Position numbers and translations under genes: made by a program. From Anaerolineales bacterium (lineage in GTDB: Bacteria; Chloroflexota; Anaerolineae; Anaerolineales; RBG-16-64-43), in the NCBI GenBank assembly GCA_016928575.1, contig JAFGKK010000135.1, forward strand, positions 1 to 64,000: 64,000 bases of DNA, written 5' to 3'. Position 1 is the first letter of the stretch. Every line of letters starts with the position of its first letter. A model generated the notes under the pieces. The model saw nothing but the letters and a program-made list of their open reading frames with translations. It did not search any database and was not told the DNA's origin. This document shows, piece by piece, positions 1 through 64,000 of the stretch.

Positions 1-57
1 CAGGAGAGGGGGAAGGGGTTGTGGGGTTGGGGGTGAGGAAAGGGCAGGGACGGGGGG
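1..57. repeat. Half copy of a long purine/pyrimidine palindrome family, cut by the window edge
   Basis: The first bases are one purine-rich arm (CAGGAGAGGGGGAAGGGG) followed by G-rich sequence. The reverse complement closely matches the left side of the copy at 50897-50986, including the flanking stretch rich in CCC and CTCACC. The other arm must lie just left of the window. The remaining bases up to 157 hold no gene. Confidence 0.7.
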
Positions 58-157
58 CTGAGGAGATACAAATAACCGTTCTCCCAAGACTCTTAGGGAA
101 GCGAACGCGGCCTTGGATGGAAAAGGCCCATCGGCGGTGTGTTGACGCCTTGCCGGA

Positions 158-1915
158 TTATTCCAAGTCGGCGATTCTCCGCCCCAACAGATCGAATCCC
201 CCTTGCCAAAAATCGGATTGATCGATTCGGATCCCCGCGCGTTTGAGGATCGCCGCCGGGCTGGCTGAACCGCCGGCGGACAGGATCCGTTTGTAGCGCG
301 GGAGGAATGCCGGACCCTCGGTTTGGTACTGGTGGAACAGCGCCAAGACAAGCAGCTGCCCGAAGGCGTAGGCATAGACGTAGAAGGGGGATTCGAAGAA
401 GTGGGGAATCGCCGCCCACTCCCAGCGGAACTCCTCGGCCAGTTCGACCGAATCTCCGAATTGCGTTTTCAGGTTCCGCCAGTATAGCTCGCACAGATCC
501 TCCGCCGTCGCGCCGCCGGCGATCGCATCGTGGGCCTCGATTTCGAACATCGCGAAGAACGCTTGACGCAGGATCGTGGCGTAGGCGTCGTCCATCTGCC
601 GGAAGAGCAGATCCCGCTGCACCGAATCATCGGATTCCCCCTTGAGCAGATTATCGACCAACAGCATTTCGGCGAAGGTCGATGCGGTCTCGGCCAGCGG
701 CAGGGTGGCGTCGTAGGTGAACAGCGGCAGGTCCGCGGCGAGCATCGCGTGCACGGCGTGCCCCAGTTCGTGGGCGAGCGTGGCCAGATCGTAGGCGCGG
801 CCTTGGTAGTTGGTGAGCACCCACGGCGTGAGGGAGGGGATCACGCTTAGGCAAAACGCCCCGTCCCGCTTCCCCGGCCGGACTTCGGAGTCCAAATGTC
901 GGTCGGTCAGGACCCGCTCGGCGAGTCCGGCGATCACCGGGTCGAATTCCGCAAGGCTCTGCCGGACGAGATCCCAGGCTCGGCTGAAAGGGTAGCGCTT
1001 CTCCGACGCGGTCAGGGGCGCGTAAATATCGAAGCGGCGGAGGCGGGGCATTCCCAGAAGGCCCGCCTTAAGCTCGAAATAGCGCTGAAACAGCGGCGCA
1101 TTGGCGCGGCACACGTCGAGCAGCAGGCGCACCACCTTGTCCGGAAGATCGTTCCAAAGATTCCGCACGGAAACCGGCGACCGGAATTTCCGCAGGCTGA
1201 GATTCTCGTTGCGCCAATCCCGAACCAGCGCGGCGTACATCTGCCCGAGGATCGGGCCTTCCCGGGAGTAGACTCGGTAGTATGAGCGGTAAGCGGCTTC
1301 CCGCATCTCCGGGGAAGGGGAGCGGAAGTACACCGTCACCTCGCTGCTGGAGAGGCTTTTCTTCTCCCCCGCCACGTCCAATTCGAACCGCAGGCGGTTG
1401 GTCATCGCCTCGTAGAGAGTCGTCAGGGCGGAAGCGCCGGTGGCGTTCTTCAGGTTGACGATTTTCTCCTCCGGTTCGGACAGCGTGTGCGGCGCCATCC
1501 GCCGCAATTGTTGGAGGAAATAACGGTACGGTCCGGAATCCGCCATCAGGCGCCGGGCGGTCGCGGATGGAAGGGATTTCCACCAGATCGAAAAAAACAG
1601 GAGCCGGTTTTCGATTTCCGCCATTTTTTGTTCGGTGTTGGCCAAAAACGTCATCGCCGCCTGATCCTGGGTGTTTTCGCAGAAATGCAGTTCGGCGTAA
1701 GACATCAGCCGCCGGGCGAGGGAGCGGATCTCTTCGCGCTCCCGGATCATCGTCCGGAAGGCTTTCGCCGAGATGCGCGGCGTCAGCCGCGCCCGGTCCT
1801 TCTCCGACTTGGCGACGAAACGGTCCAATTCGGCGAAGGCCTTGGCGATCTCCGGCCCGTCGGGGGAAGGGAACAGGGCATCGAGCGACCAGCGGGTGGG
1901 TTTGTCGATCGTCAT
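158..1915 (-). CDS. pepF: Oligoendopeptidase F, M3 family zinc metallopeptidase
   Basis: This is a cytoplasmic metallopeptidase that would cut oligopeptides of moderate length. The 585-residue product has the thermolysin-like zinc motif HELGH at residues 382-386 and a downstream glutamate (about E409, in LAETASTFAEML) as the third zinc ligand, both typical of M3B peptidases, and the length is normal. I chose the ATG at 1915 because GAGGT lies five bases upstream. An alternative ATG at 1945 overlaps the methyltransferase stop codon as ATGA and would add ten residues. Either start implies co-transcription with the methyltransferase gene just upstream. The family call is firm; the substrate is unknown. 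Confidence 0.93.
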   Translation of the reverse strand: MTIDKPTRWSLDALFPSPDGPEIAKAFAELDRFVAKSEKDRARLTPRISAKAFRTMIREREEIRSLARRLMSYAELHFCENTQDQAAMTFLANTEQKMAEIENRLLFFSIWWKSLPSATARRLMADSGPYRYFLQQLRRMAPHTLSEPEEKIVNLKNATGASALTTLYEAMTNRLRFELDVAGEKKSLSSSEVTVYFRSPSPEMREAAYRSYYRVYSREGPILGQMYAALVRDWRNENLSLRKFRSPVSVRNLWNDLPDKVVRLLLDVCRANAPLFQRYFELKAGLLGMPRLRRFDIYAPLTASEKRYPFSRAWDLVRQSLAEFDPVIAGLAERVLTDRHLDSEVRPGKRDGAFCLSVIPSLTPWVLTNYQGRAYDLATLAHELGHAVHAMLAADLPLFTYDATLPLAETASTFAEMLLVDNLLKGESDDSVQRDLLFRQMDDAYATILRQAFFAMFEIEAHDAIAGGATAEDLCELYWRNLKTQFGDSVELAEEFRWEWAAIPHFFESPFYVYAYAFGQLLVLALFHQYQTEGPAFLPRYKRILSAGGSASPAAILKRAGIRIDQSDFWQGGFDLLGRRIADLE

Positions 1916-1941
1916 AGAGACCTCATGAGGTGGATTATGGA

Positions 1942-3015
1942 TCATGCTCCCCTTAGCTTTTCGCGCAGTTGGTCGATCGGGATCCAGTTCCCCGTCCGGC
2001 GGTCGAGCGCCAGCCAATGCTCCCATCCGTTGCAGGGGCCCCCGCGCAGAAGGCTCGCGATCTGATGGATGGAGCCGCGCTGCGCTTTCCACGCCAGCGA
2101 GCCGTCGGCGCACACGCGGGCCTGCGGCCCCGCCACCGAACCGAAGGCGAGAGTCTCGCCCGCGGAAAGCAGGCCTGCTTCCAGCAGGCGTCCGAAGGGG
2201 ATGCGTTCACGCTTGCGCGGGTCGGGGGTGGTGAGCAGCGCGGCCTCGGCGGCGGCGGCGGGGACGGAATCGATCCGCCGGCGGGCGGCGTCCGCGTAGG
2301 CCGGATCCTTTTCGATCCCGATCCACCGCCGGCCGAGCCGCTTGGCCGCCGCTCCGGTCGTCCCGGAGCCGAAGAACGGATCCAGCACCAAATCCCCCGG
2401 ATCGGTGCTGGAGAGGATCACGCGGTACAGGAGGGCTTCCGGCTTTTGGGTGGAGTGGACCTTTTCGCCGCCCGCGCGCAGCCGCTCCTTTCCGGAGCAA
2501 ACCGGAAGGGACCAGTCCGACCGCATCTGCAGTTCCTCGTTGAGCGACTTCATCGCATGATGGTGGAAAGTGTGGCGCGATGTCCGCCCGCGTGCGGCCC
2601 ACAACAGGGTTTCGTGGGCGTTGGTGAACCGCACACCGCGGAAGTTGGGCATCGGGTTAGTTTTTATCCACACGACTTCGTTGAGAATCCAATAGCCGAG
2701 GGATTGCAGGATGGCCCCGACGCGGTGGATGTTGTGGTAGGTGCCGATGACCCACAGGCTCCCGGAGGGTTTGAGGATCCGTCGGCAGGCGTCCAGCCAC
2801 TGGCGGGTAAAGTCGTCGTACTCCTCAAAAGAATCAAACCGGTCCCAGGCATCGTCGACCGCGTTCACCCGGCTGCTGTCGGGACGGTGCAGCTCCTGCC
2901 GCAACTGGAGGTTGTAAGGCGGATCGGCGAACACCAAATCGACGGATTCGGCCGGAAAGCGGGGAAGCACTTCCCGGCAATCGCCGATCAGGATCTGGTC
3001 CGATTCAATGGTCAT
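1942..3015 (-). CDS. CcrM-like adenine-specific DNA methyltransferase (beta class, with RAMA domain)
   Basis: This enzyme methylates DNA at N6 of adenine using S-adenosylmethionine. Motif DPPY is at residues 31-34 and the SAM-binding FGSGTT at 215-220, the order of a beta-class enzyme. The target-recognition stretch ([13 protein letters not shown], then [19 protein letters not shown]) is very like CcrM and M.HinfI, which recognise GANTC. Residues about 275-355 form the RAMA domain found at the C-terminus of CcrM. The 357-residue length matches. No restriction endonuclease lies beside it, so it looks like an orphan regulatory methylase. GANTC specificity is inferred from family resemblance. 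Its stop overlaps a possible start of pepF. Confidence 0.9.
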
Positions 3016-3235
3016 CCGGTTTATGGGGGTATTCTACCCGAATCGGCGGAAAAACAAGGGATTCGGCGGCGCGTCTACCGGCCCAAGGAGCCGTGCGGTA
3101 AAATACACCTCCGCAGAAGCGGCAATCGACGATCGACCATCGAAACCTCACCCTGAAAAGGCCGGTTTTCCGGTGGTAATGGTCGATGGCCCGCCGGCAG
3201 GTATTGCGGAAAGAAAAAAGGAAGGAATAGCAGAG

Positions 3236-5305
3236 TTGACGAAAAAAACGCTTTCCCCCGAGCTTGAAACTCTCTCAATCAACGCCCTGCGGTTCTTGGC
3301 CGCCGACATGGTGGAAGCCGCGAAATCCGGCCACCCCGGATTGCCGATGGGCGCCGCGGCGGCCGCCTATGCGCTGTGGACCAAGGTCCTGCGCCACAAC
3401 CCGTCGAACCCCAAATGGTTCGACCGCGACCGGTTTGTGCTGTCCGCCGGACACGGTTCGGCCTTGCTTTACGCCCTCCTGCACCTGACCGGATACGACC
3501 TCCCGCTGGAGGAGATCAAGCGCTTCCGCCAATGGGAAAGCCGCACGCCGGGGCATCCGGAAGCGGAGATCACCCCCGGCGTCGAAGCCACCACCGGCCC
3601 GCTGGGACAGGGCATCTCCAATGCGGTGGGGATGGCGGCCGCCGAAGCGCACCTCGCGGCGCGGTTCAACCGGCCCGGCTTCCCGGTCATCCGGCACCAT
3701 ACCTACGTCATTGCCAGCGATGGGGATTTAATGGAAGGGGTTTCCGCCGAAGCCTGCTCCCTCGCCGGCCATCTGGGTTTGGGCCGGCTGATCGTCCTCT
3801 ACGACGACAACCGGATATCCCTTTCCGGTTCATCCTTGCTGTGCTTTACCGAGGACGTCGCCGGCCGGTTCCGCGCCTACGGATGGAACGTGCTAGGGGT
3901 GGACGACGGCAATGATCCCTCGGCGGTCGCCAAGGCGCTGGCCGAAGCCCGCGCCCAGGAGGTCCGCCCAACCCTCATCCGGGTCCGGACTCACATCGGG
4001 TACGGCTCGCCCAAGAAGCAGGATTCAAGCGAAGCGCACGGCTCCCCGCTGGGGGCGGAAGAGCTGAAGGCCGCGAAAGCAAAACTCGGCTGGCCGACGG
4101 AGCCGATGTTCCACCTGCCGGCGGAGGCGCTGGCGGTTTACCGGGAATGCGTGCCGGAAGGCAAAACGCTCGAAGCCGAATGGCAAGCCCTGCTTGCGAA
4201 ATACGGGAAGGAATACCCCGACGCCGCCGCGGAACTCAACCGCCGGATGGCCGGCGATCCGCCCAAGGGCTGGGAAGAGAAAATTCCCGCCTTCTCCGCG
4301 GCGGACGGGAACATCGCCACCCGCAAGGCTTCGGAAAAAATCCTGCAGGCGCTGGCGGATCCCCTACCGGAGTTGTTCGGCGGCTCGGCGGACCTCAACC
4401 CCTCGACCTTCACCTGGATGAAGAAGCAGGGCAACTTTGAAAAGCCCGGCACCCCGCAGGAGCACATCGAGGGCGCGGTGGAAGGCGGTTGGGATTACGC
4501 CGGGCGCAACCTGCACTTCGGAGTGCGCGAGCACGCCATGGGGGCAATCTGCAACGGGCTCGCGTTGCACGGGGGATTCATCCCCTTCGGGTCGACCTTC
4601 ATGGTGTTCTACGACTACATGCGTCCGGCGGTGCGGATCAGCGCGATCTCCAACCTTCATGTGCTGTGGATCTTCACCCACGACAGCGCCTGGCTCGGAG
4701 AGGACGGCCCGACCCACCAGCCGGTCGAGCATTTGGCGGCGATGCGGGCAACCCCGAACGTGACCGTCCTCCGCCCGGCGGACGCCTCCGAAACCGCCGA
4801 AGCCTGGAAAATCGCCTTACGGCGCAGGCACGGCCCGACGATTCTTGCCCTCACCCGGCAGAATCTCCCGGTCCTGGACCGCACGCGTCTTCAAAGCGCG
4901 GAAGGGACGGCCAGGGGCGCCTACGTGCTGTGGGAATCCAAATCCGCCAAGCCCGAATTAGTCCTGATCGCCTCCGGCTCGGAGGTGCACCCCGTTCTGA
5001 AGGCGGCGCAGCAGCTGGAACAGGAAGGCATTGCGGCGCGGGTGGTCTCGTTCCCTTCGTGGGAACTGTTCGCGGAGCAGGATGCCGCCTACCGGGAATC
5101 CGTGCTGCCCAAGGAAATTCCGGCGCGTCTGGCTGTGGAAGCCGGCGCGGCGCAGGGCTGGGAAAAATGGGTCGGGGAACGCGGTGCGGTCGTGTCCATC
5201 GACCGATTCGGCGCGTCGGCGCCGCTGGCCGTGTTGCAGGAAAAGTTCGGGTTCACGGCGGAAGCCCTCGCGCGGCGCGCGAAGGACCTGTTGAAGCGGA
5301 AATAA
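3236..5305 (+). CDS. tkt: Transketolase
   Basis: This thiamine-diphosphate enzyme moves two-carbon ketol units between sugar phosphates in the pentose phosphate pathway. The 689-residue product shows the N-terminal [10 protein letters not shown] signature (about 32-41), the cofactor-binding SDGDLMEG (about 160-167) and the VREHAMGA segment with the catalytic glutamate (about 432). Length is normal for the full three-domain enzyme. I chose TTG at 3236 because a strong AAGGAAGG ribosome site sits just before it and homology begins there. In-frame ATG codons upstream (3008, 3176, 3182) would add poorly conserved residues. It is divergent from the methyltransferase gene, and tatA follows about 50 bases downstream. 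Confidence 0.95.
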
Positions 5306-5357
5306 CGCCGGCGGCTTGGTGAGCGACGGAGCAACCTACTTCTGAGAGGAGCGACGC

Positions 5358-5534
5358 ATGCCATTTCGACTTGGAGTTCCGGAGCTGTTGATCATTCTCG
5401 TGATCATCGTGCTGATCTTCGGTCTCGGCCGGGTGAAGGAAATCGGGGGCGCCATCCGCGAGTTCCGCAAAAGCCTGAAGGACGACGACGAGGAGAAAGC
5501 GGCCAAGCCGGCGGAAGAAGAGAAAAAATCCTGA
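5358..5534 (+). CDS. tatA: TatA/E family Sec-independent translocase subunit
   Basis: A 58-residue protein opens with MPFRLGVPELLIILVIIV, one short membrane helix, followed by the FGLGRVKEIGGAIREFRKSL amphipathic helix and an acidic, lysine-rich tail. This is the full architecture of a minimal TatA, which forms the pore-like part of the twin-arginine export system. An AGAGGAG ribosome site lies eight bases upstream of the ATG. A Tat-type signal sequence occurs in this same window (28958-30331), so the pathway has at least one local client. TatC is not in the window. Confidence 0.9.
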   Translation: MPFRLGVPELLIILVIIVLIFGLGRVKEIGGAIREFRKSLKDDDEEKAAKPAEEEKKS

Positions 5535-5887
5535 TCGAACCGTTCCCTGCGGGAACGCGGTCGCGATCCGAGCCCTGTCCCCCGGCCGAAAGCCGGGCGG
5601 TACACCCCGATCCGTCATCGAGAACCGTCTCGGTTGGAGAACCGATTCGGTTCTTTGTGTTCCTGGAGATTGCCGGCAACGGCCTTAGAGCCGGACGCGC
5701 TGAGCGGCCTCGGCAGGCCTCCTCCGTGCGGGGTGCTTTTCGGGAGCGCAGCAACCACATCCTTGCGAAAAACAGAAGGTGCGTTTCGCCTGCCGGGCAA
5801 GAGCCGGCGTACGCCGGGGGCGTCTCGCGGCTTGTTCCGGTTTCGGGAAAAGCAGGCCGATCAAAACCGAGGGATGCCGGCCGGGGA
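5535..5887. other. Gene-free spacer with two short hairpins
   Basis: This gap between convergent tatA and ychF holds no supported gene. Two perfect stem-loops are visible: 5581-5597 (CCCGGC, five-base loop, GCCGGG) and 5638-5654 (AGAACCG, three-base loop, CGGTTCT) followed by TTGTGTT. The second may end tatA transcription, but its T tract is weak. Confidence 0.5.
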
Positions 5888-6967
5888 TCAGTTCGCGAAG
5901 CGGATGTTGAGGATGTCGCCGTCCTGGACGGGATACTCCTTGCCCTCCAGCCGCAGTCTGCCCTTGGCTTTGGCCTCGGCCAACGAGCCGAGGGCGATCA
6001 ATTCCTCGTAGGGCACCACTTCGGCGCGGATGAAACCCTTTTGCAGGTCGGTATGCACCACGCCCGCGGCCTCCGGCGCCAGCGCGCCCCGGCGCACGGT
6101 CCAGGCGCGCACCTCGTCCTCGCCCACAGTGAAAAAGGATTGCAGCCCGAGCAGGTCGTAGGAGAGCCGGATGACCCGGTTCAATCCCGGCTCGGCGATC
6201 CCGTATTCCGTTAGAAAAGCCGCCGCTTCGTCGGGCGGCATTTGCGCGATCTCCATCTCCAGTTTTCCCTGGATTCCGGCGGCGGCGAAGCGGCGGCCGG
6301 CGGAGGGCGCTTCCGGCTCCGGCTTCCCTTCGCCGAGGTTCCAAAGGATCAGCATCGGCTTCTGGGTGAGCAGGCCCATCCCCGAGAGCGTGCGTTCCTC
6401 TTCCGCGGCGAGTTCCAATTCGCGCAGGGGCTTGTCGGTCTGCAGATGCGCGTGCAGCTTCTTGAACAGCTCGGCTTCCTTCTGCGCCTGAGCCTTGTCC
6501 TTCGCGCCCCCTTTGCGCAATTCCTCCTCCAGCCGTTCGAGCTTGCGTTCGACGGTGATCAGGTCGTTGATCAGCAATTCCGAATCCATCGCCGCAGCGT
6601 CGCGGGCCGGATCGACCTTGCCGAGCGGGTGGGGCACGGCTTCGTCTTCGAAGGCGCGCACCACGGTCAGCAGTCCGTCCATTTGGCGCAGTTCGCCGAG
6701 CAGCGGGCCCTTGAGCTCGCCGCGCGCGCTCGGATTGCTTTCGATCCCGGCGACGTCGGCATAGGTGACCTGGGCGTAGATGGTTTTTTTCGGCTGGAAC
6801 ATCGCCGAGAGCCGGTCCACCCGCGGATCCGGGACCGCCACAACCGCGGTGTGCACCTCGAACCGGCCGCCGCCGATCATCGCCCCGGTCGGGGCGTGGC
6901 CGCGGGTGAGGGCGTTGAAGACGGTGGTTTTTCCGGACTGCGGGAGGCCGATGATGCCGAGGCGCAT
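5888..6967 (-). CDS. ychF: Redox-regulated ATPase YchF (Obg-like family)
   Basis: YchF is a cytoplasmic P-loop ATPase of the TRAFAC class that binds ribosomes. The 359-residue protein begins MRLGIIGLPQSGKTTVFNAL, which contains the P-loop, has the coiled-coil insertion in the middle (about 130-185), and ends with a TGS-like domain finishing YPVQDGDILNIRFAN, the usual YchF ending. Length is normal. It is a single gene convergent with tatA; a CACAGAGGCGCGGAGAG repeat lies just upstream. Confidence 0.95.
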   Translation of the reverse strand: MRLGIIGLPQSGKTTVFNALTRGHAPTGAMIGGGRFEVHTAVVAVPDPRVDRLSAMFQPKKTIYAQVTYADVAGIESNPSARGELKGPLLGELRQMDGLLTVVRAFEDEAVPHPLGKVDPARDAAAMDSELLINDLITVERKLERLEEELRKGGAKDKAQAQKEAELFKKLHAHLQTDKPLRELELAAEEERTLSGMGLLTQKPMLILWNLGEGKPEPEAPSAGRRFAAAGIQGKLEMEIAQMPPDEAAAFLTEYGIAEPGLNRVIRLSYDLLGLQSFFTVGEDEVRAWTVRRGALAPEAAGVVHTDLQKGFIRAEVVPYEELIALGSLAEAKAKGRLRLEGKEYPVQDGDILNIRFAN

Positions 6968-7022
6968 AATTCGTTCCTGGTGGAATGGGATTGGCTGGGA
7001 TTATAGCATGGGGATGAGGAGC

Positions 7023-7058
7023 CTTTCACCACAGAGGCGCGGAGAGCAAAGAGGATTG
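7023..7058. repeat. Dispersed CACCGCAGAGGCGCAGAG-type repeat, copy 1
   Basis: TTTCACCACAGAGGCGCGG followed by AGAGCAAAGAGGAT matches the copies at 31176, 57307 and 58578. It lies in the short gap between ychF and the flavin reductase gene. Confidence 0.6.
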
Positions 7059-7087
7059 CCCGGTTGAAACACGGGGAAATCGGTTTT

Positions 7088-7627
7088 CTATCCGTGTGCT
7101 CCGGGGCGGCTATATTTTTCCTCGCCGAAGACCCGCAGCACTTCCCCGAAATACACGCTGTGGTAGTCTCCGGAGTAGTGCTTGGCGATCGACGGATCGA
7201 GGAAACCGCGCGGATCGATTCCGTCGCGGTAGATCTTGCGGCACTCGAGGATGAGTTCGGCTTCCGCGAACGCCGGCGCGGAAACGCGCTTCGATTCGAT
7301 CGGGGTCAGGCCGGAGAGGGAAATTTTGTCGACACCGCGTCCGGATTTGCTTCCCAGGAGGTTCAAGGCCGGGCGGAATGGCTCGGGGAATGCGCACAGC
7401 GTGAAGGCATCCTGATTTTCGGTGAACGTATGCGTGAAGCGCGTCGGGCGGACAACCGCCAGGGCGAAGGGCTTGTTCCACATGATTCCCAAGCCGCCCC
7501 AGCTGACCGTCATCGCGTTGAACTTGCGCGAGGAATAATCCCCCGCGCAGAGAGCGAACCAGCCCTTGTCCCACTGGCGGAAAGGCCGCAAGGCCAGGTC
7601 CATCGGATCGATTTCGATTCTCGCCAT
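7088..7627 (-). CDS. Flavin reductase-like FMN-binding protein
   Basis: The 179-residue product resembles the flavin reductase-like split-barrel family, small proteins that bind FMN and reduce flavins or act as flavoprotein oxidoreductases. Supporting stretches are FNAMTVSWGGLGIMWNKPFA and VVRPTRFTHTFTENQDAFTL, typical of the FMN-binding face. I set the start at the ATG at 7627 because AAAGGAT lies just upstream; the same frame stays open further but the extra residues are arginine-rich and lack family resemblance. No obvious operon partner. Confidence 0.85.
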   Translation of the reverse strand: MARIEIDPMDLALRPFRQWDKGWFALCAGDYSSRKFNAMTVSWGGLGIMWNKPFALAVVRPTRFTHTFTENQDAFTLCAFPEPFRPALNLLGSKSGRGVDKISLSGLTPIESKRVSAPAFAEAELILECRKIYRDGIDPRGFLDPSIAKHYSGDYHSVYFGEVLRVFGEEKYSRPGAHG

Positions 7628-7833
7628 CCGACATCCTTTCGCAAAGCCGGGACTATCCCGGCGAAGGGGGAATCCGGGCACGCTATGAATCATACACCCG
7701 AAACGGCGGCGGAGGCCGGTCCCGGATCGGGTAGAATCCGCTTCCAGAAGACGGATTACAACGGCAAGCCGACTCTGAGGAAGCGTTGCCTCAGGCGGAC
7801 GGAATGGGAATCGATTCGGGGACACGGTCAGGA

Positions 7834-9138
7834 ATGCGAAGGCTATTCTTGATGGCGGCCGGTTTGGCCGCGGCCGGCATCGGGTGCTCCATCCCCGCCG
7901 CCGGTGTGGAAGTCGCAACTCCGCTTCCGCAATCTGCGACGGCAGCGGCGCCGGCGCAGACGCCGACGGCGGATAGCACCGCCCGCGATTACCTTCTCGT
8001 CGGCTATTACGCGTCTTGGAACGTCTACAGCCGCGCCGCGTTCCTCTCCCGGATCCGGGGCGAAAGGCTCACTCACCTGAATTACGCCTTTGCAGACGTC
8101 ACCCCGGAGGGCGAATGCGCGCTGGGCGACGGAGAGGCCGATACGATGCGCTTCTTCGACTCGCGGGAAAGCGTCGACGGCCAAGCGGATCCGGCCGAGG
8201 GGCTGCGGGGGAATTTCCGGCAACTGCAATTATTAAAGGAAAAATACCCGGGCTTGCAGGTGTTGATCTCCATCGGCGGATGGACGTTTTCCGGGAATTT
8301 TTCCGCCGCGGCGCGGACTCATCAATCCCGCGAACGGCTCGTCCGGTCCTGTCTGGACCTTTTCCTCGTCCGGTACGGGGAGGCCTTCGACGGGGTGGAT
8401 TTGGATTGGGAATACCCAGTCGGCGGCGGATTGCATGCGGGACTCCCGGAGGATCGGGACAATTACTCCCTGTTGATCCGGGAATTTCGGAATCAACTGG
8501 ATGCCCTGGGTCAGGCGGCCGGCCGGCGGTACCTGCTGACGATCGCCGGTCCCTCCGTTCCAAGCGTCATCTCCCATTTCGAACTCGGCCGGATCCATCC
8601 GGATCTGGATTGGATCAACCTGATGGCGTACGATTTTCACGTCGCCTCCGAGCCGTCCACCGGACTGCTGTCCCCGTTGTACGGATCCCCGCGGGATCCG
8701 GATTCCAATTCGCGGAAATCGTACAACGCGGACGCGGCCGCCGGCGCGTATCTGGCCGCGGGCGTTCCTCCCGAAAAGATAGTCCTCGGGATCCCGTTCT
8801 ACGGGCGGTCCTGGCAAACCGCCGGCGGCGACGGATTGTTCCAGCCGGCCGGAGGGCCCGCGCCGGGGCCGGAGGAATCCGGCTACCTGAGTTATGCGGA
8901 CATCGCCCGGGGTCCGATGTTGACGTTCCGGCGCTATTGGGAAGACAACGCGAAAGTCCCCTGGCTGTACGATCCCGAAAGCGGGATTTTCATTTCCTAC
9001 GAAGATGCGGAATCCGTCGGTTGGAAGGCGGACTACATCCGCGAACGGGGATTGGGAGGCGCCATGGTGTGGGAGCTCGGGCTCGACGGCGGCGCGTTGA
9101 TCGGGCCGCTCGGGGAGGATCTGTATGCCGGTGGATGA
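7834..9138 (+). CDS. GH18 glycoside hydrolase (chitinase-like) lipoprotein
   Basis: A secreted, probably membrane-anchored hydrolase for beta-1,4-linked N-acetylglucosamine polymers. The 434-residue product has a lipoprotein signal with Cys18 (AGIGC), a Thr/Pro/Ala-rich linker to about residue 50, then a complete GH18 barrel with SIGGWTFS (146-153) and DGVDLDWE (186-193), where E193 is the catalytic acid. The WELG near the end also fits. Whether it cuts chitin or peptidoglycan-like glycan cannot be told. The start at 7834 places the signal peptide correctly. The next gene overlaps by 14 bases. Confidence 0.93.
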   Translation: MRRLFLMAAGLAAAGIGCSIPAAGVEVATPLPQSATAAAPAQTPTADSTARDYLLVGYYASWNVYSRAAFLSRIRGERLTHLNYAFADVTPEGECALGDGEADTMRFFDSRESVDGQADPAEGLRGNFRQLQLLKEKYPGLQVLISIGGWTFSGNFSAAARTHQSRERLVRSCLDLFLVRYGEAFDGVDLDWEYPVGGGLHAGLPEDRDNYSLLIREFRNQLDALGQAAGRRYLLTIAGPSVPSVISHFELGRIHPDLDWINLMAYDFHVASEPSTGLLSPLYGSPRDPDSNSRKSYNADAAAGAYLAAGVPPEKIVLGIPFYGRSWQTAGGDGLFQPAGGPAPGPEESGYLSYADIARGPMLTFRRYWEDNAKVPWLYDPESGIFISYEDAESVGWKADYIRERGLGGAMVWELGLDGGALIGPLGEDLYAGG

Positions 9139-9886
9139 AAAGGCTGCGGGCCGGATCCGGCGCTTGGAGGAGGTTTCGATCGACGCCTGGCCGGCGTTGC
9201 AGACTGTGCACTGCGACGGCTGGGTGATCCGGTTCGCCGACGGGTTTTCAAGGCGCTCGAACTCAGTCGTTCCGCTGTATCCCCCGCGGGAGGACGTCCG
9301 CGTAAAAATCCGCGCGTGCGAACGGCTTTTCCGGGAGCGCGGACTGCGGCCGACGTTCAAGATCACTCCCGCCAGCCAGCCGGCGGAATTGGATGGCGTC
9401 CTCGCCGAAAGCGGGTATTCCGCGGACGCGGAAACCAGCGTCCAGACGCTCTCGCTCGGCGGGCGGCATGCGCCGCCGGGGGGCGACGTCGTTCTGCGGG
9501 GGGAGCTGATCCAGGAATGGATCGACGCGCTGTGCGCCTTGAACGGCTACGACCCGTGCCATCATTCCACCGTCGGCAAGCTGACGGCGCGGGTTCACCC
9601 GCCGAGGGTTTTCGCTTCCGCGGTCCGGAACGGGAAGATCGTGGGGTGCGGCCTGGGCGTGGCGCGCGGCGGGTTCATCGGCCTGTTCGACATCGTCGTG
9701 GATGAGAAATTCCGGCGGCAAGGCTTGGGTCGGCGGATCGTCGCCGCCCTGTTGGCCTGGGGCAAGGATCAATCCGCCGCAACGGCCTTCCTGCAGGTGA
9801 TGACCGACAATTCGGGCGCCGCGGCGCTGTATGCGGGGATGGGATTCCGCGAGGACTATAAGTACATTTACCGGATGCAGGCATGA
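9125..9886 (+). CDS. GNAT family N-acetyltransferase
   Basis: A 253-residue protein whose C-terminal half is a GCN5-type acetyltransferase: FIGLFDIVVDEKFRRQGLGR contains the acetyl-CoA pyrophosphate-binding loop, followed by FLQVMTDNSGAAALYAGMGF. The N-terminal half (VHCDGWVIRFADGFSRRSNS) is the divergent extra domain common in two-part GNAT proteins. Its start overlaps the GH18 gene by 14 bases with GGGGAGGAT as ribosome site, so the two are co-translated. Substrate unknown. Confidence 0.88.
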   Translation: MPVDEKAAGRIRRLEEVSIDAWPALQTVHCDGWVIRFADGFSRRSNSVVPLYPPREDVRVKIRACERLFRERGLRPTFKITPASQPAELDGVLAESGYSADAETSVQTLSLGGRHAPPGGDVVLRGELIQEWIDALCALNGYDPCHHSTVGKLTARVHPPRVFASAVRNGKIVGCGLGVARGGFIGLFDIVVDEKFRRQGLGRRIVAALLAWGKDQSAATAFLQVMTDNSGAAALYAGMGFREDYKYIYRMQA

Positions 9887-10386
9887 GGGAAAGGCCGAGG
9901 CCGTCTGTTTGATCACCCCGGGCTCCATGCACAAGCTTTTCCCCCGGTTGCATGGATGGCTTCCGCGCTTTCCCGCATAGCCCCGGCGGCTTCCGGGATC
10001 GTCGCAGCCTTGGGGGCAACGTCCGGCTTGCGCGGTCGCCGTCACGGCGGTCGGGTCTTCGCGAGCCGGGAGGGCTTGCGTCATGGACGAAGCCACGGCG
10101 GCGGTGATCTCACGCTTTCACGAGAAAATGAATCCCCCGTGGTTTCCCCTCCCACGAAGCGGGCATCTTCCCAGGGGGGTACGGAAAGAGTCGATCACGC
10201 CAGCATTTTCACTTTGCGGGTAATCCCGCCGTTCAAATCCGATGTGCCCGTGAAAAAAAATTGGCAAGCGGCGGGGGTCAACCAAGAAAAACCGTGACCG
10301 CGGGAAAAGGATCGCCGGATTATCGGGTTTTCTTTCGGAGGATTGGACCGGGCTGGGCGGGAAACGAGGATCGGAAGGGGTTTGTA
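9887..10386. other. Gene-free spacer left of the integrated element
   Basis: About 500 bases without a convincing gene. The longest open frame here (9956-10297, plus strand) lacks a ribosome site and reads as low-complexity arginine/glycine sequence. I see no clear terminator or RNA gene; the tRNA-Leu promoter begins at 10387. Confidence 0.4.
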
Positions 10387-10415
10387 TTGACCGGATGCCG
10401 CCGCTCGACTATACT
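10387..10415 (+). promoter_or_regulatory. Strong sigma70-type promoter of the original tRNA-Leu gene, now driving int
   Basis: TTGACC (10387-10392) and TATACT (10410-10415) are separated by exactly 17 bases, and the -10 box ends 11 bases before the tRNA 5' end at 10427. This is the host side of the left junction. In the integrated state, transcription from here reads through the half tRNA into the integrase gene about 110 bases downstream. Confidence 0.8.
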
Positions 10416-10425
10416 CGGACGGGAA

Positions 10426-10468
10426 TGCCGGAGTGGCGGAACTGGCAGACGCGCACGACTCAAAATCG
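10426..10468 (+). repeat. attL: 43-bp direct repeat, 5' half of tRNA-Leu(CAA)
   Basis: Identical over 43 bases to 15438-15480. It covers the tRNA from its first base through the anticodon loop into the 3' strand of the anticodon stem, then diverges (GA instead of TG). The remainder of the tRNA is absent, so this copy cannot make a functional tRNA. It marks the left end of the mobile element. Confidence 0.93.
10427..10468 (+). pseudogene. Truncated tRNA-Leu(CAA), 5' half only
   Basis: The acceptor 5' strand (GCCGGAG), D arm and anticodon loop (CTCAAAA) are intact, but variable arm, T arm and acceptor 3' strand are missing because the integrated element interrupts the gene here. The complete version is at 15439-15523. 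Confidence 0.9.
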
Positions 10469-10525
10469 GACGCTCCCCGCGAATCGTAGAGACGACCGTA
10501 TTCCATGCCCCGAAGGGATGGCGGC

Positions 10526-11458
10526 ATGGAAATCAAGCAAACGACTCCCCTTAAAGTAAAACCGCAATTCAGAGTAAGTACTCCCCTCGCAGAATGGATT
10601 GAGTCTTTCCTCACGGCCCGCAAGGCGGAAGCGGTATCAACCCGGACCCTCGAATACTATCGCGCGAACCTGAATAATTTTTTAACCTGGGCTAATTCGC
10701 AATTCGTGAAGACGGTCGAAGAAATCACCCCCGACCATTTGAGAATGTACCTGCTACATCTTCGGGAGAGTCATAATCCCGGCGGGGTACATGGTCACTT
10801 CCGGGCGGTACGTTCATTCCTAAATTGGTTTGAGCGGGAAGCGGAACCCGAAGGCTGGCGGAACCCTATCGGGAAGGTGAAGCCGCCGAAGAACCCGGAC
10901 CATCCCCAACCCGTTGTAAGCATCGAAGGCGTGGAGCGTTTATTCAAGGCGGCCTCGGGCCGGATGATGGGCCGCGATAGGTGCATCATTCTGATTTTGG
11001 CCGATAGCGGCGTCCGGGCGCGGGAATTGCTAGGGCTTGACGTTGCGGATGTGGACCCGTTCGGTGGGGAAGTAAAAATCCGAAGGGGCAAGGGCGGGAA
11101 AAGCCGGACCGTTTTTATCTCCAGCCGGACCCGGAGAATCCTTAGGGCGTGGATTCGCGTCCGGGGTGAGAAGTCGGGGCCGCTGTTTATCACGGATGAA
11201 AAAACGCGGTTGACCTATGGCGGCTTGCGGCAGGTATTGGAACGGCTGGCGGAACGGGCCGGGATGGATGCGCCGTCAATCCATAGCTTCCGAAGGTTCT
11301 TCGCAATTGAATCTTTACGGGCCGGGATGGACCTGCTAAGCCTATCCCGACTCATGGGGCATTCGGATTTGAGTCTATTGGCGCGGTATGCAAGGCAGAA
11401 CGTGGACGACCTACGGGCCGCGCATGAGAAGGCGGGGCCGCTAGGGGGTGGAAAATGA
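10526..11458 (+). CDS. int: Tyrosine recombinase / integrase of the element
   Basis: Site-specific recombinase that would insert and excise the element at the tRNA-Leu sequence. The 310-residue protein has an N-terminal SAM-like core-binding domain (about 18-105) and a C-terminal catalytic domain with all expected residues: R164 (SGVRARE), a lysine in RRGKGGKSR (about 189-192), HSFR with H253 and R256, H279 (MGHSD) and the nucleophile Y288 (LARYARQ). The ATG at 10526 is preferred over 10505 because GAAGGGA lies upstream. It lies just inside attL, as is usual, and its stop overlaps the next start (ATGA). Confidence 0.95.
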   Translation: MEIKQTTPLKVKPQFRVSTPLAEWIESFLTARKAEAVSTRTLEYYRANLNNFLTWANSQFVKTVEEITPDHLRMYLLHLRESHNPGGVHGHFRAVRSFLNWFEREAEPEGWRNPIGKVKPPKNPDHPQPVVSIEGVERLFKAASGRMMGRDRCIILILADSGVRARELLGLDVADVDPFGGEVKIRRGKGGKSRTVFISSRTRRILRAWIRVRGEKSGPLFITDEKTRLTYGGLRQVLERLAERAGMDAPSIHSFRRFFAIESLRAGMDLLSLSRLMGHSDLSLLARYARQNVDDLRAAHEKAGPLGGGK

Positions 11459-11676
11459 ACGCGCGCGCATGGCTTCTCAATCATCCGCTGATATTGAGGT
11501 CGGCGGCGTTTATGACTTCGGCCGGTTTGACCCCCGATACGATTTGTCGGAGCATCGACCGGGCGCTAATCCCGGACCTGCCGAACGACTCGGAGCGCGG
11601 CGAGGTGATTCGCGTCTTGCGGAGGATGGTCAAAAAGGAATCTTCCATGAAGGGAGGTGAACCATGGACTTCCTAA
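11455..11676 (+). CDS. Small unknown protein of the element, coupled to int
   Basis: A 73-residue protein starting in the ATGA overlap with the int stop codon, which implies translational coupling. It has a possible helical pattern (AWLLNHPLILRSAAFMTSAG, then VIRVLRRMVKKESS) and is basic at the C-terminus. I do not recognise a family. Being coupled to int, it could be an excision or DNA-binding accessory factor, but that is only a positional guess. Its end overlaps the start of the next small gene. Confidence 0.6.
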   Translation: MNARAWLLNHPLILRSAAFMTSAGLTPDTICRSIDRALIPDLPNDSERGEVIRVLRRMVKKESSMKGGEPWTS

Positions 11677-11759
11677 CGTTGATAATCCTTAGGCACCTGG
11701 CGGACCTTTTTAACCGCTGGGGGCTTCCCCTGGGATTGTTGGGCTTGTTTCTGGAATAG
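11664..11759 (+). CDS. 31-residue hydrophobic peptide with a near-perfect ribosome site
   Basis: The start is preceded by AGGGAGGTGA at ideal distance, one of the best ribosome sites in the window. The product (MDFLTLIILRHLADLFNRWG, then LPLGLLGLFLE) is strongly hydrophobic or amphipathic and could insert in a membrane. The start lies inside the upstream gene's last codons, in another frame. No family recognised; a small membrane peptide or toxin-like peptide is possible, or a leader peptide. Confidence 0.5.
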   Translation: MDFLTLIILRHLADLFNRWGLPLGLLGLFLE

Positions 11760-11765
11760 GCGGAT

Positions 11766-11794
11766 TTGACAACTCGCGAAAATTGTCTTATCCT
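11766..11794 (+). promoter_or_regulatory. Promoter of the element's cargo operon with an overlapping inverted repeat
   Basis: Consensus TTGACA (11766-11771), 17-base spacer and TATCCT (11789-11794). The inverted repeat GACAA/TTGTC (11768-11772 and 11783-11787) overlaps the -35 box and spacer, the position of a repressor operator. A second TTGTC palindrome is at 13032-13044. Confidence 0.65.
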
Positions 11795-11887
11795 TATAGT
11801 GTAAAGTGAATGGCCCGGCGGGGCGAGGCGGTGCGAGGCGGGGCGGTGCAAGGCGAGGATAATTAAATATCATCAGAGAGAGGCGGA

Positions 11888-11912
11888 CCAGCCGAAAGGC
11901 TGGCCCGTTGCT
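11888..11912 (+). promoter_or_regulatory. GNRA-loop hairpin in the 5' leader of the cargo operon
   Basis: CCAGCC, GAAA loop, GGCTGG forms a perfect six-pair hairpin at 11888-11903, followed by a short CTTTT. It could be an attenuator or transcript stabiliser between the promoter at 11766 and the gene at 11929. A GC-rich stretch of near-repeats of GGCGAGGCGG precedes it at about 11817-11860. Confidence 0.4.
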
Positions 11913-11928
11913 TTTAACCGGAGGAAAC

Positions 11929-12090
11929 ATGGAACGCAAAGACAAAAAACTTTTTCAAGTTTGGTTCGACCCTAAAGACCGCAAAACGTTGACCGGATTA
12001 TCCCGGAAGTTGGACCGCGATTGTTCCGCCGTGGTCCGTTTTCTGGTAAGGAATGCCGGAAGCGTCTTGCTTCCAAAGGCGGAAAAATGA
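11929..12090 (+). CDS. Ribbon-helix-helix-like small DNA-binding protein (putative)
   Basis: A 53-residue basic protein. The pattern is a short strand (KLFQVWFDP), a helix (KDRKTLTGLSRKLD), a turn (RDC) and a second helix (SAVVRFLVRNAGSVL), which is the layout of Arc/CopG-type ribbon-helix-helix proteins. A GGAGG ribosome site lies just upstream. As the first gene behind the 11766 promoter with an inverted repeat, it is a good candidate for the element's own repressor or copy control. The fold call rests on pattern, not a recognised signature. Confidence 0.6.
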   Translation: MERKDKKLFQVWFDPKDRKTLTGLSRKLDRDCSAVVRFLVRNAGSVLLPKAEK

Positions 12091-12434
12091 ATGAAGCCTA
12101 TCTAGTGGACCCAGACCTTGAGGTTGAGCGGTTGAAAGCGGAGATTGAATCGTACCGAAAGTCATTAGGCCATCGCGCGCCATCCGGCGACGAGTCGCGG
12201 CACCTTTTCAGACTACAAATTTTTTTGACCGAGGCGCAAAGGCGGGCGGATGAGGCGAGGCTATTCGGTGCGTTCCGTGAGTTGAAAAAACCCGAAACTC
12301 CGCCCGAACCGCCAAGTTTCGATATCCTCATGGGGCGTCAAATGAAGGGCTTCTCTCCGCCCCCGCGCGCGCCCCAACCCGGTCAATGGACTACGGAGAG
12401 TATCGCCCGGAAGATGCTGGAGGAGAAACCTTGA
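12087..12434 (+). CDS. Unknown protein of the element (115 residues)
   Basis: Starts inside the stop codon of the previous gene (ATGA). The first half is rich in charged residues and likely helical (VERLKAEIESYRKSL; RLQIFLTEAQRRADEARL); the second half is proline-rich (KKPETPPEPPSF, FSPPPRAPQPGQW). It ends with TTESIARKMLEEKP. No family recognised. The proline-rich spacer between helical parts is compatible with an adaptor role, which is speculation. Confidence 0.65.
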   Translation: MNEAYLVDPDLEVERLKAEIESYRKSLGHRAPSGDESRHLFRLQIFLTEAQRRADEARLFGAFRELKKPETPPEPPSFDILMGRQMKGFSPPPRAPQPGQWTTESIARKMLEEKP

Positions 12435-12607
12435 TTGACTTGCGCGAATTGGAGGGAGAGATTCAGAATCAGCGGAATTTGATTAAGTGGATGCGGTCCG
12501 ACCGGGGCAAAAACCACGAAAAGGATTTGGCTAATTCGGAAAAGAAGCTTGCCCGTCTTATCAAAAGGCGAGACTCAATTTTGAAAAATCGAAAGGTTTT
12601 CAAATGA
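12431..12607 (+). CDS. Short coiled-coil protein of the element (58 residues)
   Basis: I place the start at TTG 12431, overlapping the previous stop as TTGA, with GGAGGAG just upstream; an in-frame ATG at 12386 would lie far inside the preceding gene. The product (LRELEGEIQNQRNLIKWMR, then KDLANSEKKLARLIKRRDSI) is highly charged with heptad-like spacing, so probably a coiled coil. Function unknown. Confidence 0.6.
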   Translation: MIDLRELEGEIQNQRNLIKWMRSDRGKNHEKDLANSEKKLARLIKRRDSILKNRKVFK

Positions 12608-13011
12608 ATACTTCAGCAGAGAATTTTAGGAAACATCTTTACATCGGGATGCAATCCGTCCTCAAAGAAAAGGCAAAGGCGGAGCCGTTGCGCGTTCGGC
12701 GCGGAGGATTCGCTTCCGTGATATTTCCAGACTCATATACCAAAGGGGCCGACCTGCGCCGGGCGACCTTTGGGGAAGCGTTGACGAATTCCATAACCCA
12801 TCCGGACGGGTTCGAGGCAAAAGTCAAGGAAGCAAAGCATAGCGCGGCAACCCGGCAGGCTTTGGCCGATGATTGCAGGCGCTTGACCGACCAGCTTTCG
12901 GCCGACCTCCGCAAGGCGATTACATCCGGGACGGCTTTTGGAGGGACCGGAACGTTGCGGCGTCGGCTGGAGCAATTCTCCGATGACGTTTTCGGCTTAA
13001 TTGGAGCCTGA
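12604..13011 (+). CDS. Unknown protein of the element (135 residues)
   Basis: Starts in an ATGA overlap with the previous gene, the third such overlap in a row, so the four genes from 11929 form a tightly coupled operon. The protein is mixed alpha/beta with many charged residues (RRLTDQLSADLRKAITSGTA; LRRRLEQFSDDVFGLIGA). No signal peptide or membrane segment, no recognised family. Confidence 0.7.
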   Translation: MNTSAENFRKHLYIGMQSVLKEKAKAEPLRVRRGGFASVIFPDSYTKGADLRRATFGEALTNSITHPDGFEAKVKEAKHSAATRQALADDCRRLTDQLSADLRKAITSGTAFGGTGTLRRRLEQFSDDVFGLIGA

Positions 13012-13031
13012 TTTTACCGGCGCGGTATTCG

Positions 13032-13044
13032 GACAATAATTGTC
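13032..13044. promoter_or_regulatory. Perfect palindrome, putative operator 2 of the element
   Basis: GACAATAATTGTC is a perfect 13-base palindrome 60 bases upstream of the next gene. It shares the decamer AATTGTCTTA (13038-13047) with the promoter-overlapping repeat at 11781-11790. Two copies of one site beside two transcription units suggest one regulator controls both. Confidence 0.5.
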
Positions 13045-13102
13045 TTAAAAGCAAACCGCCCCCCGTGCCCTGGGTGGCGGATGCAGAAAGGAATAAAAAT
13101 CT

Positions 13103-13501
13103 ATGCAGACACAGCATACCACCCAAACGAAAACAAATCAAATCTATTCCGAATCGGGGAAGGTTATCGGAAGCGTTAACGGCGGAGTGTTCCGTAAGTC
13201 AATCGCCTTTTCCCGTCACGCTTTGCGCCGTCCGCCCGCCCTGGCCGTGGATGAATGCGCGTTACTCCAAGCGCGGGAGGCCGGAGCGGTGGAAATTCGA
13301 ATCAGGGATTCCGAATCGGGGAAAGTCTACTCATGCCCTATCCCACTATTCAAGGAACACGCCTTCATCCTTGACCGGGGCTTTGGAAAGCAATATGCGC
13401 TTCTGTTGTCTTGGTGGACTATTCGGGACGGGGAAGGATTGACTCTTCAGCGTCCGCCGGTCGAACGGGTGAAGGTTGAGCAATTGGCGATGGGTTTTTA
13501 A
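13103..13501 (+). CDS. Unknown protein of the element (132 residues)
   Basis: Clear ribosome site (GAAAGGA) and about 90 bases of spacing from the previous gene, so it may have its own promoter near the palindrome at 13032. The sequence contains two similar short phrases, YSESGKVIGS near the N-terminus and DSESGKVYSC in the middle, and a possible beta-rich core (AFILDRGFGKQYALLLSWW). No family recognised. Confidence 0.65.
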   Translation: MQTQHTTQTKTNQIYSESGKVIGSVNGGVFRKSIAFSRHALRRPPALAVDECALLQAREAGAVEIRIRDSESGKVYSCPIPLFKEHAFILDRGFGKQYALLLSWWTIRDGEGLTLQRPPVERVKVEQLAMGF

Positions 13502-13502
13502 A

Positions 13503-13754
13503 ATGAGTCGAGGGTTTGGAAGACGGCAAAGGCTAATACTCAATGCGTTGGAGGAACGGGAAGGATTCTACCTTCGGGAAATGGCGGGGGAGACACATTC
13601 GGATTATTCCGCATTCCATAGAGCCGCTTGGAGCCTGTGCGAGAACGGGCGGCTTGAGATACAGCGATACATCTGCGGAGCTTGTGGTTATGACAAGGTT
13701 TTTATTCGGCGGGTTGGAAGTAATGCAATCCCGGAGAATCGCAATCATACATGA
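13503..13754 (+). CDS. Small winged-helix-like protein with a CxxC pair (83 residues)
   Basis: Starts two bases after the preceding stop. The segment RRQRLILNALEEREGFYLREM, and the following DYSAFHRAAWSLCENGRLE, look like a helix-turn-helix, and ICGACGYDKVFIRR looks like a beta wing with a CxxC. This suggests a small DNA-binding regulator, but I cannot assign a family. It is the last gene before a long hairpin at 13760. Confidence 0.6.
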   Translation: MSRGFGRRQRLILNALEEREGFYLREMAGETHSDYSAFHRAAWSLCENGRLEIQRYICGACGYDKVFIRRVGSNAIPENRNHT

Positions 13755-13759
13755 TTGAT

Positions 13760-13800
13760 AAGTGTGGAACGAGTGCCAAAAAAGAACTCGTTTCACACTT
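13760..13800 (+). terminator. Long hairpin at the end of the cargo operon
   Basis: Fifteen-base arms (13760-13774 and 13786-13800) pair with a single G.T position, around an 11-base A-rich loop. It follows the last cargo gene by five bases. There is no T tract after it, so it may act as a transcript 3' end protector or replication structure as well as a terminator. Confidence 0.5.
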
Positions 13801-14002
13801 AGAACAAAAGCCGTTGGACAGAATCGCCCGGCCCGCCCGTGATGGGGAGATGTAATGCACGAGACAACGGGACCGCGAGGGCAGCCGTGATACTAGCCGG
13901 GTGCGAGGTCAAGAAAATGCGGCGCAACCATAATTTTTTTCTTCGCGAGAATAATCATTTTTTCGCGGAAAGCATACATTCTCTTTTCCCGGAATGGATT
14001 GA

Positions 14003-14033
14003 GAATCAAAGTTCCTTCATGGTACTTTGATTC
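14003..14033. repeat. Perfect 10-bp inverted repeat
   Basis: GAATCAAAGT (14003-14012) and ACTTTGATTC (14024-14033) flank an 11-base loop. The hairpin is itself bracketed by two copies of TTTTCCCGGAA. Confidence 0.6.
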
Positions 14034-14152
14034 CGTTTTCCCGGAACGGGATGTTCGATGTTCGATGCGGAATGCTTCGGGGTAGAACACCCCTACGCGC
14101 GCGCCGGCAAACCACCGGACGCGCCCCATCCAAGTTTCAAGGGATGATGCGC

Positions 14153-14197
14153 GAAGCGGTGGGGTTCCGCAAGCGCCCGGAAGCGGTGGGGTTCCGC
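14153..14197. repeat. Two 18-bp direct repeats
   Basis: GAAGCGGTGGGGTTCCGC occurs at 14153-14170 and again at 14180-14197, nine bases apart. Iteron-like spacing, but only two copies. Confidence 0.7.
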
Positions 14198-14225
14198 TGT
14201 AGGTCCATCACGTAAAAGGGCGTAA

Positions 14226-14262
14226 TTCTTCTGGCCCTCGTGATGGGCGAGGGCCAGAAGAA
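14226..14262. repeat. Perfect 15-bp inverted repeat, strong hairpin
   Basis: Arms TTCTTCTGGCCCTCG (14226-14240) and its exact complement (14248-14262) around a seven-base loop. No flanking T tract on the plus strand. Confidence 0.7.
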
Positions 14263-14477
14263 CGGCGGAAGGCGCGATTTCACGAGGGTAACAAAAAGGA
14301 ACCGTCGTCAAACTACGCCCCCACCCTTGCGGAAAGCGGAGGATTGCGGCGGATACCTGCAAGTTGTGAAAACCGTTCCTGGGCCTTCCTGGCGCGATGG
14401 TTGGGAGTAAATTCGGCCCCCGGAAGGTTTTTGACGATTAGCGGTCTTTCGTCATAGGATAATCACGAGGTGGTTTT

Positions 14478-14972
14478 ATGGGTGTAAAACAATCAGCTAA
14501 CAGGAAACGCGGGCCGGGCAAACCCTTTTCAAAAGACGACCCGCGAATCAATCGCAAGGGACGACCCCCAAAGGGGAATTCCTGGGCGGAGAATTTGAGA
14601 TTGATTCAATCCGCCGACGGTCCGACGATTGCGGCATGGGCGGACCACCTTCGGGAATTCAAACGACTTCCGGAAGGTGTGAGTCTACAAACCTTAGTTT
14701 GCGCTAATGCGTTCGCGTCGCTGTTGAGAGATTTCTCCCCCGGAGTATGGAATCTCATCATGGAGCGGACCGACGGGAAGACTCCGCTTCCCGTTATGGA
14801 TGTTCTACCACCCGCGAAGTTTGTAGAAGAGGCCAATAGGGTAATTTTGAGATATTACCAAGAAGGGCGAGTCACTTGGCAACAAATCTCCGGAGAGTAT
14901 GGCGCGGAGAACGCCCGGAGGCTATTTCTAGAGAACGGGATTCCAATTCCCGTAGAAGGCGAGGAACCATGA
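14478..14972 (+). CDS. DUF5681-like phage-associated protein
   Basis: The N-terminus (RGPGKPFSKDDPRINRKGRP) matches the DUF5681 pattern found in prophage proteins, often near packaging genes. The remaining part (to residue 164) is helical and ends acidic. It may bind DNA through the basic N-terminus, which has many Lys/Arg and Gly residues. This is the only link in the element to phage. It overlaps the next gene as ATGA. Role as small terminase-like protein is an inference. Confidence 0.65.
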   Translation: MGVKQSANRKRGPGKPFSKDDPRINRKGRPPKGNSWAENLRLIQSADGPTIAAWADHLREFKRLPEGVSLQTLVCANAFASLLRDFSPGVWNLIMERTDGKTPLPVMDVLPPAKFVEEANRVILRYYQEGRVTWQQISGEYGAENARRLFLENGIPIPVEGEEP

Positions 14973-15175
14973 GGTGCAATCGTTGTGGTCGAACGGCGGA
15001 TGATGTGGTGTTAGTGAAAGGTTCCGGGGCGGAGTCTTACTTGTGTCCGCTGTGCCGGGATGAGTATTACCCGATGCGCAAGCCTTCCGGGGAAAAAATT
15101 CTTATGCCGTCAAACCCGGTTTTGCGGAAACGAATGGTCGAGTTTTTCCGGCGGCATGACTTCGAGGGATGGTAA
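14969..15175 (+). CDS. Small zinc-ribbon protein (68 residues)
   Basis: Two CxxC knuckles (CNRC near the start and CPLC about 20 residues later) form a probable zinc ribbon, followed by a basic helical tail (NPVLRKRMVEFFRRHDFEGW). The start overlaps the preceding stop as ATGA with a GAGGAA ribosome site. Likely nucleic-acid or protein binding; partner probably the DUF5681-like protein. Specific function unknown. Confidence 0.65.
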   Translation: MRCNRCGRTADDVVLVKGSGAESYLCPLCRDEYYPMRKPSGEKILMPSNPVLRKRMVEFFRRHDFEGW

Positions 15176-15421
15176 AATGTTCGGCGGAGTTTCGATAGAC
15201 CCCATTTCCGGGGGGGTGGCAGGACGCGCAACGGGGGGGAAATTGACGCGTAGGATATAATGGGATTGAAAGAACACGGCCCAACCGAGGGGGGCGGCCG
15301 GGCCGTGAGCAAGCCGGGTTAGCGGCTCGCAATCAGATTATAGCATGGGCCGCTCCCGCAACCGGGACGGCGCTCGTTTTTTAAAGCAACCGACTCGGAA
15401 AATTCACGGCATGGGATACGG
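15176..15421. other. Right-end non-coding region of the element
   Basis: No gene seen. An inverted repeat CACGGCCC/GGGCCGTG spans 15275-15307, and a TTTTTT run lies at about 15378. These bases supply the region immediately upstream of the restored tRNA, including its -10 box. Confidence 0.5.
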
Positions 15422-15427
15422 TATAAT
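15422..15427 (+). promoter_or_regulatory. Element-derived -10 box of the restored tRNA-Leu gene
   Basis: TATAAT ends 11 bases before the tRNA, the same spacing as at the left end. Unlike the left promoter, there is no good -35 box at 16-18 bases (AAAATT or similar). In an excised circle this box would instead face the integrase gene. Confidence 0.65.
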
Positions 15428-15437
15428 TCGCTTGATT

Positions 15438-15480
15438 TGCCGGAGTGGCGGAACTGGCAGACGCGCACGACTCAAAATCG
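15438..15480 (+). repeat. attR: 43-bp direct repeat, 5' half of tRNA-Leu(CAA)
   Basis: Identical to 10426-10468. It is brought by the element and joins seamlessly to the chromosomal 3' half of the tRNA from 15481 on. Confidence 0.93.
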
Positions 15481-15523
15481 TGTCCCGCTCGGCGGGATGA
15501 GGGTTCGATTCCCTCCTTCGGCA
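15439..15523 (+). tRNA. tRNA-Leu(CAA), hybrid of element 5' half and host 3' half
   Basis: An 85-base class II tRNA: acceptor GCCGGAG pairs with CTTCGGC (one G.T), anticodon loop CTCAAAA with anticodon CAA at 15473-15475, long variable arm (TCCCGC/GCGGGA), T arm GAGGG/CCCTC, discriminator A15523, CCA not encoded. Decodes UUG. The element boundary runs through the anticodon stem at 15480/15481, so the gene is intact after integration but its promoter comes from the element. Confidence 0.95.
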
Positions 15524-15616
15524 CTGGATGGGAGTATCGCGGTAACCTTTCGTGTTCCGGGACGATGCGTCAGGCAACCAACGCGCAGCGTCCCGGTTCT
15601 GTTTTCCTGAGGCGGG

Positions 15617-15970
15617 ATGAAGCGGTTTCTCTTGTTGCTCGGCGGAACGATGGCCGGGGTCCTGATCGGCGCCTGGTACGGCTGGTCGATCAGCCCGGTG
15701 ACCTACACCGAGATCTCCCCGGACCAGCTACGGGCCGAGTACCAAGCCGATTACGTGCTGATGGTGGCCGAAACCTACGCCGCCGACCACGACCTGGGGC
15801 AGGCGGCCGTGCGGCTCTCGCGCCTGGGTCAATCCGACTTGGCCGGGTTGGTTCGCCGGATCGCAGACGCGTATGAGGCGGCCGGATACTCCGAAGAAGA
15901 CTGCGCCCGATTGGAGGATCTGGCGCGCGACCTGGCTCGGGTTTCGACGATTCCGACGGCGGCGCCGTGA
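15617..15970 (+). CDS. Membrane-anchored protein of unknown function, paralog A
   Basis: A 117-residue protein with one N-terminal membrane helix (FLLLLGGTMAGVLIGAWYGW) and a short helical extracytoplasmic part (RAEYQADYVLMVAETYAADH). The next gene starts in its stop codon and encodes a longer paralog with the same layout: helix, IRP/ISP motif, then a repeat-like helical segment with Y-I/V-L-x-ATAY. Function unknown; the conserved helical part resembles a TPR-like unit in which residues count sequentially along a queue, but no family is recognised. Confidence 0.8.
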   Translation: MKRFLLLLGGTMAGVLIGAWYGWSISPVTYTEISPDQLRAEYQADYVLMVAETYAADHDLGQAAVRLSRLGQSDLAGLVRRIADAYEAAGYSEEDCARLEDLARDLARVSTIPTAAP

Positions 15971-16800
15971 AGAAAACTCTGGAATGGGTTTGGGTTTTGG
16001 TCGGAGCGTTGCTCGGGTTGGCGCTCGGAGTGGGCTACGCCTGGGTGATCCGGCCGGCGGATTTCCGCGGCGCGGAACCGGCGTCGCTGCAGCCGCTTTA
16101 CCGCGGAGAATACATCCTGCTGATCGCCACGGCCTACCAGGCCACCGGCAACCTCGACCGGGCCCGCGAGCGGCTTGACCTTTTCCCCGAAATGTCCCCC
16201 GAAGTGCTGAGTTCGCTCGCCCAGCAGGTGGTGGCGGCCGACGGATCCGAGGAGGCCGCGCGCGGGTTGGCTCGGCTTTCCGTCGCGCTGGCGGGCCAAA
16301 CCCCGACCGCCTCGCCGGGCGTCACCCTCGCAGGCGCGACGGGGACCAAAAGTCTCCCGACGACGCACGCGACGCTGGCGTTGACCGTGCCGGTACTGCC
16401 GTCCGCCACCCGGAGGCCGACGCTGAAATCCACCCCGACGGCTTTGCCCGGTTACCTGCTCATCTCCCGGGAGCAGGTCTGCAACCCCCAGATCGTCCGG
16501 CCGCTGGTCCAGGTCGTCGTCCGCACGCCCGACGGCAAGGGCGTCGCGGGTGTGGTCATCCGCATCCAATGGGAGGGCGGCGGATCGCAATTCGTAACCG
16601 GGATGAAACCGGAATTGAGCGCCGGCTACGCCGATTATGAGATCGAGCCGGGAAAAACGTACCAGATCGCACTCGGCGACGGATTGACTGCGGTGCGCGG
16701 AATTGTCGCCCCGGTCTGCCCGGGAGCCACGGCGGCCGCCGGAGGCGGAAGCGGCGCTTCGTTTTTTGGAACCACGAGGATGGTTTTCGAAATCCGATAG
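15967..16800 (+). CDS. Membrane-anchored protein with Thr/Pro linker and C-terminal beta domain, paralog B
   Basis: GTG start overlaps the previous stop (GTGA), so the pair is translationally coupled. The 277-residue product has an N-terminal helix (VWVLVGALLGLALGVGYAWV), a helical domain like paralog A (ILLIATAYQATGNLDRARER), a Thr/Pro/Ala linker at about 110-155, and a C-terminal beta-rich domain (VVVRTPDGKGVAGVVIRIQW) that resembles carboxypeptidase-regulatory-like folds. Probably an envelope protein. No catalytic motif seen. Confidence 0.82.
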   Translation: MKKTLEWVWVLVGALLGLALGVGYAWVIRPADFRGAEPASLQPLYRGEYILLIATAYQATGNLDRARERLDLFPEMSPEVLSSLAQQVVAADGSEEAARGLARLSVALAGQTPTASPGVTLAGATGTKSLPTTHATLALTVPVLPSATRRPTLKSTPTALPGYLLISREQVCNPQIVRPLVQVVVRTPDGKGVAGVVIRIQWEGGGSQFVTGMKPELSAGYADYEIEPGKTYQIALGDGLTAVRGIVAPVCPGATAAAGGGSGASFFGTTRMVFEIR

Positions 16801-16969
16801 AGTGTTGTCTTCTTGCAGGATATTGAAAAGGCATTTCCCCGGTATCATTGCGGGCGACCCCCGCATGTGCGTGCGAGGCAGGTTCCGGAAGCGAAACCCG
16901 TCCCTGCCGGCCCATCGGACGGGCGGGGCCCGCAAAGACATCCCGGGGTCCTGCCAGATAGGTAAACTA

Positions 16970-17533
16970 TTGGAAAATTTTTTACTTTTAGCCCTTTTCC
17001 TGCTCCTCCTCGGCTTTGCCTGCAACCTCGCCAGCGCTTTCACGGGCGCCTATTCCAAAAAGTGGGGTGAGCGCGCCGGTTCGATTCTCACAATCCTCTT
17101 AAGGGACGTTTTTGGGATCCCGGTCTGGGGGGCGGGATTCGCGCTGGCTGCGCTTGCGGCATCGCCTGCGCTTTTCCGGCCGGCACTGGTCACGACAATC
17201 CTGGGATGGATCTTGATCGCCGCCGGCGCAGTGATCATCGCGGCCGCGCTGGCGGCGATCCGGATGCTCGCCGCGGCGCCGACGGCGCGGGATTCCCTGG
17301 CCGAGACCGGCCCCTACGCCTGGGTCCGGCATCCGATTCACTCCGGGACGATACTCGAATTCCTCGGCCTGGTCCTCATCCGGCCGACCGGCGCCGTTGC
17401 GTTGGCCTGCGCGCTGGGATTGGCCTGGGTCTTCCTGCAAACTCGGTTCGAGGAAGCGGACCTCGTGCGGCGGATACCGGGGTACGGCGAATATCGCGAA
17501 CGGGTCCCGCGGTATCTCCCAAGATTCCGATAA
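16970..17533 (+). CDS. Isoprenylcysteine carboxyl methyltransferase-like membrane protein
   Basis: A 187-residue integral membrane protein with four or five hydrophobic helices. The motif GPYAWVRHPIHSGTILEFLG and the later EEADLVRRIPGYGEYRERVP are hallmarks of the ICMT/PEMT superfamily, membrane methyltransferases. The start is placed at TTG 16970 (AGGT upstream); an in-frame ATG at 16865 would add a charged non-hydrophobic leader without family resemblance. Substrate unknown. Confidence 0.8.
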   Translation: MENFLLLALFLLLLGFACNLASAFTGAYSKKWGERAGSILTILLRDVFGIPVWGAGFALAALAASPALFRPALVTTILGWILIAAGAVIIAAALAAIRMLAAAPTARDSLAETGPYAWVRHPIHSGTILEFLGLVLIRPTGAVALACALGLAWVFLQTRFEEADLVRRIPGYGEYRERVPRYLPRFR

Positions 17534-17617
17534 TCTGCAGCCGGCATGAAAATAACCGCCGGAGGAAAACGAAGAATCGCTGCCGCTGAGGAAAAATCCT
17601 CCCTGGAGAAAAAACCG

Positions 17618-18412
17618 ATGCGATTGCGAATGTACCGCGTGGACGCGTTCACGGACACGGTGTTCGCCGGCAATCCGGCGGCGGTCGTTCCTTTGAGGCG
17701 CTGGCTGGACGACGCGCTGATGCAGAACCTCGCGATGGAAAACAACCTTTCGGAGACGGCCTTCTTCGTTCCGGAGGGATCCGCCTTCCGCCTGCGCTGG
17801 TTCACCCCCGCGGCGGAGGTTCCGCTGTGCGGGCACGCCACCCTGGCCGCGGCGTATGTGATCCTCTTTCTTCTGCGGCCGTCGAAGAGATCCGTGCGCT
17901 TCCACACCCGCGCCGGGGAACTCTCGGTGGCGCGAAAGGGCGACCTGCTGACGATGGATTTTCCGCGCTACGCGCCGTTGCGGTGCGATCCGCCGGCGGG
18001 ATTGGAGCAGGCTCTCGGAGCGCGTCCGCTGGAAGTGTGGGAGACGCGCGAGGATGAGAATTATTACGCAATCTTCGAAACGGCCCGTACAATCCGCGAT
18101 CTGACGCCCGACATGGCCCGGCTGGCGCAACTCCATCCCCGTCAAGTGGCGGTCAGCGCACCGGGAGAGGCCGAGGATTTCGTCTCGCGGTTCTTCGCCC
18201 CGAGCATCGGAATCCCGGAGGATCCGGTGACCGGTTCGATGCATTCCGCCCTGATCCCCTATTGGGCGGAGCGGCTCGGCCAGGCACGACTGCACGCCCG
18301 GCAAGCCTCCCGGCGCGGCGGCGAGCTCTTCTGCGAGGACCTTCCGGCGGAGGGCCGGGTGCGGATCGCGGGCCGCGCGGCGCTTTCGCTGAGCGGGTAT
18401 CTTCATTATTAA
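17618..18412 (+). CDS. PhzF family isomerase-like protein
   Basis: A 264-residue protein of the PhzF/diaminopimelate epimerase fold. RMYRVDAFTDTVFAGNPAAV at the start, ENNLSETAFF with the conserved glutamate, PLCGHATLAAAYV and DPVTGSMHSAL near the end are all present. In phenazine producers PhzF isomerises a chorismate-derived intermediate, but no phenazine genes are nearby, so the true substrate is unknown. Start at ATG 17618 with GGAG upstream. Confidence 0.9.
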   Translation: MRLRMYRVDAFTDTVFAGNPAAVVPLRRWLDDALMQNLAMENNLSETAFFVPEGSAFRLRWFTPAAEVPLCGHATLAAAYVILFLLRPSKRSVRFHTRAGELSVARKGDLLTMDFPRYAPLRCDPPAGLEQALGARPLEVWETREDENYYAIFETARTIRDLTPDMARLAQLHPRQVAVSAPGEAEDFVSRFFAPSIGIPEDPVTGSMHSALIPYWAERLGQARLHARQASRRGGELFCEDLPAEGRVRIAGRAALSLSGYLHY

Positions 18413-18656
18413 CCATCGGGCTTGCCTTTCCGGTTTTCCCCGCCTCCGCACGGCTTCGGGTACAATCCCCCGTGCATGTGGCTGGTCCCTGCCAAGCTGC
18501 CAAGAAACGGGAATTGCGCTGGAAAAGCGTCTTGGGCGGTTTTTCGGGGCGCAGCATCGGCTTGACCCGCACCGGGGCGGGCTCGCCCGGCTTTTTTAAG
18601 CGGTTTGGCAAATATGGGAGGGCGGATTCCACGACCATGGGACCGGACGATCCGAA

Positions 18657-19580
18657 ATGACGGACCCGATTTTGGTGACCGGGGCGCACCGCTCGGGAAC
18701 CACTTGGGTGGGCAGGATGCTCTGCGCCGGCGGCGAAGCGTTCTACATCCACGAGCCTTTCAACAACGTCCGCCAGAGCGGACCGACCTGGGTGCCGAAG
18801 CCCTTCCCGCATTGGTTTTATTCCATCGCGGACGCGGATGCGGAGTACGCGCGGCTGTTGCGCAACGTCGTCGAGATGCGCTACCCGCTCCTGCCGGCGC
18901 TGGCCCAATCGCGGACTGCGGCCCACTTCGGCCGGGCGGCAAGGGATTGGGCGCTCAGCCTGGCCGCCCGCCTGCGGCGCCGGCGGCCGCTGCTCAAGGA
19001 CCCGATTGCCTTGTTCAGCGCGGAGTGGCTGGCCCGGCGGTTCGGCATGCGGGTCGTCGTCCTCATCCGCCATCCGGCGGCATTCGCGGCCAGCGTCAAG
19101 CGGCTCGAGTGGTGGTTCAAATTTTCGAATTGGCTGGAGCAGGAGCGGCTGATGGGCGGCGACTTGGCGGCGTTCGCCGAACCGATCCGCCGCTACGTCG
19201 CCGGAAAGAAGGATCTGGTCGACCAGGCGGTTCTGATGTGGAACGGCATGTACTCGGCGGTGTCCCGCTACCGCACCGAGCATCCAGATTGGCTGTTCGT
19301 TCGGCACGAAGACCTCGCGGCCGAGCCGCTCCGGGAATTTCCGGCGCTGTACCGGCATTGCCGACTGACCTGGAACGCCGCGGCGGAAGCCGGAATCCGC
19401 AAGTATTCCGAGCGCCCCGACGCCGGACCGCTCTCGGGGGGGCGGCCGACGGATATCCGGCGCGAGAGTCGCAAGACCGTATCCGTCTGGAGGCGGATCC
19501 TCACGCCGGAGGAGGCCGAACGGGTCCGGGAGGGAACCCGGGCGGTCGCGAAACCATTCTACTCCGATGGGGATTGGTGA
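18657..19580 (+). CDS. Sulfotransferase family protein
   Basis: Transfers sulfate from PAPS to a hydroxyl or amino group. The PAPS 5'-phosphosulfate loop GAHRSGTTW is at residues 9-17, and VVVLIRHPAAFAASVKRLEW is the 3'-phosphate-binding region. Length 307 residues. First gene of a five-gene operon with a sugar-phosphate transferase, formyltransferase and deacetylase, so the acceptor is likely a surface glycan or lipid-linked sugar. The ATG at 18657 has no strong ribosome site, so the start is less certain than the family. Confidence 0.88.
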   Translation: MTDPILVTGAHRSGTTWVGRMLCAGGEAFYIHEPFNNVRQSGPTWVPKPFPHWFYSIADADAEYARLLRNVVEMRYPLLPALAQSRTAAHFGRAARDWALSLAARLRRRRPLLKDPIALFSAEWLARRFGMRVVVLIRHPAAFAASVKRLEWWFKFSNWLEQERLMGGDLAAFAEPIRRYVAGKKDLVDQAVLMWNGMYSAVSRYRTEHPDWLFVRHEDLAAEPLREFPALYRHCRLTWNAAAEAGIRKYSERPDAGPLSGGRPTDIRRESRKTVSVWRRILTPEEAERVREGTRAVAKPFYSDGDW

Positions 19581-19623
19581 ACCGGCGGCGGCGTCCGGAT
19601 TCGGACGCGGGAGGATGCACCCG

Positions 19624-19893
19624 ATGGCAGACCAATTCGTAATCGTCGACAGCGCGTTCGGCAGGCAGGAGGCGGAGATCGTGCAAAGCTATCTCCGCGC
19701 GCGCGGGATCCCGTGCGAAGTCTCCCAGGAAGCCGCCGGGTACGTGATCGGGATAACGGTGGACGGCCTGGGGGAAGCGCAGATATTGGTGCCGGCGCGT
19801 TATCGGGAGGAGGCGTTGGAGGCCTTGCGCGAATACCGCGGCCGAAGCGCTCCGGAGGCGGACAAAGAAGAAAACGGAAGCGGAGGCCAATAA
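19624..19893 (+). CDS. DUF2007 domain protein
   Basis: An 89-residue protein matching the DUF2007 pattern (FVIVDSAFGRQEAEIVQSYL, then ILVPARYREEALEALREY), a small ferredoxin-like alpha/beta domain sometimes called a putative signal-transducing protein. I prefer the ATG at 19624 because GGAGG has good spacing there, while the ATG at 19615 sits directly on that site. It lies between the sulfotransferase and the sugar transferase with short spacing. Confidence 0.85.
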   Translation: MADQFVIVDSAFGRQEAEIVQSYLRARGIPCEVSQEAAGYVIGITVDGLGEAQILVPARYREEALEALREYRGRSAPEADKEENGSGGQ

Positions 19894-19900
19894 GGAGCCG

Positions 19901-20530
19901 ATGGCGGACTTTTCCCGTCCCGGCGGGTTTTACCGGCGCTGCGGAAAGCGCGGATTGGATCTTCTGCTTTCGCTCGCCGCGCTGATCCTCCTGGGCCCCT
20001 TCTTCCTGATCGCGGCGCTGGCCATCCGGCTGGAATCGCCCGGGCCGGTGCTCTACATCCAGGAGCGCCTGGGCTGCAAGGGAAAAATTTTCAACGCCTA
20101 CAAATTCCGCACGATGGTTCACGCGCCGCGGATTCCGAACCGCGAGATCCATCCCGGCGATCCGGAATTGACGCGGGTGGGCGCCTTTCTCCGGCGCTAC
20201 AAGCTCGACGAACTGGTCCAACTCTTCAACGTTCTGCGGGGGGAAATGTCATGGGTCGGTCCGCGGCCGGCCCTGCCCCGCCAGTTGGCCGAATACGACG
20301 AGAACGGCCGCAAGCGGCTGTGGGTGAAACCCGGAATGTCCGGATTGGCGCAGGTGCGCGGGAACATTTATCTTTCCTGGCCGGAACGATGGAAGTACGA
20401 CGCGGAGTACGTGGACCGCTGCTCGCTCGGACTTGATTTGTGGATCATCTGGCGTACAATCGCGGTGATGTTTCTCGGCGAAGAAAAATTTCTCGAACAT
20501 CCGCAATCGAAGAAGCCCCGGGAAGCCTGA
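19901..20530 (+). CDS. Polyprenyl-phosphate sugar-1-phosphate transferase
   Basis: A 209-residue initiating transferase of the bacterial sugar transferase family (PglC/WcaJ type), which moves a sugar phosphate to undecaprenyl phosphate to begin a glycan. It has the N-terminal hydrophobic segment (LDLLLSLAALILLGPFFLIA), KFRTM, and the KLDELVQLFNVLRGEMSWVG and GPRPALP signatures. It has no long N-terminal extra domain, so is a minimal monotopic enzyme. It overlaps the next gene as TGATG. Confidence 0.93.
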   Translation: MADFSRPGGFYRRCGKRGLDLLLSLAALILLGPFFLIAALAIRLESPGPVLYIQERLGCKGKIFNAYKFRTMVHAPRIPNREIHPGDPELTRVGAFLRRYKLDELVQLFNVLRGEMSWVGPRPALPRQLAEYDENGRKRLWVKPGMSGLAQVRGNIYLSWPERWKYDAEYVDRCSLGLDLWIIWRTIAVMFLGEEKFLEHPQSKKPREA

Positions 20531-21561
20531 TGGCCGAATCCCGTGAGCCGACGGTCGTCCTGGCCGGAAGCGTCAACAGCTCGCTGCTCACGCTGCGGGC
20601 CCTCGTCCGCCACCGCCTGCGGGTGGTTGGTATCCTCGGCCTGGCGCCCGCCGCCTCGGCCGGAGTGAGCGGATACGTGCGGATGGATTCGGCCGCCGCG
20701 GAGGCCGGGATCCCCTACGCGGATTTTAAGGACTTGAACGCGCCGGAAACGGCGGAGCGGGTGCGCCGGTGGGCGCCGGACGTGTTCTTCATCGTCGGAC
20801 TTTCGCAGATGGTGAAGAAGGACCTGCTGGCGATCCCGCGGCTCGGATGCGTCGGCTTTCATCCCACTCGGCTTCCCGAAGCCCGCGGCCGGGCTCCGGT
20901 GGCGTGGATGGTCCTTGAGGGGCGGAGCGGCGCGGCGACTTTCTTCCAGATGGACGAGCGCGCCGACGCCGGACCGATCCTGGTCCAGGAGCCGTTCGCG
21001 GTTGACGGATCGGATTATTCCGCCGACGTGACCCGCAAACTCGAGGCGGCCCTGGACGCCGCCTTGGAACGCTGGCTTCCGGCTTTGAAGCGCGGCGAAT
21101 GGAAGGCCGCGCCGCAGGAGGAAGCCAATGCCTCCTACACCGGAAAGCGGACTCCGGAGGACGGGGTCATCCACTGGGAGTGGCCGGCCAAAAAAATCCA
21201 TGCCCTGGTCCGGGCGGCCTCGCGGCCGTACCCGGGCGCGTTCACCTTCGTCGAGGGGCGCAGGCTTGTGGTGTGGAAAGCGGAGCCGGAGACGGAACTG
21301 CCTTACCGCGGGGTGGTCGGCCGCATCGTGCACCGCGAGAAGTCAAAGGGATGGCTGGTCCAGACCGGAAACGGACTGCTGTGGCTGACGGAAACGGAGT
21401 TCGACCCCGCGGACGGGCGTGAGCCGAATCCCAAACTGCGGATCGGGACCCGGCTGGGCGGAGACCCGGAATCCGAGATCCCCGCCCTGCGGAAGCGGGT
21501 GCAGGAGCTCGAGGAGCGGCTCCGGGCGCTGGAAAACGCTCCGAATCGGAAGGACTCATGA
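20530..21561 (+). CDS. Formyltransferase (sugar N-formyltransferase or Fmt-like)
   Basis: A 343-residue protein of the N10-formyltetrahydrofolate-dependent formyltransferase family. H111 lies in GFHPTRLPEARGRAP, the equivalent of the catalytic SLLP-RG loop, and MDERADAGPILVQEPF carries the conserved aspartate. The asparagine usually two residues before the histidine is glycine here, as in some non-Fmt relatives. A second OB-like domain (about 215-310) and a C-terminal coiled coil follow. The glycan operon context favours a sugar amine as acceptor. Confidence 0.85.
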   Translation: MAESREPTVVLAGSVNSSLLTLRALVRHRLRVVGILGLAPAASAGVSGYVRMDSAAAEAGIPYADFKDLNAPETAERVRRWAPDVFFIVGLSQMVKKDLLAIPRLGCVGFHPTRLPEARGRAPVAWMVLEGRSGAATFFQMDERADAGPILVQEPFAVDGSDYSADVTRKLEAALDAALERWLPALKRGEWKAAPQEEANASYTGKRTPEDGVIHWEWPAKKIHALVRAASRPYPGAFTFVEGRRLVVWKAEPETELPYRGVVGRIVHREKSKGWLVQTGNGLLWLTETEFDPADGREPNPKLRIGTRLGGDPESEIPALRKRVQELEERLRALENAPNRKDS

Positions 21562-22220
21562 ACATCCTGGTCATCGCCACCCATCCGGACGACGAAGTGC
21601 TCGGCTGCGGCGGGACGATCGCCCGCCACGCCTCCCGCGGCGACAAGGTGGACGTGCTGGTGGTCACGCGCGGATCCTCGGACCTCTACGACGACCAGCA
21701 GGTGAAAACTTTGCGCAAGGAGCTGGACGCCGCGCAAGCGATCCTCGGCGTATCGACCGTGCATTTCCTGGATTTCCCCGCGCCCAAGCTGGACCTGGTG
21801 CCGACCCACGAGTTGGCGGACGCCATGGCGAAGAAGATCGCGGAACTCCGGCCGGCTGCAACCTTCATCCCCCATCGCGGGGACCTGCACTCGGACCATC
21901 GCGCCGTGTTCCAGGCCGCGCTGGTCGCGGCGCGTCCGATCGGCGGGCGCATCGTGCGGCGCCTGCTGAGCTATGAGACTCTGTCGGAGACGGAGTGGAC
22001 CGCACCGGTTGCCGAGGACGCCTTCCTGCCCTCGGTGTTCCTGGAGATTTCGGATTTCTTGGAACGGAAGAAACAGGCTCTGGCGGCCTATCGCAGCCAG
22101 TTGAAGGAATTCCCGCATCCCCGGTCTCTGCAGGCCGTGGAAGCCCTTGCCCGCTTGCGCGGCAGCACCGTGGGCGTGCCGGCCGCCGAAGCGTTTCAGT
22201 TGATCCGCGAAATCGATTAG
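21558..22220 (+). CDS. PIG-L / LmbE family N-acetylglucosamine deacetylase
   Basis: A 220-residue zinc deacetylase. ATHPDDE (residues 8-13) holds the zinc-binding and catalytic residues, and HRGDLHSDHRAV (about 107-118) the further histidines. These enzymes remove the acetyl group from N-acetylated sugars or conjugates. The start overlaps the formyltransferase stop (ATGA), so the two are coupled and may act in sequence: deacetylation exposes an amine that is then formylated. That pathway is an inference. Confidence 0.92.
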   Translation: MNILVIATHPDDEVLGCGGTIARHASRGDKVDVLVVTRGSSDLYDDQQVKTLRKELDAAQAILGVSTVHFLDFPAPKLDLVPTHELADAMAKKIAELRPAATFIPHRGDLHSDHRAVFQAALVAARPIGGRIVRRLLSYETLSETEWTAPVAEDAFLPSVFLEISDFLERKKQALAAYRSQLKEFPHPRSLQAVEALARLRGSTVGVPAAEAFQLIREID

Positions 22221-22222
22221 CG

Positions 22223-22266
22223 TTTTCTGGCGCGAAGACGCCGGGACTCGAAGAAAACCTTTTTTC
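22223..22266 (+). terminator. Probable terminator of the glycan operon
   Basis: GTTTTCT (22223-22229) pairs with AGAAAAC (22253-22259), enclosing a smaller GGCG/CGCC hairpin, and is followed by six T. It begins three bases after the deacetylase stop codon. Confidence 0.5.
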
Positions 22267-22582
22267 ATTTCATTCTCCTCTCATACTCCCGTTCCTGTCC
22301 CTCGCTTCACTTGGGACAAGCGTTCCGGGATCCCTTCTCCCAGCCCATCTCTCAAGATTGATGGTTGTGAATGAAAAAAATTCTCCGCTGGTTTGGGGCT
22401 GGGAAGCCGGTCCCGGCGCAATTCCGGTAAAAGCGCCTGAACCTCTGCCCCGAAAGCCCGTCCCGAGCGCCTGTCCCGAGCGCCTGTCCCGAGCGGAGCG
22501 AGGGAGAGCGAGGGAGAGCGAGGGAAGGCGAGGGAAGGCGAGGGAAGACGGATGAGGGGGGAGGCTGTAAAGATGTTACTAG
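22267..22582. repeat. Gene-free spacer with short tandem repeats
   Basis: About 300 bases with no gene. Around 22460-22500 three copies of CGAGCGCCTGTCC-like units occur, followed by repeated GAGCGAGGGA units up to about 22550. This looks like replication-slippage repeats, perhaps decayed palindromes of the families found elsewhere in the window. Confidence 0.55.
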
Positions 22583-24370
22583 CTATTCTGAAAAAATCGG
22601 TTCCCGGGCCGGATTTCCCACCCGACGCCAAGAAATGTTCAGCGCCGGTCCGGGATCGGTTTTATTGTTGATCCGGTAGTGGCCGACGACGAGTTCGAGC
22701 GGAATTCCCCAGCGTGCGCGGATGTCGTTTACCAGGGTGACCATCGCCTTAAGCTGCGCGTCGGGAAAATCCTCCCAATAGCGGTATCCGAACGCCATCA
22801 GGTAGTCCTCGTAGATCAATCCGGCGTACGTCTCCGGATGAGGAAGCTGGCCGTCGTTGACCAGTTCGATCCCGACCGATTGCAGGTACGGCTCGCGGAA
22901 GGTTCCGTCCGGATTCTCGCACAGCGGACAGGAAGCAATGCACACCGAGCGGCTCCCGCCGCAGGAAGCGTGGAACGCGCCCAGCGATTCGGGGACGAGC
23001 TGGTAGACCTGGCCGTTGCGATCGATGACGTAATGCGCGCTGGTGGAACCCGGCTGTTGAAACTGGCTCAGGGATGCCGTCAACGTGCCGCGCGTAATGT
23101 GAAGCACGACTCCGCGCGGGAGGTTTCCCCGGGCGATGTTGCAGGATGGCTTGAGGACCACCGGACTCGACAGTTCCGCTTGGGCTTCGGCGGTGAGGTC
23201 CAGCGGAAAGGAGAGCCGGTTCAGGGCGGACGACCGCTGGGCGGGATTTGCGATTTGGTCGACGGCGGCGCAGGCGGCGAAATATTCGTCCGCGGAGGCT
23301 GTGGTCCGGGTCGGGCTGACGGAGACCGTCGGCGATGGCGCGGAAGAAGCGGAGGACGCGGTTTCGCTGTTGTCGGATATGACTTCCCCAAAAGTTTTTC
23401 CGTAGGCCGCGTAGACCGCCGGATAGATCTGCGGATTGGAGTAGGGGTACACGCGGGGGAGGTTGTACCGGTCGGGATCCGAGCGGTGAACGGAACGGTC
23501 GTCGCGGGTGTTGCCGGAAAGGGCGAAGCGGTACCCCGCGGCTTCGACGACCTTCCTGGCGCTCTCGTCGGACGAGTCGAAGGGGTAGGCAAAGCCGACC
23601 GGCGCGCGGCCGGTTTTTTCGGCGATGATCTGCCGCGAGGTTTCCGAATCCCAGCGCTGCTCCGCGGCGGACAACTGGGCGTAGTCGGGATGGTACACCC
23701 CGTGCGATTCCACCGAGACCAATCCTTCCGCGGACCAATCCTTTAGATCCTGCCAGCAGACTTTATTTTCCCCGCCGCATTCCTCGCCGATGGCGTTGGT
23801 GAGGACGAAGAAAAGCGCGTGGAAGCCGTATTGGCGGAACAGGGGAAGGATGTTTTCCTCGTAGTCGTCGCGATGGGCGGTGCCGATGTCGAAGGTCAGG
23901 ACGACGGATTTCGCCGGGACGCCGCTGCCGTCGAGGAAGGACGCCAACTGCTCGGCGGTGATGGTGCGGTATCCGTTATCCGACAGCCAGTCCATCTGCG
24001 AACGGAACCATTCGGTCTGCATCATCACCTCGTCGCTGAGGCGGAAGGTTGTGTGGTGGTATTCAATGACGGGAATCCGCTCCGCGATCGGCTCCGGAGT
24101 GGGGGTCGGCGATGCGGTGGCGGAAGCCGTGGCGGTGGCGGATGGCACGGAGGTGGCGGACGGGGACGGAAGAAAGGGCGTCGGACTGGCGGTGGAGGCG
24201 GGAACGGCCGCGGGCGGCGACCCGCAAGCCCACAATCCGCCGCAGATCAGCGCCGCGGCGGCGGCCGAACGGAAGTCTGCTCGGCCGCGGGGCTTGAATA
24301 ACCCCCCGCGGTGGAATCGCCGAATCGGCAATTCGGTCGAGCGCGATGCAAACGGGAAGATCCTCGCCAT
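22583..24370 (-). CDS. Lipoprotein fusing a NodB polysaccharide deacetylase to an N-acetylmuramoyl-L-alanine amidase
   Basis: A 595-residue envelope protein with an arginine-rich N-terminus, a lipobox-like Cys49 (LWAC), a Ser/Thr/Pro linker (50-95), a CE4/NodB domain (about 98-330), a second linker, and an Amidase_2/PGRP domain (about 430-580; VVLHITRGTL, SAHYVIDRNGQVYQLVPE, VVGHYRINNKTDPG). In the deacetylase, zinc histidines H223 and H227 (SHGVYH) are kept, but the usual TFDDG is TFDIG (161-163), losing one metal-ligand aspartate. Both domains act on peptidoglycan-like polymers. A TATAAT ends six bases before the ATG, suggesting a leaderless mRNA. Confidence 0.88.
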   Translation of the reverse strand: MARIFPFASRSTELPIRRFHRGGLFKPRGRADFRSAAAAALICGGLWACGSPPAAVPASTASPTPFLPSPSATSVPSATATASATASPTPTPEPIAERIPVIEYHHTTFRLSDEVMMQTEWFRSQMDWLSDNGYRTITAEQLASFLDGSGVPAKSVVLTFDIGTAHRDDYEENILPLFRQYGFHALFFVLTNAIGEECGGENKVCWQDLKDWSAEGLVSVESHGVYHPDYAQLSAAEQRWDSETSRQIIAEKTGRAPVGFAYPFDSSDESARKVVEAAGYRFALSGNTRDDRSVHRSDPDRYNLPRVYPYSNPQIYPAVYAAYGKTFGEVISDNSETASSASSAPSPTVSVSPTRTTASADEYFAACAAVDQIANPAQRSSALNRLSFPLDLTAEAQAELSSPVVLKPSCNIARGNLPRGVVLHITRGTLTASLSQFQQPGSTSAHYVIDRNGQVYQLVPESLGAFHASCGGSRSVCIASCPLCENPDGTFREPYLQSVGIELVNDGQLPHPETYAGLIYEDYLMAFGYRYWEDFPDAQLKAMVTLVNDIRARWGIPLELVVGHYRINNKTDPGPALNISWRRVGNPAREPIFSE

Positions 24371-24376
24371 GCCGGG

Positions 24377-24382
24377 ATTATA
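24377..24382 (-). promoter_or_regulatory. -10 box immediately upstream of the deacetylase/amidase gene
   Basis: TATAAT on the minus strand, six bases from the ATG. Transcription would begin at or next to the start codon, so the mRNA probably lacks a ribosome site. Confidence 0.55.
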
Positions 24383-24655
24383 CCCGAAGGAGATCCTGCA
24401 AAACGATGGTATGCCCTTGCTTTGCCGCCCCCGGTAGCCGGCGGCCGTTCCGCCGGCCGATCCGCCGCGGCGGGGTATTGCCGGCGGGAATCGGCCGATT
24501 CCGCGCAAGGCCGGGCCCGATCCGGTTGGGGATTCGCCGCGCGCATGCGCGTCATCGCGCAGGAGGCCATCCGCCTTCTTTGCATTCTGACCGTGAGGTG
24601 GTAGACTACTCGCGATGATTGCCGGGAGGCCGCCGAGACCGTCGCAGGAGGATGG

Positions 24656-25057
24656 ATGCCCGTTGTCCGCGTGCTGAGCATCGACGACGAAAAAGAAATC
24701 CTGGACCTGATCCGTCTGATTCTCGGACGCAAGGGGTATGAAGTCGAAGGCGCCATCGGCGGCGAGGCGGGGCTGGCGAAGGCGCGCTCGTGGAAGCCGG
24801 ATCTGATTCTGCTTGACCTGATGATGCCGGACATGGACGGCTGGGAGGTGTTCCACCGCATTCGGGCGGACGACACTCTGGCCAATGTCCCGGTGATTGT
24901 GGTCACCGCCCGGGCCCAGAGCATCGACCGGGTATTGGGGTTGCATGTCGCCCGGGTGAACGATTACGTCTCCAAACCCTTCACCCCGCAGGATTTGGTG
25001 GAGAGCGTGGAGCGGGTGCTGGCGGCAAGGTTCACCGGCAGGCCGCCGGCCGGATGA
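24656..25057 (+). CDS. Single-domain response regulator (CheY-like)
   Basis: A 133-residue receiver domain with the acidic pair D10/D11, phospho-acceptor D54 (LILLDLMMP), T83 (VVTARAQ) and K107 (VSKPFTP), so it should be phosphorylated by a histidine kinase. No output domain and no kinase gene nearby. Start has GGAGG five bases upstream. Divergent from the deacetylase/amidase gene. Confidence 0.93.
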   Translation: MPVVRVLSIDDEKEILDLIRLILGRKGYEVEGAIGGEAGLAKARSWKPDLILLDLMMPDMDGWEVFHRIRADDTLANVPVIVVTARAQSIDRVLGLHVARVNDYVSKPFTPQDLVESVERVLAARFTGRPPAG

Positions 25058-25116
25058 TCCCGCAAGCCTATATGGAAACCGCCAGCGCGCCGTCTCCGGC
25101 GCGTTTTAATTGAGGG

Positions 25117-25530
25117 ATGATGCGCGAAGCGGAGCTGACGCGTTCGTGCGGACGGACAGCGGCCGTGCGGCTGGCGCCGCAAGGCAGGCGGCTCGCCCGG
25201 CGGGTGAAAATCTGCCGCGGATTCGGCGCCAAGCTGCTCGGACTGATGTTCCGCAGGCGCCTGGCGGAAACCGAAGGCGCCTTGCTGGTGTATTCCCGCC
25301 CTTCGCGGACGGAAACTGTGATCCATATGTTCTTTGTCCCGTTCCCCCTGGGGGTTTTCTGGCTGGACGAGCGGGGAACGGTGGTCGACCGCGTGCGCGC
25401 CATGCCCTGGCGGCCGTTCTATGCTTCGGCCGTTCCGGCCTGCTACGTGCTGGAATTGCACCCGCGCGCTTTGGATGTCTTGCCTCGTGGCGGCCGTGTG
25501 GAGATGTATGAAGCGGATCCTCTTTCTTAG
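25117..25530 (+). CDS. DUF192 family protein
   Basis: A 137-residue protein matching DUF192 (RGFGAKLLGLMFRRRLAETE, VIHMFFVPFPLGVFWLDERG, CYVLELHPRAL), a small beta-barrel-like family of unknown activity often secreted or membrane-linked. No signal peptide is visible. The start is either ATG of the ATGATG at 25117-25122. The beginning contains the 20-base word shared with the mobile element (25113-25132). It overlaps the next gene by 23 bases. Confidence 0.85.
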   Translation: MMREAELTRSCGRTAAVRLAPQGRRLARRVKICRGFGAKLLGLMFRRRLAETEGALLVYSRPSRTETVIHMFFVPFPLGVFWLDERGTVVDRVRAMPWRPFYASAVPACYVLELHPRALDVLPRGGRVEMYEADPLS

Positions 25531-26896
25531 CCTGATTTTGATTCTTGCCCTTTGGCCGCGGACGCCTGCCGTACGGGCCCAGGTCGACGGTCCGGTTTAC
25601 ATCGTCCAGGAGGGAGATTCGTATTGGGCGATCGCCGACACGTTTAAGGTGACCATCCCCGATCTGCTCGCCGCCAATGGATTCGGGGAGAACCATATCA
25701 TCAACCCCGGCGACCGGATGGTTATCCCCGGATACGAGGGAATTCAAGGGATCCTTTCGACCCGGACGGTGGAATTGGGCGAGACGCTGGCGACCCTTTC
25801 GCTCAGCACCGGAATCCCCGCCGACATCCTGTTACGGCTGAACCGCCTGGTCAACCCTCAGCGGTTGTATGCCGGGCAGACTCTGATCGTCGTCGCTCCC
25901 GAGGAAGGATCCCCGGAGTTGATCCGCCGGGAAAACGGAAAGACCGTCACGCTCGCGGCGGGGACTCCGTTGCTCGCGGCGGCCGCCGCCGAGGGGGCGA
26001 ATCCGTGGGAACTGGCCGCTTGGAACGGCGTTTCCTCCCCGGCGGGCCAGTTTTCCGGGCAGAATCTGCTCGTCGTCGGAGGGGATCAGCCGTTGCGGGC
26101 GTGGCCGGCTCCCGTGGAGGACATTCAATTCAAATCCCTGCCGCTGGTCCAGGGGGAAACCGGCGAAGTCATCCTTTCGCTTTCCCAAGAAGCGCAGGTG
26201 GAAGGAACCCTTGGAGAATACACGCTGCACTTCCAAGACTGGAATGGGCAATGGGTGAGCCTGCAGGGCATCCACGGCCAGGCCAAACCGCAAACCTACC
26301 CGTTCACGCTGACGGTCGCGCTGGCCGACGGCCGCACCGCCGCCTTCCAACAGGACGTGCTGGTGATCAGCGGAAATTACCCGACCGAGCCCGATCTTAA
26401 AGTCCCGCCCGAAACGCTCGATCCGGCAACGATCGATTCGGAATCCGAGCAGGTCCGATCGATGGTCGCCCCATTTACCCAGGAGCGGTATTGGGACGAT
26501 TTGTTCCTCGCGCCCGCCAACAAAGGGATCACGTCGCTGTACGGCAACCGGCGCAGCTACAACAACGGCGCCTATTACTACTTTCACACCGGCGTGGACT
26601 ACGCCGCCCTGGAAAAGGATCCGTTCTACGCGCCGGCCGCCGGCCGGGTGATCTTCACCGGGCCGCTGACCATCTGCGGGAACACGACGATCCTCGACCA
26701 CGGTTGGGGCGTGTATTCCCGTTTCTGCCATCAGCAAACGATCAAAGTGCAAGTGGGCGAGATGGTTCAACCCGGCCAGGAAATCGGCCTGATCGGGCAT
26801 ACGGGACGAGCGGCAGGCCCCCACCTTCATTGGGAGATTTGGGTCGGGGGAATTCAAGTCAATCCGCTGACGTGGACGAAAGTGACGTTCCCGTAA
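25508..26896 (+). CDS. Secreted LysM / M23 peptidoglycan endopeptidase
   Basis: A 462-residue exported protein: signal peptide (MKRILFLSLILILALWPRTP, cut near AVRAQ), two or three LysM modules (about 30-80, 85-135 and a weaker third) that bind peptidoglycan, a beta domain, and a C-terminal M23 metallopeptidase. M23 signatures are FHTGVDYAA with its zinc histidine/aspartate and GPHLHWEIW with the catalytic histidines. It would cut peptide cross-links in the wall. GGAG ribosome site; overlaps DUF192 by 23 bases. Confidence 0.92.
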   Translation: MKRILFLSLILILALWPRTPAVRAQVDGPVYIVQEGDSYWAIADTFKVTIPDLLAANGFGENHIINPGDRMVIPGYEGIQGILSTRTVELGETLATLSLSTGIPADILLRLNRLVNPQRLYAGQTLIVVAPEEGSPELIRRENGKTVTLAAGTPLLAAAAAEGANPWELAAWNGVSSPAGQFSGQNLLVVGGDQPLRAWPAPVEDIQFKSLPLVQGETGEVILSLSQEAQVEGTLGEYTLHFQDWNGQWVSLQGIHGQAKPQTYPFTLTVALADGRTAAFQQDVLVISGNYPTEPDLKVPPETLDPATIDSESEQVRSMVAPFTQERYWDDLFLAPANKGITSLYGNRRSYNNGAYYYFHTGVDYAALEKDPFYAPAAGRVIFTGPLTICGNTTILDHGWGVYSRFCHQQTIKVQVGEMVQPGQEIGLIGHTGRAAGPHLHWEIWVGGIQVNPLTWTKVTFP

Positions 26897-27076
26897 TTTC
26901 CGCCCCTTGCGTTACCGGGCGGCTCCGCAGACCGACGTTCCGCGTCCGCGTCCCGCCGCCGGCCCGGTTTTGAACCCCTATCGCCCCTCTGTTTCCCTGT
27001 TTCCGCCCCAGGAGTAAAAATATACTGGAGCGAGCAGGTGATTCCCCCGGGTCGGCCGGGAAGGCGGGAGGTTTCC

Positions 27077-27988
27077 ATGGATGTCATCCAAGCCAAAGAA
27101 TTGGTGAAACGGTATGGGCCGGTTGCGGCGGTGGACGGGGTCACGTTCGAAGTCCGCGCCGGTGAAATCTTCGGCATGGTCGGCCCCAACGGAGCGGGCA
27201 AGACCACCACAATCGAATGCTGCGAGGGTTTGCGCCGGCCGGACGGGGGATCGCTGCGGGTTCTGGGGATGGATCCGCGGGCCGACGAGAAGGCGCTCCG
27301 CAAACGGACCGGCGTGCAACTGCAAACCGCCGCCCTCCCCCCGCGGTTGAAGGTCTGGGAGGCGCTGGATCTTTTCGGCGCGTTCTACAATCCCCCGGCG
27401 GATTGGAAGCTGTTGATGGAGCGGATGGGTTTGGCGGAGAAGCGCAACGCGTACGTGTCGAAGCTTTCCGGAGGCCAGCGCCAGCGGCTGTTCATCGCCC
27501 TTTCGCTGCTCAACGATCCGGAATTGGTGTTTCTGGACGAGCTGACCACCGGGTTGGATCCGCAGGCGCGGCGCGCCATGTGGGATTTGGTGCTCGACAT
27601 CCGCGCCAAGGGCAAAACCGTGTTCCTGACGACGCATTTCATGGAAGAGGCGGAGCGGCTGTGCGACCGGGTGGCGATTCTCGACCATGGGCGGATCATC
27701 GCGCTTGATGCGCCGCAAAACCTGGTGCGCGGGCTGGGCGCCGAGAACCGGGTGATCTTCGAAACCGACGATTGGTTCCCGGCCGAGGATCTGTGCCGGG
27801 CGCCGGGTGCGGCGCGGGCGGAACGGACGGGGGAGCGCGTCACCGTGTACGGCCGCGGCGACGCGCTGGTGGGCGGAGTGGTGAACCTGCTTGCGGCGAA
27901 GGGCATCCGCTACCGCGGCTTGCGAACCGAACAGCCCTCGCTCGACGACGTCTTTCTCGCCCTGACCGGACGCGAACTCCGGGATTAA
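27077..27988 (+). CDS. ABC transporter ATP-binding protein (ABC-2 type exporter)
   Basis: A 303-residue ATPase with Walker A GPNGAGKTTT (36-45), signature LSGGQRQRL, Walker B LVFLDELTTGLD and the H-loop TTHFMEEAE. The C-terminal extension (about 215-303) is typical of DrrA/CcmA-type ATPases of drug or glycan exporters. GGGAGG precedes ATG 27077. A possible -10 box (TATACT) lies near 27023. Works with the permease encoded nine bases downstream. Confidence 0.94.
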   Translation: MDVIQAKELVKRYGPVAAVDGVTFEVRAGEIFGMVGPNGAGKTTTIECCEGLRRPDGGSLRVLGMDPRADEKALRKRTGVQLQTAALPPRLKVWEALDLFGAFYNPPADWKLLMERMGLAEKRNAYVSKLSGGQRQRLFIALSLLNDPELVFLDELTTGLDPQARRAMWDLVLDIRAKGKTVFLTTHFMEEAERLCDRVAILDHGRIIALDAPQNLVRGLGAENRVIFETDDWFPAEDLCRAPGAARAERTGERVTVYGRGDALVGGVVNLLAAKGIRYRGLRTEQPSLDDVFLALTGRELRD

Positions 27989-27997
27989 GGAGGACCC

Positions 27998-28741
27998 ATG
28001 CGCGCTTTGGCCAAACTGACCCTGATCCAGATCAAACTCTTCCTACGCGAGCCGATCGCGCTGTTCTTTACGCTCGCCTACGCGCCGATGATGCTGGTGT
28101 TGTTCGGGTCGATCTACGGCAACGAGCCGATCGCCACGTTCGGCGGGCGCGGAACGGTGGACGTCTCGGTCCCCGCCTACATCGGCCTGATCATCATCAG
28201 CGTGGGTTTGATGAGCGTTCCGATCGCCACTTCCAGCAGCCGGGAGGCCGGGGTGCTGCGCCGCTTCCGGGTGACGCCCCTTCCGCCGGCGCTGTACCTG
28301 CTCTCCGACGTGACGGTCTACTTCCTGATGACCCTGGCGGGCGTGATCCTGCTTGTCCTGGTCGGCCGGTTCGGCTACAACATGCGGTTCGACGGGAACA
28401 TCCTAAGCGTGCTCGGCGGTTTCAGCCTGGGAACCCTGGCGATCCTGGCTTGCGGATACCTGATCGCCGGCCTCGCGCCGACGGCCCGGATCGCCCAGAC
28501 GGCGGGGATGGTGATCGCCTTTCCGATGATGTTCCTCTCCGGAGCGACCATCCCGACGGAATTCCTTCCGGATACCGTCCGCACGGTCGGAAAATTCCTT
28601 CCGGTCACCCATGTCGTCACCCTGATGCAAGGATTGTGGAAGGGCGATTCGTGGAGCGCCCATGGAACCGAGGCGCTCGTCCTGGCGGGCATTCTGGTGG
28701 CGGGGGTGTTCTTGGCGGCGAAAACCTTCCGCTGGGAGTAA
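27998..28741 (+). CDS. ABC-2 type transporter permease
   Basis: A 247-residue membrane protein with about six helices (LFFTLAYAPMMLVLFGSIYG; IGLIIISVGLMSVPIATSSS; MVIAFPMMFLSGATIPTEFL). The last motif, with Pro-Thr-Glu-Phe-Leu-Pro, is the common ABC-2 permease signature. AAGGAGG ribosome site at ideal spacing. Partner of the ATPase just upstream; substrate unknown. Confidence 0.93.
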   Translation: MRALAKLTLIQIKLFLREPIALFFTLAYAPMMLVLFGSIYGNEPIATFGGRGTVDVSVPAYIGLIIISVGLMSVPIATSSSREAGVLRRFRVTPLPPALYLLSDVTVYFLMTLAGVILLVLVGRFGYNMRFDGNILSVLGGFSLGTLAILACGYLIAGLAPTARIAQTAGMVIAFPMMFLSGATIPTEFLPDTVRTVGKFLPVTHVVTLMQGLWKGDSWSAHGTEALVLAGILVAGVFLAAKTFRWE

Positions 28742-28764
28742 TCCTGAGATCGCCGAATAAGTCA

Positions 28765-28895
28765 TCCTGAGCCCGCCCCGGAACGCCCACCGGGCGGGCC
28801 GGGGGTCGCGTTCTTTACGGTTGAAGGATCTGTCCTTCAGAAAAACCACAAGGTGGGCTGACGGGCCGGGGATTGCACAGTGCCGTCAGCCCACC
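28765..28895. repeat. Intergenic repeat with GTCATCCTGAGC word and a 13-bp inverted repeat
   Basis: GTCATCCTGAGC followed later by GAAGGATCTG is a dispersed intergenic word seen in many bacteria. At 28852-28864 and 28883-28895 the arms GGTGGGCTGACGG / CCGTCAGCCCACC pair perfectly around 18 bases. No T tract. Confidence 0.5.
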
Positions 28896-28935
28896 CTGCT
28901 CTTATGCGCCGCCGCGGGAATGGTCCGACAATGGG

Positions 28936-28941
28936 TATAAT
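28936..28941 (+). promoter_or_regulatory. -10 box upstream of the Tat lipoprotein gene
   Basis: TATAAT, 16 bases before the ATG at 28958, would give a leader of about ten bases. No clear -35 box. Confidence 0.4.
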
Positions 28942-28957
28942 GAAACCATTGGATGTC

Positions 28958-30331
28958 ATGACACCTTTGCGAAAAGCTGGCGCGGATCAACCGGCGGAAC
29001 AGCCGACTCACGGGGTGACCCGGCGGGATTTTCTTCGCGTTATGCTCCGGGCCGCCGGAGGCGCTGTAGCGGTGGGATATTTGGGCGGGTGTGCTCCGGC
29101 CGAAGAAGACCCGGCGCCGACGATGGACGTTTCTTCTGCGCCATCGGGCACCCCGATGCAAGAAGCGGCGCCGGCTATAGTCCTCAATCCGGAAGCACGG
29201 ATTCCGGAAGGAATGGTATACCCCGCAGAAGTGCTTGACATTGATTTTGGCGCCCACATTTTGGTTCCCAACCGGGAGTATTTTCTGGAGACGAAGGACA
29301 ATGTTGCCGAATCGATGCTCGGGCACCTCCAGGCACATCTGGCATATGAGAAGATGATTTCAGGAGATACTATAGAAGAGCTGGATGCCGATTTATTTGA
29401 GAAATATCACGTTCACCTGAGCGCATTTGCCGGTGACGGATCGCTTCTTGTTCTCCAGAAAAAAGCAACCGGTGAGTTCATGGTTCCGCGCCTGACCGCA
29501 GGGGAAGAGGCGGGACAACTGTGCCGGGACCTCATGATTCCACGATGGGTGGTAGATAGCCCGATCGGCGGAGAAATAGAAGGGCATAGGTATTTTGAAT
29601 TTACACTGATTAAAGCCAGCGAGCCTGGTGCCGACATGGCTACTCATTGGCCGATACTCGTAAACGTTAATTGGGAAAATACGCCCACAGAATGGTATAA
29701 CGCGGATTTGGGGAAGTTTATGAACATCGGCCCTGCTCCCACAGAAACAGCCGAGCCGAGGCCAATATATGCCACGGAAGCCGTTCGGCCGAAAGATTTT
29801 TCAGTCCATGAAAGCTTGAGGCCCATACAACAGGACGTTATTGACCATCCGCTCCTGGCAGAACCCGGGCCGGTTGATTTCAATCCGTTTCGGACGGATA
29901 TCAAATCCTCGCGTACAGCAATTATTTTTCGCTGCAAGTACGGCATAACGTGTATAGACCGTGCGTATGTGCGCGTCGGCGAGGATCATTATATCGTCTG
30001 GGAAATCCGTAATCCCGGAGATAAACAATCAAGATCGGTGACTACGTATGTCGGTGGGAATAGTAAAGAGGCTAATTATATTCAAGGAGACATAATGGCA
30101 ATGCTCGATCAAATAAATATGTATAAACAAGGCCGTGGCGTTGGCCTTGACTTCTATTTGGTAACAACACTTTACAAGACGTTTGACAATCCGGCACTCA
30201 ATACGCTGCTGTTAGATAGGCCACCAGAGCAACAGAAAGAGGTGGACACATTTGAGGATGACCATATCATCACCGATGCCATGCAGTATGTCCCCGTGTG
30301 GCTGAGCCGCATAGACCCGAACTTCCTCTAA
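28958..30331 (+). CDS. Tat-exported lipoprotein of unknown function
   Basis: A 457-residue protein with a twin-arginine signal (TRRDFL at 21-26, hydrophobic stretch, then GGC with Cys45), so it is exported folded and lipid-anchored. After a short Pro/Ala/Ser linker the body is mixed alpha/beta (IVLNPEARIPEGMVYPAEVL; VGEDHYIVWEIRNPGDKQ). I recognise no family or cofactor motif. Base composition is clearly more AT-rich than the neighbours, suggesting acquisition. I chose ATG 28958; in-frame ATGs at 28931 and 28940 overlap or precede the -10 box. Confidence 0.75.
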   Translation: MTPLRKAGADQPAEQPTHGVTRRDFLRVMLRAAGGAVAVGYLGGCAPAEEDPAPTMDVSSAPSGTPMQEAAPAIVLNPEARIPEGMVYPAEVLDIDFGAHILVPNREYFLETKDNVAESMLGHLQAHLAYEKMISGDTIEELDADLFEKYHVHLSAFAGDGSLLVLQKKATGEFMVPRLTAGEEAGQLCRDLMIPRWVVDSPIGGEIEGHRYFEFTLIKASEPGADMATHWPILVNVNWENTPTEWYNADLGKFMNIGPAPTETAEPRPIYATEAVRPKDFSVHESLRPIQQDVIDHPLLAEPGPVDFNPFRTDIKSSRTAIIFRCKYGITCIDRAYVRVGEDHYIVWEIRNPGDKQSRSVTTYVGGNSKEANYIQGDIMAMLDQINMYKQGRGVGLDFYLVTTLYKTFDNPALNTLLLDRPPEQQKEVDTFEDDHIITDAMQYVPVWLSRIDPNFL

Positions 30332-30386
30332 CTGTAACCGCCCCGCCTTGCGGGACGTTCGGGGTAGTATTTACTTAATCTATACT

Positions 30387-30998
30387 ATGAAATTTCTTAC
30401 TGCCATATGCTCGTGTGTTTTCATCATTCTTCTTGGTTTCTACATCCTGCTTCAGGCATATGTCCGTCCGGTTCCGGCAGGCGAACCGTATGACACGATC
30501 AGGGTGGCGGTTGGCAGGACGCTTCGGTCCGCATGGATACAACGGGCAGCGTGGGCGCGCACAGTGTACCGCACAGTACTACGCAACAGCGACAAGATCG
30601 TATTCTTTCCGCCGCGCATTATGGCGCGGTATGATTTTAAAGGAGAGACTATTGGCTATATATCGTACGGCAGGGTGGTCGCATGGGACTGGCAGGAGAG
30701 GCTCCTGACCATCAGTTCCTATACAGGGAACGTCATTTCTGTGCGTTTTGATCCGACAGTCTATGAGCAGACCGCCACACTTGCCGAGCTTGGACAATAC
30801 GGAGGAGCAGTGGAGTCGAAGCCCGTCCAGATGGTGAGGTCGCTGCCTGTTCCTAACTTAGAGACGCTGTTTTGCCCCGATGACGTCCTGGAGATGACGA
30901 CCCGCACCTATCAGGAGCTAGGCGGCGCTTCTCCCGCCAGTCCGCTAGTCCCGAACCAGTTGGTATTATCATTTCGCCTATGCCAAAACGCGCAATAA
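30387..30998 (+). CDS. Membrane-anchored protein of unknown function
   Basis: A 203-residue protein with one N-terminal membrane helix (FLTAICSCVFIILLGFYILL) and a soluble part without recognised motif (IGYISYGRVVAWDWQERLLT). Same lower-GC composition as the Tat lipoprotein gene upstream, 56 bases away, so the two may have arrived together. TATACT lies directly against the ATG at 30387, so the true promoter or start is uncertain; TTG 30348 is an alternative start. Confidence 0.65.
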   Translation: MKFLTAICSCVFIILLGFYILLQAYVRPVPAGEPYDTIRVAVGRTLRSAWIQRAAWARTVYRTVLRNSDKIVFFPPRIMARYDFKGETIGYISYGRVVAWDWQERLLTISSYTGNVISVRFDPTVYEQTATLAELGQYGGAVESKPVQMVRSLPVPNLETLFCPDDVLEMTTRTYQELGGASPASPLVPNQLVLSFRLCQNAQ

Positions 30999-31162
30999 CG
31001 TCAGTTCTTGTTTTTTGCATTCTGCTGGCATCTGCAATATTTCTGATGCCTGCCAACCTGCAAACCCATGGGCAGGCGCTCTATCCGTGCAGTGACGTGG
31101 GCGGAGGGCGCTGTCCTGGCGGCCAAAACTTTCTGCTGGGAATGGCCCTCCAGCCCCATTGA
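30980..31162 (+). CDS. Possible small exported protein (60 residues)
   Basis: Overlaps the end of the previous gene by 19 bases. Residues 1-30 look like a signal peptide (RAITSVLVFCILLASAIFLM), then a short Cys/Gly-rich tail (PCSDVGGGRCPGGQ). No ribosome site, so translation is doubtful. Lower-GC like its two neighbours. Confidence 0.35.
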   Translation: MPKRAITSVLVFCILLASAIFLMPANLQTHGQALYPCSDVGGGRCPGGQNFLLGMALQPH

Positions 31163-31175
31163 ATTTCCACCCCCT

Positions 31176-31250
31176 TTCACCGCAGAGTCACAAAAGGCGC
31201 AAAAAAGGATATAAAAACAGAAATCTTCGCGTCCTTTGCGATAAATGGGG
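31176..31250. repeat. Dispersed CACCGCAGAG-type repeat, copy 2
   Basis: TTTCACCGCAGAGTCACAAA, then GGCGCAAAAAAGGAT and, further on, TCTTCGCGTCCTTTGCG. Matches copies at 7023, 57307 and 58578. Confidence 0.6.
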
Positions 31251-31297
31251 TATTTCGTGGGATATCGAGTACAATCCCCGCCTATTCCGGATCCGCC

Positions 31298-32347
31298 ATG
31301 AAAACCTACAAACTTTTTTTCCTCGGTTTTGGAACCATCGGCCGCGCGTTGGCCCGCCTGTTGTTGGAAAAGGACGTTATCCTGCGCGATATGTACGGGG
31401 TGTCGTTCGCGACGGCCGCGGTCGCCACCCGCCGGCACGGTTGCGCGATGGATCCCGCGGGATTGGATTTGAGCGAAGTGCTCCGACACGCGGATTCCGG
31501 CGCGCCGATCGGGAAGAAGGCGTGTGACGAAAAAGATTTGGAGACCGCGCTGAGGGCGTCGCGGGCGGACATCCTGGTGGAGCTTACACCGACCGACCGG
31601 GCAAGCGGCGAACCCGCGATCGCCCACATCCGTACCGCGCTACAATCCGGGATGCATGTCGTCACGGCCAACAAAGGTCCGGTGGCCTTCGCCTACCGCG
31701 AATTGCGCGATCTGGCGGAAAAAGCCGGGCGCCGATTCCTTTTCGAGGCCGCCGTCATGGACGGCACGCCGGTTTTTTCGCTGCGGCGGGAGGCGCTGCC
31801 GTCGGCGCGCATCCTGGGATTCCGCGCGATATTGAACTCGACCACGAATTACCTGCTCGGCCGGATGGAAGAGGGGATGGATTTCGAAGAGGCGGTCGGG
31901 GCGGCGCAGAAGGTCGGAATCGCCGAGACCGATCCGATGGCGGACGTCGAGGGCTGGGACGCGGTGTTGAAGGTGGCGGCTTTGGTAAACGTTTGGATGG
32001 AGTACCCTATGCGGCCGGAGGAGGTCTTCCGGCAGGGAATCGGCGGATTGAACCCCGCCGCCGTCCGGCGCGCCCGGTCGGAAGGGCGCCCATATAAATT
32101 GGTCTGCCGCGCCGCCCGCGCGGCGGCGGGGGTGGCGGCATCCGTGCGGCCGGAGCAGGTCGCCGCGGACGATCCGTTGGCGTCCGTCCGCGGCACCGGG
32201 ACGATGCTATGCCTGGAATCCGACGCACTGCCAGGGCTGAGCATCAGCGGCGCCGAACCCAGCCCCCGGACGACCGCCTACGGGCTATTGTCAGATATCC
32301 TGAGCATCGCCCGCGGAGAGCCCCCTCCTTCATCCTCCCCCGTTTAG
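31298..32347 (+). CDS. hom: Homoserine dehydrogenase (no ACT domain)
   Basis: Reduces aspartate semialdehyde to homoserine with NAD(P)H, in the threonine/methionine pathway. The 349-residue product has the Rossmann motif FLGFGTIGRAL (8-18), VVTANKGPVA with the conserved lysine region (about 123-132), NSTTNYLL, and the DVEGWDAVLKVAAL catalytic segment. The regulatory ACT domain of longer forms is missing, so feedback control would differ. Its stop codon lies inside a 30-bp palindrome. Confidence 0.93.
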   Translation: MKTYKLFFLGFGTIGRALARLLLEKDVILRDMYGVSFATAAVATRRHGCAMDPAGLDLSEVLRHADSGAPIGKKACDEKDLETALRASRADILVELTPTDRASGEPAIAHIRTALQSGMHVVTANKGPVAFAYRELRDLAEKAGRRFLFEAAVMDGTPVFSLRREALPSARILGFRAILNSTTNYLLGRMEEGMDFEEAVGAAQKVGIAETDPMADVEGWDAVLKVAALVNVWMEYPMRPEEVFRQGIGGLNPAAVRRARSEGRPYKLVCRAARAAAGVAASVRPEQVAADDPLASVRGTGTMLCLESDALPGLSISGAEPSPRTTAYGLLSDILSIARGEPPPSSSPV

Positions 32348-32384
32348 CGCGTTACGCTAAACGGGGGAGGATGAAGGAGGGGGC
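32320..32384. terminator. Perfect 30-bp palindrome spanning the hom stop codon
   Basis: Arms 32320-32349 and 32355-32384 are exactly complementary over 30 bases with a five-base loop. The hom stop (32345-32347) lies in the left arm, so the last ten or so codons of hom are part of the hairpin. It shares the pyrimidine-arm/purine-arm style of the copies at 34764, 36212 and elsewhere. It can act as a bidirectional transcription barrier before aspS. Confidence 0.75.
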
Positions 32385-32454
32385 CATCCGGTATAATCCG
32401 CATCCATCCGCGCGGTCGGTCGGGCCCGCGGAAGTCGCGTTTTTGGAGGCAGGC

Positions 32455-34224
32455 ATGTACAAGACTGTTCGCTGCGGCGAGTTGCGGGCCGCGGACATCG
32501 GCAAGGAAGTCACCCTGGCCGGCTGGGTCGACCGTTGGCGGGACCACGGCGGGGTGATCTTCCTCGACGTTCGCGACCGCTGGGGGGTGGTTCAAGCGAC
32601 GGCCAATCCGGCGATCGCCCCCGCCGCGCACGAAACGGCCGCGACACTGCGCAACGAATTCGTCGTCCAAATCCGCGGCGTCGTCCGCCGCCGCCCGAGC
32701 GGGATGGAGAATCCAAACCTCGCCACCGGCGAAGTGGAGGTCGAAAGCCGCGCGGTCGAGGTGCTCAACCCGGCCCTGACCCCTCCTTTCAACATCAACG
32801 AAGAGCTCCCGGTCGACGAGAACGTGCGCCTCAAGTACCGCTATCTGGACCTGCGCCGCGAGCGGATGCAGAAGAACCTTCTCCTGCGCCACAAGATCAT
32901 CAAGTACATGCGCGACTACCTCGACGCGCGCGGCTTCATCGAAGTTGAAACGCCGATCCTGTTCAAGACCACCCCCGAGGGCGCGCGCGATTACCTCGTC
33001 CCCTCGCGCGTCCATCCCGGGTGCTTTTACGCCCTGCCGCAGAGCCCGCAGCAGCTCAAGCAACTGCTGATGGTGGCCGGCGTGGAGCGCTACTTCCAGA
33101 TCGCCCGCTGTTTCCGCGACGAAGACCAGCGCGGCGACCGCCAGCCGGAGTTCACCCAGCTGGACCTGGAAATGTCGTTCGTCCACCGCGACGACGTGCT
33201 CGATCTGATCGAAGGCCTCTTCACCGAATTAATCCCCGCGGTCGCCCCGCAGAAGAAAATCCAGGAAATTCCTTTCCCGCGCCTGACCTGGCACGAGGCG
33301 ATGAACCGCTACGGGATCGACAAACCCGACCTGCGCTTCGGGATGGAACTCTTCGACGCGAGCGCGGTGTTCGCGAAGAGCGAATTCAAAGTGTTCCAAG
33401 AAGCCCTGAAGAACGGCGGAGTGGTTAAATGCATCGTTGTCCCCGGGTGCGCGGCGTACAGCCGCAAGGAAGTGGACGACCTGACCGCCTTCGCCCAGGA
33501 ACAGGGCGGGAAGGGGCTGGCAACGGTCGCCTACACCGGCGAAGGGGTCAAAGGCAACGTGTCCAAATTCGTCTCGGCCGCGGAAGCCGACGCCCTGCGC
33601 GCCCTCGCCGGGGCGAAGGACGGCGACCTGATCCTGGTAGCGGCCGACAAGCTGATGACGGCCAACAAGGTGCTCGGCGCGCTGCGCCTGCTGTTCCGGG
33701 AGCGATTGCGCCTCGCCGATCCGAGCACCGTCTCCCTGGTGTGGGTGATCGATTTTCCGATGTTCCATTGGAACGAGGACGAGAAGCGCTGGGAGGCGGA
33801 GCACCATGCGTTCACGATGCCCAAAGAGGCCGATCTGGACAAGATCGACTCGGATCCGGGGGCGGTGCTTTCGGACGCCTACGATCTGGTGATCAACGGC
33901 ATCGAACTCGGGTCGGGTTCGATCCGAATCCACCGCCGCGAAATCCAGCAAAAGGTGTTTGAACGCATCGGGTTAAGCGGCGCGGAGATCAAGGATCGGT
34001 TCGGGCATCTGCTCGAAGCCTTCGAGTACGGCGCTCCTCCCCACGGCGGCATGGCGCCGGGAATCGACCGGTTGGCGATGGTGCTGGCGGACGAACCCAA
34101 CATCCGCGAGGTGATCGCCTTCCCGAAGAACCAGCAGGCACTGGACGTGATGGCGGACGCGCCTTCGCCGGCCGATCCAAAACAGCTCAAAGAATTGCAC
34201 ATCCGCCTGATCGAGGAGAATTAA
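32455..34224 (+). CDS. aspS: Aspartyl-tRNA synthetase
   Basis: A 589-residue class IIb synthetase of the bacterial type: N-terminal OB-fold (AGWVDRWRDHGGVIFLDVRD), motif 2 (FRDEDQRGDRQPEFTQLDLE), the bacterial GAD insertion domain (about 290-420) and motif 3 (GMAPGIDRLAMVLADEPN). Charges tRNA-Asp; the bacterial type may be discriminating or also serve tRNA-Asn. GGAGG lies nine bases before ATG 32455; a TATAAT at 32391 may be its promoter. Confidence 0.96.
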   Translation: MYKTVRCGELRAADIGKEVTLAGWVDRWRDHGGVIFLDVRDRWGVVQATANPAIAPAAHETAATLRNEFVVQIRGVVRRRPSGMENPNLATGEVEVESRAVEVLNPALTPPFNINEELPVDENVRLKYRYLDLRRERMQKNLLLRHKIIKYMRDYLDARGFIEVETPILFKTTPEGARDYLVPSRVHPGCFYALPQSPQQLKQLLMVAGVERYFQIARCFRDEDQRGDRQPEFTQLDLEMSFVHRDDVLDLIEGLFTELIPAVAPQKKIQEIPFPRLTWHEAMNRYGIDKPDLRFGMELFDASAVFAKSEFKVFQEALKNGGVVKCIVVPGCAAYSRKEVDDLTAFAQEQGGKGLATVAYTGEGVKGNVSKFVSAAEADALRALAGAKDGDLILVAADKLMTANKVLGALRLLFRERLRLADPSTVSLVWVIDFPMFHWNEDEKRWEAEHHAFTMPKEADLDKIDSDPGAVLSDAYDLVINGIELGSGSIRIHRREIQQKVFERIGLSGAEIKDRFGHLLEAFEYGAPPHGGMAPGIDRLAMVLADEPNIREVIAFPKNQQALDVMADAPSPADPKQLKELHIRLIEEN

Positions 34225-34505
34225 TTTTCCGGGGACTCCGGGGTTGCCGGCGATGGGGTAAGAAGGCCTCGGAGGCCACTGCGCCCGCGGGTTTCAGACG
34301 GGCATCGAATCCGCACCCGATTGCGGATGTCCTTCGCCGAGAGCGGGCGCGGGAATGACAATCGGGAAGCCGAAAGGCATCCGCCAACGACGCCGTACTT
34401 GCGCTCTGCAGAAATTTCCTCCGGCGGATGCCCGGCGCCCTCTCGCGACTCCGGTGCAAGCCGTGCCGGGGGAAGCCGCAACGGAAAAACCGGATTGCCC
34501 GACAA
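34225..34505. other. Gene-free spacer before the 6S RNA gene
   Basis: About 280 bases with no supported gene or terminator. Open frames here overlap on both strands, are arginine-rich and lack ribosome sites. Confidence 0.4.
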
Positions 34506-34534
34506 TTGCGCTCCGCCGGCAATGGTGGTATAAG
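34506..34534 (+). promoter_or_regulatory. Promoter of the 6S RNA gene
   Basis: TTGCGC (34506-34511), 17-base spacer, TATAAG (34529-34534). The predicted RNA 5' end at about 34540 lies six bases downstream, an exact fit. Confidence 0.7.
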
Positions 34535-34539
34535 AATCG

Positions 34540-34708
34540 CGCCCTGCTGTGTTCGTGATGTTGCACAACGGTTTTGAGCCAACACTCTGAACCAGGGAAC
34601 CTTATCTCAGGAGGGCGAAGCGATAGGCCTCGGCCAAGGCTGACCCCGACGGAAGGTTCCCACCTGCGAAAGCAGGTTCAAAATCCAGCAGCACACGGCA
34701 TGGCGGGG
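34540..34708 (+). ncRNA. ssrS: 6S RNA
   Basis: 6S RNA mimics an open promoter and binds sigma70 RNA polymerase. The ends pair (CGCC with GGCG; TGCTGTGT 34545-34552 with ACACGGCA 34693-34700), then GGTTTTGAGCC pairs with GGTTCAAAATCC. A single-stranded 5' bubble strand (AACACTCTGAACCA) faces a small hairpin on the 3' side (CCTGC GAAA GCAGG), and the terminal stem begins GGGAACCTT / AAGGTTCCC. This closing stem, central bubble with 3'-side hairpin and terminal stem is the 6S layout, and the 5' end (CCTGCTGTGTTCGTG) resembles other 6S RNAs. A promoter and terminator flank it exactly. Confidence 0.8.
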
Positions 34709-34720
34709 TACGTTGGACAA

Positions 34721-34751
34721 AAAAATCGCCGGACGCAGTCCGGCGATTTTT
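34721..34751 (+). terminator. Rho-independent terminator of the 6S RNA gene
   Basis: Perfect 13-base stem (AAAAATCGCCGGA / TCCGGCGATTTTT) with a five-base loop and T run. Being symmetrical, it can also work on the minus strand. Confidence 0.9.
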
Positions 34752-34763
34752 CCCTCATCCCGT

Positions 34764-34791
34764 CCTTCTCCCAGCGTACGCTGGGAGAAGG
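34764..34791. repeat. Perfect 28-bp palindrome of the dispersed family
   Basis: CCTTCTCCCAGCGT and its complement without a loop (34764-34791). Outer matches extend it: CGTCCTTC with GAAGGACG and CCCTCATCC with GGATGAGGG (34752-34812). Confidence 0.8.
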
Positions 34792-34839
34792 TGGCCGAAG
34801 GACGGATGAGGGGTAGGTAGAAAATCCCCCCACTTCCGT

Positions 34840-36180
34840 CTATCGTTCAACCGCCCCTTGAAGACTCCAAGCCGACGTATGTGAAATTTTCACCTGCGCC
34901 AAGCGCGCTGACCACTCGCGCGACGGGTCGTCGAAGAACACCAAGCGGTTGGTACGCGTGCGGCCGAACCAGCGCCCTTTATGCTTCCCCTCCACGAGCA
35001 CCTCAACCGTTTTTCCGAGCATCCCGGCGTTCTTGTCCGCGGCGATCCGCTCCTGCAGTGCCTCCAGCGTCCGGAAGCGGCGCATCTTCTCCTCGGCGGG
35101 GACGTCGTCGGGAAAGTTGCGCGCGGAAAAAGTCTCCGGGCGCGGCGAGTAGCGCGCCAGGTGGGCCGTGTCCATTTTCAATTCGGCGAGCAGATCAACC
35201 GTGCGTTGGAACTGCTCCGCCGTCTCGCCCGGAAAGCCGACGATCACGTCGGTGGCGATTGACGCGCCGGGAATTGCGGCGCGGATGCGGCCGATCAGAC
35301 GGCGATAGGCTTCCACCGTGTAGCCGCGCTTCATGCGGGCCAACACTTCGTCGTCGCCCGACTGGACCGGGACTTCGATGTGTTCGCACACTTTGGGAAG
35401 CGCCGCGACGGTCTCGATCAGCTCGTCGCTCATCCAATTCGGGTGCGAGGTGAGGAAGCGGATGCGCTCCAGGCCGTCGATCGCGTGAACTTTGCGGAGC
35501 AGGGCGGGCAGGCCCGGCGCGCCGGTATCCTGTCCATAGCGGTCGACGATCTGCCCGAGCAGAGTCACTTCGCGCGCCCCCATCGCCGCCCACTCGCGGA
35601 TTTCCTCGAGGATTTCGGATTCCGGCCGCGAGCGCTCTCCTCCGCGGCGGTAGGGAATGACGCAATAGGTGCAGGCGTGCGAGCATCCGAGGACGATCGG
35701 CACCAGCGCGGCGGGCGGAGCCGCGCCGGAACCGCCCGCGACGAGCAAGGGAAAGCGCGGGAGTCCGGCGGGGGATTCCTCCGCGGCGGCTGCGAGCGCG
35801 GCGACGATTTCGCCCGAAGCGCGCACCGGACGCTCGCGCAGGAGAAAACGGACAAGCGGCCGCGGATCCGAAGGCGGCGAAAAGACGTCCACAAACGGAA
35901 AGCGCCGGCGCAGACCGTCCGGATCCCGCCGGCCGACCAGGCAGCCCATCAGATTGATCACCAACTCGGGATTGCGGTCCTTAAGCGGGCGCAGCGAGGT
36001 CAGCCGGCCGCAGGCTTTGTCCTCCGCACTCTGGCGCACGACGCAGGTGTTGAGGACGATCACATCGGCGGCTTCGGCGCGTTCGGCGGGCAGGTAGCCG
36101 AGCGCTTCCAGCGCGCCGGCCACGCGCCGCGAATCCGCCACATTCATCTGGCAGCCTTCGGTCCAGAGGTGGTAGAACAT
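34840..36180 (-). CDS. miaB: tRNA-2-methylthio-N6-dimethylallyladenosine synthase (MiaB)
   Basis: A 446-residue radical-SAM methylthiotransferase that modifies A37 of tRNAs reading U-starting codons. It has the N-terminal MTTase domain with cysteines in WTEGCQMN, NTCVV and MGCLVG, the radical-SAM cluster motif GCSHACTYCVIPYRRG and a C-terminal TRAM domain (about 380-440). Length normal. The two tRNAs in the window that would need it include tRNA-Leu(CAA). Convergent with the 6S/aspS region. Confidence 0.92.
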   Translation of the reverse strand: MFYHLWTEGCQMNVADSRRVAGALEALGYLPAERAEAADVIVLNTCVVRQSAEDKACGRLTSLRPLKDRNPELVINLMGCLVGRRDPDGLRRRFPFVDVFSPPSDPRPLVRFLLRERPVRASGEIVAALAAAAEESPAGLPRFPLLVAGGSGAAPPAALVPIVLGCSHACTYCVIPYRRGGERSRPESEILEEIREWAAMGAREVTLLGQIVDRYGQDTGAPGLPALLRKVHAIDGLERIRFLTSHPNWMSDELIETVAALPKVCEHIEVPVQSGDDEVLARMKRGYTVEAYRRLIGRIRAAIPGASIATDVIVGFPGETAEQFQRTVDLLAELKMDTAHLARYSPRPETFSARNFPDDVPAEEKMRRFRTLEALQERIAADKNAGMLGKTVEVLVEGKHKGRWFGRTRTNRLVFFDDPSREWSARLAQVKISHTSAWSLQGAVER

Positions 36181-36196
36181 AAGGCGACCGACCTAA

Positions 36197-36265
36197 TCCC
36201 CTATCCCCCGTCCCCTTTCCCCCTTCCCTTAAGGGAAGGGGGAAAGGGGTCCAGGGGTATGGGGG
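36197..36265. repeat. Dispersed palindrome, 38-bp perfect core
   Basis: Core 36212-36249: CCCCTTTCCCCCTTCCCTT directly followed by its complement. Outer CCCCTATCCCCC pairs imperfectly with GGGGTATGGGGG. It sits between miaB and the thioesterase gene and may terminate the latter. Confidence 0.8.
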
Positions 36266-36655
36266 CTAGGTCTTCTCCTTTACTTTCTCCATGAACCGTT
36301 TTTGATCGACGATCACGCGCACGTGCCGCCCCTCGCCGACCTTCTCTTTCTCGTCGGTCACCTCGGCGGAAAAGAGGATTTTCCGGCCGTTCACTTCCTC
36401 AATCCGGACCTTGGCGGTCACCCGCATTCCGAGCGGCGTGGGAGCCAGGTGGCGTACGGCCACTTCCGCGCCGACGGTGGTCTGCCCTTCGGGCAGGTGC
36501 ATCTGCGCGAGGACCTGCGCGGCGTGCTCCACCAGCCAGACCATCGACGGCGTCGAGAGCACCGACGCGTCTCCGGTTTCGAGGTGTTTGGCGGTGCGGT
36601 CTGAAGTGACGGTCATCGCGATTTCGTGCGTCAATCCCGCTTTCAATTCCGGCAT
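36266..36655 (-). CDS. Thioesterase, hotdog fold (FlK-like)
   Basis: A 129-residue hotdog-fold protein like the fluoroacetyl-CoA thioesterase family: STPSMVWLVEHAAQVLAQMH with the conserved glutamate/histidine, TTVGAEVAVRHLAPTPLGMR, and HVRVIVDQKRFMEK. Such proteins hydrolyse small acyl-CoA thioesters; the native substrate here is unknown. GGGAGG precedes the ATG at 36655; the frame stays open far upstream but that extension is unlikely. Confidence 0.88.
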   Translation of the reverse strand: MPELKAGLTHEIAMTVTSDRTAKHLETGDASVLSTPSMVWLVEHAAQVLAQMHLPEGQTTVGAEVAVRHLAPTPLGMRVTAKVRIEEVNGRKILFSAEVTDEKEKVGEGRHVRVIVDQKRFMEKVKEKT

Positions 36656-36779
36656 GGTCCTCCCAGAAAACGCGCACCGAGGCGCCGCCCAGGCCGATGA
36701 AACCGAAGCCGGGGTTTCCTGCTCCGCTTTCCGGCGTTCCGGCGCACAACGATGTAATGGCGCAGCCGTGAGGCTAAAG

Positions 36780-36785
36780 TATAAT
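36780..36785 (+). promoter_or_regulatory. -10 box of the PBP-like gene, leaderless arrangement
   Basis: TATAAT ends seven bases before the ATG at 36793, so transcription should start at the ATG itself. Confidence 0.55.
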
Positions 36786-36792
36786 CCTTTGC

Positions 36793-39612
36793 ATGTCCGA
36801 GGAAATGCGCATCCTGCGGATCGTGCGCCGGCGGCGCGTGCGGGAAGCGGACGCCGGACGGGTTTTCCGCCCGGCGGGAAGGATCCTGCTGGCCGCCGTG
36901 AACTTGATCTGCGCGGCGGCGGCGGGAATCCTGTTGTATCCTCTGCCGCCGCCCGAACCCGAATTGAACCTGGGAAACCGGCCGCAAGCGGCGCGGTTTT
37001 ACGACCGCACGGGAAGGCTGCTGGCCGAAGCCGGATCCGCCAGCGCAACGATGAGCCGCTGGTACGCCCTGGATGAGGCGGCTGCGGACGATTGCGTGCT
37101 GCCGGCATTCCTGGCGGCGCGCGGGATCGCGGCGGAAGAAATCCGCGGGACGGTTTTTGCGGCGGGCTTGCGGGCGATGGCCGGCGCACTGGCGGGGGTT
37201 GACGGCTTGGCGGGGGAAGCGGCCGGAGAATTGCTTTCCATGGAAGGAGCATCCGGAGGAATTTGGCGGAAATCGCGCCTGGCGGGCGCGCTGGCCTTGC
37301 GGTATACCCCGTCGGCTTTGGCGGAATGGATCATCAACGTGCGGCTGTACGGGCGGGGGGCTGTCGGGATCGACGACGCCGCGCTGACCTACTTCGGGGT
37401 GCGCGCCGATGGGATGAGTCCCGCGCAATGCGCCGCGTTGGAAGCCTTGGCGGAGGACCCGCGGCGCGGCGAGGACCCGGCGGGATGGAAAATCGCGCGC
37501 AATTCGGTGCTCAACCGCATGTTCAACGGCGGTTTCCTCGGATCGGCGGAGTGGGAGCGCGCCGTTGCCGGAGAGATCGGCGCCCGGGAGGCGGACGGCG
37601 CGGCGACCGATCCGATTTTCGGCGGAAGGCTGCCGATCCTGGATTCCTTCCTCGAGCTGGCCGTCGACCGCCTCGGCGGACGATTCCCGCCTGAGGAATT
37701 ACCGCGCGCCGCAATCCGGGTATTCACGACGATGGACGCCGCCTTCGAAATGCAGGTGCTGTGCGCGGCGCAAAACCTGCTGGCTCCGGCGGACGGCGCT
37801 TCCGGACCGCGGACCACACTCGAGGGAAACCCGTGCGATCTGGCGGCGCTGTTGGGGCCGGCCGGGGCCGGGGATCTCCCGGAGGATCTTGCGCTGGCGG
37901 TGATCGATCCCGCGAGCGGGGAATTGCTGGCCTATTTCGATTCGGCGCGCGGAAACGGATCGGCGGCCCGCGGTCCGGCCGGATCCTCCGTGCTGCCGTT
38001 CGTGTACCTCTCGGCGTTCGCGCGGGGTTTCTCTCCGGGTTCGATGCTGCTCGACATCCCCCGCCCGGATTTTCCGGAGGAGGAGAGCCGCGAGTATCTG
38101 GGGCCCGTTTCCGCGCGGACGGCGCTGCAACGGCGGGCTTTGGCCGCCGCCGACGGCATGGTCGCCGCCGCGGGCGCCGATCAGGCGGCCCGCACGCTTT
38201 CCCTGCTCGGCGTGTCGACTGAAACCACGGCGGATCCCTCGTTGCAGCTCTGGAGGCAGCAGGAAGCGGATCTGCTGGATCTGACGCAGGCGTATGCCAC
38301 GCTCGCCGGCGGCGGATTGGAGACGGCCGACGCGGGAAGCGGAACCGCCGCCGTCATTCTGCGGGTCGAACGGAGCGACGGCGCACAGCTGGAGGAATAT
38401 TCGCGCCGCCAGACCCGTAAAATTTTCGGGTCCGATCTGGCTTTCCTGGTCCAGGATATCCTCACCGATCCCTCCGGCCGCGCGGACCTCTCCGCCCCGG
38501 CCCTGGCCGGATCGCGCAGCGCGGTCGCCGCCATGCCGGCCGAGGGCTTGCAGGGCGAAGGGGCTTGGGCCTTCGCCGCGAGCTCCGGATTGGCGGTCGG
38601 GGTCCGCGGCCGGGCTTACCCGGCGGGAAGAACCGATCCGCGTTCGCCCTGGATGCTCGCCCAGGCCGCGGCCGGCTGGGCCTTGCGGGCAATGCCGATG
38701 CAGGTTTGGACCGAACCCCCCGGGATTGTCCGCCGGGATGTATGTGTCCCCACGGGCCTGTTGCCGAGCCGCTACTGCCCGAACGTGGCTTCGGAACTCT
38801 TCCTGACCGGAAACGAACCAATTCAGACGGACACCTATTATCGGCCGGTGGCCGTCAACCGCGAAAGCGGGCGCCTGGCTACGCTGTGGACTCCGCTCGA
38901 CCTGGTGGAGGAGAAGGTGTTCTTTATAACGGAGGGCGAAGCCCGGATCTGGGCCGAGCGCTCCGGCTTTCCCATCCCGCCCGATACCTACGACGCGCTT
39001 CCGCACTCCTTTCCGTATTACGAAGGCCTGCATATCGCCAGTCCTTCACCGCTGGCCTCCCTGCGGGGGATGATCAGCCTGAAGGGCACCGCGGATGCGG
39101 CGGGTATGGAACGCTATCTTCTGCAGGCTGGTCCCGGACTCTACCCCTCGGTCTGGTACACCCTCGGATCGGGGGAAAGGCCGGTGCGGGGCGGCACCCT
39201 TGGAGAATGGAACGCCGCGGGGGCGGAAGGAATCTGGTCAATCCAATTGACGGCCGTGTTCGAGGGCGGGATAACTCTTTCGGTCGCCATTCCGGTGATT
39301 TTGGATAACACGCCGCCGGTCCTGCGATGGATCCAGCCGACCGTTCCGAAAACCATCTCGCTTTTAAGGGGCGAGGCGCTGATCCTGCAGGTGGAGGCCG
39401 CGGACAACTTGGAGGTCGAGCGGGTGGATTTTTATCTGGATGGGGCGGTCCGCACCCGATTGGAGGTGGGGCCTTATTCCGTCCGCTGGCGGGATTTATC
39501 ATCTGGAACCCATAAAGTTAAGGTATGCGGAAAAGACCGGTCCGGGAATGAAACTTGCACCCAAGAGATTGAGGTGAAAGTAGGATTGAAACCGGACGGT
39601 GGTTCGCTCTAA
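36793..39612 (+). CDS. Class A penicillin-binding protein-like protein lacking catalytic residues
   Basis: A 939-residue membrane-anchored protein built like PBP1A/1C: one N-terminal helix (about 28-48), a GT51-like region (EWIINVRLYGRGAVGIDDAA at about 178-197), a transpeptidase-like region and C-terminal Ig-like domain (about 850-930, VDFYLDGAVRTRLEVGPYSV). The GT51 EDxxFxxH motif is not recognisable. In the transpeptidase SxxK box (GSSVLPFVY, 397-405) Ser398 remains but the lysine is Leu401, and SxN and KTG boxes cannot be found. It therefore looks catalytically inactive and possibly structural or regulatory. The frame is intact, so it is not a simple pseudogene. Confidence 0.85.
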   Translation: MSEEMRILRIVRRRRVREADAGRVFRPAGRILLAAVNLICAAAAGILLYPLPPPEPELNLGNRPQAARFYDRTGRLLAEAGSASATMSRWYALDEAAADDCVLPAFLAARGIAAEEIRGTVFAAGLRAMAGALAGVDGLAGEAAGELLSMEGASGGIWRKSRLAGALALRYTPSALAEWIINVRLYGRGAVGIDDAALTYFGVRADGMSPAQCAALEALAEDPRRGEDPAGWKIARNSVLNRMFNGGFLGSAEWERAVAGEIGAREADGAATDPIFGGRLPILDSFLELAVDRLGGRFPPEELPRAAIRVFTTMDAAFEMQVLCAAQNLLAPADGASGPRTTLEGNPCDLAALLGPAGAGDLPEDLALAVIDPASGELLAYFDSARGNGSAARGPAGSSVLPFVYLSAFARGFSPGSMLLDIPRPDFPEEESREYLGPVSARTALQRRALAAADGMVAAAGADQAARTLSLLGVSTETTADPSLQLWRQQEADLLDLTQAYATLAGGGLETADAGSGTAAVILRVERSDGAQLEEYSRRQTRKIFGSDLAFLVQDILTDPSGRADLSAPALAGSRSAVAAMPAEGLQGEGAWAFAASSGLAVGVRGRAYPAGRTDPRSPWMLAQAAAGWALRAMPMQVWTEPPGIVRRDVCVPTGLLPSRYCPNVASELFLTGNEPIQTDTYYRPVAVNRESGRLATLWTPLDLVEEKVFFITEGEARIWAERSGFPIPPDTYDALPHSFPYYEGLHIASPSPLASLRGMISLKGTADAAGMERYLLQAGPGLYPSVWYTLGSGERPVRGGTLGEWNAAGAEGIWSIQLTAVFEGGITLSVAIPVILDNTPPVLRWIQPTVPKTISLLRGEALILQVEAADNLEVERVDFYLDGAVRTRLEVGPYSVRWRDLSSGTHKVKVCGKDRSGNETCTQEIEVKVGLKPDGGSL

Positions 39613-39635
39613 AATACTCCGGGAAAGGCGGAAAT

Positions 39636-40427
39636 ATGATAAAAAATATCCGAATAATAGGGGTGACGCTTCTGATTGGTTTGGCGACGACCGGATGCGG
39701 CGGGGTCCAGCCACCGTCGCAGATGAACCAGGCGACAGCGCATATCCTGACTCTATACGCCGTCCTGACCGACAGTGCGCCGGTCCAAAACACCACGCCT
39801 ACCAACCCGATTGTGCTTCCCACGGCCACTCCGGGGATCCCAACCGAGACCCTCACGCCCGCTCCCACCAACACCGCCGAATTGCCTTCGGTGACCCCGA
39901 CGTCGTCGCAGCTGCCGACGCCCTGCTACCGGGCTTACTTCGTGAAGGACATGACGGTTCCGGACGAGACCAAGATGGATCCGGGCGAGACGTTTGTGAA
40001 AACGTGGCGCCTGAGGAACTCCGGGACCTGCAACTGGTCGGCCGGGATCCAGGTGGTGTTCCTTTCGGGGAACAAGATGGGGGCTCCCGAATCTCAGGAG
40101 ATCGGCGAAGCGGTAGCGGTCGGCGCGGAGGTGGATATTTCTTTGACGATGAAGGCGCCGAACGATGCGGGAAAATACGAGGGCTACTGGATGCTCAAGG
40201 TGCCCAACGGCGGCCGGTTCGGAACCGGCGACAACGGCGACCAATCCTTTTGGGTGATCATCGTCGTCGCCAAGAGCGGCACGCCGTCCGCGACCAAGAC
40301 GGTCGGAACTCCGCCGCCCACGAAGACGCCGACCCGGACGGCCACGCCCACCTTCACGCCCACCGGTTCGCCGACCCTGACCCCGACACCAACGGCGACC
40401 TGTCCGGGGGGGTATCCGGTTTGCTGA
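39636..40427 (+). CDS. Lipoprotein with an NBR1-type Ig domain, copy 1
   Basis: A 263-residue exported lipoprotein: lipobox cysteine (LATTGC), Thr/Pro linker (about 55-95), one NBR1-like Ig domain (about 98-215: DMTVPDETKMDPGETFVKTW, then LRNSGTCNWSAGIQVVFLSG) and a long Thr/Pro tail with TPTATC ending in PGGYPVC. Paralogs lie at 44815-45507 and 46689-47387. The Ig domain family is known from eukaryotic NBR1 and from many Chloroflexota surface proteins; function in bacteria is unclear, probably protein or glycan binding. Ribosome site GGAAAGGCGG. Confidence 0.88.
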   Translation: MIKNIRIIGVTLLIGLATTGCGGVQPPSQMNQATAHILTLYAVLTDSAPVQNTTPTNPIVLPTATPGIPTETLTPAPTNTAELPSVTPTSSQLPTPCYRAYFVKDMTVPDETKMDPGETFVKTWRLRNSGTCNWSAGIQVVFLSGNKMGAPESQEIGEAVAVGAEVDISLTMKAPNDAGKYEGYWMLKVPNGGRFGTGDNGDQSFWVIIVVAKSGTPSATKTVGTPPPTKTPTRTATPTFTPTGSPTLTPTPTATCPGGYPVC

Positions 40428-40452
40428 TATCCATCGAATCCGAATGGATTTC

Positions 40453-40480
40453 AAGACGCCCGAAAGGGCGTCTTTTTTTA
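40453..40480 (+). terminator. Rho-independent terminator
   Basis: AAGACGCCC, GAAA loop, GGGCGTCTT and a run of seven T, 26 bases after the NBR1-Ig lipoprotein stop. Ideal structure. Confidence 0.93.
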
Positions 40481-40650
40481 TCCGCTTGCGCTTCTCCGCG
40501 TCCTCGGCTGCTTTCGAAGTGTTCCCTTCCTCCGGACAGAATATGTCCAGCGCATCCGGCAGAAACAATCGGCTGGGAGGGAGCCGGAGGCGAGTTGTGG
40601 TTCCTCGGAGAAGATGCCTGTCCGCTCCCGGGTTATAATGCGCGGGCGTA

Positions 40651-41583
40651 ATGGACAAGGGGGGAGATGGTGCAGCCGCGGGAGCACCGCGGCGCCTACG
40701 CCCCCTCACGATGGAGTCGATCGGCATGGCGGAATCGCAGCCGTCGGACGGCGTCAGCTTGCGCTGGAACCGAACCTCATATTTTCTCCTCAGCATGTTC
40801 CTGGCGCTGATCGCCCTGATCATCGCCGTCTGGTGGCCGCTGGCGGAGGCGTACCTCGGATCGATCAACCCCGATTTTCCGATCTGGGCCCAGGTGGATT
40901 GGCTGCTGATCGGAATCTTCCTGGTGATGTCGGTTTTGATCATGTCGGGCGCGGATCTGCGGGTCGACGCTTGGACCGCGTTCGTGGCAGCGGTCGGCGG
41001 CCTGACGATCGAAGCCTGGGGAACCCAGACCCTGCTGTGGACTTACTATACGGACGAACGGCCGCCGCTGTGGATCGTCCCCGCCTGGCCGATCGCGACC
41101 CTGGCGATCGACCGCATCTGCCGCCTTCTCGGGGGGCTTTACCGGCGGGTGCCTGAACGGTGGACCGCGCGCCTGTTTTGGATCGTGTTCGGCGGCTTCT
41201 ACCTGCTGATGGTCTACTACGTCCGGGGAACCTTCGACAAGCCGTTCACCCTCGCCGCGCTGCTGTTGTGCGCCCTGATCATAATCTCTCCGGGCGACAA
41301 GCGCGCCGCGCTGTTGTTGTTCGCGGGCGGGGCCGGGCTGGGGTATTTCCTCGAGTTGTGGGGGACGACCCGCGAGTGCTGGACCTACTACACCCGGGAG
41401 ACTCCCCCGCTGTTCGCCGTGCTGGCGCACGGGATGGCGGCCACCGCGTTTTGGCGGGCCGGAGCGATTTTGAAATTGTTCTATCAAAAAGCGAGGGAGG
41501 TGCGGATCCTGCGCGGATTGCCGACTCCTTCGGAGGCGCAGGAAGGACCGGAGATCACGAGCATGGCGAAAACTCAATCGTAG
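40651..41583 (+). CDS. Multi-pass membrane protein with an internal duplication
   Basis: A 310-residue membrane protein with about eight helices. Two halves each contain a similar segment: IEAWGTQTLLWTYYTDERPP and LELWGTTRECWTYYTRETPP. The motif WGTxxxxWTYYTxExPP looks like a substrate or cofactor pocket. I do not recognise the family (some carotenoid-pathway membrane proteins have a related style). ATG 40651 follows a TATAAT at 40634-40639; ATGs at 40711 and 40726 are alternative starts nearer the first helix. Confidence 0.78.
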   Translation: MDKGGDGAAAGAPRRLRPLTMESIGMAESQPSDGVSLRWNRTSYFLLSMFLALIALIIAVWWPLAEAYLGSINPDFPIWAQVDWLLIGIFLVMSVLIMSGADLRVDAWTAFVAAVGGLTIEAWGTQTLLWTYYTDERPPLWIVPAWPIATLAIDRICRLLGGLYRRVPERWTARLFWIVFGGFYLLMVYYVRGTFDKPFTLAALLLCALIIISPGDKRAALLLFAGGAGLGYFLELWGTTRECWTYYTRETPPLFAVLAHGMAATAFWRAGAILKLFYQKAREVRILRGLPTPSEAQEGPEITSMAKTQS

Positions 41584-41630
41584 GAAGGCCGGATCCGCCG
41601 GCTTACAAAAAAACCATCAAGGGGGAGACG

Positions 41631-42179
41631 ATGAACCCAACTGAGAATACTCTATCGACGCCGGTTTTTTACGTCAGGGCGGCCGTCGGCGGCTGGAAGC
41701 ACCTGTTCGCCAACGAGGCCTGCGCGCGGATCGTTTTCGATTCGCTGGCGCACCTGGGGCGCACGCGGAAGCTTCTGCTGTACGCGTTCGTCCTGCTGCC
41801 TTCGCACCTGAACCTGCTTTGCCGCCCGCAGTCAGGGGATCTCCGCCGGGTCCTCGAAGGATTTGCGGATTTCACCGCCGCGCGGATGGTTTCGGCGCTG
41901 CGCCGGCGGGGACGGCATCCGCTGATGCACTACCTCCACGCACGGTCGGAGAACGTCAAACACGGAGCGCCGATTTGGGGGGATCTGCGGGTCGAGGAGA
42001 TCTCCTCCAGGAACCGGCTGGCGTCGGTGTTGGATTTTCTGCACGACAAGCCGCTGTCCGCGGAGTGGCGCCTGGCGGCCAAGCGCTCCGAGTATGTGTA
42101 TTCCAGCGCGTGTTTCTACGATCTGGGGCGCGAGCCGATCGTCCCCGTGGCGGACGCGCGGATCGAACTGGCGGAATAA
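41631..42179 (+). CDS. IS200/RAYT-like transposase relative without catalytic residues
   Basis: A 182-residue protein with the Y1-transposase layout: FYVRAAVGGWKHLFANEACA, then YAFVLLPSHLNLLCRP where REP-associated transposases have M-P-N-H-V-H, and DFLHDKPLSAEWRLAAKRSE where they have Y-I-H-x-N-P-V. Here the HUH motif is HLN and the catalytic tyrosine position is Phe, so it should not cut DNA. Good ribosome site (GGGGGAGA). It may be a domesticated RAYT relative that still binds palindromes, which are frequent in this window; that is an inference. Confidence 0.7.
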   Translation: MNPTENTLSTPVFYVRAAVGGWKHLFANEACARIVFDSLAHLGRTRKLLLYAFVLLPSHLNLLCRPQSGDLRRVLEGFADFTAARMVSALRRRGRHPLMHYLHARSENVKHGAPIWGDLRVEEISSRNRLASVLDFLHDKPLSAEWRLAAKRSEYVYSSACFYDLGREPIVPVADARIELAE

Positions 42180-42357
42180 GCCGCCCCGGCACAGAGGCAA
42201 CCGTTCCCTCGGACCGCCGGGCGGTTCAAGAGACTGCCCGCACAACGCGTCCTCCGGAGAGGCCTTCATGCCCCCGGGAATCGGTCGGCCGCGAAAGAGG
42301 ATGCCGTACTGCCCGGAAGCACCCAGTTCGGCGGCGTACTCCGCTCTGCTCCTGGTA

Positions 42358-42363
42358 TACAAT
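42358..42363 (+). promoter_or_regulatory. -10 box of the alpha-galactosidase gene, leaderless arrangement
   Basis: TACAAT (or overlapping TATACA) ends seven bases before ATG 42371, the same spacing as at 36785 and 54250. Confidence 0.5.
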
Positions 42364-42370
42364 GGATTCC

Positions 42371-44731
42371 ATGATTGCCTTTGCGAATCCGCAACTGCGT
42401 TTTTTCTTTGATCCGCAAACCGGAACTTGGGGGCTTGTTTTCCCGGAAGCTGAGGCGGCCGCCCTCGAAGGCGCGCGCATGACCGTAGCCTACCGCGAGG
42501 GGGCGCGCCGGACCGAGTGGATATGCGGGCCGGTTCGATGCCGGCCGGCGAAGACGCGCCGCGACCCGTTTCATGGCCCGTGCCGCCTGCTTGCGGCGGA
42601 GGCGGACGCCGACGGCGGGCTAACCGTGCGGATGGAGTGGGCGTTGCCCGCCGCCCGCCCGTTCCTGCTTTGGCGGATGATCCTGACCAATCGAGGAACC
42701 CGGCCGCTGAGGATCGATTCGATCGGCCTGTGCCGGGCCGGACCGCGGTTCGCGGCGGAGGGCGGCGTGCGCCTGCCGATGGATCCGGCGCGGCGGACGA
42801 TGTTCGTCAACGGCTGGCAGACGTGGAGCTTCGCCGGCGGACGGCGCGGCCGCGACCGCCAGCCGACCCACAAGCTGGGTCCGATCAACGCGTCGATGCA
42901 CATCGGCACGGACGTCCAAACCTCCCGGCGGCCGGGCCATTTCGTCTCCGACATGTTCGCCGCCCTCGGCGGCGAATCCGGCGGGGAATTGCTCGTGGCG
43001 GGATTCCTGGCCCAGCGCGAACAATTCGGAATCGTGGAAACCTGGCTCGGCGACGGGATCCTTTCACTGCGGATCGAGGCCGACGCCGACGGCGTGCGGC
43101 TCGATCCGGAGAAGTCGCTCGCCACCGACCGGGCATTCCTTGCGCTTGGCCGGAAAGCCTCCGCGGCGGAATATTTCGATGCGGCGGCGCGCGAAAACCG
43201 GGCCCGCACCCGCCGCGCCGCGCCCGATGGATGGGGTTCTTGGTACTACTATTATTCGCAGGTCCGCCAAACCGATCTGGAAACGAACACCGATGCGGCC
43301 AAAGCGCTGAGGCCGAAGCTTCCTTTGGAATTGATCCAGCTGGACGACGGTTTCCAGGCGGACGTCGGCGACTGGTTCGAACGCAACGAAAAATTCCCAT
43401 CCCCGATGCCGGAGCTTTCAGCCCGCATCCGCAAGGCCGGTTTCCTCCCGGGCATCTGGCTTGCTCCGTTCATTCTGCGCATGGATTCGCGCACCGCCCG
43501 GGAGCATCCGGACTGGGTGGCCCCGGGATCGGGCGGGGTGATGTCGAACGTCGCCGTCGGCGCCGTCCGGCGGACGCGCTCGCTCGACGTCACCCGGCCG
43601 GAGGTGTTGGCCCATATCCGGCGGCTGATCCGAACCGCCGTAATCGAATGGAAATTTCACTTCTTGAAATTGGATTTTCTGTACCACCCGGCGGCGAAGG
43701 GCACGCGGTACGCCGACCCGACCGCCACCCGGGCCCAGGCGCTGCGCCGGGCTTTGGAAGCGGTCCGCGGGGCGGCCGGGGAGAAAGCCTTCCTCCTCGG
43801 ATGCGGCTGTCCGCTCGGCTCGGGGATCGGCGTCTTCGACGCGATGCGCATCGGACCGGACGTCGATTCGGTCTGGAAACCGCACCTCTTCCATCAAGTT
43901 TGGGCCGGCCTCGGCGATCCGACCGTCCCCTCGGCTTGGAACGCGGTGCGCAATGCGTTCGCCCGCGCGCCGCTGCACCGCCGCTGGTGGTGGAACGATC
44001 CGGATTGCCTGCTCGCGCGCGACTCGGAGACGACCCTGACCCGCGACGAACGGCGGACCCTCGCCGCGGCGATCGCCCTTTCGGGCGGGATGATCCTGCT
44101 GTCGGACGACCTTTCCAAGCTTTCACCGGATGCCGTGCGGCTGGCGCAGATGCTTTTCCCGCCGCTGCACCGCGCCGCGGATCTGCCCGGCTGGCGCGGC
44201 GAGGAAGCGTCTTCGCTGGCGGTTTTGCCGATGCGCGGGCCGCAGGGAGCATGGTGGGTGATCGGCATCTTCAATTGGGGCGACCTCCCGGCGGACCGGT
44301 CCGTCGACCTGCGGGAGTTGACCGGCGTCCGCGGGGATGCCCGGGCCTTCTCGCTTTGGGACGAACGGATGATCGAAACAGCGGGAGGAATCCTGGACTG
44401 CGGAACAATCCAACCGCACGGGTCGATCCTCTTGGCGGCGCGGATGAAATCAAAGGGAGTCCAGTATGCCGGATCGAACCTGCATTTCAGCCAGGGAATG
44501 GAAGTGGCGGAGTGGAGGAAATCCCGCCTTTCGCTGCGGGCGGTTTTAAATTTGGGGCGGGAGGCCGAAGGCGCCGTCTGGATCGCCTTGCCCGCCCGTC
44601 CAACCGCCGTTCGGTGGAACGGCAAACCGGCGTCCTTCGAACAGGCGGGGGAGGATATCTGGAAGATCCCCCTGCGGCTGGCTGGAAAAGGTGCGGTTGA
44701 GATCCGTTGGAACCCGGGCGGCCGGAGGTGA
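42371..44731 (+). CDS. GH36 family alpha-galactosidase
   Basis: A 786-residue cytoplasmic glycoside hydrolase. The N-terminal beta-sandwich (1-260) is followed by the catalytic barrel with WGSWYYYYSQVRQTDLETNT, PLELIQLDDGFQADVGDWFE, HFLKLDFLYHPA (nucleophile D435) and MRIGPDVDSVW (likely acid/base D497), and the C-terminal beta domain. These motifs are diagnostic for GH36. Substrate probably alpha-galactosides of plant or glycolipid origin. ATG 42371 chosen because of the -10 spacing; ATG 42362 adds three residues. Confidence 0.9.
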   Translation: MIAFANPQLRFFFDPQTGTWGLVFPEAEAAALEGARMTVAYREGARRTEWICGPVRCRPAKTRRDPFHGPCRLLAAEADADGGLTVRMEWALPAARPFLLWRMILTNRGTRPLRIDSIGLCRAGPRFAAEGGVRLPMDPARRTMFVNGWQTWSFAGGRRGRDRQPTHKLGPINASMHIGTDVQTSRRPGHFVSDMFAALGGESGGELLVAGFLAQREQFGIVETWLGDGILSLRIEADADGVRLDPEKSLATDRAFLALGRKASAAEYFDAAARENRARTRRAAPDGWGSWYYYYSQVRQTDLETNTDAAKALRPKLPLELIQLDDGFQADVGDWFERNEKFPSPMPELSARIRKAGFLPGIWLAPFILRMDSRTAREHPDWVAPGSGGVMSNVAVGAVRRTRSLDVTRPEVLAHIRRLIRTAVIEWKFHFLKLDFLYHPAAKGTRYADPTATRAQALRRALEAVRGAAGEKAFLLGCGCPLGSGIGVFDAMRIGPDVDSVWKPHLFHQVWAGLGDPTVPSAWNAVRNAFARAPLHRRWWWNDPDCLLARDSETTLTRDERRTLAAAIALSGGMILLSDDLSKLSPDAVRLAQMLFPPLHRAADLPGWRGEEASSLAVLPMRGPQGAWWVIGIFNWGDLPADRSVDLRELTGVRGDARAFSLWDERMIETAGGILDCGTIQPHGSILLAARMKSKGVQYAGSNLHFSQGMEVAEWRKSRLSLRAVLNLGREAEGAVWIALPARPTAVRWNGKPASFEQAGEDIWKIPLRLAGKGAVEIRWNPGGRR

Positions 44732-44814
44732 GGGAACGGCTTTGCGGTCCGGCGCCGATGGGAACGGGGTTGTGGAGGGTTTTTCCGGACGAGGGGGGCG
44801 TGCCGCGCGAAAGC

Positions 44815-45507
44815 CTATCCGCCGGGCGTCGGGGATTCCCGGCCGTCGGACACCAAGATCGAAACGAAAACGAAATCCCCGAAATTCTCGCCGGTGTTGC
44901 TCCTCAACCTCCACCACCCGCCGTACCAGCCGTTTTCCATGGGCGCCGTCATTTGGACCGTGACGTCGATGGTATAGCCCGGACTGACGGGCTTGGATAA
45001 ATGCGACTCGGCTCCCATCATCCGTTCGCCGTGGGAGAAACCGAGGACGTAGCCGGTCGTCCACGCGCATACGCCGATGTTCTTCAAGCGCCAGGTCTTT
45101 TCGAACGTCTGCCCGGGCGCGAGGATCGTGCCGTCGGGGACGGTCATGTCTTCGATGAACAGCGAGTCGTTGCACCGGACGTCGGAGGAACCCGCGGCGG
45201 GCGGCGGGGTGGCGGCGCCGGCTTCCCCGGAGTCGGGCGTCAACGTGGCCGGGCCGGCGGCTTCCTCCGAAGGCTCGGGAGCGGACTCGGTCGACGGATC
45301 CGCATCTTCGCCGGAAGGTTCCGCTTCGGCCGGGGCGGTTTCCATGGTCGGCGTGGGGGCGGTTGTGGCTTCCGGGGGAAGAGCGAACGCGGTCAGGGTC
45401 GGCGTGAAGGTTGCGGAGTATTCGCCGGCCGGGGCGCCGGAGCCGCAGGCGCTTGCGGCCAGCGCCAGGATCAGAACACAGAAGACGCGTGGACAGGTGC
45501 GGGACAT
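44815..45507 (-). CDS. Lipoprotein with an NBR1-type Ig domain, copy 2
   Basis: A 230-residue lipoprotein: signal with lipobox ALAASAC, long Ala/Thr/Pro/Glu linker (about 30-110), then one NBR1-like Ig domain (IEDMTVPDGTILAPGQTFEK, then WRLKNIGVCAWTTGYVLGFS). GGGAGG precedes ATG 45507. It is convergent with the alpha-galactosidase gene. The linker is more acidic than in copies 1 and 3. Confidence 0.88.
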   Translation of the reverse strand: MSRTCPRVFCVLILALAASACGSGAPAGEYSATFTPTLTAFALPPEATTAPTPTMETAPAEAEPSGEDADPSTESAPEPSEEAAGPATLTPDSGEAGAATPPPAAGSSDVRCNDSLFIEDMTVPDGTILAPGQTFEKTWRLKNIGVCAWTTGYVLGFSHGERMMGAESHLSKPVSPGYTIDVTVQMTAPMENGWYGGWWRLRSNTGENFGDFVFVSILVSDGRESPTPGG

Positions 45508-45723
45508 GGATCGCCCTCCCTTCCAACTATCCATGATTTCATTCTACCACTCAACCCGAGCGATGTTTTCCCGCGAGGGCCGCACCAACCGTTTTCCGTG
45601 GAGCATGCGCTCCGGAAGCGCGATTGATATAATCGTCTGGGACATCGTCGAACGGCCGGCCGGGATCCCGGACGGCGCGGATCCGGCGGCGGGGAAGCCG
45701 GCGCTTCCAACGAGGAGGGAGCG

Positions 45724-46434
45724 ATGAAGGTCAAAGAATGGCTGCTTTCGGTTCCGGGCGTTTTCATTGCCGCGGCGGCGCTCACGCTGATCGTCCTGGC
45801 CGAGAGCATGTTTCCGGCTTGGTCTCCGTACTTCATGGTGTACGCCGCCCTGGCCATCATCCTCCCCCTGGTGCTTGGCACCTATCCGTTTGGATCCTTC
45901 GCGGAAGTGATCCGCAAGCATTGGCGGCTCACCCTCGGGGTGTTCCTGGCGGCCGTGATTGTGGATCAGGGGCTGGCCGGATGGGCGTATCAGCGCATCC
46001 TGGATTCCTTCGGCGTGGGCGCCAACCCCTTTTATTCGCTCGAGGCCGCGCTGAAGACTCTGGCGGACGGGGCGGCCTTCAAATTCGGAATTTCCCCGGA
46101 AGCCGCGATGGCCCTCTACGCGGTGTTCCTGCTGTTGTGGGCTCCCGTCGGGGAGGAGCTGTTCTACCGCGGGTATATGCAGGGGGCGCTGCGCTCCCCT
46201 TTGGGTTTCGGCGGATCGGCCCTGGCGTCGGCCGCGTTTTTCGGGATCCGGCATGCGACTCACTTTTTCTTCCTGTATCCGCGGATTCCCTGGGGGGCGG
46301 CGGCGGCTTGGGTGGTGAGCGCGTTTGTGTTCGGTTTGTTCATGAGCTTCTTGTGTGAAAAAACGCGGTCGTTGTTCCCGCCCATTCTGGTGCACGCGGG
46401 CGTGAACTTGGTCGGGTTTCTCCTTCTCCTGTAG
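45724..46434 (+). CDS. CPBP family intramembrane metalloprotease
   Basis: A 236-residue membrane protein with about six helices. EELFYRGYMQG (E144-E145, R149), FGIRHATHFF and HAGVNLVG are the three motifs of the CPBP/Abi (Rce1-like) family and supply the glutamate and histidine residues. Members cleave prenylated proteins in eukaryotes; in bacteria they process peptides or confer immunity. Strong ribosome site (GAGGGAG). Its cognate substrate is not obvious. Confidence 0.9.
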   Translation: MKVKEWLLSVPGVFIAAAALTLIVLAESMFPAWSPYFMVYAALAIILPLVLGTYPFGSFAEVIRKHWRLTLGVFLAAVIVDQGLAGWAYQRILDSFGVGANPFYSLEAALKTLADGAAFKFGISPEAAMALYAVFLLLWAPVGEELFYRGYMQGALRSPLGFGGSALASAAFFGIRHATHFFFLYPRIPWGAAAAWVVSAFVFGLFMSFLCEKTRSLFPPILVHAGVNLVGFLLLL

Positions 46435-46688
46435 CAGGGCGCGGGAAAAAGGCAGGCGATGTCTTTGCGAGCCAAGGGACATGACCGCGGTGAGATTGTC
46501 TATGGCCTTTATCAGCAACCTGTCAGCGGGGCGGATCCCTCCGCAAGACGCGCGGCTGCCAACGACCGGATAAGGAAAATTCCGAAGCCCCCTCGCACTC
46601 CGCGGGCAAATTCTTGACAGCCTTTTTCCGTACCGCAATAAGCCGCAATCCGCGGTCCGATGCCGGGCGTCCCGGTCCGGGAGAGCCC
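46435..46688. other. Short gene-free spacer
   Basis: About 250 bases between the convergent CPBP and NBR1-Ig genes. I see no clear terminator or repeat. Confidence 0.4.
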
Positions 46689-47387
46689 TTAACCGGGTTC
46701 TTCCTCCGTAGGCGTTACCGTGGGCACGTCCGTCTCGGTCGGCTCCGCATCCGTCGGCGACGGGATGGCCGACTCGGTCTTCGCGGCGGCCACGGTGATC
46801 TGCACGTACATCAACTGCCCAAATTGATTTCCCGCTTCGTTTTTCATCCGCCAATACCCGATGTGCGATCCGGCGGCCGCGGGCGCCTCCATGTTGACCG
46901 ACACATCCACCGTCTCCCCGGGACCGACGTCGCCTTCCAGCGCGGTATCGACCCCGTCCATGGCCTCGCCGCTGACAAAGACGAGCTGGTAGGACGTCGT
47001 CCATGTGCAGGTTCCGGTGTTTTTAATCCTCCAGGTCTTGATGAACTCCTCGCCGGGATTCATCACTTTTCCGTCGGGGATGGTGACATCGGTGACGAAG
47101 GCGGCGTCGTCGCAATAGACGATGGTGTTTTGCGGCGGACGGGTTGGCGTGCGCGAGGCCGACGAGCCGGCCGATGAGAGGGTCGGACTCGACTCCGCCG
47201 TCTGCGCCGCCTCGGTTGGCGTCGGCGTGTCCAAGGGGATCGGGGAAGCTACGATCCGGGCGGCGGTCAGGGCTGCGGAAGTGATGGAAGCTTCGAAATC
47301 GCTGGGGCTCGACGCGCCCGGGCTGCAGGCGCTCAACGCGGCCGCGGCGCACAGCATGCACACGGTCTTGATGGCGTATTTTTCCAT
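46689..47387 (-). CDS. Lipoprotein with an NBR1-type Ig domain, copy 3
   Basis: A 232-residue lipoprotein: MEKYAIKTVCMLCAAAALSA followed by the lipid-modified cysteine, a Ser/Thr/Pro linker, one NBR1-like Ig domain (TDVTIPDGKVMNPGEEFIKT, then WRIKNTGTCTWTTSYQLVFV), and a Thr/Pro/Glu tail. The start at 47387 has GGGAGGG upstream. Closest in pattern to copy 2 (both have the TCTWTTSY / VCAWTTGY type), suggesting a local duplication with the CPBP gene between them. Confidence 0.88.
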   Translation of the reverse strand: MEKYAIKTVCMLCAAAALSACSPGASSPSDFEASITSAALTAARIVASPIPLDTPTPTEAAQTAESSPTLSSAGSSASRTPTRPPQNTIVYCDDAAFVTDVTIPDGKVMNPGEEFIKTWRIKNTGTCTWTTSYQLVFVSGEAMDGVDTALEGDVGPGETVDVSVNMEAPAAAGSHIGYWRMKNEAGNQFGQLMYVQITVAAAKTESAIPSPTDAEPTETDVPTVTPTEEEPG

Positions 47388-47619
47388 GAACCCTCCCTTT
47401 CTATTGGTTGTCCTGGAACCCCCAAGGGAGATTTTACCAATCCGGCAAGGCGGGCGGATTCGGACGCTGTGTTTGCGGCGATTCGCCGGAGGATCGTCAA
47501 GGAAACGTAGGTTTTCCGGAGTTCTTGGCGGGAATGGAAGCAACGATGAATCTCGGGTGGAGAAGCGGACTCCCCACCAAGAAGCGGTCTTGGCCTGCCC
47601 CGCGCCGGGGCGGATCCGC
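47388..47619. other. Short gene-free spacer
   Basis: Between an outgoing promoter region for the lipoprotein and the end of the M42 operon. No gene, repeat or terminator recognised. Confidence 0.35.
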
Positions 47620-48615
47620 TTAAAAGCCCACCGGTCCCTGCAGCATAGCCAGCAGCAATTTGACCGCATGTTCCACATCCCCCAGGTCCACCATCTCGGA
47701 CGGCGAGTGGGCGTAGCGGCATGGGATGGATAAGCAGCCGGCCGGGACTCCGGCCCGCGATACCTGGATGACGGAGGCATCGGTCGAGCCGCGCTCGAGG
47801 ACTTCCAATTGGTGCGGGATGCGCTGGGCGGAGGCGGTAGCGGTCATCCATTCCACCACCCGCGGATCGGAGATCATCAGCCCGTCGCGCACCTTGACCG
47901 CCGGGCCCCGGCCGAGGCTGACGGCCATCGGCGGGCAGCGGGGCGTATCTCCGGTTAGGGTAATGTCCACCGAGAGGGCGAGGTCCGGGTCGAGGTGGAA
48001 GGCCGCCGTCCGCGCTCCGCGCAGGCCGACCTCCTCCTGGACGGTGAACGCGAATTGGACTTCGTGCGGCGTGCGCTTCAGGCGGCGCATGGCCTCGATC
48101 AGGACCGCCACCCCGATGCGGTCATCCATCGCCTTGGAGATCAGGCGGGTCCCGGCTTCGACGAACGGGCGGTCGAACACGGCCATCTCGCCCACCTGCA
48201 CCGGGCAGGATGCCCGGTCGGCCGCGCCGAGGTCGAGGTAGAGCTGGTCGAGGGTCGGCGCCCGCTTGGGGTCTTCGCGCTCCTCCAGGCCGATCACGCC
48301 CGGCTTGCCCGACGCGAAGCGCACCCGGCTGCCGACGCAATTCAGCGGGAACACGCCGCCGATCGGGGCGACCCGCGCGAATCCGCGCTCGTCGATGTGC
48401 GAGACGATCAGGCCGATTTCGTCCATGTGCGCCGCGAGCATGATCCGCTTGCCGGTTTTCGCCTTGGCCTTAATCACCCCGAGCAGGTTGCCGAGCGCGT
48501 CCTCGGAAATGTAATCGCACTGGCCTTTGATCTCGGCCCGCACGATCTGCCGCAGTTCGGCTTCGCGCCCCGAGGGCCCGTAGGCTTCGGTGAGTTTTCG
48601 GATCAACGCTTTCAC
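47620..48615 (-). CDS. M42 family aminopeptidase, paralog 1
   Basis: A 331-residue cytosolic zinc/cobalt aminopeptidase that forms tetrahedral complexes in relatives. Metal ligands appear in LAAHMDEIGLIV, SKAMDDRIGVA and FTVQEEVGLRGARTA, and in SVDITLTGD and the late CRYAHSPSEMVD. GTG start at 48615 with AAGGAGGA upstream. It is the last of three M42 genes in a row and separated by 38 bases from paralog 2. Confidence 0.93.
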   Translation of the reverse strand: MKALIRKLTEAYGPSGREAELRQIVRAEIKGQCDYISEDALGNLLGVIKAKAKTGKRIMLAAHMDEIGLIVSHIDERGFARVAPIGGVFPLNCVGSRVRFASGKPGVIGLEEREDPKRAPTLDQLYLDLGAADRASCPVQVGEMAVFDRPFVEAGTRLISKAMDDRIGVAVLIEAMRRLKRTPHEVQFAFTVQEEVGLRGARTAAFHLDPDLALSVDITLTGDTPRCPPMAVSLGRGPAVKVRDGLMISDPRVVEWMTATASAQRIPHQLEVLERGSTDASVIQVSRAGVPAGCLSIPCRYAHSPSEMVDLGDVEHAVKLLLAMLQGPVGF

Positions 48616-48653
48616 GGGTGCTCCTCCTTCGGCCGCAAGGCGCGCGGGAACGG

Positions 48654-49775
48654 TCAGGCGAGGCCGCGCCGGCCGTACGCTTCCAGCGCCGCGCGCACCA
48701 AGGCGACCAGCGCGCGCCAATCATCCTGCCGGGCGATCGCCACCGGGGCGTGCAGATTACGGCAGGGAACCGAGACCGAGACGCTCGGGATGCCCGAGCG
48801 CGCGGTGTGGATCGCCCCGGCGTCGGTGCCGCCGCCGCCCGGCTGGCGGATCTGGTACCGGATGCCGCGCTGTTCGGCCGCGCTTCTCAGCAGGCGGACC
48901 AGGCGCGGATCCGAGATGGTCGCGCGGTCGGCGACGTAGACCGCCGGCCCGCCGCCGAGCCGCGCGTTGTAGGCGGCGTTTTCCGCGCCGTCCCACGCCG
49001 GCAGGTCGACGGCCGGAGTCGCGTCGAGGACGATCGCAATGTCCGGACGGAGGGCGTAGGCGGCCACCTTCGCGCCGCGCGCGCCGATCTCCTCCTGCGC
49101 GGTGAACGCCGCCCACAGGTCGACTCCCGGCGGCGGATCGGCGGCGAGCTCGATCAGCGCGGCCACGCCGAGGCGGTTGTCGAGCGCTTTTCCGAACAGC
49201 AGGCCCCGCTCGGCATGAAAGGGGGTGGCGAAGGCGGCCCGGTCGCCGGGTTTGGCGAGCGCGGCGGCGCCGTTCTTGTCCTTCGCGCCGACGTCGATCG
49301 TCAACGAATCCTTCTTGATCGGGTTTTCGGCTTCCTCTTTTTCGACCAGATGAATCGGTTTGGTGCCGATCACGCCGAGGACTCGCCCGCCGCCGATCCA
49401 AACCGGCTTGGCCGGCAAGGTCTTCTCGTTGATCCCGCCGACCGTCTCGAATTTCCAAAGGCCGTCGCTCCCGGCTTGCATCAGGATCAATCCCACTTCG
49501 TCCATGTGGGCCGCGACCATCGCGCGCCGCGCGGCTTTGCCGCGGGTCCGGCAGCGGACGAGCAGGTTGCCCAGCGCGTCGGTCCGCATCTCCCGGACCT
49601 TGCCCTTGAGCGCGTCCTGGACGATCCTGCGGACGGCGGTTTCGTCGCCCGATACGCCGCAGGCTTCGCTCAGGCGGCGCAGGAGGGCGAGGTCCGCGCG
49701 GCTGACCGCCCCGGCTTTGTGCGGCCGGGCGCTCCGAGGCCGGGCGGTTTTTTTTCGGACCTTCGACGGAGTCAT
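48654..49775 (-). CDS. M42 family aminopeptidase, paralog 2
   Basis: A 373-residue member with a basic N-terminal extension (SKVRKKTARPRSARPHKA) not seen in the other two. Core ligands are MVAAHMDEVGLIL, GKALDNRLGVAAL (DN instead of DD), FTAQEEIGARGAKVA, VLDATPAVD and PCRNLHAPVAI. It begins four bases after paralog 3 ends, so they are one operon. The longer N-terminus may change oligomer assembly. Confidence 0.93.
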   Translation of the reverse strand: MTPSKVRKKTARPRSARPHKAGAVSRADLALLRRLSEACGVSGDETAVRRIVQDALKGKVREMRTDALGNLLVRCRTRGKAARRAMVAAHMDEVGLILMQAGSDGLWKFETVGGINEKTLPAKPVWIGGGRVLGVIGTKPIHLVEKEEAENPIKKDSLTIDVGAKDKNGAAALAKPGDRAAFATPFHAERGLLFGKALDNRLGVAALIELAADPPPGVDLWAAFTAQEEIGARGAKVAAYALRPDIAIVLDATPAVDLPAWDGAENAAYNARLGGGPAVYVADRATISDPRLVRLLRSAAEQRGIRYQIRQPGGGGTDAGAIHTARSGIPSVSVSVPCRNLHAPVAIARQDDWRALVALVRAALEAYGRRGLA

Positions 49776-49779
49776 CCGC

Positions 49780-50841
49780 TTACTCCCAGGTCAATGCATC
49801 CAGAAAATTGTCGCCGAGCGAAGCCGCTGTCTCCGCCAGCAGGAGTCCGGTTTGGCGGATGTCCGCCAGCGCGGCGGTCTCCACCGCTGAGTGCATGTAG
49901 CGCAGGGGGATGCCGATCACGGCGGTGGGAATTCCTTCCCCGGCGGTCTGCATCGCGTAGGCGTCGGTTCCGGAATGCTGGGACATGATCTCCAACGCGT
50001 ATTTGATGCCCGCCCGCTCGGCCGCCTGCCGGAACGCCCGGCACAATCCGGGATGGGCGTTCGGGCCCCAACCGATGGTGGGTCCTTCGCCGATGGGGAA
50101 GGTTTTATGCTCCGGCAATCCGGGTCCGGCGGCGAAGGTGACGTCGACCGCGACGGCGAGGTCGGGTTTGAGCGCGAAGGCGGAGGTGTAGGCCCCGCCG
50201 AGAGTTTCCTCTTCCTGGACCGTGGCGGCGGCGATGACGTCCCAGCGGTGGGGGCGCGCGGCCAGATCCTCTAGGCACACGGTGAGCGCGGCCACGGAGG
50301 CGCGGTCGTCGAGCGCAGGGCCGGCGAAGCGGCCGTCGGCAAGGTCGAGCGGTTCCTGGCGGAACGAGACCGGATCGCCGGTGCGGATCAGGCGCGCCGC
50401 ATCCGCCGCCGGAAGCCCGGTATCCAGCCAGAGGTCTTTCAAACGGGCCGTCTCGGTCTTGCGGTCCGGCGGCAGCAGCGCGGCGGGCGGCAGAACGGCG
50501 ACGGCGGGAACCGCTTCGCGGCCGTGGATGGTGAAAAACTGGCCCGGGAGGATCCGCGGATCCACGCCGCCGATTTCGGTCAGGCGGCAGAATCCGTCGA
50601 TCACCTGGGTGACCATCAGGCCGATCTTGTCCATGTGGGCGGTGAGGAGAATTTTCGGCCGGTTGCCCCGGCTGGTGCCGGGCAGCAGCGCGTGCAGGCT
50701 TCCCAGGCGCGAGACGGTCTGCTTGGGCGCGTACCGCCGCCAGGCGGCGGCGATCACCGCGCGCACGGGCGCCTCGAAAGCCGAGAGCCCCGGCGCCCGG
50801 ACCAGATCTTTAAGATGCGCGGCAAGCAGCTTGTCGTCCAT
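49780..50841 (-). CDS. M42 family aminopeptidase, paralog 3 (divergent)
   Basis: A 353-residue member and first gene of the operon. Ligand motifs LLTAHMDKIGLMVT, GPALDDRASVAAL, ATVQEEETLGGAYT, VDVTFAAG and PLRYMHSAVETA are present, but several are more divergent (AHMDK in place of AHMDE), so specificity may differ. Together the three probably form a peptide-degradation set, possibly mixed oligomers. Confidence 0.9.
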   Translation of the reverse strand: MDDKLLAAHLKDLVRAPGLSAFEAPVRAVIAAAWRRYAPKQTVSRLGSLHALLPGTSRGNRPKILLTAHMDKIGLMVTQVIDGFCRLTEIGGVDPRILPGQFFTIHGREAVPAVAVLPPAALLPPDRKTETARLKDLWLDTGLPAADAARLIRTGDPVSFRQEPLDLADGRFAGPALDDRASVAALTVCLEDLAARPHRWDVIAAATVQEEETLGGAYTSAFALKPDLAVAVDVTFAAGPGLPEHKTFPIGEGPTIGWGPNAHPGLCRAFRQAAERAGIKYALEIMSQHSGTDAYAMQTAGEGIPTAVIGIPLRYMHSAVETAALADIRQTGLLLAETAASLGDNFLDALTWE

Positions 50842-51290
50842 GGCGTTTCGATGATAGCAGAGGGTTCCGGGGATAGCAAATCAGATGTTGTCGTATTTCC
50901 TCATCCTCCCGTCCCTGCCCTTTCCTCACCTCCTGCCCCCACAACCCTTTCCCCCTCTCCTGACTTTTGTCAGGAGAGGGGGAAAGCCAGTCCTCGAGCG
51001 GAGCGAGAGGAGGGCCAGGGGATTGGGGTGAGGATGGAAAAGAGGAGGATTTCTTTTCAAGATTACTGAGGTTAAGCTGATACTTTATTCCTAATTATTT
51101 AGATAGCCTACTGACATAAAAATGTCGAACAAGGCCTATTTGCTTTATCCGCTGATCATTTTCTTCCCGCCCAGGTGATTATTTTGCTTGTTTCTTGAAG
51201 AGTTAATTCGCTGTCATCTGATGCGTTTGAACTTTGGCCACGAACTTATTTCTATCGTATACGGAGACATTCCAAGGCGGGCACTCTTGG
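50842..51290. other. Gene-free region: palindrome then AT-rich start of a foreign insert
   Basis: The first part (50890-51040) is a large copy of the purine/pyrimidine palindrome family; from about 51060 base composition drops sharply to AT-rich. A plus-strand open frame starting at 51188 lacks support (see rejected items). Confidence 0.6.
50890..51040. repeat. Dispersed palindrome with 18-bp perfect arms
   Basis: Arms 50947-50964 and 50969-50986 (CTTTCCCCCTCTCCTGAC and complement) around TTTT. Flanks continue the family: CCTCATCCTCCCGTCCCTGC on the left, and GGGGTGAGGATGG on the right, with an extra CTCGAGCGGAGCGAG palindrome inserted at about 50993-51007. Confidence 0.8.
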
Positions 51291-51292
51291 AT

Positions 51293-51333
51293 AAAAAAGC
51301 GACCGCGAAGGCTTATCCGCCGTGCGGTCGCTT
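51293..51333 (-). terminator. Rho-independent terminator of the AT-rich lipoprotein gene
   Basis: On the minus strand, AAGCGACCGC pairs with GCGGTCGCTT (51324-51333 with 51297-51306), followed by a TTTTTTAT tract. It lies about 105 bases past the stop of the gene at 51438. Confidence 0.8.
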
Positions 51334-51437
51334 CCTATTCCATTCTTCTTCCTCCGCATATATGAGGACTGGCGAAGCAGTCCAATTTTTCGATCCGCTT
51401 TCCCTCTTCACAACTTCAATTCATCGGTGGGCAGGTA

Positions 51438-52109
51438 TTAATATATTGCCGGAATTAAAAGATATGATGCGATGTTTGCCTTATTTCCTGTTTGAAATAT
51501 TCCGGGAACATTATAGTTACTATTATTTTTTACTCGAAATATCAATTTGTCACCGGCTTTGGTGTTCGGATCTTTTCCTTGTGTTGATTCTTCCAAGAAT
51601 CTTGGTTTTGCGCACAATGTATAGAAACTTACTTCTGCAATGACTTTCTCTTGGTTATTTTGTTCGATTAATATTTGAGCGATAAATTCCGGAAATGTGC
51701 CTTCGGTAAAACATGCATCTACACCTATATATAATCTAAAAATATATATAAACCCATGAATATCGCCATTTAATACAAATTCGTACTCTAAAGTTGTCCC
51801 TTTATTAAAGTAGATAAATACATAAGTATCTTCCCGTGACGAAAGGCAATTAAGCGACAACTCCGTTTTGTTATTGTGATAACAAATAAATAATTTTTGT
51901 GGTGGTGGCGGTTTGGTTTGTGTAGATGTTGGCAATTTGGTTTCGGTAATGGTTGGCGTAAATGTTTCGGTTTGCGTTTGTGTACTGGTTGGACTTGGAG
52001 TTAATTCTTGGCTAAACAAATCTCCGGCTACACAACTAGGTACAAATAAAATGAAAAACATCATACCAATTTTGTATATTATCGCAGATCTTGAATTACG
52101 TGTATGCAT
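51438..52109 (-). CDS. AT-rich lipoprotein of unknown function
   Basis: A 223-residue lipoprotein: signal (IGMMFFILFVPSC with Cys26), Thr/Pro linker (SPTSTQTQTETFTPTITETK), then a beta-rich domain (TYVFIYFNKGTTLEYEFVLN; KLIFRVKNNSNYNVPGIFQT). It keeps the local linker style, yet its composition is far more AT-rich than any other gene here, with AAT and ATA codons common. That points to recent acquisition. ATG 52109 or ATG 52064 (MMFF) may start it. No recognised domain. Confidence 0.75.
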   Translation of the reverse strand: MHTRNSRSAIIYKIGMMFFILFVPSCVAGDLFSQELTPSPTSTQTQTETFTPTITETKLPTSTQTKPPPPQKLFICYHNNKTELSLNCLSSREDTYVFIYFNKGTTLEYEFVLNGDIHGFIYIFRLYIGVDACFTEGTFPEFIAQILIEQNNQEKVIAEVSFYTLCAKPRFLEESTQGKDPNTKAGDKLIFRVKNNSNYNVPGIFQTGNKANIASYLLIPAIY

Positions 52110-52165
52110 CTATTGTCTCCTAGAAAATATTACGAAATTATATCATGGTGGCGTTATTTTACACC

Positions 52166-52235
52166 GTGCAACGGTCGGGTTCAGCCGCTTTGCGGAGCGC
52201 AGGGAAGTATAGTCGGCTGCAACCCGTTGTTAGGT
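52166..52235 (-). repeat. attC-like imperfect hairpin (70 bp)
   Basis: Read on the minus strand it begins ACCTAAC, which fits the attC core RYYYAAC, and ends GTTGCAC, one mismatch from GTTRRRY. The inner arms GGGTTCAGCCG (52177-52187) and CGGCTGCAACCC (52214-52225) pair except for one bulged base, the extrahelical feature attC sites show. Only one such site is seen and no integrase gene is present. Confidence 0.4.
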
Positions 52236-52305
52236 GGCCTTTTTTTCTTTGCCGTTTTCTACAACCAAAACCAGTTTGAGTAAATTTTATGTTTCTTCCT
52301 GGTGG

Positions 52306-52349
52306 TTTCGATACGCCCCGTCAGACCACTGGGGCTACTCAACCCCCGT
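52306..52349. repeat. TCGATACG-type palindromic intergenic repeat, copy 1
   Basis: GGTTTCGATACGCCCCGTC, then GGGGCTACTCAACCCC; resembles the copy at 60797-60852. Confidence 0.5.
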
Positions 52350-52500
52350 AGCTACTTTTTTTCAATATGCCATTATGAATATCATTGCTTTGTGTTCTTC
52401 GGGTTTTCTCTCGTGCCCCGGGCCCGCCGGTCAGGGGCGGGCTTCACGGATTCTCACCGGCCCATGCTATACTCTCGGCCCATCAACAATCGGAGGATGG

Positions 52501-53619
52501 ATGGCTACATATCGAATCGCCTGGATGCCGGGCGACGGGATCGGGCGGGATGTGATGGAAGCGGCGCGGATCGTGCTGGATGCGCTCGGCCTGGATGCCG
52601 AGTATCCGCAGGCCGACATCGGCTGGGAATTCTGGCGCCGGGAGGGCGACGCGCTTCCGGAGCGCACGATCGGCCTTTTGCGGACCTGCCGTTGCGCGCT
52701 GTTCGGCGCCATCACCTCCAAGCCCAAGGAGGAAGCCGCCGCCGAGCTGGCCCCCGAACTGCGAGCCAAGGGCCTCGCCTACCGCAGTCCGATCGTCCGC
52801 TTGCGCCAGCTGTTCGATCTCTACGTGAACCTCCGCCCGTGCAAGGCCTACCCCGGCAATCCGCTGAACTACCGCGAGGGGATCGACCTGACGGTTTTCC
52901 GCGAGAATACCGAGGACCTGTATGCGGGCGTGGAATTCCACCCGCTCCCGGCGGACGTGCGTGCCGCGCTGGAAGTGCACAGCCCGGCGATGGGCGCGTT
53001 CCGGAAGGACGAATCCGACGACATCGCGCTCTCCTGCCGGATCGTCACCCGCCGCGGATCGCGGCGGATCGTGCGCGCCGCGTTCGAGTACGCGCGGAAG
53101 CACGGATACCCAAGCGTCACCCTGGTGGAGAAGCCGAACGTAGTCCGCGAAACCTCGGGCCTGATCACCCGCGAGGCGCGGAAAATCGCGGACGAATTCC
53201 CCGGCATCGCCCTGCAGGAAGCCAACGTCGACGCGATGGCCATGTGGCTGATCAAGAACCCGCTCGAATACGGGGTGATTGTGACGACCAACATGTTCGG
53301 CGACATCCTTTCCGATCTGGCGGCCCAGCTGGTGGGCGGGCTGGGGTTCGCTTCCAGCGGGAATATCGGCGAGTCGTTCGCCGTGTTCGAGCCGACCCAC
53401 GGCTCCGCGCCGAAATACGCCGGCCAGTACAAGGTCAATCCGATCGCCACCTTGCTGGCGGCCAAGCTGATGCTGGATTGGCTGGGCGAATCGGAAAAAG
53501 CCGCGGCCCTCGAGCGGGCTGTGGCCGGCGTGATCGCGGCGGGGAAAGTGCGGACCTATGATTTGGGCGGATTGAGCGGCACGCTGGATGTGGCCAAGGC
53601 GGTGGCGGAGCGGCTGTAA
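52501..53619 (+). CDS. Isocitrate/isopropylmalate dehydrogenase family enzyme
   Basis: A 372-residue NAD(P)-dependent decarboxylating dehydrogenase. WMPGDGIGRDV, RSPIVRLRQLFDLYVNLRP, VFRENTEDLYAGVEF, EKPNVVRETSG, NVDAMAMWLIKNP and TTNMFGDILSDLAAQLVGGL are the family motifs. The FRENTEDLYAGVEF phrase fits isocitrate or homoisocitrate-type enzymes more than LeuB. No leucine or TCA genes lie nearby to decide. CGGAGG ribosome site at ATG 52501. Confidence 0.88.
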   Translation: MATYRIAWMPGDGIGRDVMEAARIVLDALGLDAEYPQADIGWEFWRREGDALPERTIGLLRTCRCALFGAITSKPKEEAAAELAPELRAKGLAYRSPIVRLRQLFDLYVNLRPCKAYPGNPLNYREGIDLTVFRENTEDLYAGVEFHPLPADVRAALEVHSPAMGAFRKDESDDIALSCRIVTRRGSRRIVRAAFEYARKHGYPSVTLVEKPNVVRETSGLITREARKIADEFPGIALQEANVDAMAMWLIKNPLEYGVIVTTNMFGDILSDLAAQLVGGLGFASSGNIGESFAVFEPTHGSAPKYAGQYKVNPIATLLAAKLMLDWLGESEKAAALERAVAGVIAAGKVRTYDLGGLSGTLDVAKAVAERL

Positions 53620-53655
53620 GGACAACGGAGGACGTCGTTCCGAAGGGGCGAAGCC

Positions 53656-53735
53656 CCGAGGAATCGGCAGCGCGTGGGGAGCAAGGTCGTCCTTTTGGGC
53701 GGACGAATTTTGTCCATGCCCGGCCGATTCCTCGG
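53656..53735. repeat. 13-bp inverted repeat
   Basis: CCGAGGAATCGGC (53656-53668) and its exact complement (53723-53735) flank 54 bases that contain further small self-complementary words. Possible terminator or RNA structure between convergent genes. Confidence 0.45.
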
Positions 53736-53777
53736 CTTGGAAAAACGCCGGACTTCGGAATGATCTGCTCAAGCGAA

Positions 53778-54167
53778 TTACGGAGTAGGCGGGGTATCGG
53801 TCGGGGTTTCCGTCTCGGTGGCGGTGGGCGGCGGCGTTGCGGTAGGCGTGTGCGTGCGGGTCCGGGTGGGCGGGGGAGTCTCGCTGGGGGTCGGCGTGAT
53901 CGTCGGCGTGGGCGGGATGAAGACGGTGTTGCTCGGCGTTAACGTGAGTTGCGGTCCGGGCGGCGGCGCGGCGGTGGCCGGCGGCGGGATGAAGCGCGTG
54001 GGAACGGCGGGAGGCGTGGCGCTGGGGGTGGACGCTGCGGTGGGGGTGGGATGGAGGGCGATCAGCACCACGGCGCTGCAATACAGGGGGATCGTCGCCG
54101 CGATGATCCCCCCGAGGATGGCATACCGCAGGACGCGCCGCCGCGGGGGCGTAGCCGTTTCCATCAT
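53778..54167 (-). CDS. Short membrane protein with a Thr/Pro-rich extracellular tail
   Basis: A 129-residue protein: basic start, one helix (YAILGGIIAATIPLYCSAVV), then about 90 residues almost only Pro, Thr, Ala and Ser (TPTITPTPSETPPPTRTRTH). Opposite-strand frames here are mirror images of this low-complexity tail and read Val/Gly. Likely a wall-spanning stalk or unfolded linker protein; no folded domain follows. Translation is plausible but rests on the helix and composition. Confidence 0.6.
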   Translation of the reverse strand: MMETATPPRRRVLRYAILGGIIAATIPLYCSAVVLIALHPTPTAASTPSATPPAVPTRFIPPPATAAPPPGPQLTLTPSNTVFIPPTPTITPTPSETPPPTRTRTHTPTATPPPTATETETPTDTPPTP

Positions 54168-54244
54168 CGGTGAATTATACCCGTCCCCATGGCGGCCGGG
54201 CGGTACGGACTAACGGACCGGTGCCCCGGCACGGACAGGTATGC

Positions 54245-54250
54245 TACAAT
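54245..54250 (+). promoter_or_regulatory. -10 box of the REC-domain gene, leaderless arrangement
   Basis: TACAAT ends seven bases before ATG 54258. Confidence 0.5.
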
Positions 54251-54257
54251 CTTTGCT

Positions 54258-55277
54258 ATGGGCCGCAAGCGCGTGATGATCGTGGAAGATCAGCGGGAAA
54301 TCGCGCGGATGATCCACAGCGCGATCCAACTGATGGATCCGTCGCTCGACGTGGTGGATTGCCTCTCGGCCGAGGAAGCTTCCCTCGAACTGGCCGAACA
54401 CGGCGCGGATTTGATCATCATCGACGTCCGCCTGCCCGGGATCAGCGGCCTGGAACTGGTCGAACGCTGGCAGATCCAGAAGATCCACATCCCCGTCATC
54501 GTCACCACCGGTTTCTCCGAGCCGGCGATCCGCGCCCTCGCCGAACGGCTCGGGGTGCGGGCCTTCTTCAACAAACCGCTCCCGATGGACGAATTCCTCC
54601 TGGCCGTGCGTTCGATTCTGGCCGGCGAGGAATTCCAGCCCAGCGAGGACCGCGCCGCCAAGGTGCTCACCGACCTGCGCCAAAAGCTGGATGCCGACGC
54701 CGCCTGGCTGTGCCAGGAGGGCGGGCAGGCGACCCACCGCGCGGGCGACGTGCTGGAAGTAATGGAGGAGGACATGGAGGCGGTCCAGCATTCGATCGCC
54801 GGCATCCTGCACCGCACCGCGCCGTTCCTGGGCAAACTCAAAGATGACCCGCCGTCCATGTTCCTCGTCTCGGGCGAAAAGCGGCAGATGGCCGTAGCGC
54901 CGATGCCCAGCGGACCGAGCCTGGTGATCTTCTTCTCCAAACCGACCCCGGCCCAGAACCTATACGACGAGCTGACCGAATCCGTCCGCCGGCTGGAAAA
55001 AATCTTCCACACCGACCGGCTGCTGCAGGAAGCGTCCTCGGGAGTCGTGCCGATGCCCGATTGGGTGCAACAAACCGTGGGGGGCGGCATCAGCGAGCCG
55101 GAGTGGAATCTCGGTGAGCAGTCGGTGGAAGCCCAGGAAGCCAAATCCTTCTGGGACGACGCGGTCCTGGAAGCGGCCGGCTTCCTCTCCCCCGGAAAAC
55201 TGACGTTCGACGAGGCCGAGAAACTCGGCTGGGCTCCCGAAGACGCGGCCAACACCCCCTACCGGGTGTTCGATTAA
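54258..55277 (+). CDS. Response regulator with a C-terminal roadblock/GAF-like region
   Basis: A 339-residue protein. Residues 1-125 are a receiver domain (D10, D11, phospho-acceptor D56 in LIIIDVRLP, FNKPLP with the conserved lysine). Residues about 150-265 (DADAAWLCQEGGQATHRAGD; MAVAPMPSGPSLVIFFSKPT) resemble a roadblock/LC7 or similar sensor-like domain. The rest is helical and ends DEAEKLGWAPEDAANTPYRV. No DNA-binding domain, so the output is probably a protein interaction. Followed by tRNA-Gln. Confidence 0.82.
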   Translation: MGRKRVMIVEDQREIARMIHSAIQLMDPSLDVVDCLSAEEASLELAEHGADLIIIDVRLPGISGLELVERWQIQKIHIPVIVTTGFSEPAIRALAERLGVRAFFNKPLPMDEFLLAVRSILAGEEFQPSEDRAAKVLTDLRQKLDADAAWLCQEGGQATHRAGDVLEVMEEDMEAVQHSIAGILHRTAPFLGKLKDDPPSMFLVSGEKRQMAVAPMPSGPSLVIFFSKPTPAQNLYDELTESVRRLEKIFHTDRLLQEASSGVVPMPDWVQQTVGGGISEPEWNLGEQSVEAQEAKSFWDDAVLEAAGFLSPGKLTFDEAEKLGWAPEDAANTPYRVFD

Positions 55278-55334
55278 CCCCGGGAACCTCCGCTTCCCTT
55301 CTCCTGTGCTACAATTCCGACGCGCACACTCCAG

Positions 55335-55405
55335 TGGGGCGTGGTGCAACGGCAGCACACCGGACTTTGAATCCGTGGATCTAGGTTCGAAACCTGGCGC
55401 CCCAG
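55335..55405 (+). tRNA. tRNA-Gln(TTG)
   Basis: 71-base cloverleaf: acceptor TGGGGCG / CGCCCCA, D arm, anticodon loop CTTTGAA with TTG at 55367-55369, T arm AGG-TTCGAAA-CCT, discriminator G55405, CC follows. A TACAAT -10 box at 55310-55315 lies 20 bases upstream. Placed between the REC-domain gene and glmU. Confidence 0.93.
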
Positions 55406-55538
55406 CCTCGATCGCCATGAAGCCTCCAAGACTTGCAGAGAGAACGGATCTCAAAGTCGGGGGTCTTCTTTTTTTCCATGCCGGAGCGGATCGAAGCCGA
55501 TCCGGCGCATCCTCCGACAGGAATCCGAGGAGTGGTCT

Positions 55539-56906
55539 ATGACCGTACGAACGATCCTGCTCGCCGCCGGGCTCGGCACCCGGATGCGGTCCGCCTTGCC
55601 GAAGATGATGCACCCCTTGTGCGGGCGGCCGATGGTGCGGATCGCGCTGGATATCGCCGCCGCGGTCAGCCCCGAAAAGCCGGTCCTGGTGGTCGGGCAC
55701 GGGGCCGACGCGGTGCGCGCCGAAGCCGGCGAACGGGCGGAATGCATCGTGCAGACCGAATTGCTCGGGACGGCCGACGCGGTCCGCCGCGCGGAAGGGC
55801 TCTTACGCGGACGAGCCGGGCACATCCTGGTGTTTTACGGGGATATGCCGCTGTGGCGTCCGGAGACCCTGCGGCGCCTCGCCGAAGCCGGACAACAAGG
55901 CCCCGGACCGATGGCGATGCTCACCGGAGTAGGGAGTGACGCGCGCCTGTTCGGCCGGGTGATCCGCGACGCCGCGGGCGCCGTGCGGGAAATCGTCGAA
56001 GACGCCCACCTCAGCCCCGAACAGCGGGCCGTGAAGGAAGTCAACCTGGGAGCGTACTGCTTCCGGGCCGAATGGCTGTGGGAGGCGCTCGGGCGGGTGA
56101 AGCCTTCGCCCAAGGGCGAATACTACCTGACGGATCTGGTGTCGATGGCGGCGCAGGAAGGCGGCGCGGCCGCGCTTGAAGTGGAGGACGAGGAGGAATG
56201 GATTGGGATCAACACCCGCGCGCACCTGGCGGAGGCGGAAGCCGCCCTGCGGCGGCGGATCAACAGGCGCTGGATGGAGGCGGGCGTGGGCCTGCAGGAT
56301 CCGGCGACGACCTACATCTCGCTGGAAGCGACGATCGGCGAGGATACGCGGATCCTGGCCAACACGCACATCGAAGGCAAGACGGCCGTCGGCCGCGGTT
56401 GCGTGATCGGGCCGAATTCGATCCTCCGCAACATGACGGTCGGCGACCGCTGCCGGGTGGAATGCTCGGTGGTCGAGAATGCGGTCATGGAGGAGGAATC
56501 GAACATCGGGCCGTTCGGCCATCTGCGCTCGGGCTCCCGGCTCGAGCGGGGCGCGCACATGGGCAATTTCGGCGAGATGAAAAACTCGCGGCTGGGGGCG
56601 GGCGCCAAGATGGGCCATTTTTCCTACCTCGGCGACGCCACGGTTGGGCCGAGCGCGAACATCGGTGCCGGGACGATCACCTGCAACTACGACGGCAAGC
56701 AGAAACATCCGACCGAAATCGGTGAAGGCGCTTTCATCGGATCGGATTCGATGCTGGTGGCGCCGGTGAAGATCGGCCGCGGCGCCAAGACCGGCGCCGG
56801 TTCGGTGGTCACGCACGATGTTCCGGACGGGGGCGTGGTCGTGGGCGTGCCGGCGCGGACGTTCAAGAAAAAGGCCGCGCGGAAAAAAAATGTCCGAAAA
56901 AAGTGA
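55539..56906 (+). CDS. glmU: Bifunctional UDP-N-acetylglucosamine pyrophosphorylase / glucosamine-1-phosphate N-acetyltransferase
   Basis: A 455-residue two-domain enzyme for UDP-GlcNAc, the precursor of peptidoglycan and surface glycans. The uridylyltransferase domain starts ILLAAGLGTRMRSALPKMMH; the left-handed beta-helix acetyltransferase domain carries HLRSGSRLERGAHMGNFGEM and GAGTITCNYDGKQKHPTEIG. Both halves look complete. It is followed by the cytidine deaminase gene with a 17-base overlap. UDP-GlcNAc also feeds the glycan operon at 18.7-22.2 kb. Confidence 0.95.
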   Translation: MTVRTILLAAGLGTRMRSALPKMMHPLCGRPMVRIALDIAAAVSPEKPVLVVGHGADAVRAEAGERAECIVQTELLGTADAVRRAEGLLRGRAGHILVFYGDMPLWRPETLRRLAEAGQQGPGPMAMLTGVGSDARLFGRVIRDAAGAVREIVEDAHLSPEQRAVKEVNLGAYCFRAEWLWEALGRVKPSPKGEYYLTDLVSMAAQEGGAAALEVEDEEEWIGINTRAHLAEAEAALRRRINRRWMEAGVGLQDPATTYISLEATIGEDTRILANTHIEGKTAVGRGCVIGPNSILRNMTVGDRCRVECSVVENAVMEEESNIGPFGHLRSGSRLERGAHMGNFGEMKNSRLGAGAKMGHFSYLGDATVGPSANIGAGTITCNYDGKQKHPTEIGEGAFIGSDSMLVAPVKIGRGAKTGAGSVVTHDVPDGGVVVGVPARTFKKKAARKKNVRKK

Positions 56907-57303
56907 ACTGACCGCGGAGGAACGGAAAACGCTGGTGGCCGAAGCGCGCGATGCGCGCGGCAACGCCTACGCGCCGTATTCGCATTACGCGGTGGGCGCG
57001 GCGATCCGCACGCGGGCGGGCAAGATCTACCGCGGAGCGAACGTGGAAAACGCCGCCTACCCCGTCGGGTTGTGCGCCGAGCGGGTGGCGCTGTTCGCCG
57101 CCGTGGCGGCGGGCGAGCGGGAGTTCGACGCGATCGCGGTGATGACCAAGGACGGAGCCTCGCCGTGCGGCGCTTGCCGCCAGGCGCTCTCGGAATTCGG
57201 TTTGGCGCTGGAAGTGATCATGGCCGACGACAAGTCGTGGATCTGCCAGGTCTCGACTCTGGACAAGCTGCTGCCCTCGGCGTTCGGGAAGGCGGAGGAG
57301 TAA
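56890..57303 (+). CDS. cdd: Cytidine deaminase
   Basis: A 137-residue zinc enzyme that converts cytidine to uridine. The motifs NVENAAYPVGLCAERVALF (zinc Cys and catalytic Glu in CAE) and PCGACRQAL (two zinc cysteines) are diagnostic of the tetrameric type. Start at ATG 56890 overlaps the glmU end by 17 bases. Length is normal. Confidence 0.95.
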   Translation: MSEKSELTAEERKTLVAEARDARGNAYAPYSHYAVGAAIRTRAGKIYRGANVENAAYPVGLCAERVALFAAVAAGEREFDAIAVMTKDGASPCGACRQALSEFGLALEVIMADDKSWICQVSTLDKLLPSAFGKAEE

Positions 57304-57306
57304 AAC

Positions 57307-57350
57307 CGTTTCACCGCAAAGGCGCACAGAACAAGAAGGATCGAAAAAAA
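57307..57350. repeat. Dispersed CACCGCAGAG-type repeat, copy 3
   Basis: TTTCACCGCAAAGGCGCACA, then GAACAAGAAGGATCG. Immediately after the cytidine deaminase stop. Confidence 0.6.
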
Positions 57351-57738
57351 TTTTTAACCGCTCAGTCTCCCGCCAGCATCCAGTCCTCACCCCCAACCCC
57401 TTCCCCCTTTCCCCCTCTCCTGGCTTATGCCAGGAGAGGGGGAAGGGGACGGGGGATAGAGGCGAGGAAGGAAAAGAGCGGGATATCCCTTTGATATAGA
57501 ACAGACTGAGTTACAAAATATTGAAAATAGATGTAGATGTACCTGGATAACCGGCGGCGTTTTTTTAACGGGCATTCCGGAGTCGGCGGAGTGTTTTCGC
57601 AATCGCTTGGACGGAAACCCCGAATCGAGTGCTCAAGGGTGACGAAAAACATCCCTCGCCGCGCCGGTGCAAATCCGCTTTGAGGAATAAATCGAAACGG
57701 GGGGGATGATTCGCGTGTTTCTCCCCCGCCTCGGATTG
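57351..57738. other. Gene-free gap with a palindrome
   Basis: Apart from the palindrome at 57383-57475, an AT-richer stretch (57480-57560) and nothing recognisable follow until the defence-like gene ends at 57739. Confidence 0.5.
57383..57475. repeat. Dispersed palindrome with 16-bp perfect arms
   Basis: Arms TTCCCCCTCTCCTGGC (57409-57424) and complement (57429-57444) around TTAT, flanked by CCTCACCCCCAACCCC on the left and GAGGCGAGGAAGG on the right. Confidence 0.8.
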
Positions 57739-58527
57739 CTACTTCTTCACCATTACGGCCTTCAACCTGCGGGCCAGCGGTTCCTTCAGCAGAATGGTCT
57801 GACCCAACCGGTAGGGAACCGTGTTCCAATTGCGGACATCGAAGGGCAGGTCGGAAAGGGGAGTCGAACAAATGTGGACGGTCGGCTTGCGCAGGGCGTG
57901 CGCGTATCCGGCTTCGTACAGCACGTTCGGCTTGGCCTCCGAAAGGTCGACGATCACGGCCGCGCTGGACCGGATCAGACGTTTGATCTCGGCGACGATG
58001 TCCCCCGAAAATTCCTTGCGGTCCACCCGCCGGCATTCGGCGCCGACCTGCTCGGCGGCATGCGACATGGCGATGAAATAGGTGTCGTCGTATTCGCCGG
58101 CGAACGGCATGGCGGCGAAGACCGTCCGGCGCGGCCGGGCCTTCGCCGGGCTTTCCGCGACACCGGGAGCCGGTTTTTGCACGGGTTCGGAGTCCTCCGG
58201 TAGGCGGAAGTATTTCCGCAGGGCGGGGACGACCGCCTCCAGCTTGACCACCCCCTTGCGCCGGTAATTCTTTTTAAGGTCCGGCATGACGATCAGCGCC
58301 TCGTCGGCGCCGGTGGCCTTTTTGTACAACTGGACCTGGCGAAACGCGCGGGCGGTGTTGCCCCCGCGCGGATCCCAGAGTTTCACTTCGAGGACGATCT
58401 TCTCGCCGTGCGGACCGCTGACGATGAAATCCGGCCGCAGGCCGCCGATCGACGGCCGGCGGCGGTAGGAGATGCCCGCTCCGCGAAGCAGGTTCTCAAG
58501 CTTGTCTTCATATTGTTTTGCGCACAT
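57739..58527 (-). CDS. Fusion of a PD-(D/E)XK nuclease with a nucleoside 2-deoxyribosyltransferase-like domain
   Basis: A 262-residue two-domain protein. Residues 1-110 carry a restriction-endonuclease-like core: D33 (RPDFIV), E47 and K49 (VLEVKLW), plus an early glutamate. After a Pro/Ala linker (about 111-133), residues 134-235 match the nucleoside 2-deoxyribosyltransferase/TIR-like superfamily: FAAMPFAGEYDDTYF, VIVDLSEAKPNVLYEAGYAH with D194, N201 and E205. Such domains sense or cut nucleotides or NAD in conflict systems. Context: alone between palindromes and repeats. Defence function is an inference; both domains look intact. Confidence 0.72.
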   Translation of the reverse strand: MCAKQYEDKLENLLRGAGISYRRRPSIGGLRPDFIVSGPHGEKIVLEVKLWDPRGGNTARAFRQVQLYKKATGADEALIVMPDLKKNYRRKGVVKLEAVVPALRKYFRLPEDSEPVQKPAPGVAESPAKARPRRTVFAAMPFAGEYDDTYFIAMSHAAEQVGAECRRVDRKEFSGDIVAEIKRLIRSSAAVIVDLSEAKPNVLYEAGYAHALRKPTVHICSTPLSDLPFDVRNWNTVPYRLGQTILLKEPLARRLKAVMVKK

Positions 58528-58577
58528 ACCCCACCCCTTTTTCCGAAGAATCCTATTCGCAGGGAGTTTGGAAAGGC

Positions 58578-58662
58578 CTTTTCACCGCAGAGGCGCAGAG
58601 AGCGCCAAGGTTGAGCAATAAACCTCTGCGTCCTCTGACCCTCTGCGACGAGTGTTTTTTAA
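58578..58662. repeat. Dispersed CACCGCAGAG-type repeat, copy 4 (most complete)
   Basis: TTTTCACCGCAGAGGCGCAG, then AGAGCGCCAAGGTTG, and on the right AACCTCTGCGTCCTCTG and CCCTCTGCGACG, so both arms of an imperfect palindrome are present. Confidence 0.65.
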
Positions 58663-59195
58663 GGCCATGAGACGTAGACGACGCCGAGCGCGAGCCGGTC
58701 GCCCGCCCGCAGGCGGATCAGGCGCGCGGTTTGATCGTCCGGCGCGACCTCCGCCGGGCACCAATTGTAGGGTGCGGACACGACCAGGAAGTAGCTTCCC
58801 GGCGGGATGCCGTCGAAGGCGAAGTTGCCGTAGAGGTCCGATCGGCCGGTGATGTCGCCGCGGGCCGGATCGGGGCCGGCCAGGAAGGGCGGCATGCCGT
58901 CGCGGTTTTCCCCCTGGGCCGGGGTCAGATAGAACATCGTCTCGGAGATGATTTTTCCGATGGTGTAGGAAAAGAGCGCGCCGGATAGCGACGCCATCCC
59001 GGCTTGGGGGGCGGGCGCGTCGGCGGGCGGGATCGGGGTGAGCAGGGCTTTCCCGGAGTCGGTCGCCACCGGGCCGAAATACTCGCCCGCGGCGGGGTAG
59101 GGATCCTCGGCGGCCGGGGCGGCCGGGGAGGAGGGTCGGCAGGCGGCCAGCGCCAACCCCAACCCGATACCTACCAACAGGGAGGGCCTGATCAC
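58659..59195 (-). CDS. Lipoprotein with a carboxypeptidase-regulatory-like domain
   Basis: A 178-residue lipoprotein with lipobox Cys19 (LALAAC). The C-terminal half (SDLYGNFAFDGIPPGSYFLV, then VSAPYNWCPAEVAP) matches a carboxypeptidase-regulatory/SpaA-like beta-sandwich, which usually gives stability or adhesion. Its start overlaps the end of the next gene (ATGA at 59192-59195), so it is the second gene of an operon with the secreted protein 59192-60736. Confidence 0.82.
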   Translation of the reverse strand: MIRPSLLVGIGLGLALAACRPSSPAAPAAEDPYPAAGEYFGPVATDSGKALLTPIPPADAPAPQAGMASLSGALFSYTIGKIISETMFYLTPAQGENRDGMPPFLAGPDPARGDITGRSDLYGNFAFDGIPPGSYFLVVSAPYNWCPAEVAPDDQTARLIRLRAGDRLALGVVYVSWP

Positions 59196-60736
59196 GGCAG
59201 GGCGCGGGTGAATACGCGGTGGGCCATGAACTGGTCGCCGCTGACGTTCTTGTAGTAGGTCAGCTGGACGTAGCCATCGATCGGCTGGCTGGAGGATTCG
59301 ATCCGGAGCGAGCCTTCCCAGTTGTTGGGCAGGGCGTTTTCGGCTTCGGCGCTGGAAGTGCCGGTGCCAAGCCGGTGGTTGCGCTGCAGACTGCTCCCGC
59401 CGGGGATCACCAGCCCTTCGATGATGATGGTGTCCGCGGCGTCGACGATCCCGTCGCGGTTGATGTCGCAGGTGCCGACGGGGCAGTTGCCGTTGGTGGC
59501 GGGGATGTAGATCAGCCGCAGGGCGGTTGTGGAATCGCCCAGGTTACGGACCCCGACCACGCTGGCGAACCCGTTGGGCAGGACCTTCGCCACCAGCGGG
59601 ACGAACATCACCCGGTCGGTGCCGCCGGCCTTCACCGCCTCGTAGGCCGAAGCGCCGATGTTGCCGGTGGGCGAGCCGTAATAGCGCATTTGGACGATGG
59701 CCGCCAGGTCGGCCCCGGACGCCTCCACCTCGCAAGTCCCGGCCCAGGCCACCGGATACAGTTGGGCGTCTCCGATCGGATTGAACGAATAGGATCCGTT
59801 CGGGGCGATTGCGGTCGGATTGGTGAAGTCCAATTCCCCGGGGTCGTTGCCCCAGATGGTGGCGCAGTGCATCGCCAGCGCGCCGGCGGCGATTTCCGCG
59901 CCGCCGATGTTCTGCACGGTGATCACCGTGCTCAGCCCGTTCTCCAGGCGCGAGAAGAAGATCGGGACGATCCACTCCGGACCGAGGTCTTCGGCGGGGA
60001 AGGCGTTGTAGGTCTGGAGGATGTCGGGGCCCTGGTAGAAATTCGAAACGACGGTGATTTTGCGCGACCCAAGCGCGGTGACCACCGCCGAGCCGATCCA
60101 ATTGTCCGGCAGGTTGGTCTCTTCGGTGAGATCGTAGTAATAGGAAACGCCGGGTTGGATGGAATCGATGGTGCGGGTGTAGGCCCCGGACGATTCGGCG
60201 TTGGGGACCAGATCCACCGTGACGGTGACCGCTTCGGCGTCGGCGTTTTGAATGATGATCTCGCTGTTGCCGGTGCCGCTGAGGGTGAAGCGGTTGCGGG
60301 CCACGAGTGGGACGTAGTAAACGGAATGGCCTTCCAGGAAGCCGGTGTAAGCCCCTTGGGTCGGGGTCTGGCCGCGGGCCTGGATCTGGACGATGGCCCC
60401 CACCGGGCGGTCGGCGGCGATCACCACCGAGCCGCGCCCCGGCTGCATGGTCGGATCGAAATACTGTTTGATCTGGATCGATCCGCCGTTGGCGGGAAGG
60501 TTGAAGCTGAGGTTCCCGGCCGAAACGCCCGGCCAATCCGCTCCGCTTTCGAGCAGGTAGGAGATGGCGCCGGCGGCGGGATTGTCCCGATCCAGGTTGA
60601 CCAAGGTGAAGTTGGTGCTCAGCTGCTTGGCGGTGGCGGCGGCCCGCGCCTCCCGGGGCGCGGAAAGCGCAAGCGCGGCCAGCACCGCAACGGCGGCGAC
60701 GAGGGCCTTGCGGCGGAGCGATGGTCGATGAATCAT
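59192..60736 (-). CDS. Secreted surface protein with a dockerin-like calcium motif
   Basis: A 514-residue exported protein: signal peptide (RRKALVAAVAVLAALALSAP, cut near AREARA), two or three similar beta-rich repeats (FTLVNLDRDNPAAGAISYLL; TVITVQNIGGAEIAAGALAM; ASVVGVRNLGDSTTALRLIY), each with an N-rich strand, and a single dockerin-type loop CDINRDGIVDAADTIII at about 425-441 that can bind calcium. The repeats share the pattern V-x-N-x-G/D. Probably a cell-surface or S-layer-associated protein. Single dockerin repeats may bind a cohesin, but none is seen here. Confidence 0.82.
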   Translation of the reverse strand: MIHRPSLRRKALVAAVAVLAALALSAPREARAAATAKQLSTNFTLVNLDRDNPAAGAISYLLESGADWPGVSAGNLSFNLPANGGSIQIKQYFDPTMQPGRGSVVIAADRPVGAIVQIQARGQTPTQGAYTGFLEGHSVYYVPLVARNRFTLSGTGNSEIIIQNADAEAVTVTVDLVPNAESSGAYTRTIDSIQPGVSYYYDLTEETNLPDNWIGSAVVTALGSRKITVVSNFYQGPDILQTYNAFPAEDLGPEWIVPIFFSRLENGLSTVITVQNIGGAEIAAGALAMHCATIWGNDPGELDFTNPTAIAPNGSYSFNPIGDAQLYPVAWAGTCEVEASGADLAAIVQMRYYGSPTGNIGASAYEAVKAGGTDRVMFVPLVAKVLPNGFASVVGVRNLGDSTTALRLIYIPATNGNCPVGTCDINRDGIVDAADTIIIEGLVIPGGSSLQRNHRLGTGTSSAEAENALPNNWEGSLRIESSSQPIDGYVQLTYYKNVSGDQFMAHRVFTRALP

Positions 60737-60796
60737 GAGAACCTCTCCCGGTTCAAGTTGGTCGAGTAGCGGTTTTGGCGGATCGAGACCACCGGT

Positions 60797-60852
60797 TGGT
60801 TCACACGGAGGGGTCTCGATACGGGCTTCGCTCCGCTCAGCCCTACTCGGCC
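60797..60852. repeat. TCGATACG-type palindromic intergenic repeat, copy 2
   Basis: GGGTCTCGATACGGGCTTCG, then CTCCGCTCAGCCCTACTCGG. The arms CCGAGTAGGG and CCCGTATCGAG-type words recur in the copy at 52306. Confidence 0.5.
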
Positions 60853-60880
60853 TTCTATTACAAATGCCTGCTCTACCATA

Positions 60881-62077
60881 TCACACCTGTATGTATTTTC
60901 CCACCGGAGAAACCGGCCGGGAGAGCGTTTCCGAATACACCTCCAGGATCCGGCGGGCGATCGCCGGCCAGTCGTACCGGTTGCGCACGCCGCGGGCGGC
61001 CGCCCGTCCTTGCGCCCGCCCGCGGTCCGCACGGCCGAGGATATCCGCCGCGGCGTTGGCGAGCGCAAAGGGATCCCCCGGCGGGACCAGCGCGCCCCAG
61101 GCGGGATCCAGGATATCGGGGATCCCGCCGACCCGGCTGGCCACGCACGGCGTGCCGGAGGCGAGCGCCTCGAGCATCGCCACGCCCTGACCCTCTTCCA
61201 GCGAGGGCAGGACGAATAATTCGGCCCGGCGCATCCAAGCGGCCACCTCGGCCGGGGGCAGGGCGCCGGTGAAAAGCACGGAATCCGATACGCCGGCGCG
61301 CTCAGCGTCCGCCGCCAAACGGGTGCGGAGCGGACCGTCGCCGATGACGACCAGCCGCTCGGCGGGAAAGCGGCGGCGGATAAGGCCCAGCGCTTCGACG
61401 AGAATCCCGACTCCCTTGCGCTCGATCAGCGATCCGGCGAAGAGGATCACCGGTTCGCGGGGAATTCCGTTCGGAGAGAAACGTTCCGCATCCACGCCGT
61501 TCGGGATGACCGTGATATTCTGCGGATCAACCCCCTGCGCGGCGGCCGCCCCGGCCAGCGACCGGCTGAGCGCGATCACTTTGCGCGCGCCGCGCAATGT
61601 CCAACGGGCGGGGGCGCCCAGGCCGGGAATTCCCATCGCCTGATAGATGTCGCTGCCCTGAACCGTGCAGATGACCGGCCGCCGGTGGAAGGGCGCGCCG
61701 ATCCGGGCGGCGAAGGCGGAAAGGGTCCAGTGGGCGTGGATCAGATCGCATTCGCGCGCCAGACGGGCGATCGCCGATGCGTGCGAGACGAAGAACGGAA
61801 ACACGGCGAGGCGCCCGAGCGGGTGGTTTTTCCACAGCACGGGCAGACCGCCGGGCGTTTCCAAGAGCAACTCGCCGCGGTCCATCCCGTAGCGGGGCCG
61901 GAAAATTTCCACGCCTTCCCAGGCCTCCCGCGTTTTGGCGCCGGCGGCGTGCGGCGCGATCACGCGGACCCGCGCGCCGAGGGCGGCTAGCGCGCGGCAG
62001 CCTTCCCAAATGAAGGTTCCGCGGGAGTCCCCTGCCCAGCGCGGGAAGGACGTGGCGGCGACGAGGATGGAGAGCAT
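60881..62077 (-). CDS. Glycosyltransferase family 4 (GT-B)
   Basis: A 398-residue GT-B retaining glycosyltransferase. VAATSFPRWAGDSRGTFIWE, HAHWTLSAFA, CTVQGSDIYQAMG, VIPNGVDAERFSPNG, LFAGSLIERKGVGILVEALG and the ExxxxE-like SLEEGQGVAMLEALASGTPC are the GT4 motifs. Likely adds a sugar to a lipid- or polyprenyl-linked glycan. ATG 62077 is preferred; an in-frame TTG at 62107 would add ten mostly basic residues. A GT2 gene lies upstream on the same strand. Confidence 0.93.
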   Translation of the reverse strand: MLSILVAATSFPRWAGDSRGTFIWEGCRALAALGARVRVIAPHAAGAKTREAWEGVEIFRPRYGMDRGELLLETPGGLPVLWKNHPLGRLAVFPFFVSHASAIARLARECDLIHAHWTLSAFAARIGAPFHRRPVICTVQGSDIYQAMGIPGLGAPARWTLRGARKVIALSRSLAGAAAAQGVDPQNITVIPNGVDAERFSPNGIPREPVILFAGSLIERKGVGILVEALGLIRRRFPAERLVVIGDGPLRTRLAADAERAGVSDSVLFTGALPPAEVAAWMRRAELFVLPSLEEGQGVAMLEALASGTPCVASRVGGIPDILDPAWGALVPPGDPFALANAAADILGRADRGRAQGRAAARGVRNRYDWPAIARRILEVYSETLSRPVSPVGKYIQV

Positions 62078-62139
62078 CGCAAAATTCCGCTTCTTGTTCC
62101 TTTTCAATTCCTATCCCCTCCCGGCATTCTTTCCTCATC

Positions 62140-62215
62140 CCTTTTCCCCGGCCCCTTCCCCTTCTCCTGGCGTAAGCCGGGAGAAGGGGAAGGGGCGAAG
62201 GGAATGGAGATGAGG
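62140..62215. repeat. Dispersed palindrome with 17-bp arms
   Basis: Arms GCCCCTTCCCCTTCTCC (62151-62167) and complement (62180-62196) with an inner GGC/GCC, flanked by CCTCATCCC on the left and GATGAGGATG on the right. It separates the two glycosyltransferase genes. Confidence 0.8.
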
Positions 62216-62237
62216 ATGACTGCGGGAAGGGAGGATC

Positions 62238-63191
62238 CTAACCTTTCCGCTTTTTCTCCAACTCCATCCGCCGCGTCCGGAAGAGGTTTTCCTCCAGGAT
62301 CCGGCGGTTGAAGCCGATCAGGTCGGCGACGAGTCCGATGCAGAAAATCATCGTCCCGACAATCAGCAGGACCGCGGCGAGAATGACCGATTGCACGTGC
62401 CCCGCGCCGAAACCCGACGCGGCGAAATACAGGTAGCGCAGGCTGAGGAACAGTCCGGCGAGCAGGAACAGGCCGCCGAGGATCGAAAACACGCGCAGCG
62501 GGCGATACATGACGAAGGAACGCAAAAGGGTCGCGCCGGAAAAAAACAGGTAGTTCAGAGTCCCGGATGCCAGGCGCGAGGGACGCGCCGGAGGATTGGC
62601 GCGCACCGGTACGAAAACCACCGCCTCGCCCCGCGCGCCGGCCTGAATCAGGGTTTCCAGCGTGTAGGAGTATCCGCTCATCACCAGGGTGCGCAGGGCG
62701 GCGTCGCGCGTGAAGGCGCGGAACCCGCTGGCGGCATCCGGCGTGTGCAATCCGGAAATCCATCCGATCAGCGCGCTGCCGAACCGCTGCAGCAGGCGTT
62801 TCCCGGGCGAAAACCACTTCAAAGCGGCCGTTCCGCGGTCGCCGACGACGAGCGAGGCTTTCCCGGCGAGGATCGGCTCGATCAGCGCGGGAAGGTCGCC
62901 GGCGGAATATTGGTTGTCGGCGTCGGTGTTGACGATGATGTCCGCGCCGCGGCGCAGGGATTCCTCGAGCCCGGCGGCAAAAGCGGCGGCCAATCCACGG
63001 TGTGCGGGCAAGGAGAGGATTCCATCGGCGCCGGCCTGCTCGGCGGCGCGGACGGTCCGGTCGGTGCTGCCGTCGTCGACGACGAGCACCTCGATTTCTC
63101 GGATGCCGGGCAGGCGGCGGGGAAGCGCCCGCAGTACGGTGGGCAGAGTCTGTTCTTCGTTGTAGGCGGGAATCTGGATGACGAGTTTCAT
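62238..63191 (-). CDS. Glycosyltransferase family 2 with C-terminal membrane helices
   Basis: A 317-residue GT-A transferase of the dolichyl-phosphate mannosyltransferase-like type. LVIQIPAYNEEQTLPTVLRA, VLVVDDGSTDRT and NTDADNQYSAGDLP (DxD-like) are in the catalytic part (1-220); two helices (FSILGGLFLLAGLFLSLRYL; VILAAVLLIVGTMIFCIGLV) anchor it. Probably transfers a sugar to polyprenyl phosphate. Works with the GT4 gene downstream, though a palindrome separates them. Confidence 0.93.
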   Translation of the reverse strand: MKLVIQIPAYNEEQTLPTVLRALPRRLPGIREIEVLVVDDGSTDRTVRAAEQAGADGILSLPAHRGLAAAFAAGLEESLRRGADIIVNTDADNQYSAGDLPALIEPILAGKASLVVGDRGTAALKWFSPGKRLLQRFGSALIGWISGLHTPDAASGFRAFTRDAALRTLVMSGYSYTLETLIQAGARGEAVVFVPVRANPPARPSRLASGTLNYLFFSGATLLRSFVMYRPLRVFSILGGLFLLAGLFLSLRYLYFAASGFGAGHVQSVILAAVLLIVGTMIFCIGLVADLIGFNRRILEENLFRTRRMELEKKRKG

Positions 63192-63210
63192 GGATGACCC
63201 CTCCCCGTCC

Positions 63211-63243
63211 CTCCCCTATTCCCGAACTTCGGGAATAGGGGAG
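63211..63243. repeat. Dispersed palindrome with 16-bp perfect arms
   Basis: CTCCCCTATTCCCGAA (63211-63226) and complement (63228-63243) with a one-base loop, flanked by GACCCCTCCCCGTCC and GGCCGGGAGGGGT. Follows the GT2 start region upstream. Confidence 0.8.
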
Positions 63244-63280
63244 GGGGGCCGAAGGCCGGGAGGGGTAAGTGGATTCTACA

Positions 63281-64000
63281 TCAGCGCAAGACGCCCGGGA
63301 GGTAGCCGCAGTAGCCGATCTGGACGACCAAGTCGTAGGCGGTTTCCTCGCCGGCGGCCATCGGATCCTGCGAGCGGACGCGGACGAAGAAGACACCGTC
63401 GCGCGGCGCCATCCAGCACAAAGCGGCGCCCTGTCCGATCATGCTGTTGGAAGGCGGAAGCGCCTGAAGCAGCAGGGTCTTTCCGTCGGAGTTGTACAAC
63501 TCGAGAATCGCCCAGGAGGTCGGACCCGCGGCGAGCGAACGCAGCAGATAGGTGGTGCCGGCGGTTGCCTGGAAGAACACCCAATCCTCGTCGCCGGACG
63601 GGCAGGCGGTGTGGCGCTGGGGGACACCGAATTGGATCAGGCGCGAAGCGGCTGCGGAGTTGTCGGCTTCGAAGGAATCCGGCGTACAAGCCTTGATCGT
63701 CGTGCTCGCCTCGCCGTGGGCGGAGTTCCCGGCGCGGTCGAAGGCCAGAATCCGGAAGGCATAAGCGTGGCCGGGCTGGGCGGCGTAGACGGCCGAGCGC
63801 GCGTCCGGGGCGAGGCCGGTGACCCAGTCGACCCATTGTCCGCCGTCGACCCGAACCTGGACGTCGAAGCCGTCCAAACCCGAGAACGAATCGCCCGCGG
63901 TCCAGGCGAGGTTGACCACCGTCGAATCCTGCTGGGCGGGAAGCGGCGTGACAGCCAGGTTCGGGGGAGTGCGGTCGTTGGAAATGTCCCAGACAATCGC
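63281..64000 (-). CDS. Secreted protein with Fn3-like and PPC-like domains (partial, cut by the window edge)
   Basis: The frame is open to the window end, so this is the C-terminal 239 residues of a longer protein. It has a fibronectin/Ig-like domain (TPPNLAVTPLPAQQDSTVVN, GLDGFDVQVRVDGGQWVDWV, then YAFRILAFDRAGNSAHGEAS), then a bacterial pre-peptidase C-terminal-like domain (DSFEADNSAAASRLIQFGV, then CPSGDEDWVFFQATAGTTYL). Such modules are common at the ends of secreted peptidases or adhesins. The internal GTG at 63919 is not the true start. Confidence 0.8.
   Translation of the reverse strand, partial: AIVWDISNDRTPPNLAVTPLPAQQDSTVVNLAWTAGDSFSGLDGFDVQVRVDGGQWVDWVTGLAPDARSAVYAAQPGHAYAFRILAFDRAGNSAHGEASTTIKACTPDSFEADNSAAASRLIQFGVPQRHTACPSGDEDWVFFQATAGTTYLLRSLAAGPTSWAILELYNSDGKTLLLQALPPSNSMIGQGAALCWMAPRDGVFFVRVRSQDPMAAGEETAYDLVVQIGYCGYLPGVLR

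Follow-up and report, generated by a model that had tools for sequence, protein, structure and literature searches.

How might a single small protein that joins a PD-(D/E)XK nuclease fold to a TIR/DrHyd-like domain be wired, and what would it serve? Bacterial immune and stress circuits usually keep TIR/DrHyd enzymes apart from PD-(D/E)XK nucleases. A small protein that has both, inherited stably within Anaerolineae and seen in a single Verrucomicrobia genome, would offer a compact model for the coupling of DNA recognition to nucleotide or NAD cleavage. We found no description of such a fusion in the searchable literature, to which each domain and the broader theme are familiar. The gene analysed here, from a 64,000-nt stretch of an Anaerolineales contig (the window), is a rare but genuine bacterial gene that resembles parts of immune systems and is placed in an ordinary, stable chromosomal spot; its role is putative.

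A genuine gene under purifying selection

The gene occupies positions 57739..58527 of the minus strand, where an ATG at 58527 opens a frame that reads down to 57739 without an internal stop and encodes 262 aa, with an REase-fold N-terminal domain (N-domain) and a TIR/DrHyd-like C-terminal domain (C-domain). The plus-strand frame of the same interval contains a stop and has nothing to support it, and was rejected. All residues named in an earlier note on this locus can be read directly from the translation (D33, E47 and K49; D194-x6-N201-x3-E205). The N-domain also contains Q64-x3-Y68, on which that note was silent and which, we presume, recalls motif III (QxxxY) of RecB-like nucleases.

Beyond the source genome, close relatives over the full length turned up in just three genomes: L002, from the same genus (genome G001); L003, from another genus of the same family (G003); and L004, from a Verrucomicrobia MAG. 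Their full-length identity to the target is 75-79%, 76-80% and 55-59%, respectively, depending on the method. In the three Anaerolineae comparisons, dN/dS was ~0.14-0.18 for the N-domain and ~0.09-0.15 for the C-domain, being lower in the C-domain in two of the three pairs and approximately equal in the third; purifying selection acts on both domains alike. Given the full-length homologues and these ratios, 57739-58527 is a genuine gene and no chance ORF. Identity to L004 is 71% in the C-domain and 48% in the N-domain, the N-domain evolving faster.

Two domains assigned by fold and motif

A search of NCBIfam with the target protein gave no match, a PDB sequence search with the full protein or the N-domain alone gave no meaningful one, and no match in any library (Pfam, PADLOC, NCBIfam) reached a curated cut-off; the domains are therefore assigned at the level of fold and motif. 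The PD-(D/E)XK-like domain covers residues 1-105 (58213..58527, minus strand) and carries D33, E47, K49 and Q64-x3-Y68. Modelled alone (pLDDT 80.5), it has its secondary-structure elements in the expected order (H3-16, E20-22, E34-37, E43-48, H56-72, E76-80), a predicted core alpha-beta-beta-beta-alpha-beta fold as in the PD-(D/E)XK superfamily. Its top Foldseek matches are nucleases of this fold, at E = 1.5e-3 and weaker, with Cas4 SSO0001, NucS, XisH, EndoMS, Can2 and Card1 falling between 1.5e-3 and 5e-2 (probability mostly 0.9-0.99); HMM searches added a weak match to Mrr_cat/MTES_1575 (E = 0.003-0.004), obtained only in the L004 orthologue. D33, E47 and Q64 are identical in 4/4 aligned orthologues and K49 is kept in three of the four, the site of the E47-V48-K49 codons (58381..58389, minus strand) reading E-A-R instead of E-x-K in L003. 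L003 is still under purifying selection as judged by dN/dS, and the exchange of K49 for R, a conservative change, is no proof of lost activity.

A variable linker of low model confidence, residues 106-132 (58132..58212, minus strand; pLDDT <50 at 116-121 and 123-129), differs in length and sequence among the orthologues and leads into the C-domain, residues 133-262 (57742..58131, minus strand), which contains D194, N201 and E205 and resembles DrHyd, nucleoside 2-deoxyribosyltransferase (NDT) and TIR domains by HMM, model and Foldseek. The Foldseek matches in the PDB comprise SPARTA TIR, NDT, MilB and DNPH1 (E = 3e-5 to 1e-3). The Pfam model Nuc_deoxyrib_tr (PF05014) scores 20.1 bits, under its cut-off of 28.8, and for this reason the C-domain was not filed as an NDT enzyme proper: it is a relative of NDT at the fold level only. 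The PADLOC model 'Effector, TIR' (PDLC00733) was matched at E = 2e-5, a low-scoring match that spans only the C-terminal part of the model. An HMM search places E205 (codon 57913..57915, minus strand) opposite the glutamate of 'YELG' in DNPH1/Rcl, albeit at weak E-values of 0.07-0.2. Among aligned relatives with a letter at the position, which were gathered with a profile centred on that same motif, the E205 site is Glu in 64/64, across many partner domains, and the D194 site is Asp or Glu in 62/64. The model thus predicts a domain of the DrHyd/NDT/TIR class, Rossmann-like and with a conserved catalytic-type Glu after the strand-3 region, and the acidic conservation looks like the pattern of an enzyme family rather than that of a decayed sensor.

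In the full-length AlphaFold model (10-row alignment; mean pLDDT 82, pTM 0.54) each domain is well modelled and their relative placement is not. The key fold elements of both domains are present in the models, and the PD-(D/E)XK and deoxyribosyltransferase-like assignments of the earlier note were both upheld by AlphaFold and Foldseek.

An ordinary chromosomal block

A block consisting of genes for a GT4 protein, a repeat-like surface protein and a small lipoprotein-like protein, followed by the target and a convergent cdd, is kept in 3/3 Anaerolineae carriers, with glmU and a response regulator next along the block in the window and in L002. Between these two, identity is 75% for the target, 79% for cdd, 80% for glmU, 80% for the lipoprotein and 71% for GT4, the target diverging about as fast as its neighbours. 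Two sampled sister-genus genomes (assemblies 72% and 89% complete) have glmU and cdd and lack the target together with the adjoining surface-protein gene. The gene is thus a lineage-specific one, passed on vertically within the two Anaerolineae genera. The probable surface protein itself (window 59192-60736, minus strand; 514 aa) has no Pfam match. Its conservation in two related genomes is 81-86%, and it lies upstream of the target in every case. Also upstream of the target, the repeat CTCTGCGCCTCTGCGGTGA at window 58582-58600 forms part of an inverted repeat and recurs at 57311-57329 and 7026-7044; five copies occur in the genome at <=1 mismatch, and a reversed control gave 0.

PADLOC, run on seven neighbours, recognized no defence protein and gave only a generic receiver-domain match; no recognised defence gene lies within about 5 kb in the three Anaerolineae, and no signal synthase fitting the target was seen among the neighbours tested. 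L004 is neighboured by PAS_6 and POR-type oxidoreductase genes. The defence-island setting in which the earlier note had proposed to look for the fusion was therefore not what we found: in the three Anaerolineae the locus is an ordinary conserved chromosomal block. Nor does the fusion occur only in nucleotide-metabolism operons, which that note had taken as the finding that would speak against defence: cdd (cytidine deaminase) adjoins the target but is convergent, and membership of the target in such an operon was rejected on that ground.

A rare fusion of a widespread domain

An N-domain profile matched 2/400 Chloroflexota genomes, both already known carriers, and in the Verrucomicrobia sample the fusion occurs in 1/289 genomes. 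The C-domain is widespread (28/400 and 13/289 genomes of the two samples, E<=1e-8) and is also found on plasmids and in Gram-positive phages; phage and plasmid searches matched the C-domain alone and never the fusion, and a viral-contig scan with the four-sequence alignment gave no confirmed relative. Transfer between phyla is probable, although a misbinned L004 contig would give the same picture. The partner domains of C-domain relatives include HTH_17, Response_reg, Trans_reg_C, TPR-S and SLOG cluster 4, a winged helix and a receiver thus being among the input-type modules joined to this family.

A distant protein of the same architecture, L033 (L072:5288-6184), occurs in genome G071 of another Chloroflexota family. 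It was matched by the whole-length profile at E = 4e-10, and has the same order of REase-like and DrHyd domains and an identical D-x13-E-x-K spacing; compared with the N-domain alone, the match is weak (hhalign probability 23%, E 9e-4). Full-length matches of this type are sporadic, occurring in 1/41 genomes of its family. L033 is very divergent from the target. Its gene shares 16 bp with the preceding one, which encodes an apparent-TM protein, and a ParE-like toxin gene is nearby.

Which domain is the output

Published work assigns domains like the C-domain to the TIR-DrHyd-SLOG class, in which active members break N-glycosidic bonds and inactive ones sense nucleotides (PMC9503650). Either domain of the fusion might be the output. 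The reading that we favour, with a probability of about 0.42, is that the DrHyd domain is the catalytic output, controlled by a DNA-engaging REase-fold input, in a stand-alone regulatory or effector protein. The N-domain would engage DNA, perhaps also nicking or cutting it, and this engagement would switch the activity of the C-domain, which would use E205 as its catalytic Glu to break an N-glycosidic bond in a substrate that is probably NAD+ or a (deoxy)nucleotide; the biological role may be a stress or phage response. We prefer this arrangement because of the invariance of E205, the better conservation of the C-domain and the K49 to R exchange in one orthologue. It is further supported by the fusions of the C-domain family, whose partners (HTH_17, receiver, winged helix, TPR-S, SLOG) are of the usual input kind, and by the nearest solved folds, SPARTA TIR and the NDT/DNPH1 N-glycosidases. 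Against it, D33, E47 and Q64 do not vary among the four orthologues and K49 is kept in 3/4, so that the real output may be an active nuclease site; the 64 relatives were gathered with a motif-centred profile, the Pfam score is under its cut-off, and syntenic, clock-like inheritance equally suits housekeeping. A more specific possibility, which we consider decidedly doubtful, is that the protein is self-contained and DNA-triggered: on detecting or cutting DNA, the nuclease-fold domain would directly turn on the TIR/DrHyd enzyme, an NADase or nucleotide N-glycosidase. If true, this single protein would be a counterpart of SPARTA encoded by one gene and lacking Argonaute, and L033 an independent-looking second version.

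The earlier note had suggested the opposite wiring, with a sensor domain that activates the nuclease. In such a ligand-gated nuclease the C-domain would bind a nucleotide signal and might slowly degrade it, upon which the PD-(D/E)XK domain would cut DNA in the manner of Card1/Can2. Both of these, solved with cA4, are among the Foldseek matches of the N-domain, and the retention of D33, E47, Q64 and mostly K49, as of the D-x13-E-x-K motif at equal spacing in the distant L033, is what an active nuclease would require; yet the tested neighbours include no cognate signal synthase, L003 has lost the lysine to arginine, and the family-wide, enzyme-type catalytic pair of the C-domain exceeds the needs of a pure sensor. 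We regard this wiring as somewhat unlikely: the domain identities stand, whereas the direction is one of two options and the evidence tilts toward the C-domain as catalytic output. An unlikely explanation, too, is a housekeeping role in DNA repair or in the sanitation of nucleotides, in which, for instance, DNPH1-like removal of a modified nucleotide would be combined with NucS-like handling of damaged DNA. It would fit the structural matches (DNPH1 for the C-domain, NucS/EndoMS for the N-domain), the adjoining cdd, the chromosomal position fixed in three genomes of two genera and a divergence like that of cdd, glmU and the surface-protein genes, but cdd, being convergent, is not co-transcribed, the gene is missing from the two sister-genus genomes that have the glmU-cdd region, and it is found in so few genomes of the phylum, and so sporadically in Verrucomicrobia, as to sit poorly with a general function. 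Most improbable is a decayed or scaffold protein, both domains of which would bind nucleotide or nucleic acid but catalyse nothing; the exchange at K49 and the weak family scores are in its favour, and the remaining catalytic-type residues, all kept under purifying selection, speak against it.

As for the proposal of a single-gene defence protein, it is conjectural: the domains resemble immune-system parts, and the location and neighbour-like divergence argue against an island. A conflict role would be backed, by analogy, by members of the C-domain family that neighbour TIR and SLATT genes on plasmids, occur in phages, or are fused to SLOG and TPR-S.

Likeness to known systems

With the DrHyd superfamily, PF05014 and DNPH1/Rcl, the C-domain shares a Rossmann-like fold and a catalytic-type Glu in a YE(A/L)G context with a conserved acidic residue ahead of it, but differs in its sub-cut-off Pfam score, its own MPF and PFD motifs and the fusion to an REase fold. 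The TIR domain of SPARTA (TIR-APAZ), whose TIR subunits bind NAD+ in the activated complex according to a PDB entry title, is among its best Foldseek matches, and the PADLOC TIR-effector model PDLC00733 matches it too; membership of SPARTA was rejected, as the 262 aa contain no APAZ domain and no short Argonaute partner is present among the neighbours scanned, and the PADLOC match is partial and low-scoring. Card1 and Can2, CARF-REase effectors, likewise combine a PD-(D/E)XK domain with a nucleotide-handling Rossmann-like domain in one chain, but in reversed order; the C-domain matches DrHyd/TIR and not CARF, and no type III or other CRISPR gene adjoins the target among the genes tested, so that this membership was also rejected. 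NDT/TIR-like effectors serve in phage defence, as in Retron-Eco1 and the DUF4062 (Swarozyc) NADase (PMC12887533, PMC13174449). The target resembles these in effector principle; it has no Swarozyc auxiliary domain, and with no retron RT partner among the genes scanned it was not classed as a retron effector.

Several relatives have settings of their own. At L072:4698-6184 in G071, the gene that overlaps the REase-like and DrHyd fusion gene encodes a 201-aa protein with hydrophobic stretches that, judged by eye, resemble two TM helices, and a ParE-like toxin gene lies in the region; the pair is a candidate two-gene conflict system. On the Rhizobium leguminosarum plasmid p_2 (L063:4737-5591), SLOG cluster 4 is fused to the DrHyd-type C-domain, and a nearby gene carries a restriction endonuclease annotation. 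On an Aeromonas caviae plasmid (L065:4950-8900), two TIR-domain genes and a SLATT gene adjoin the gene of a C-domain protein annotated as TRAFs-binding, in surroundings of insertion sequences, and matches of this type recur on plasmids from several further genera.
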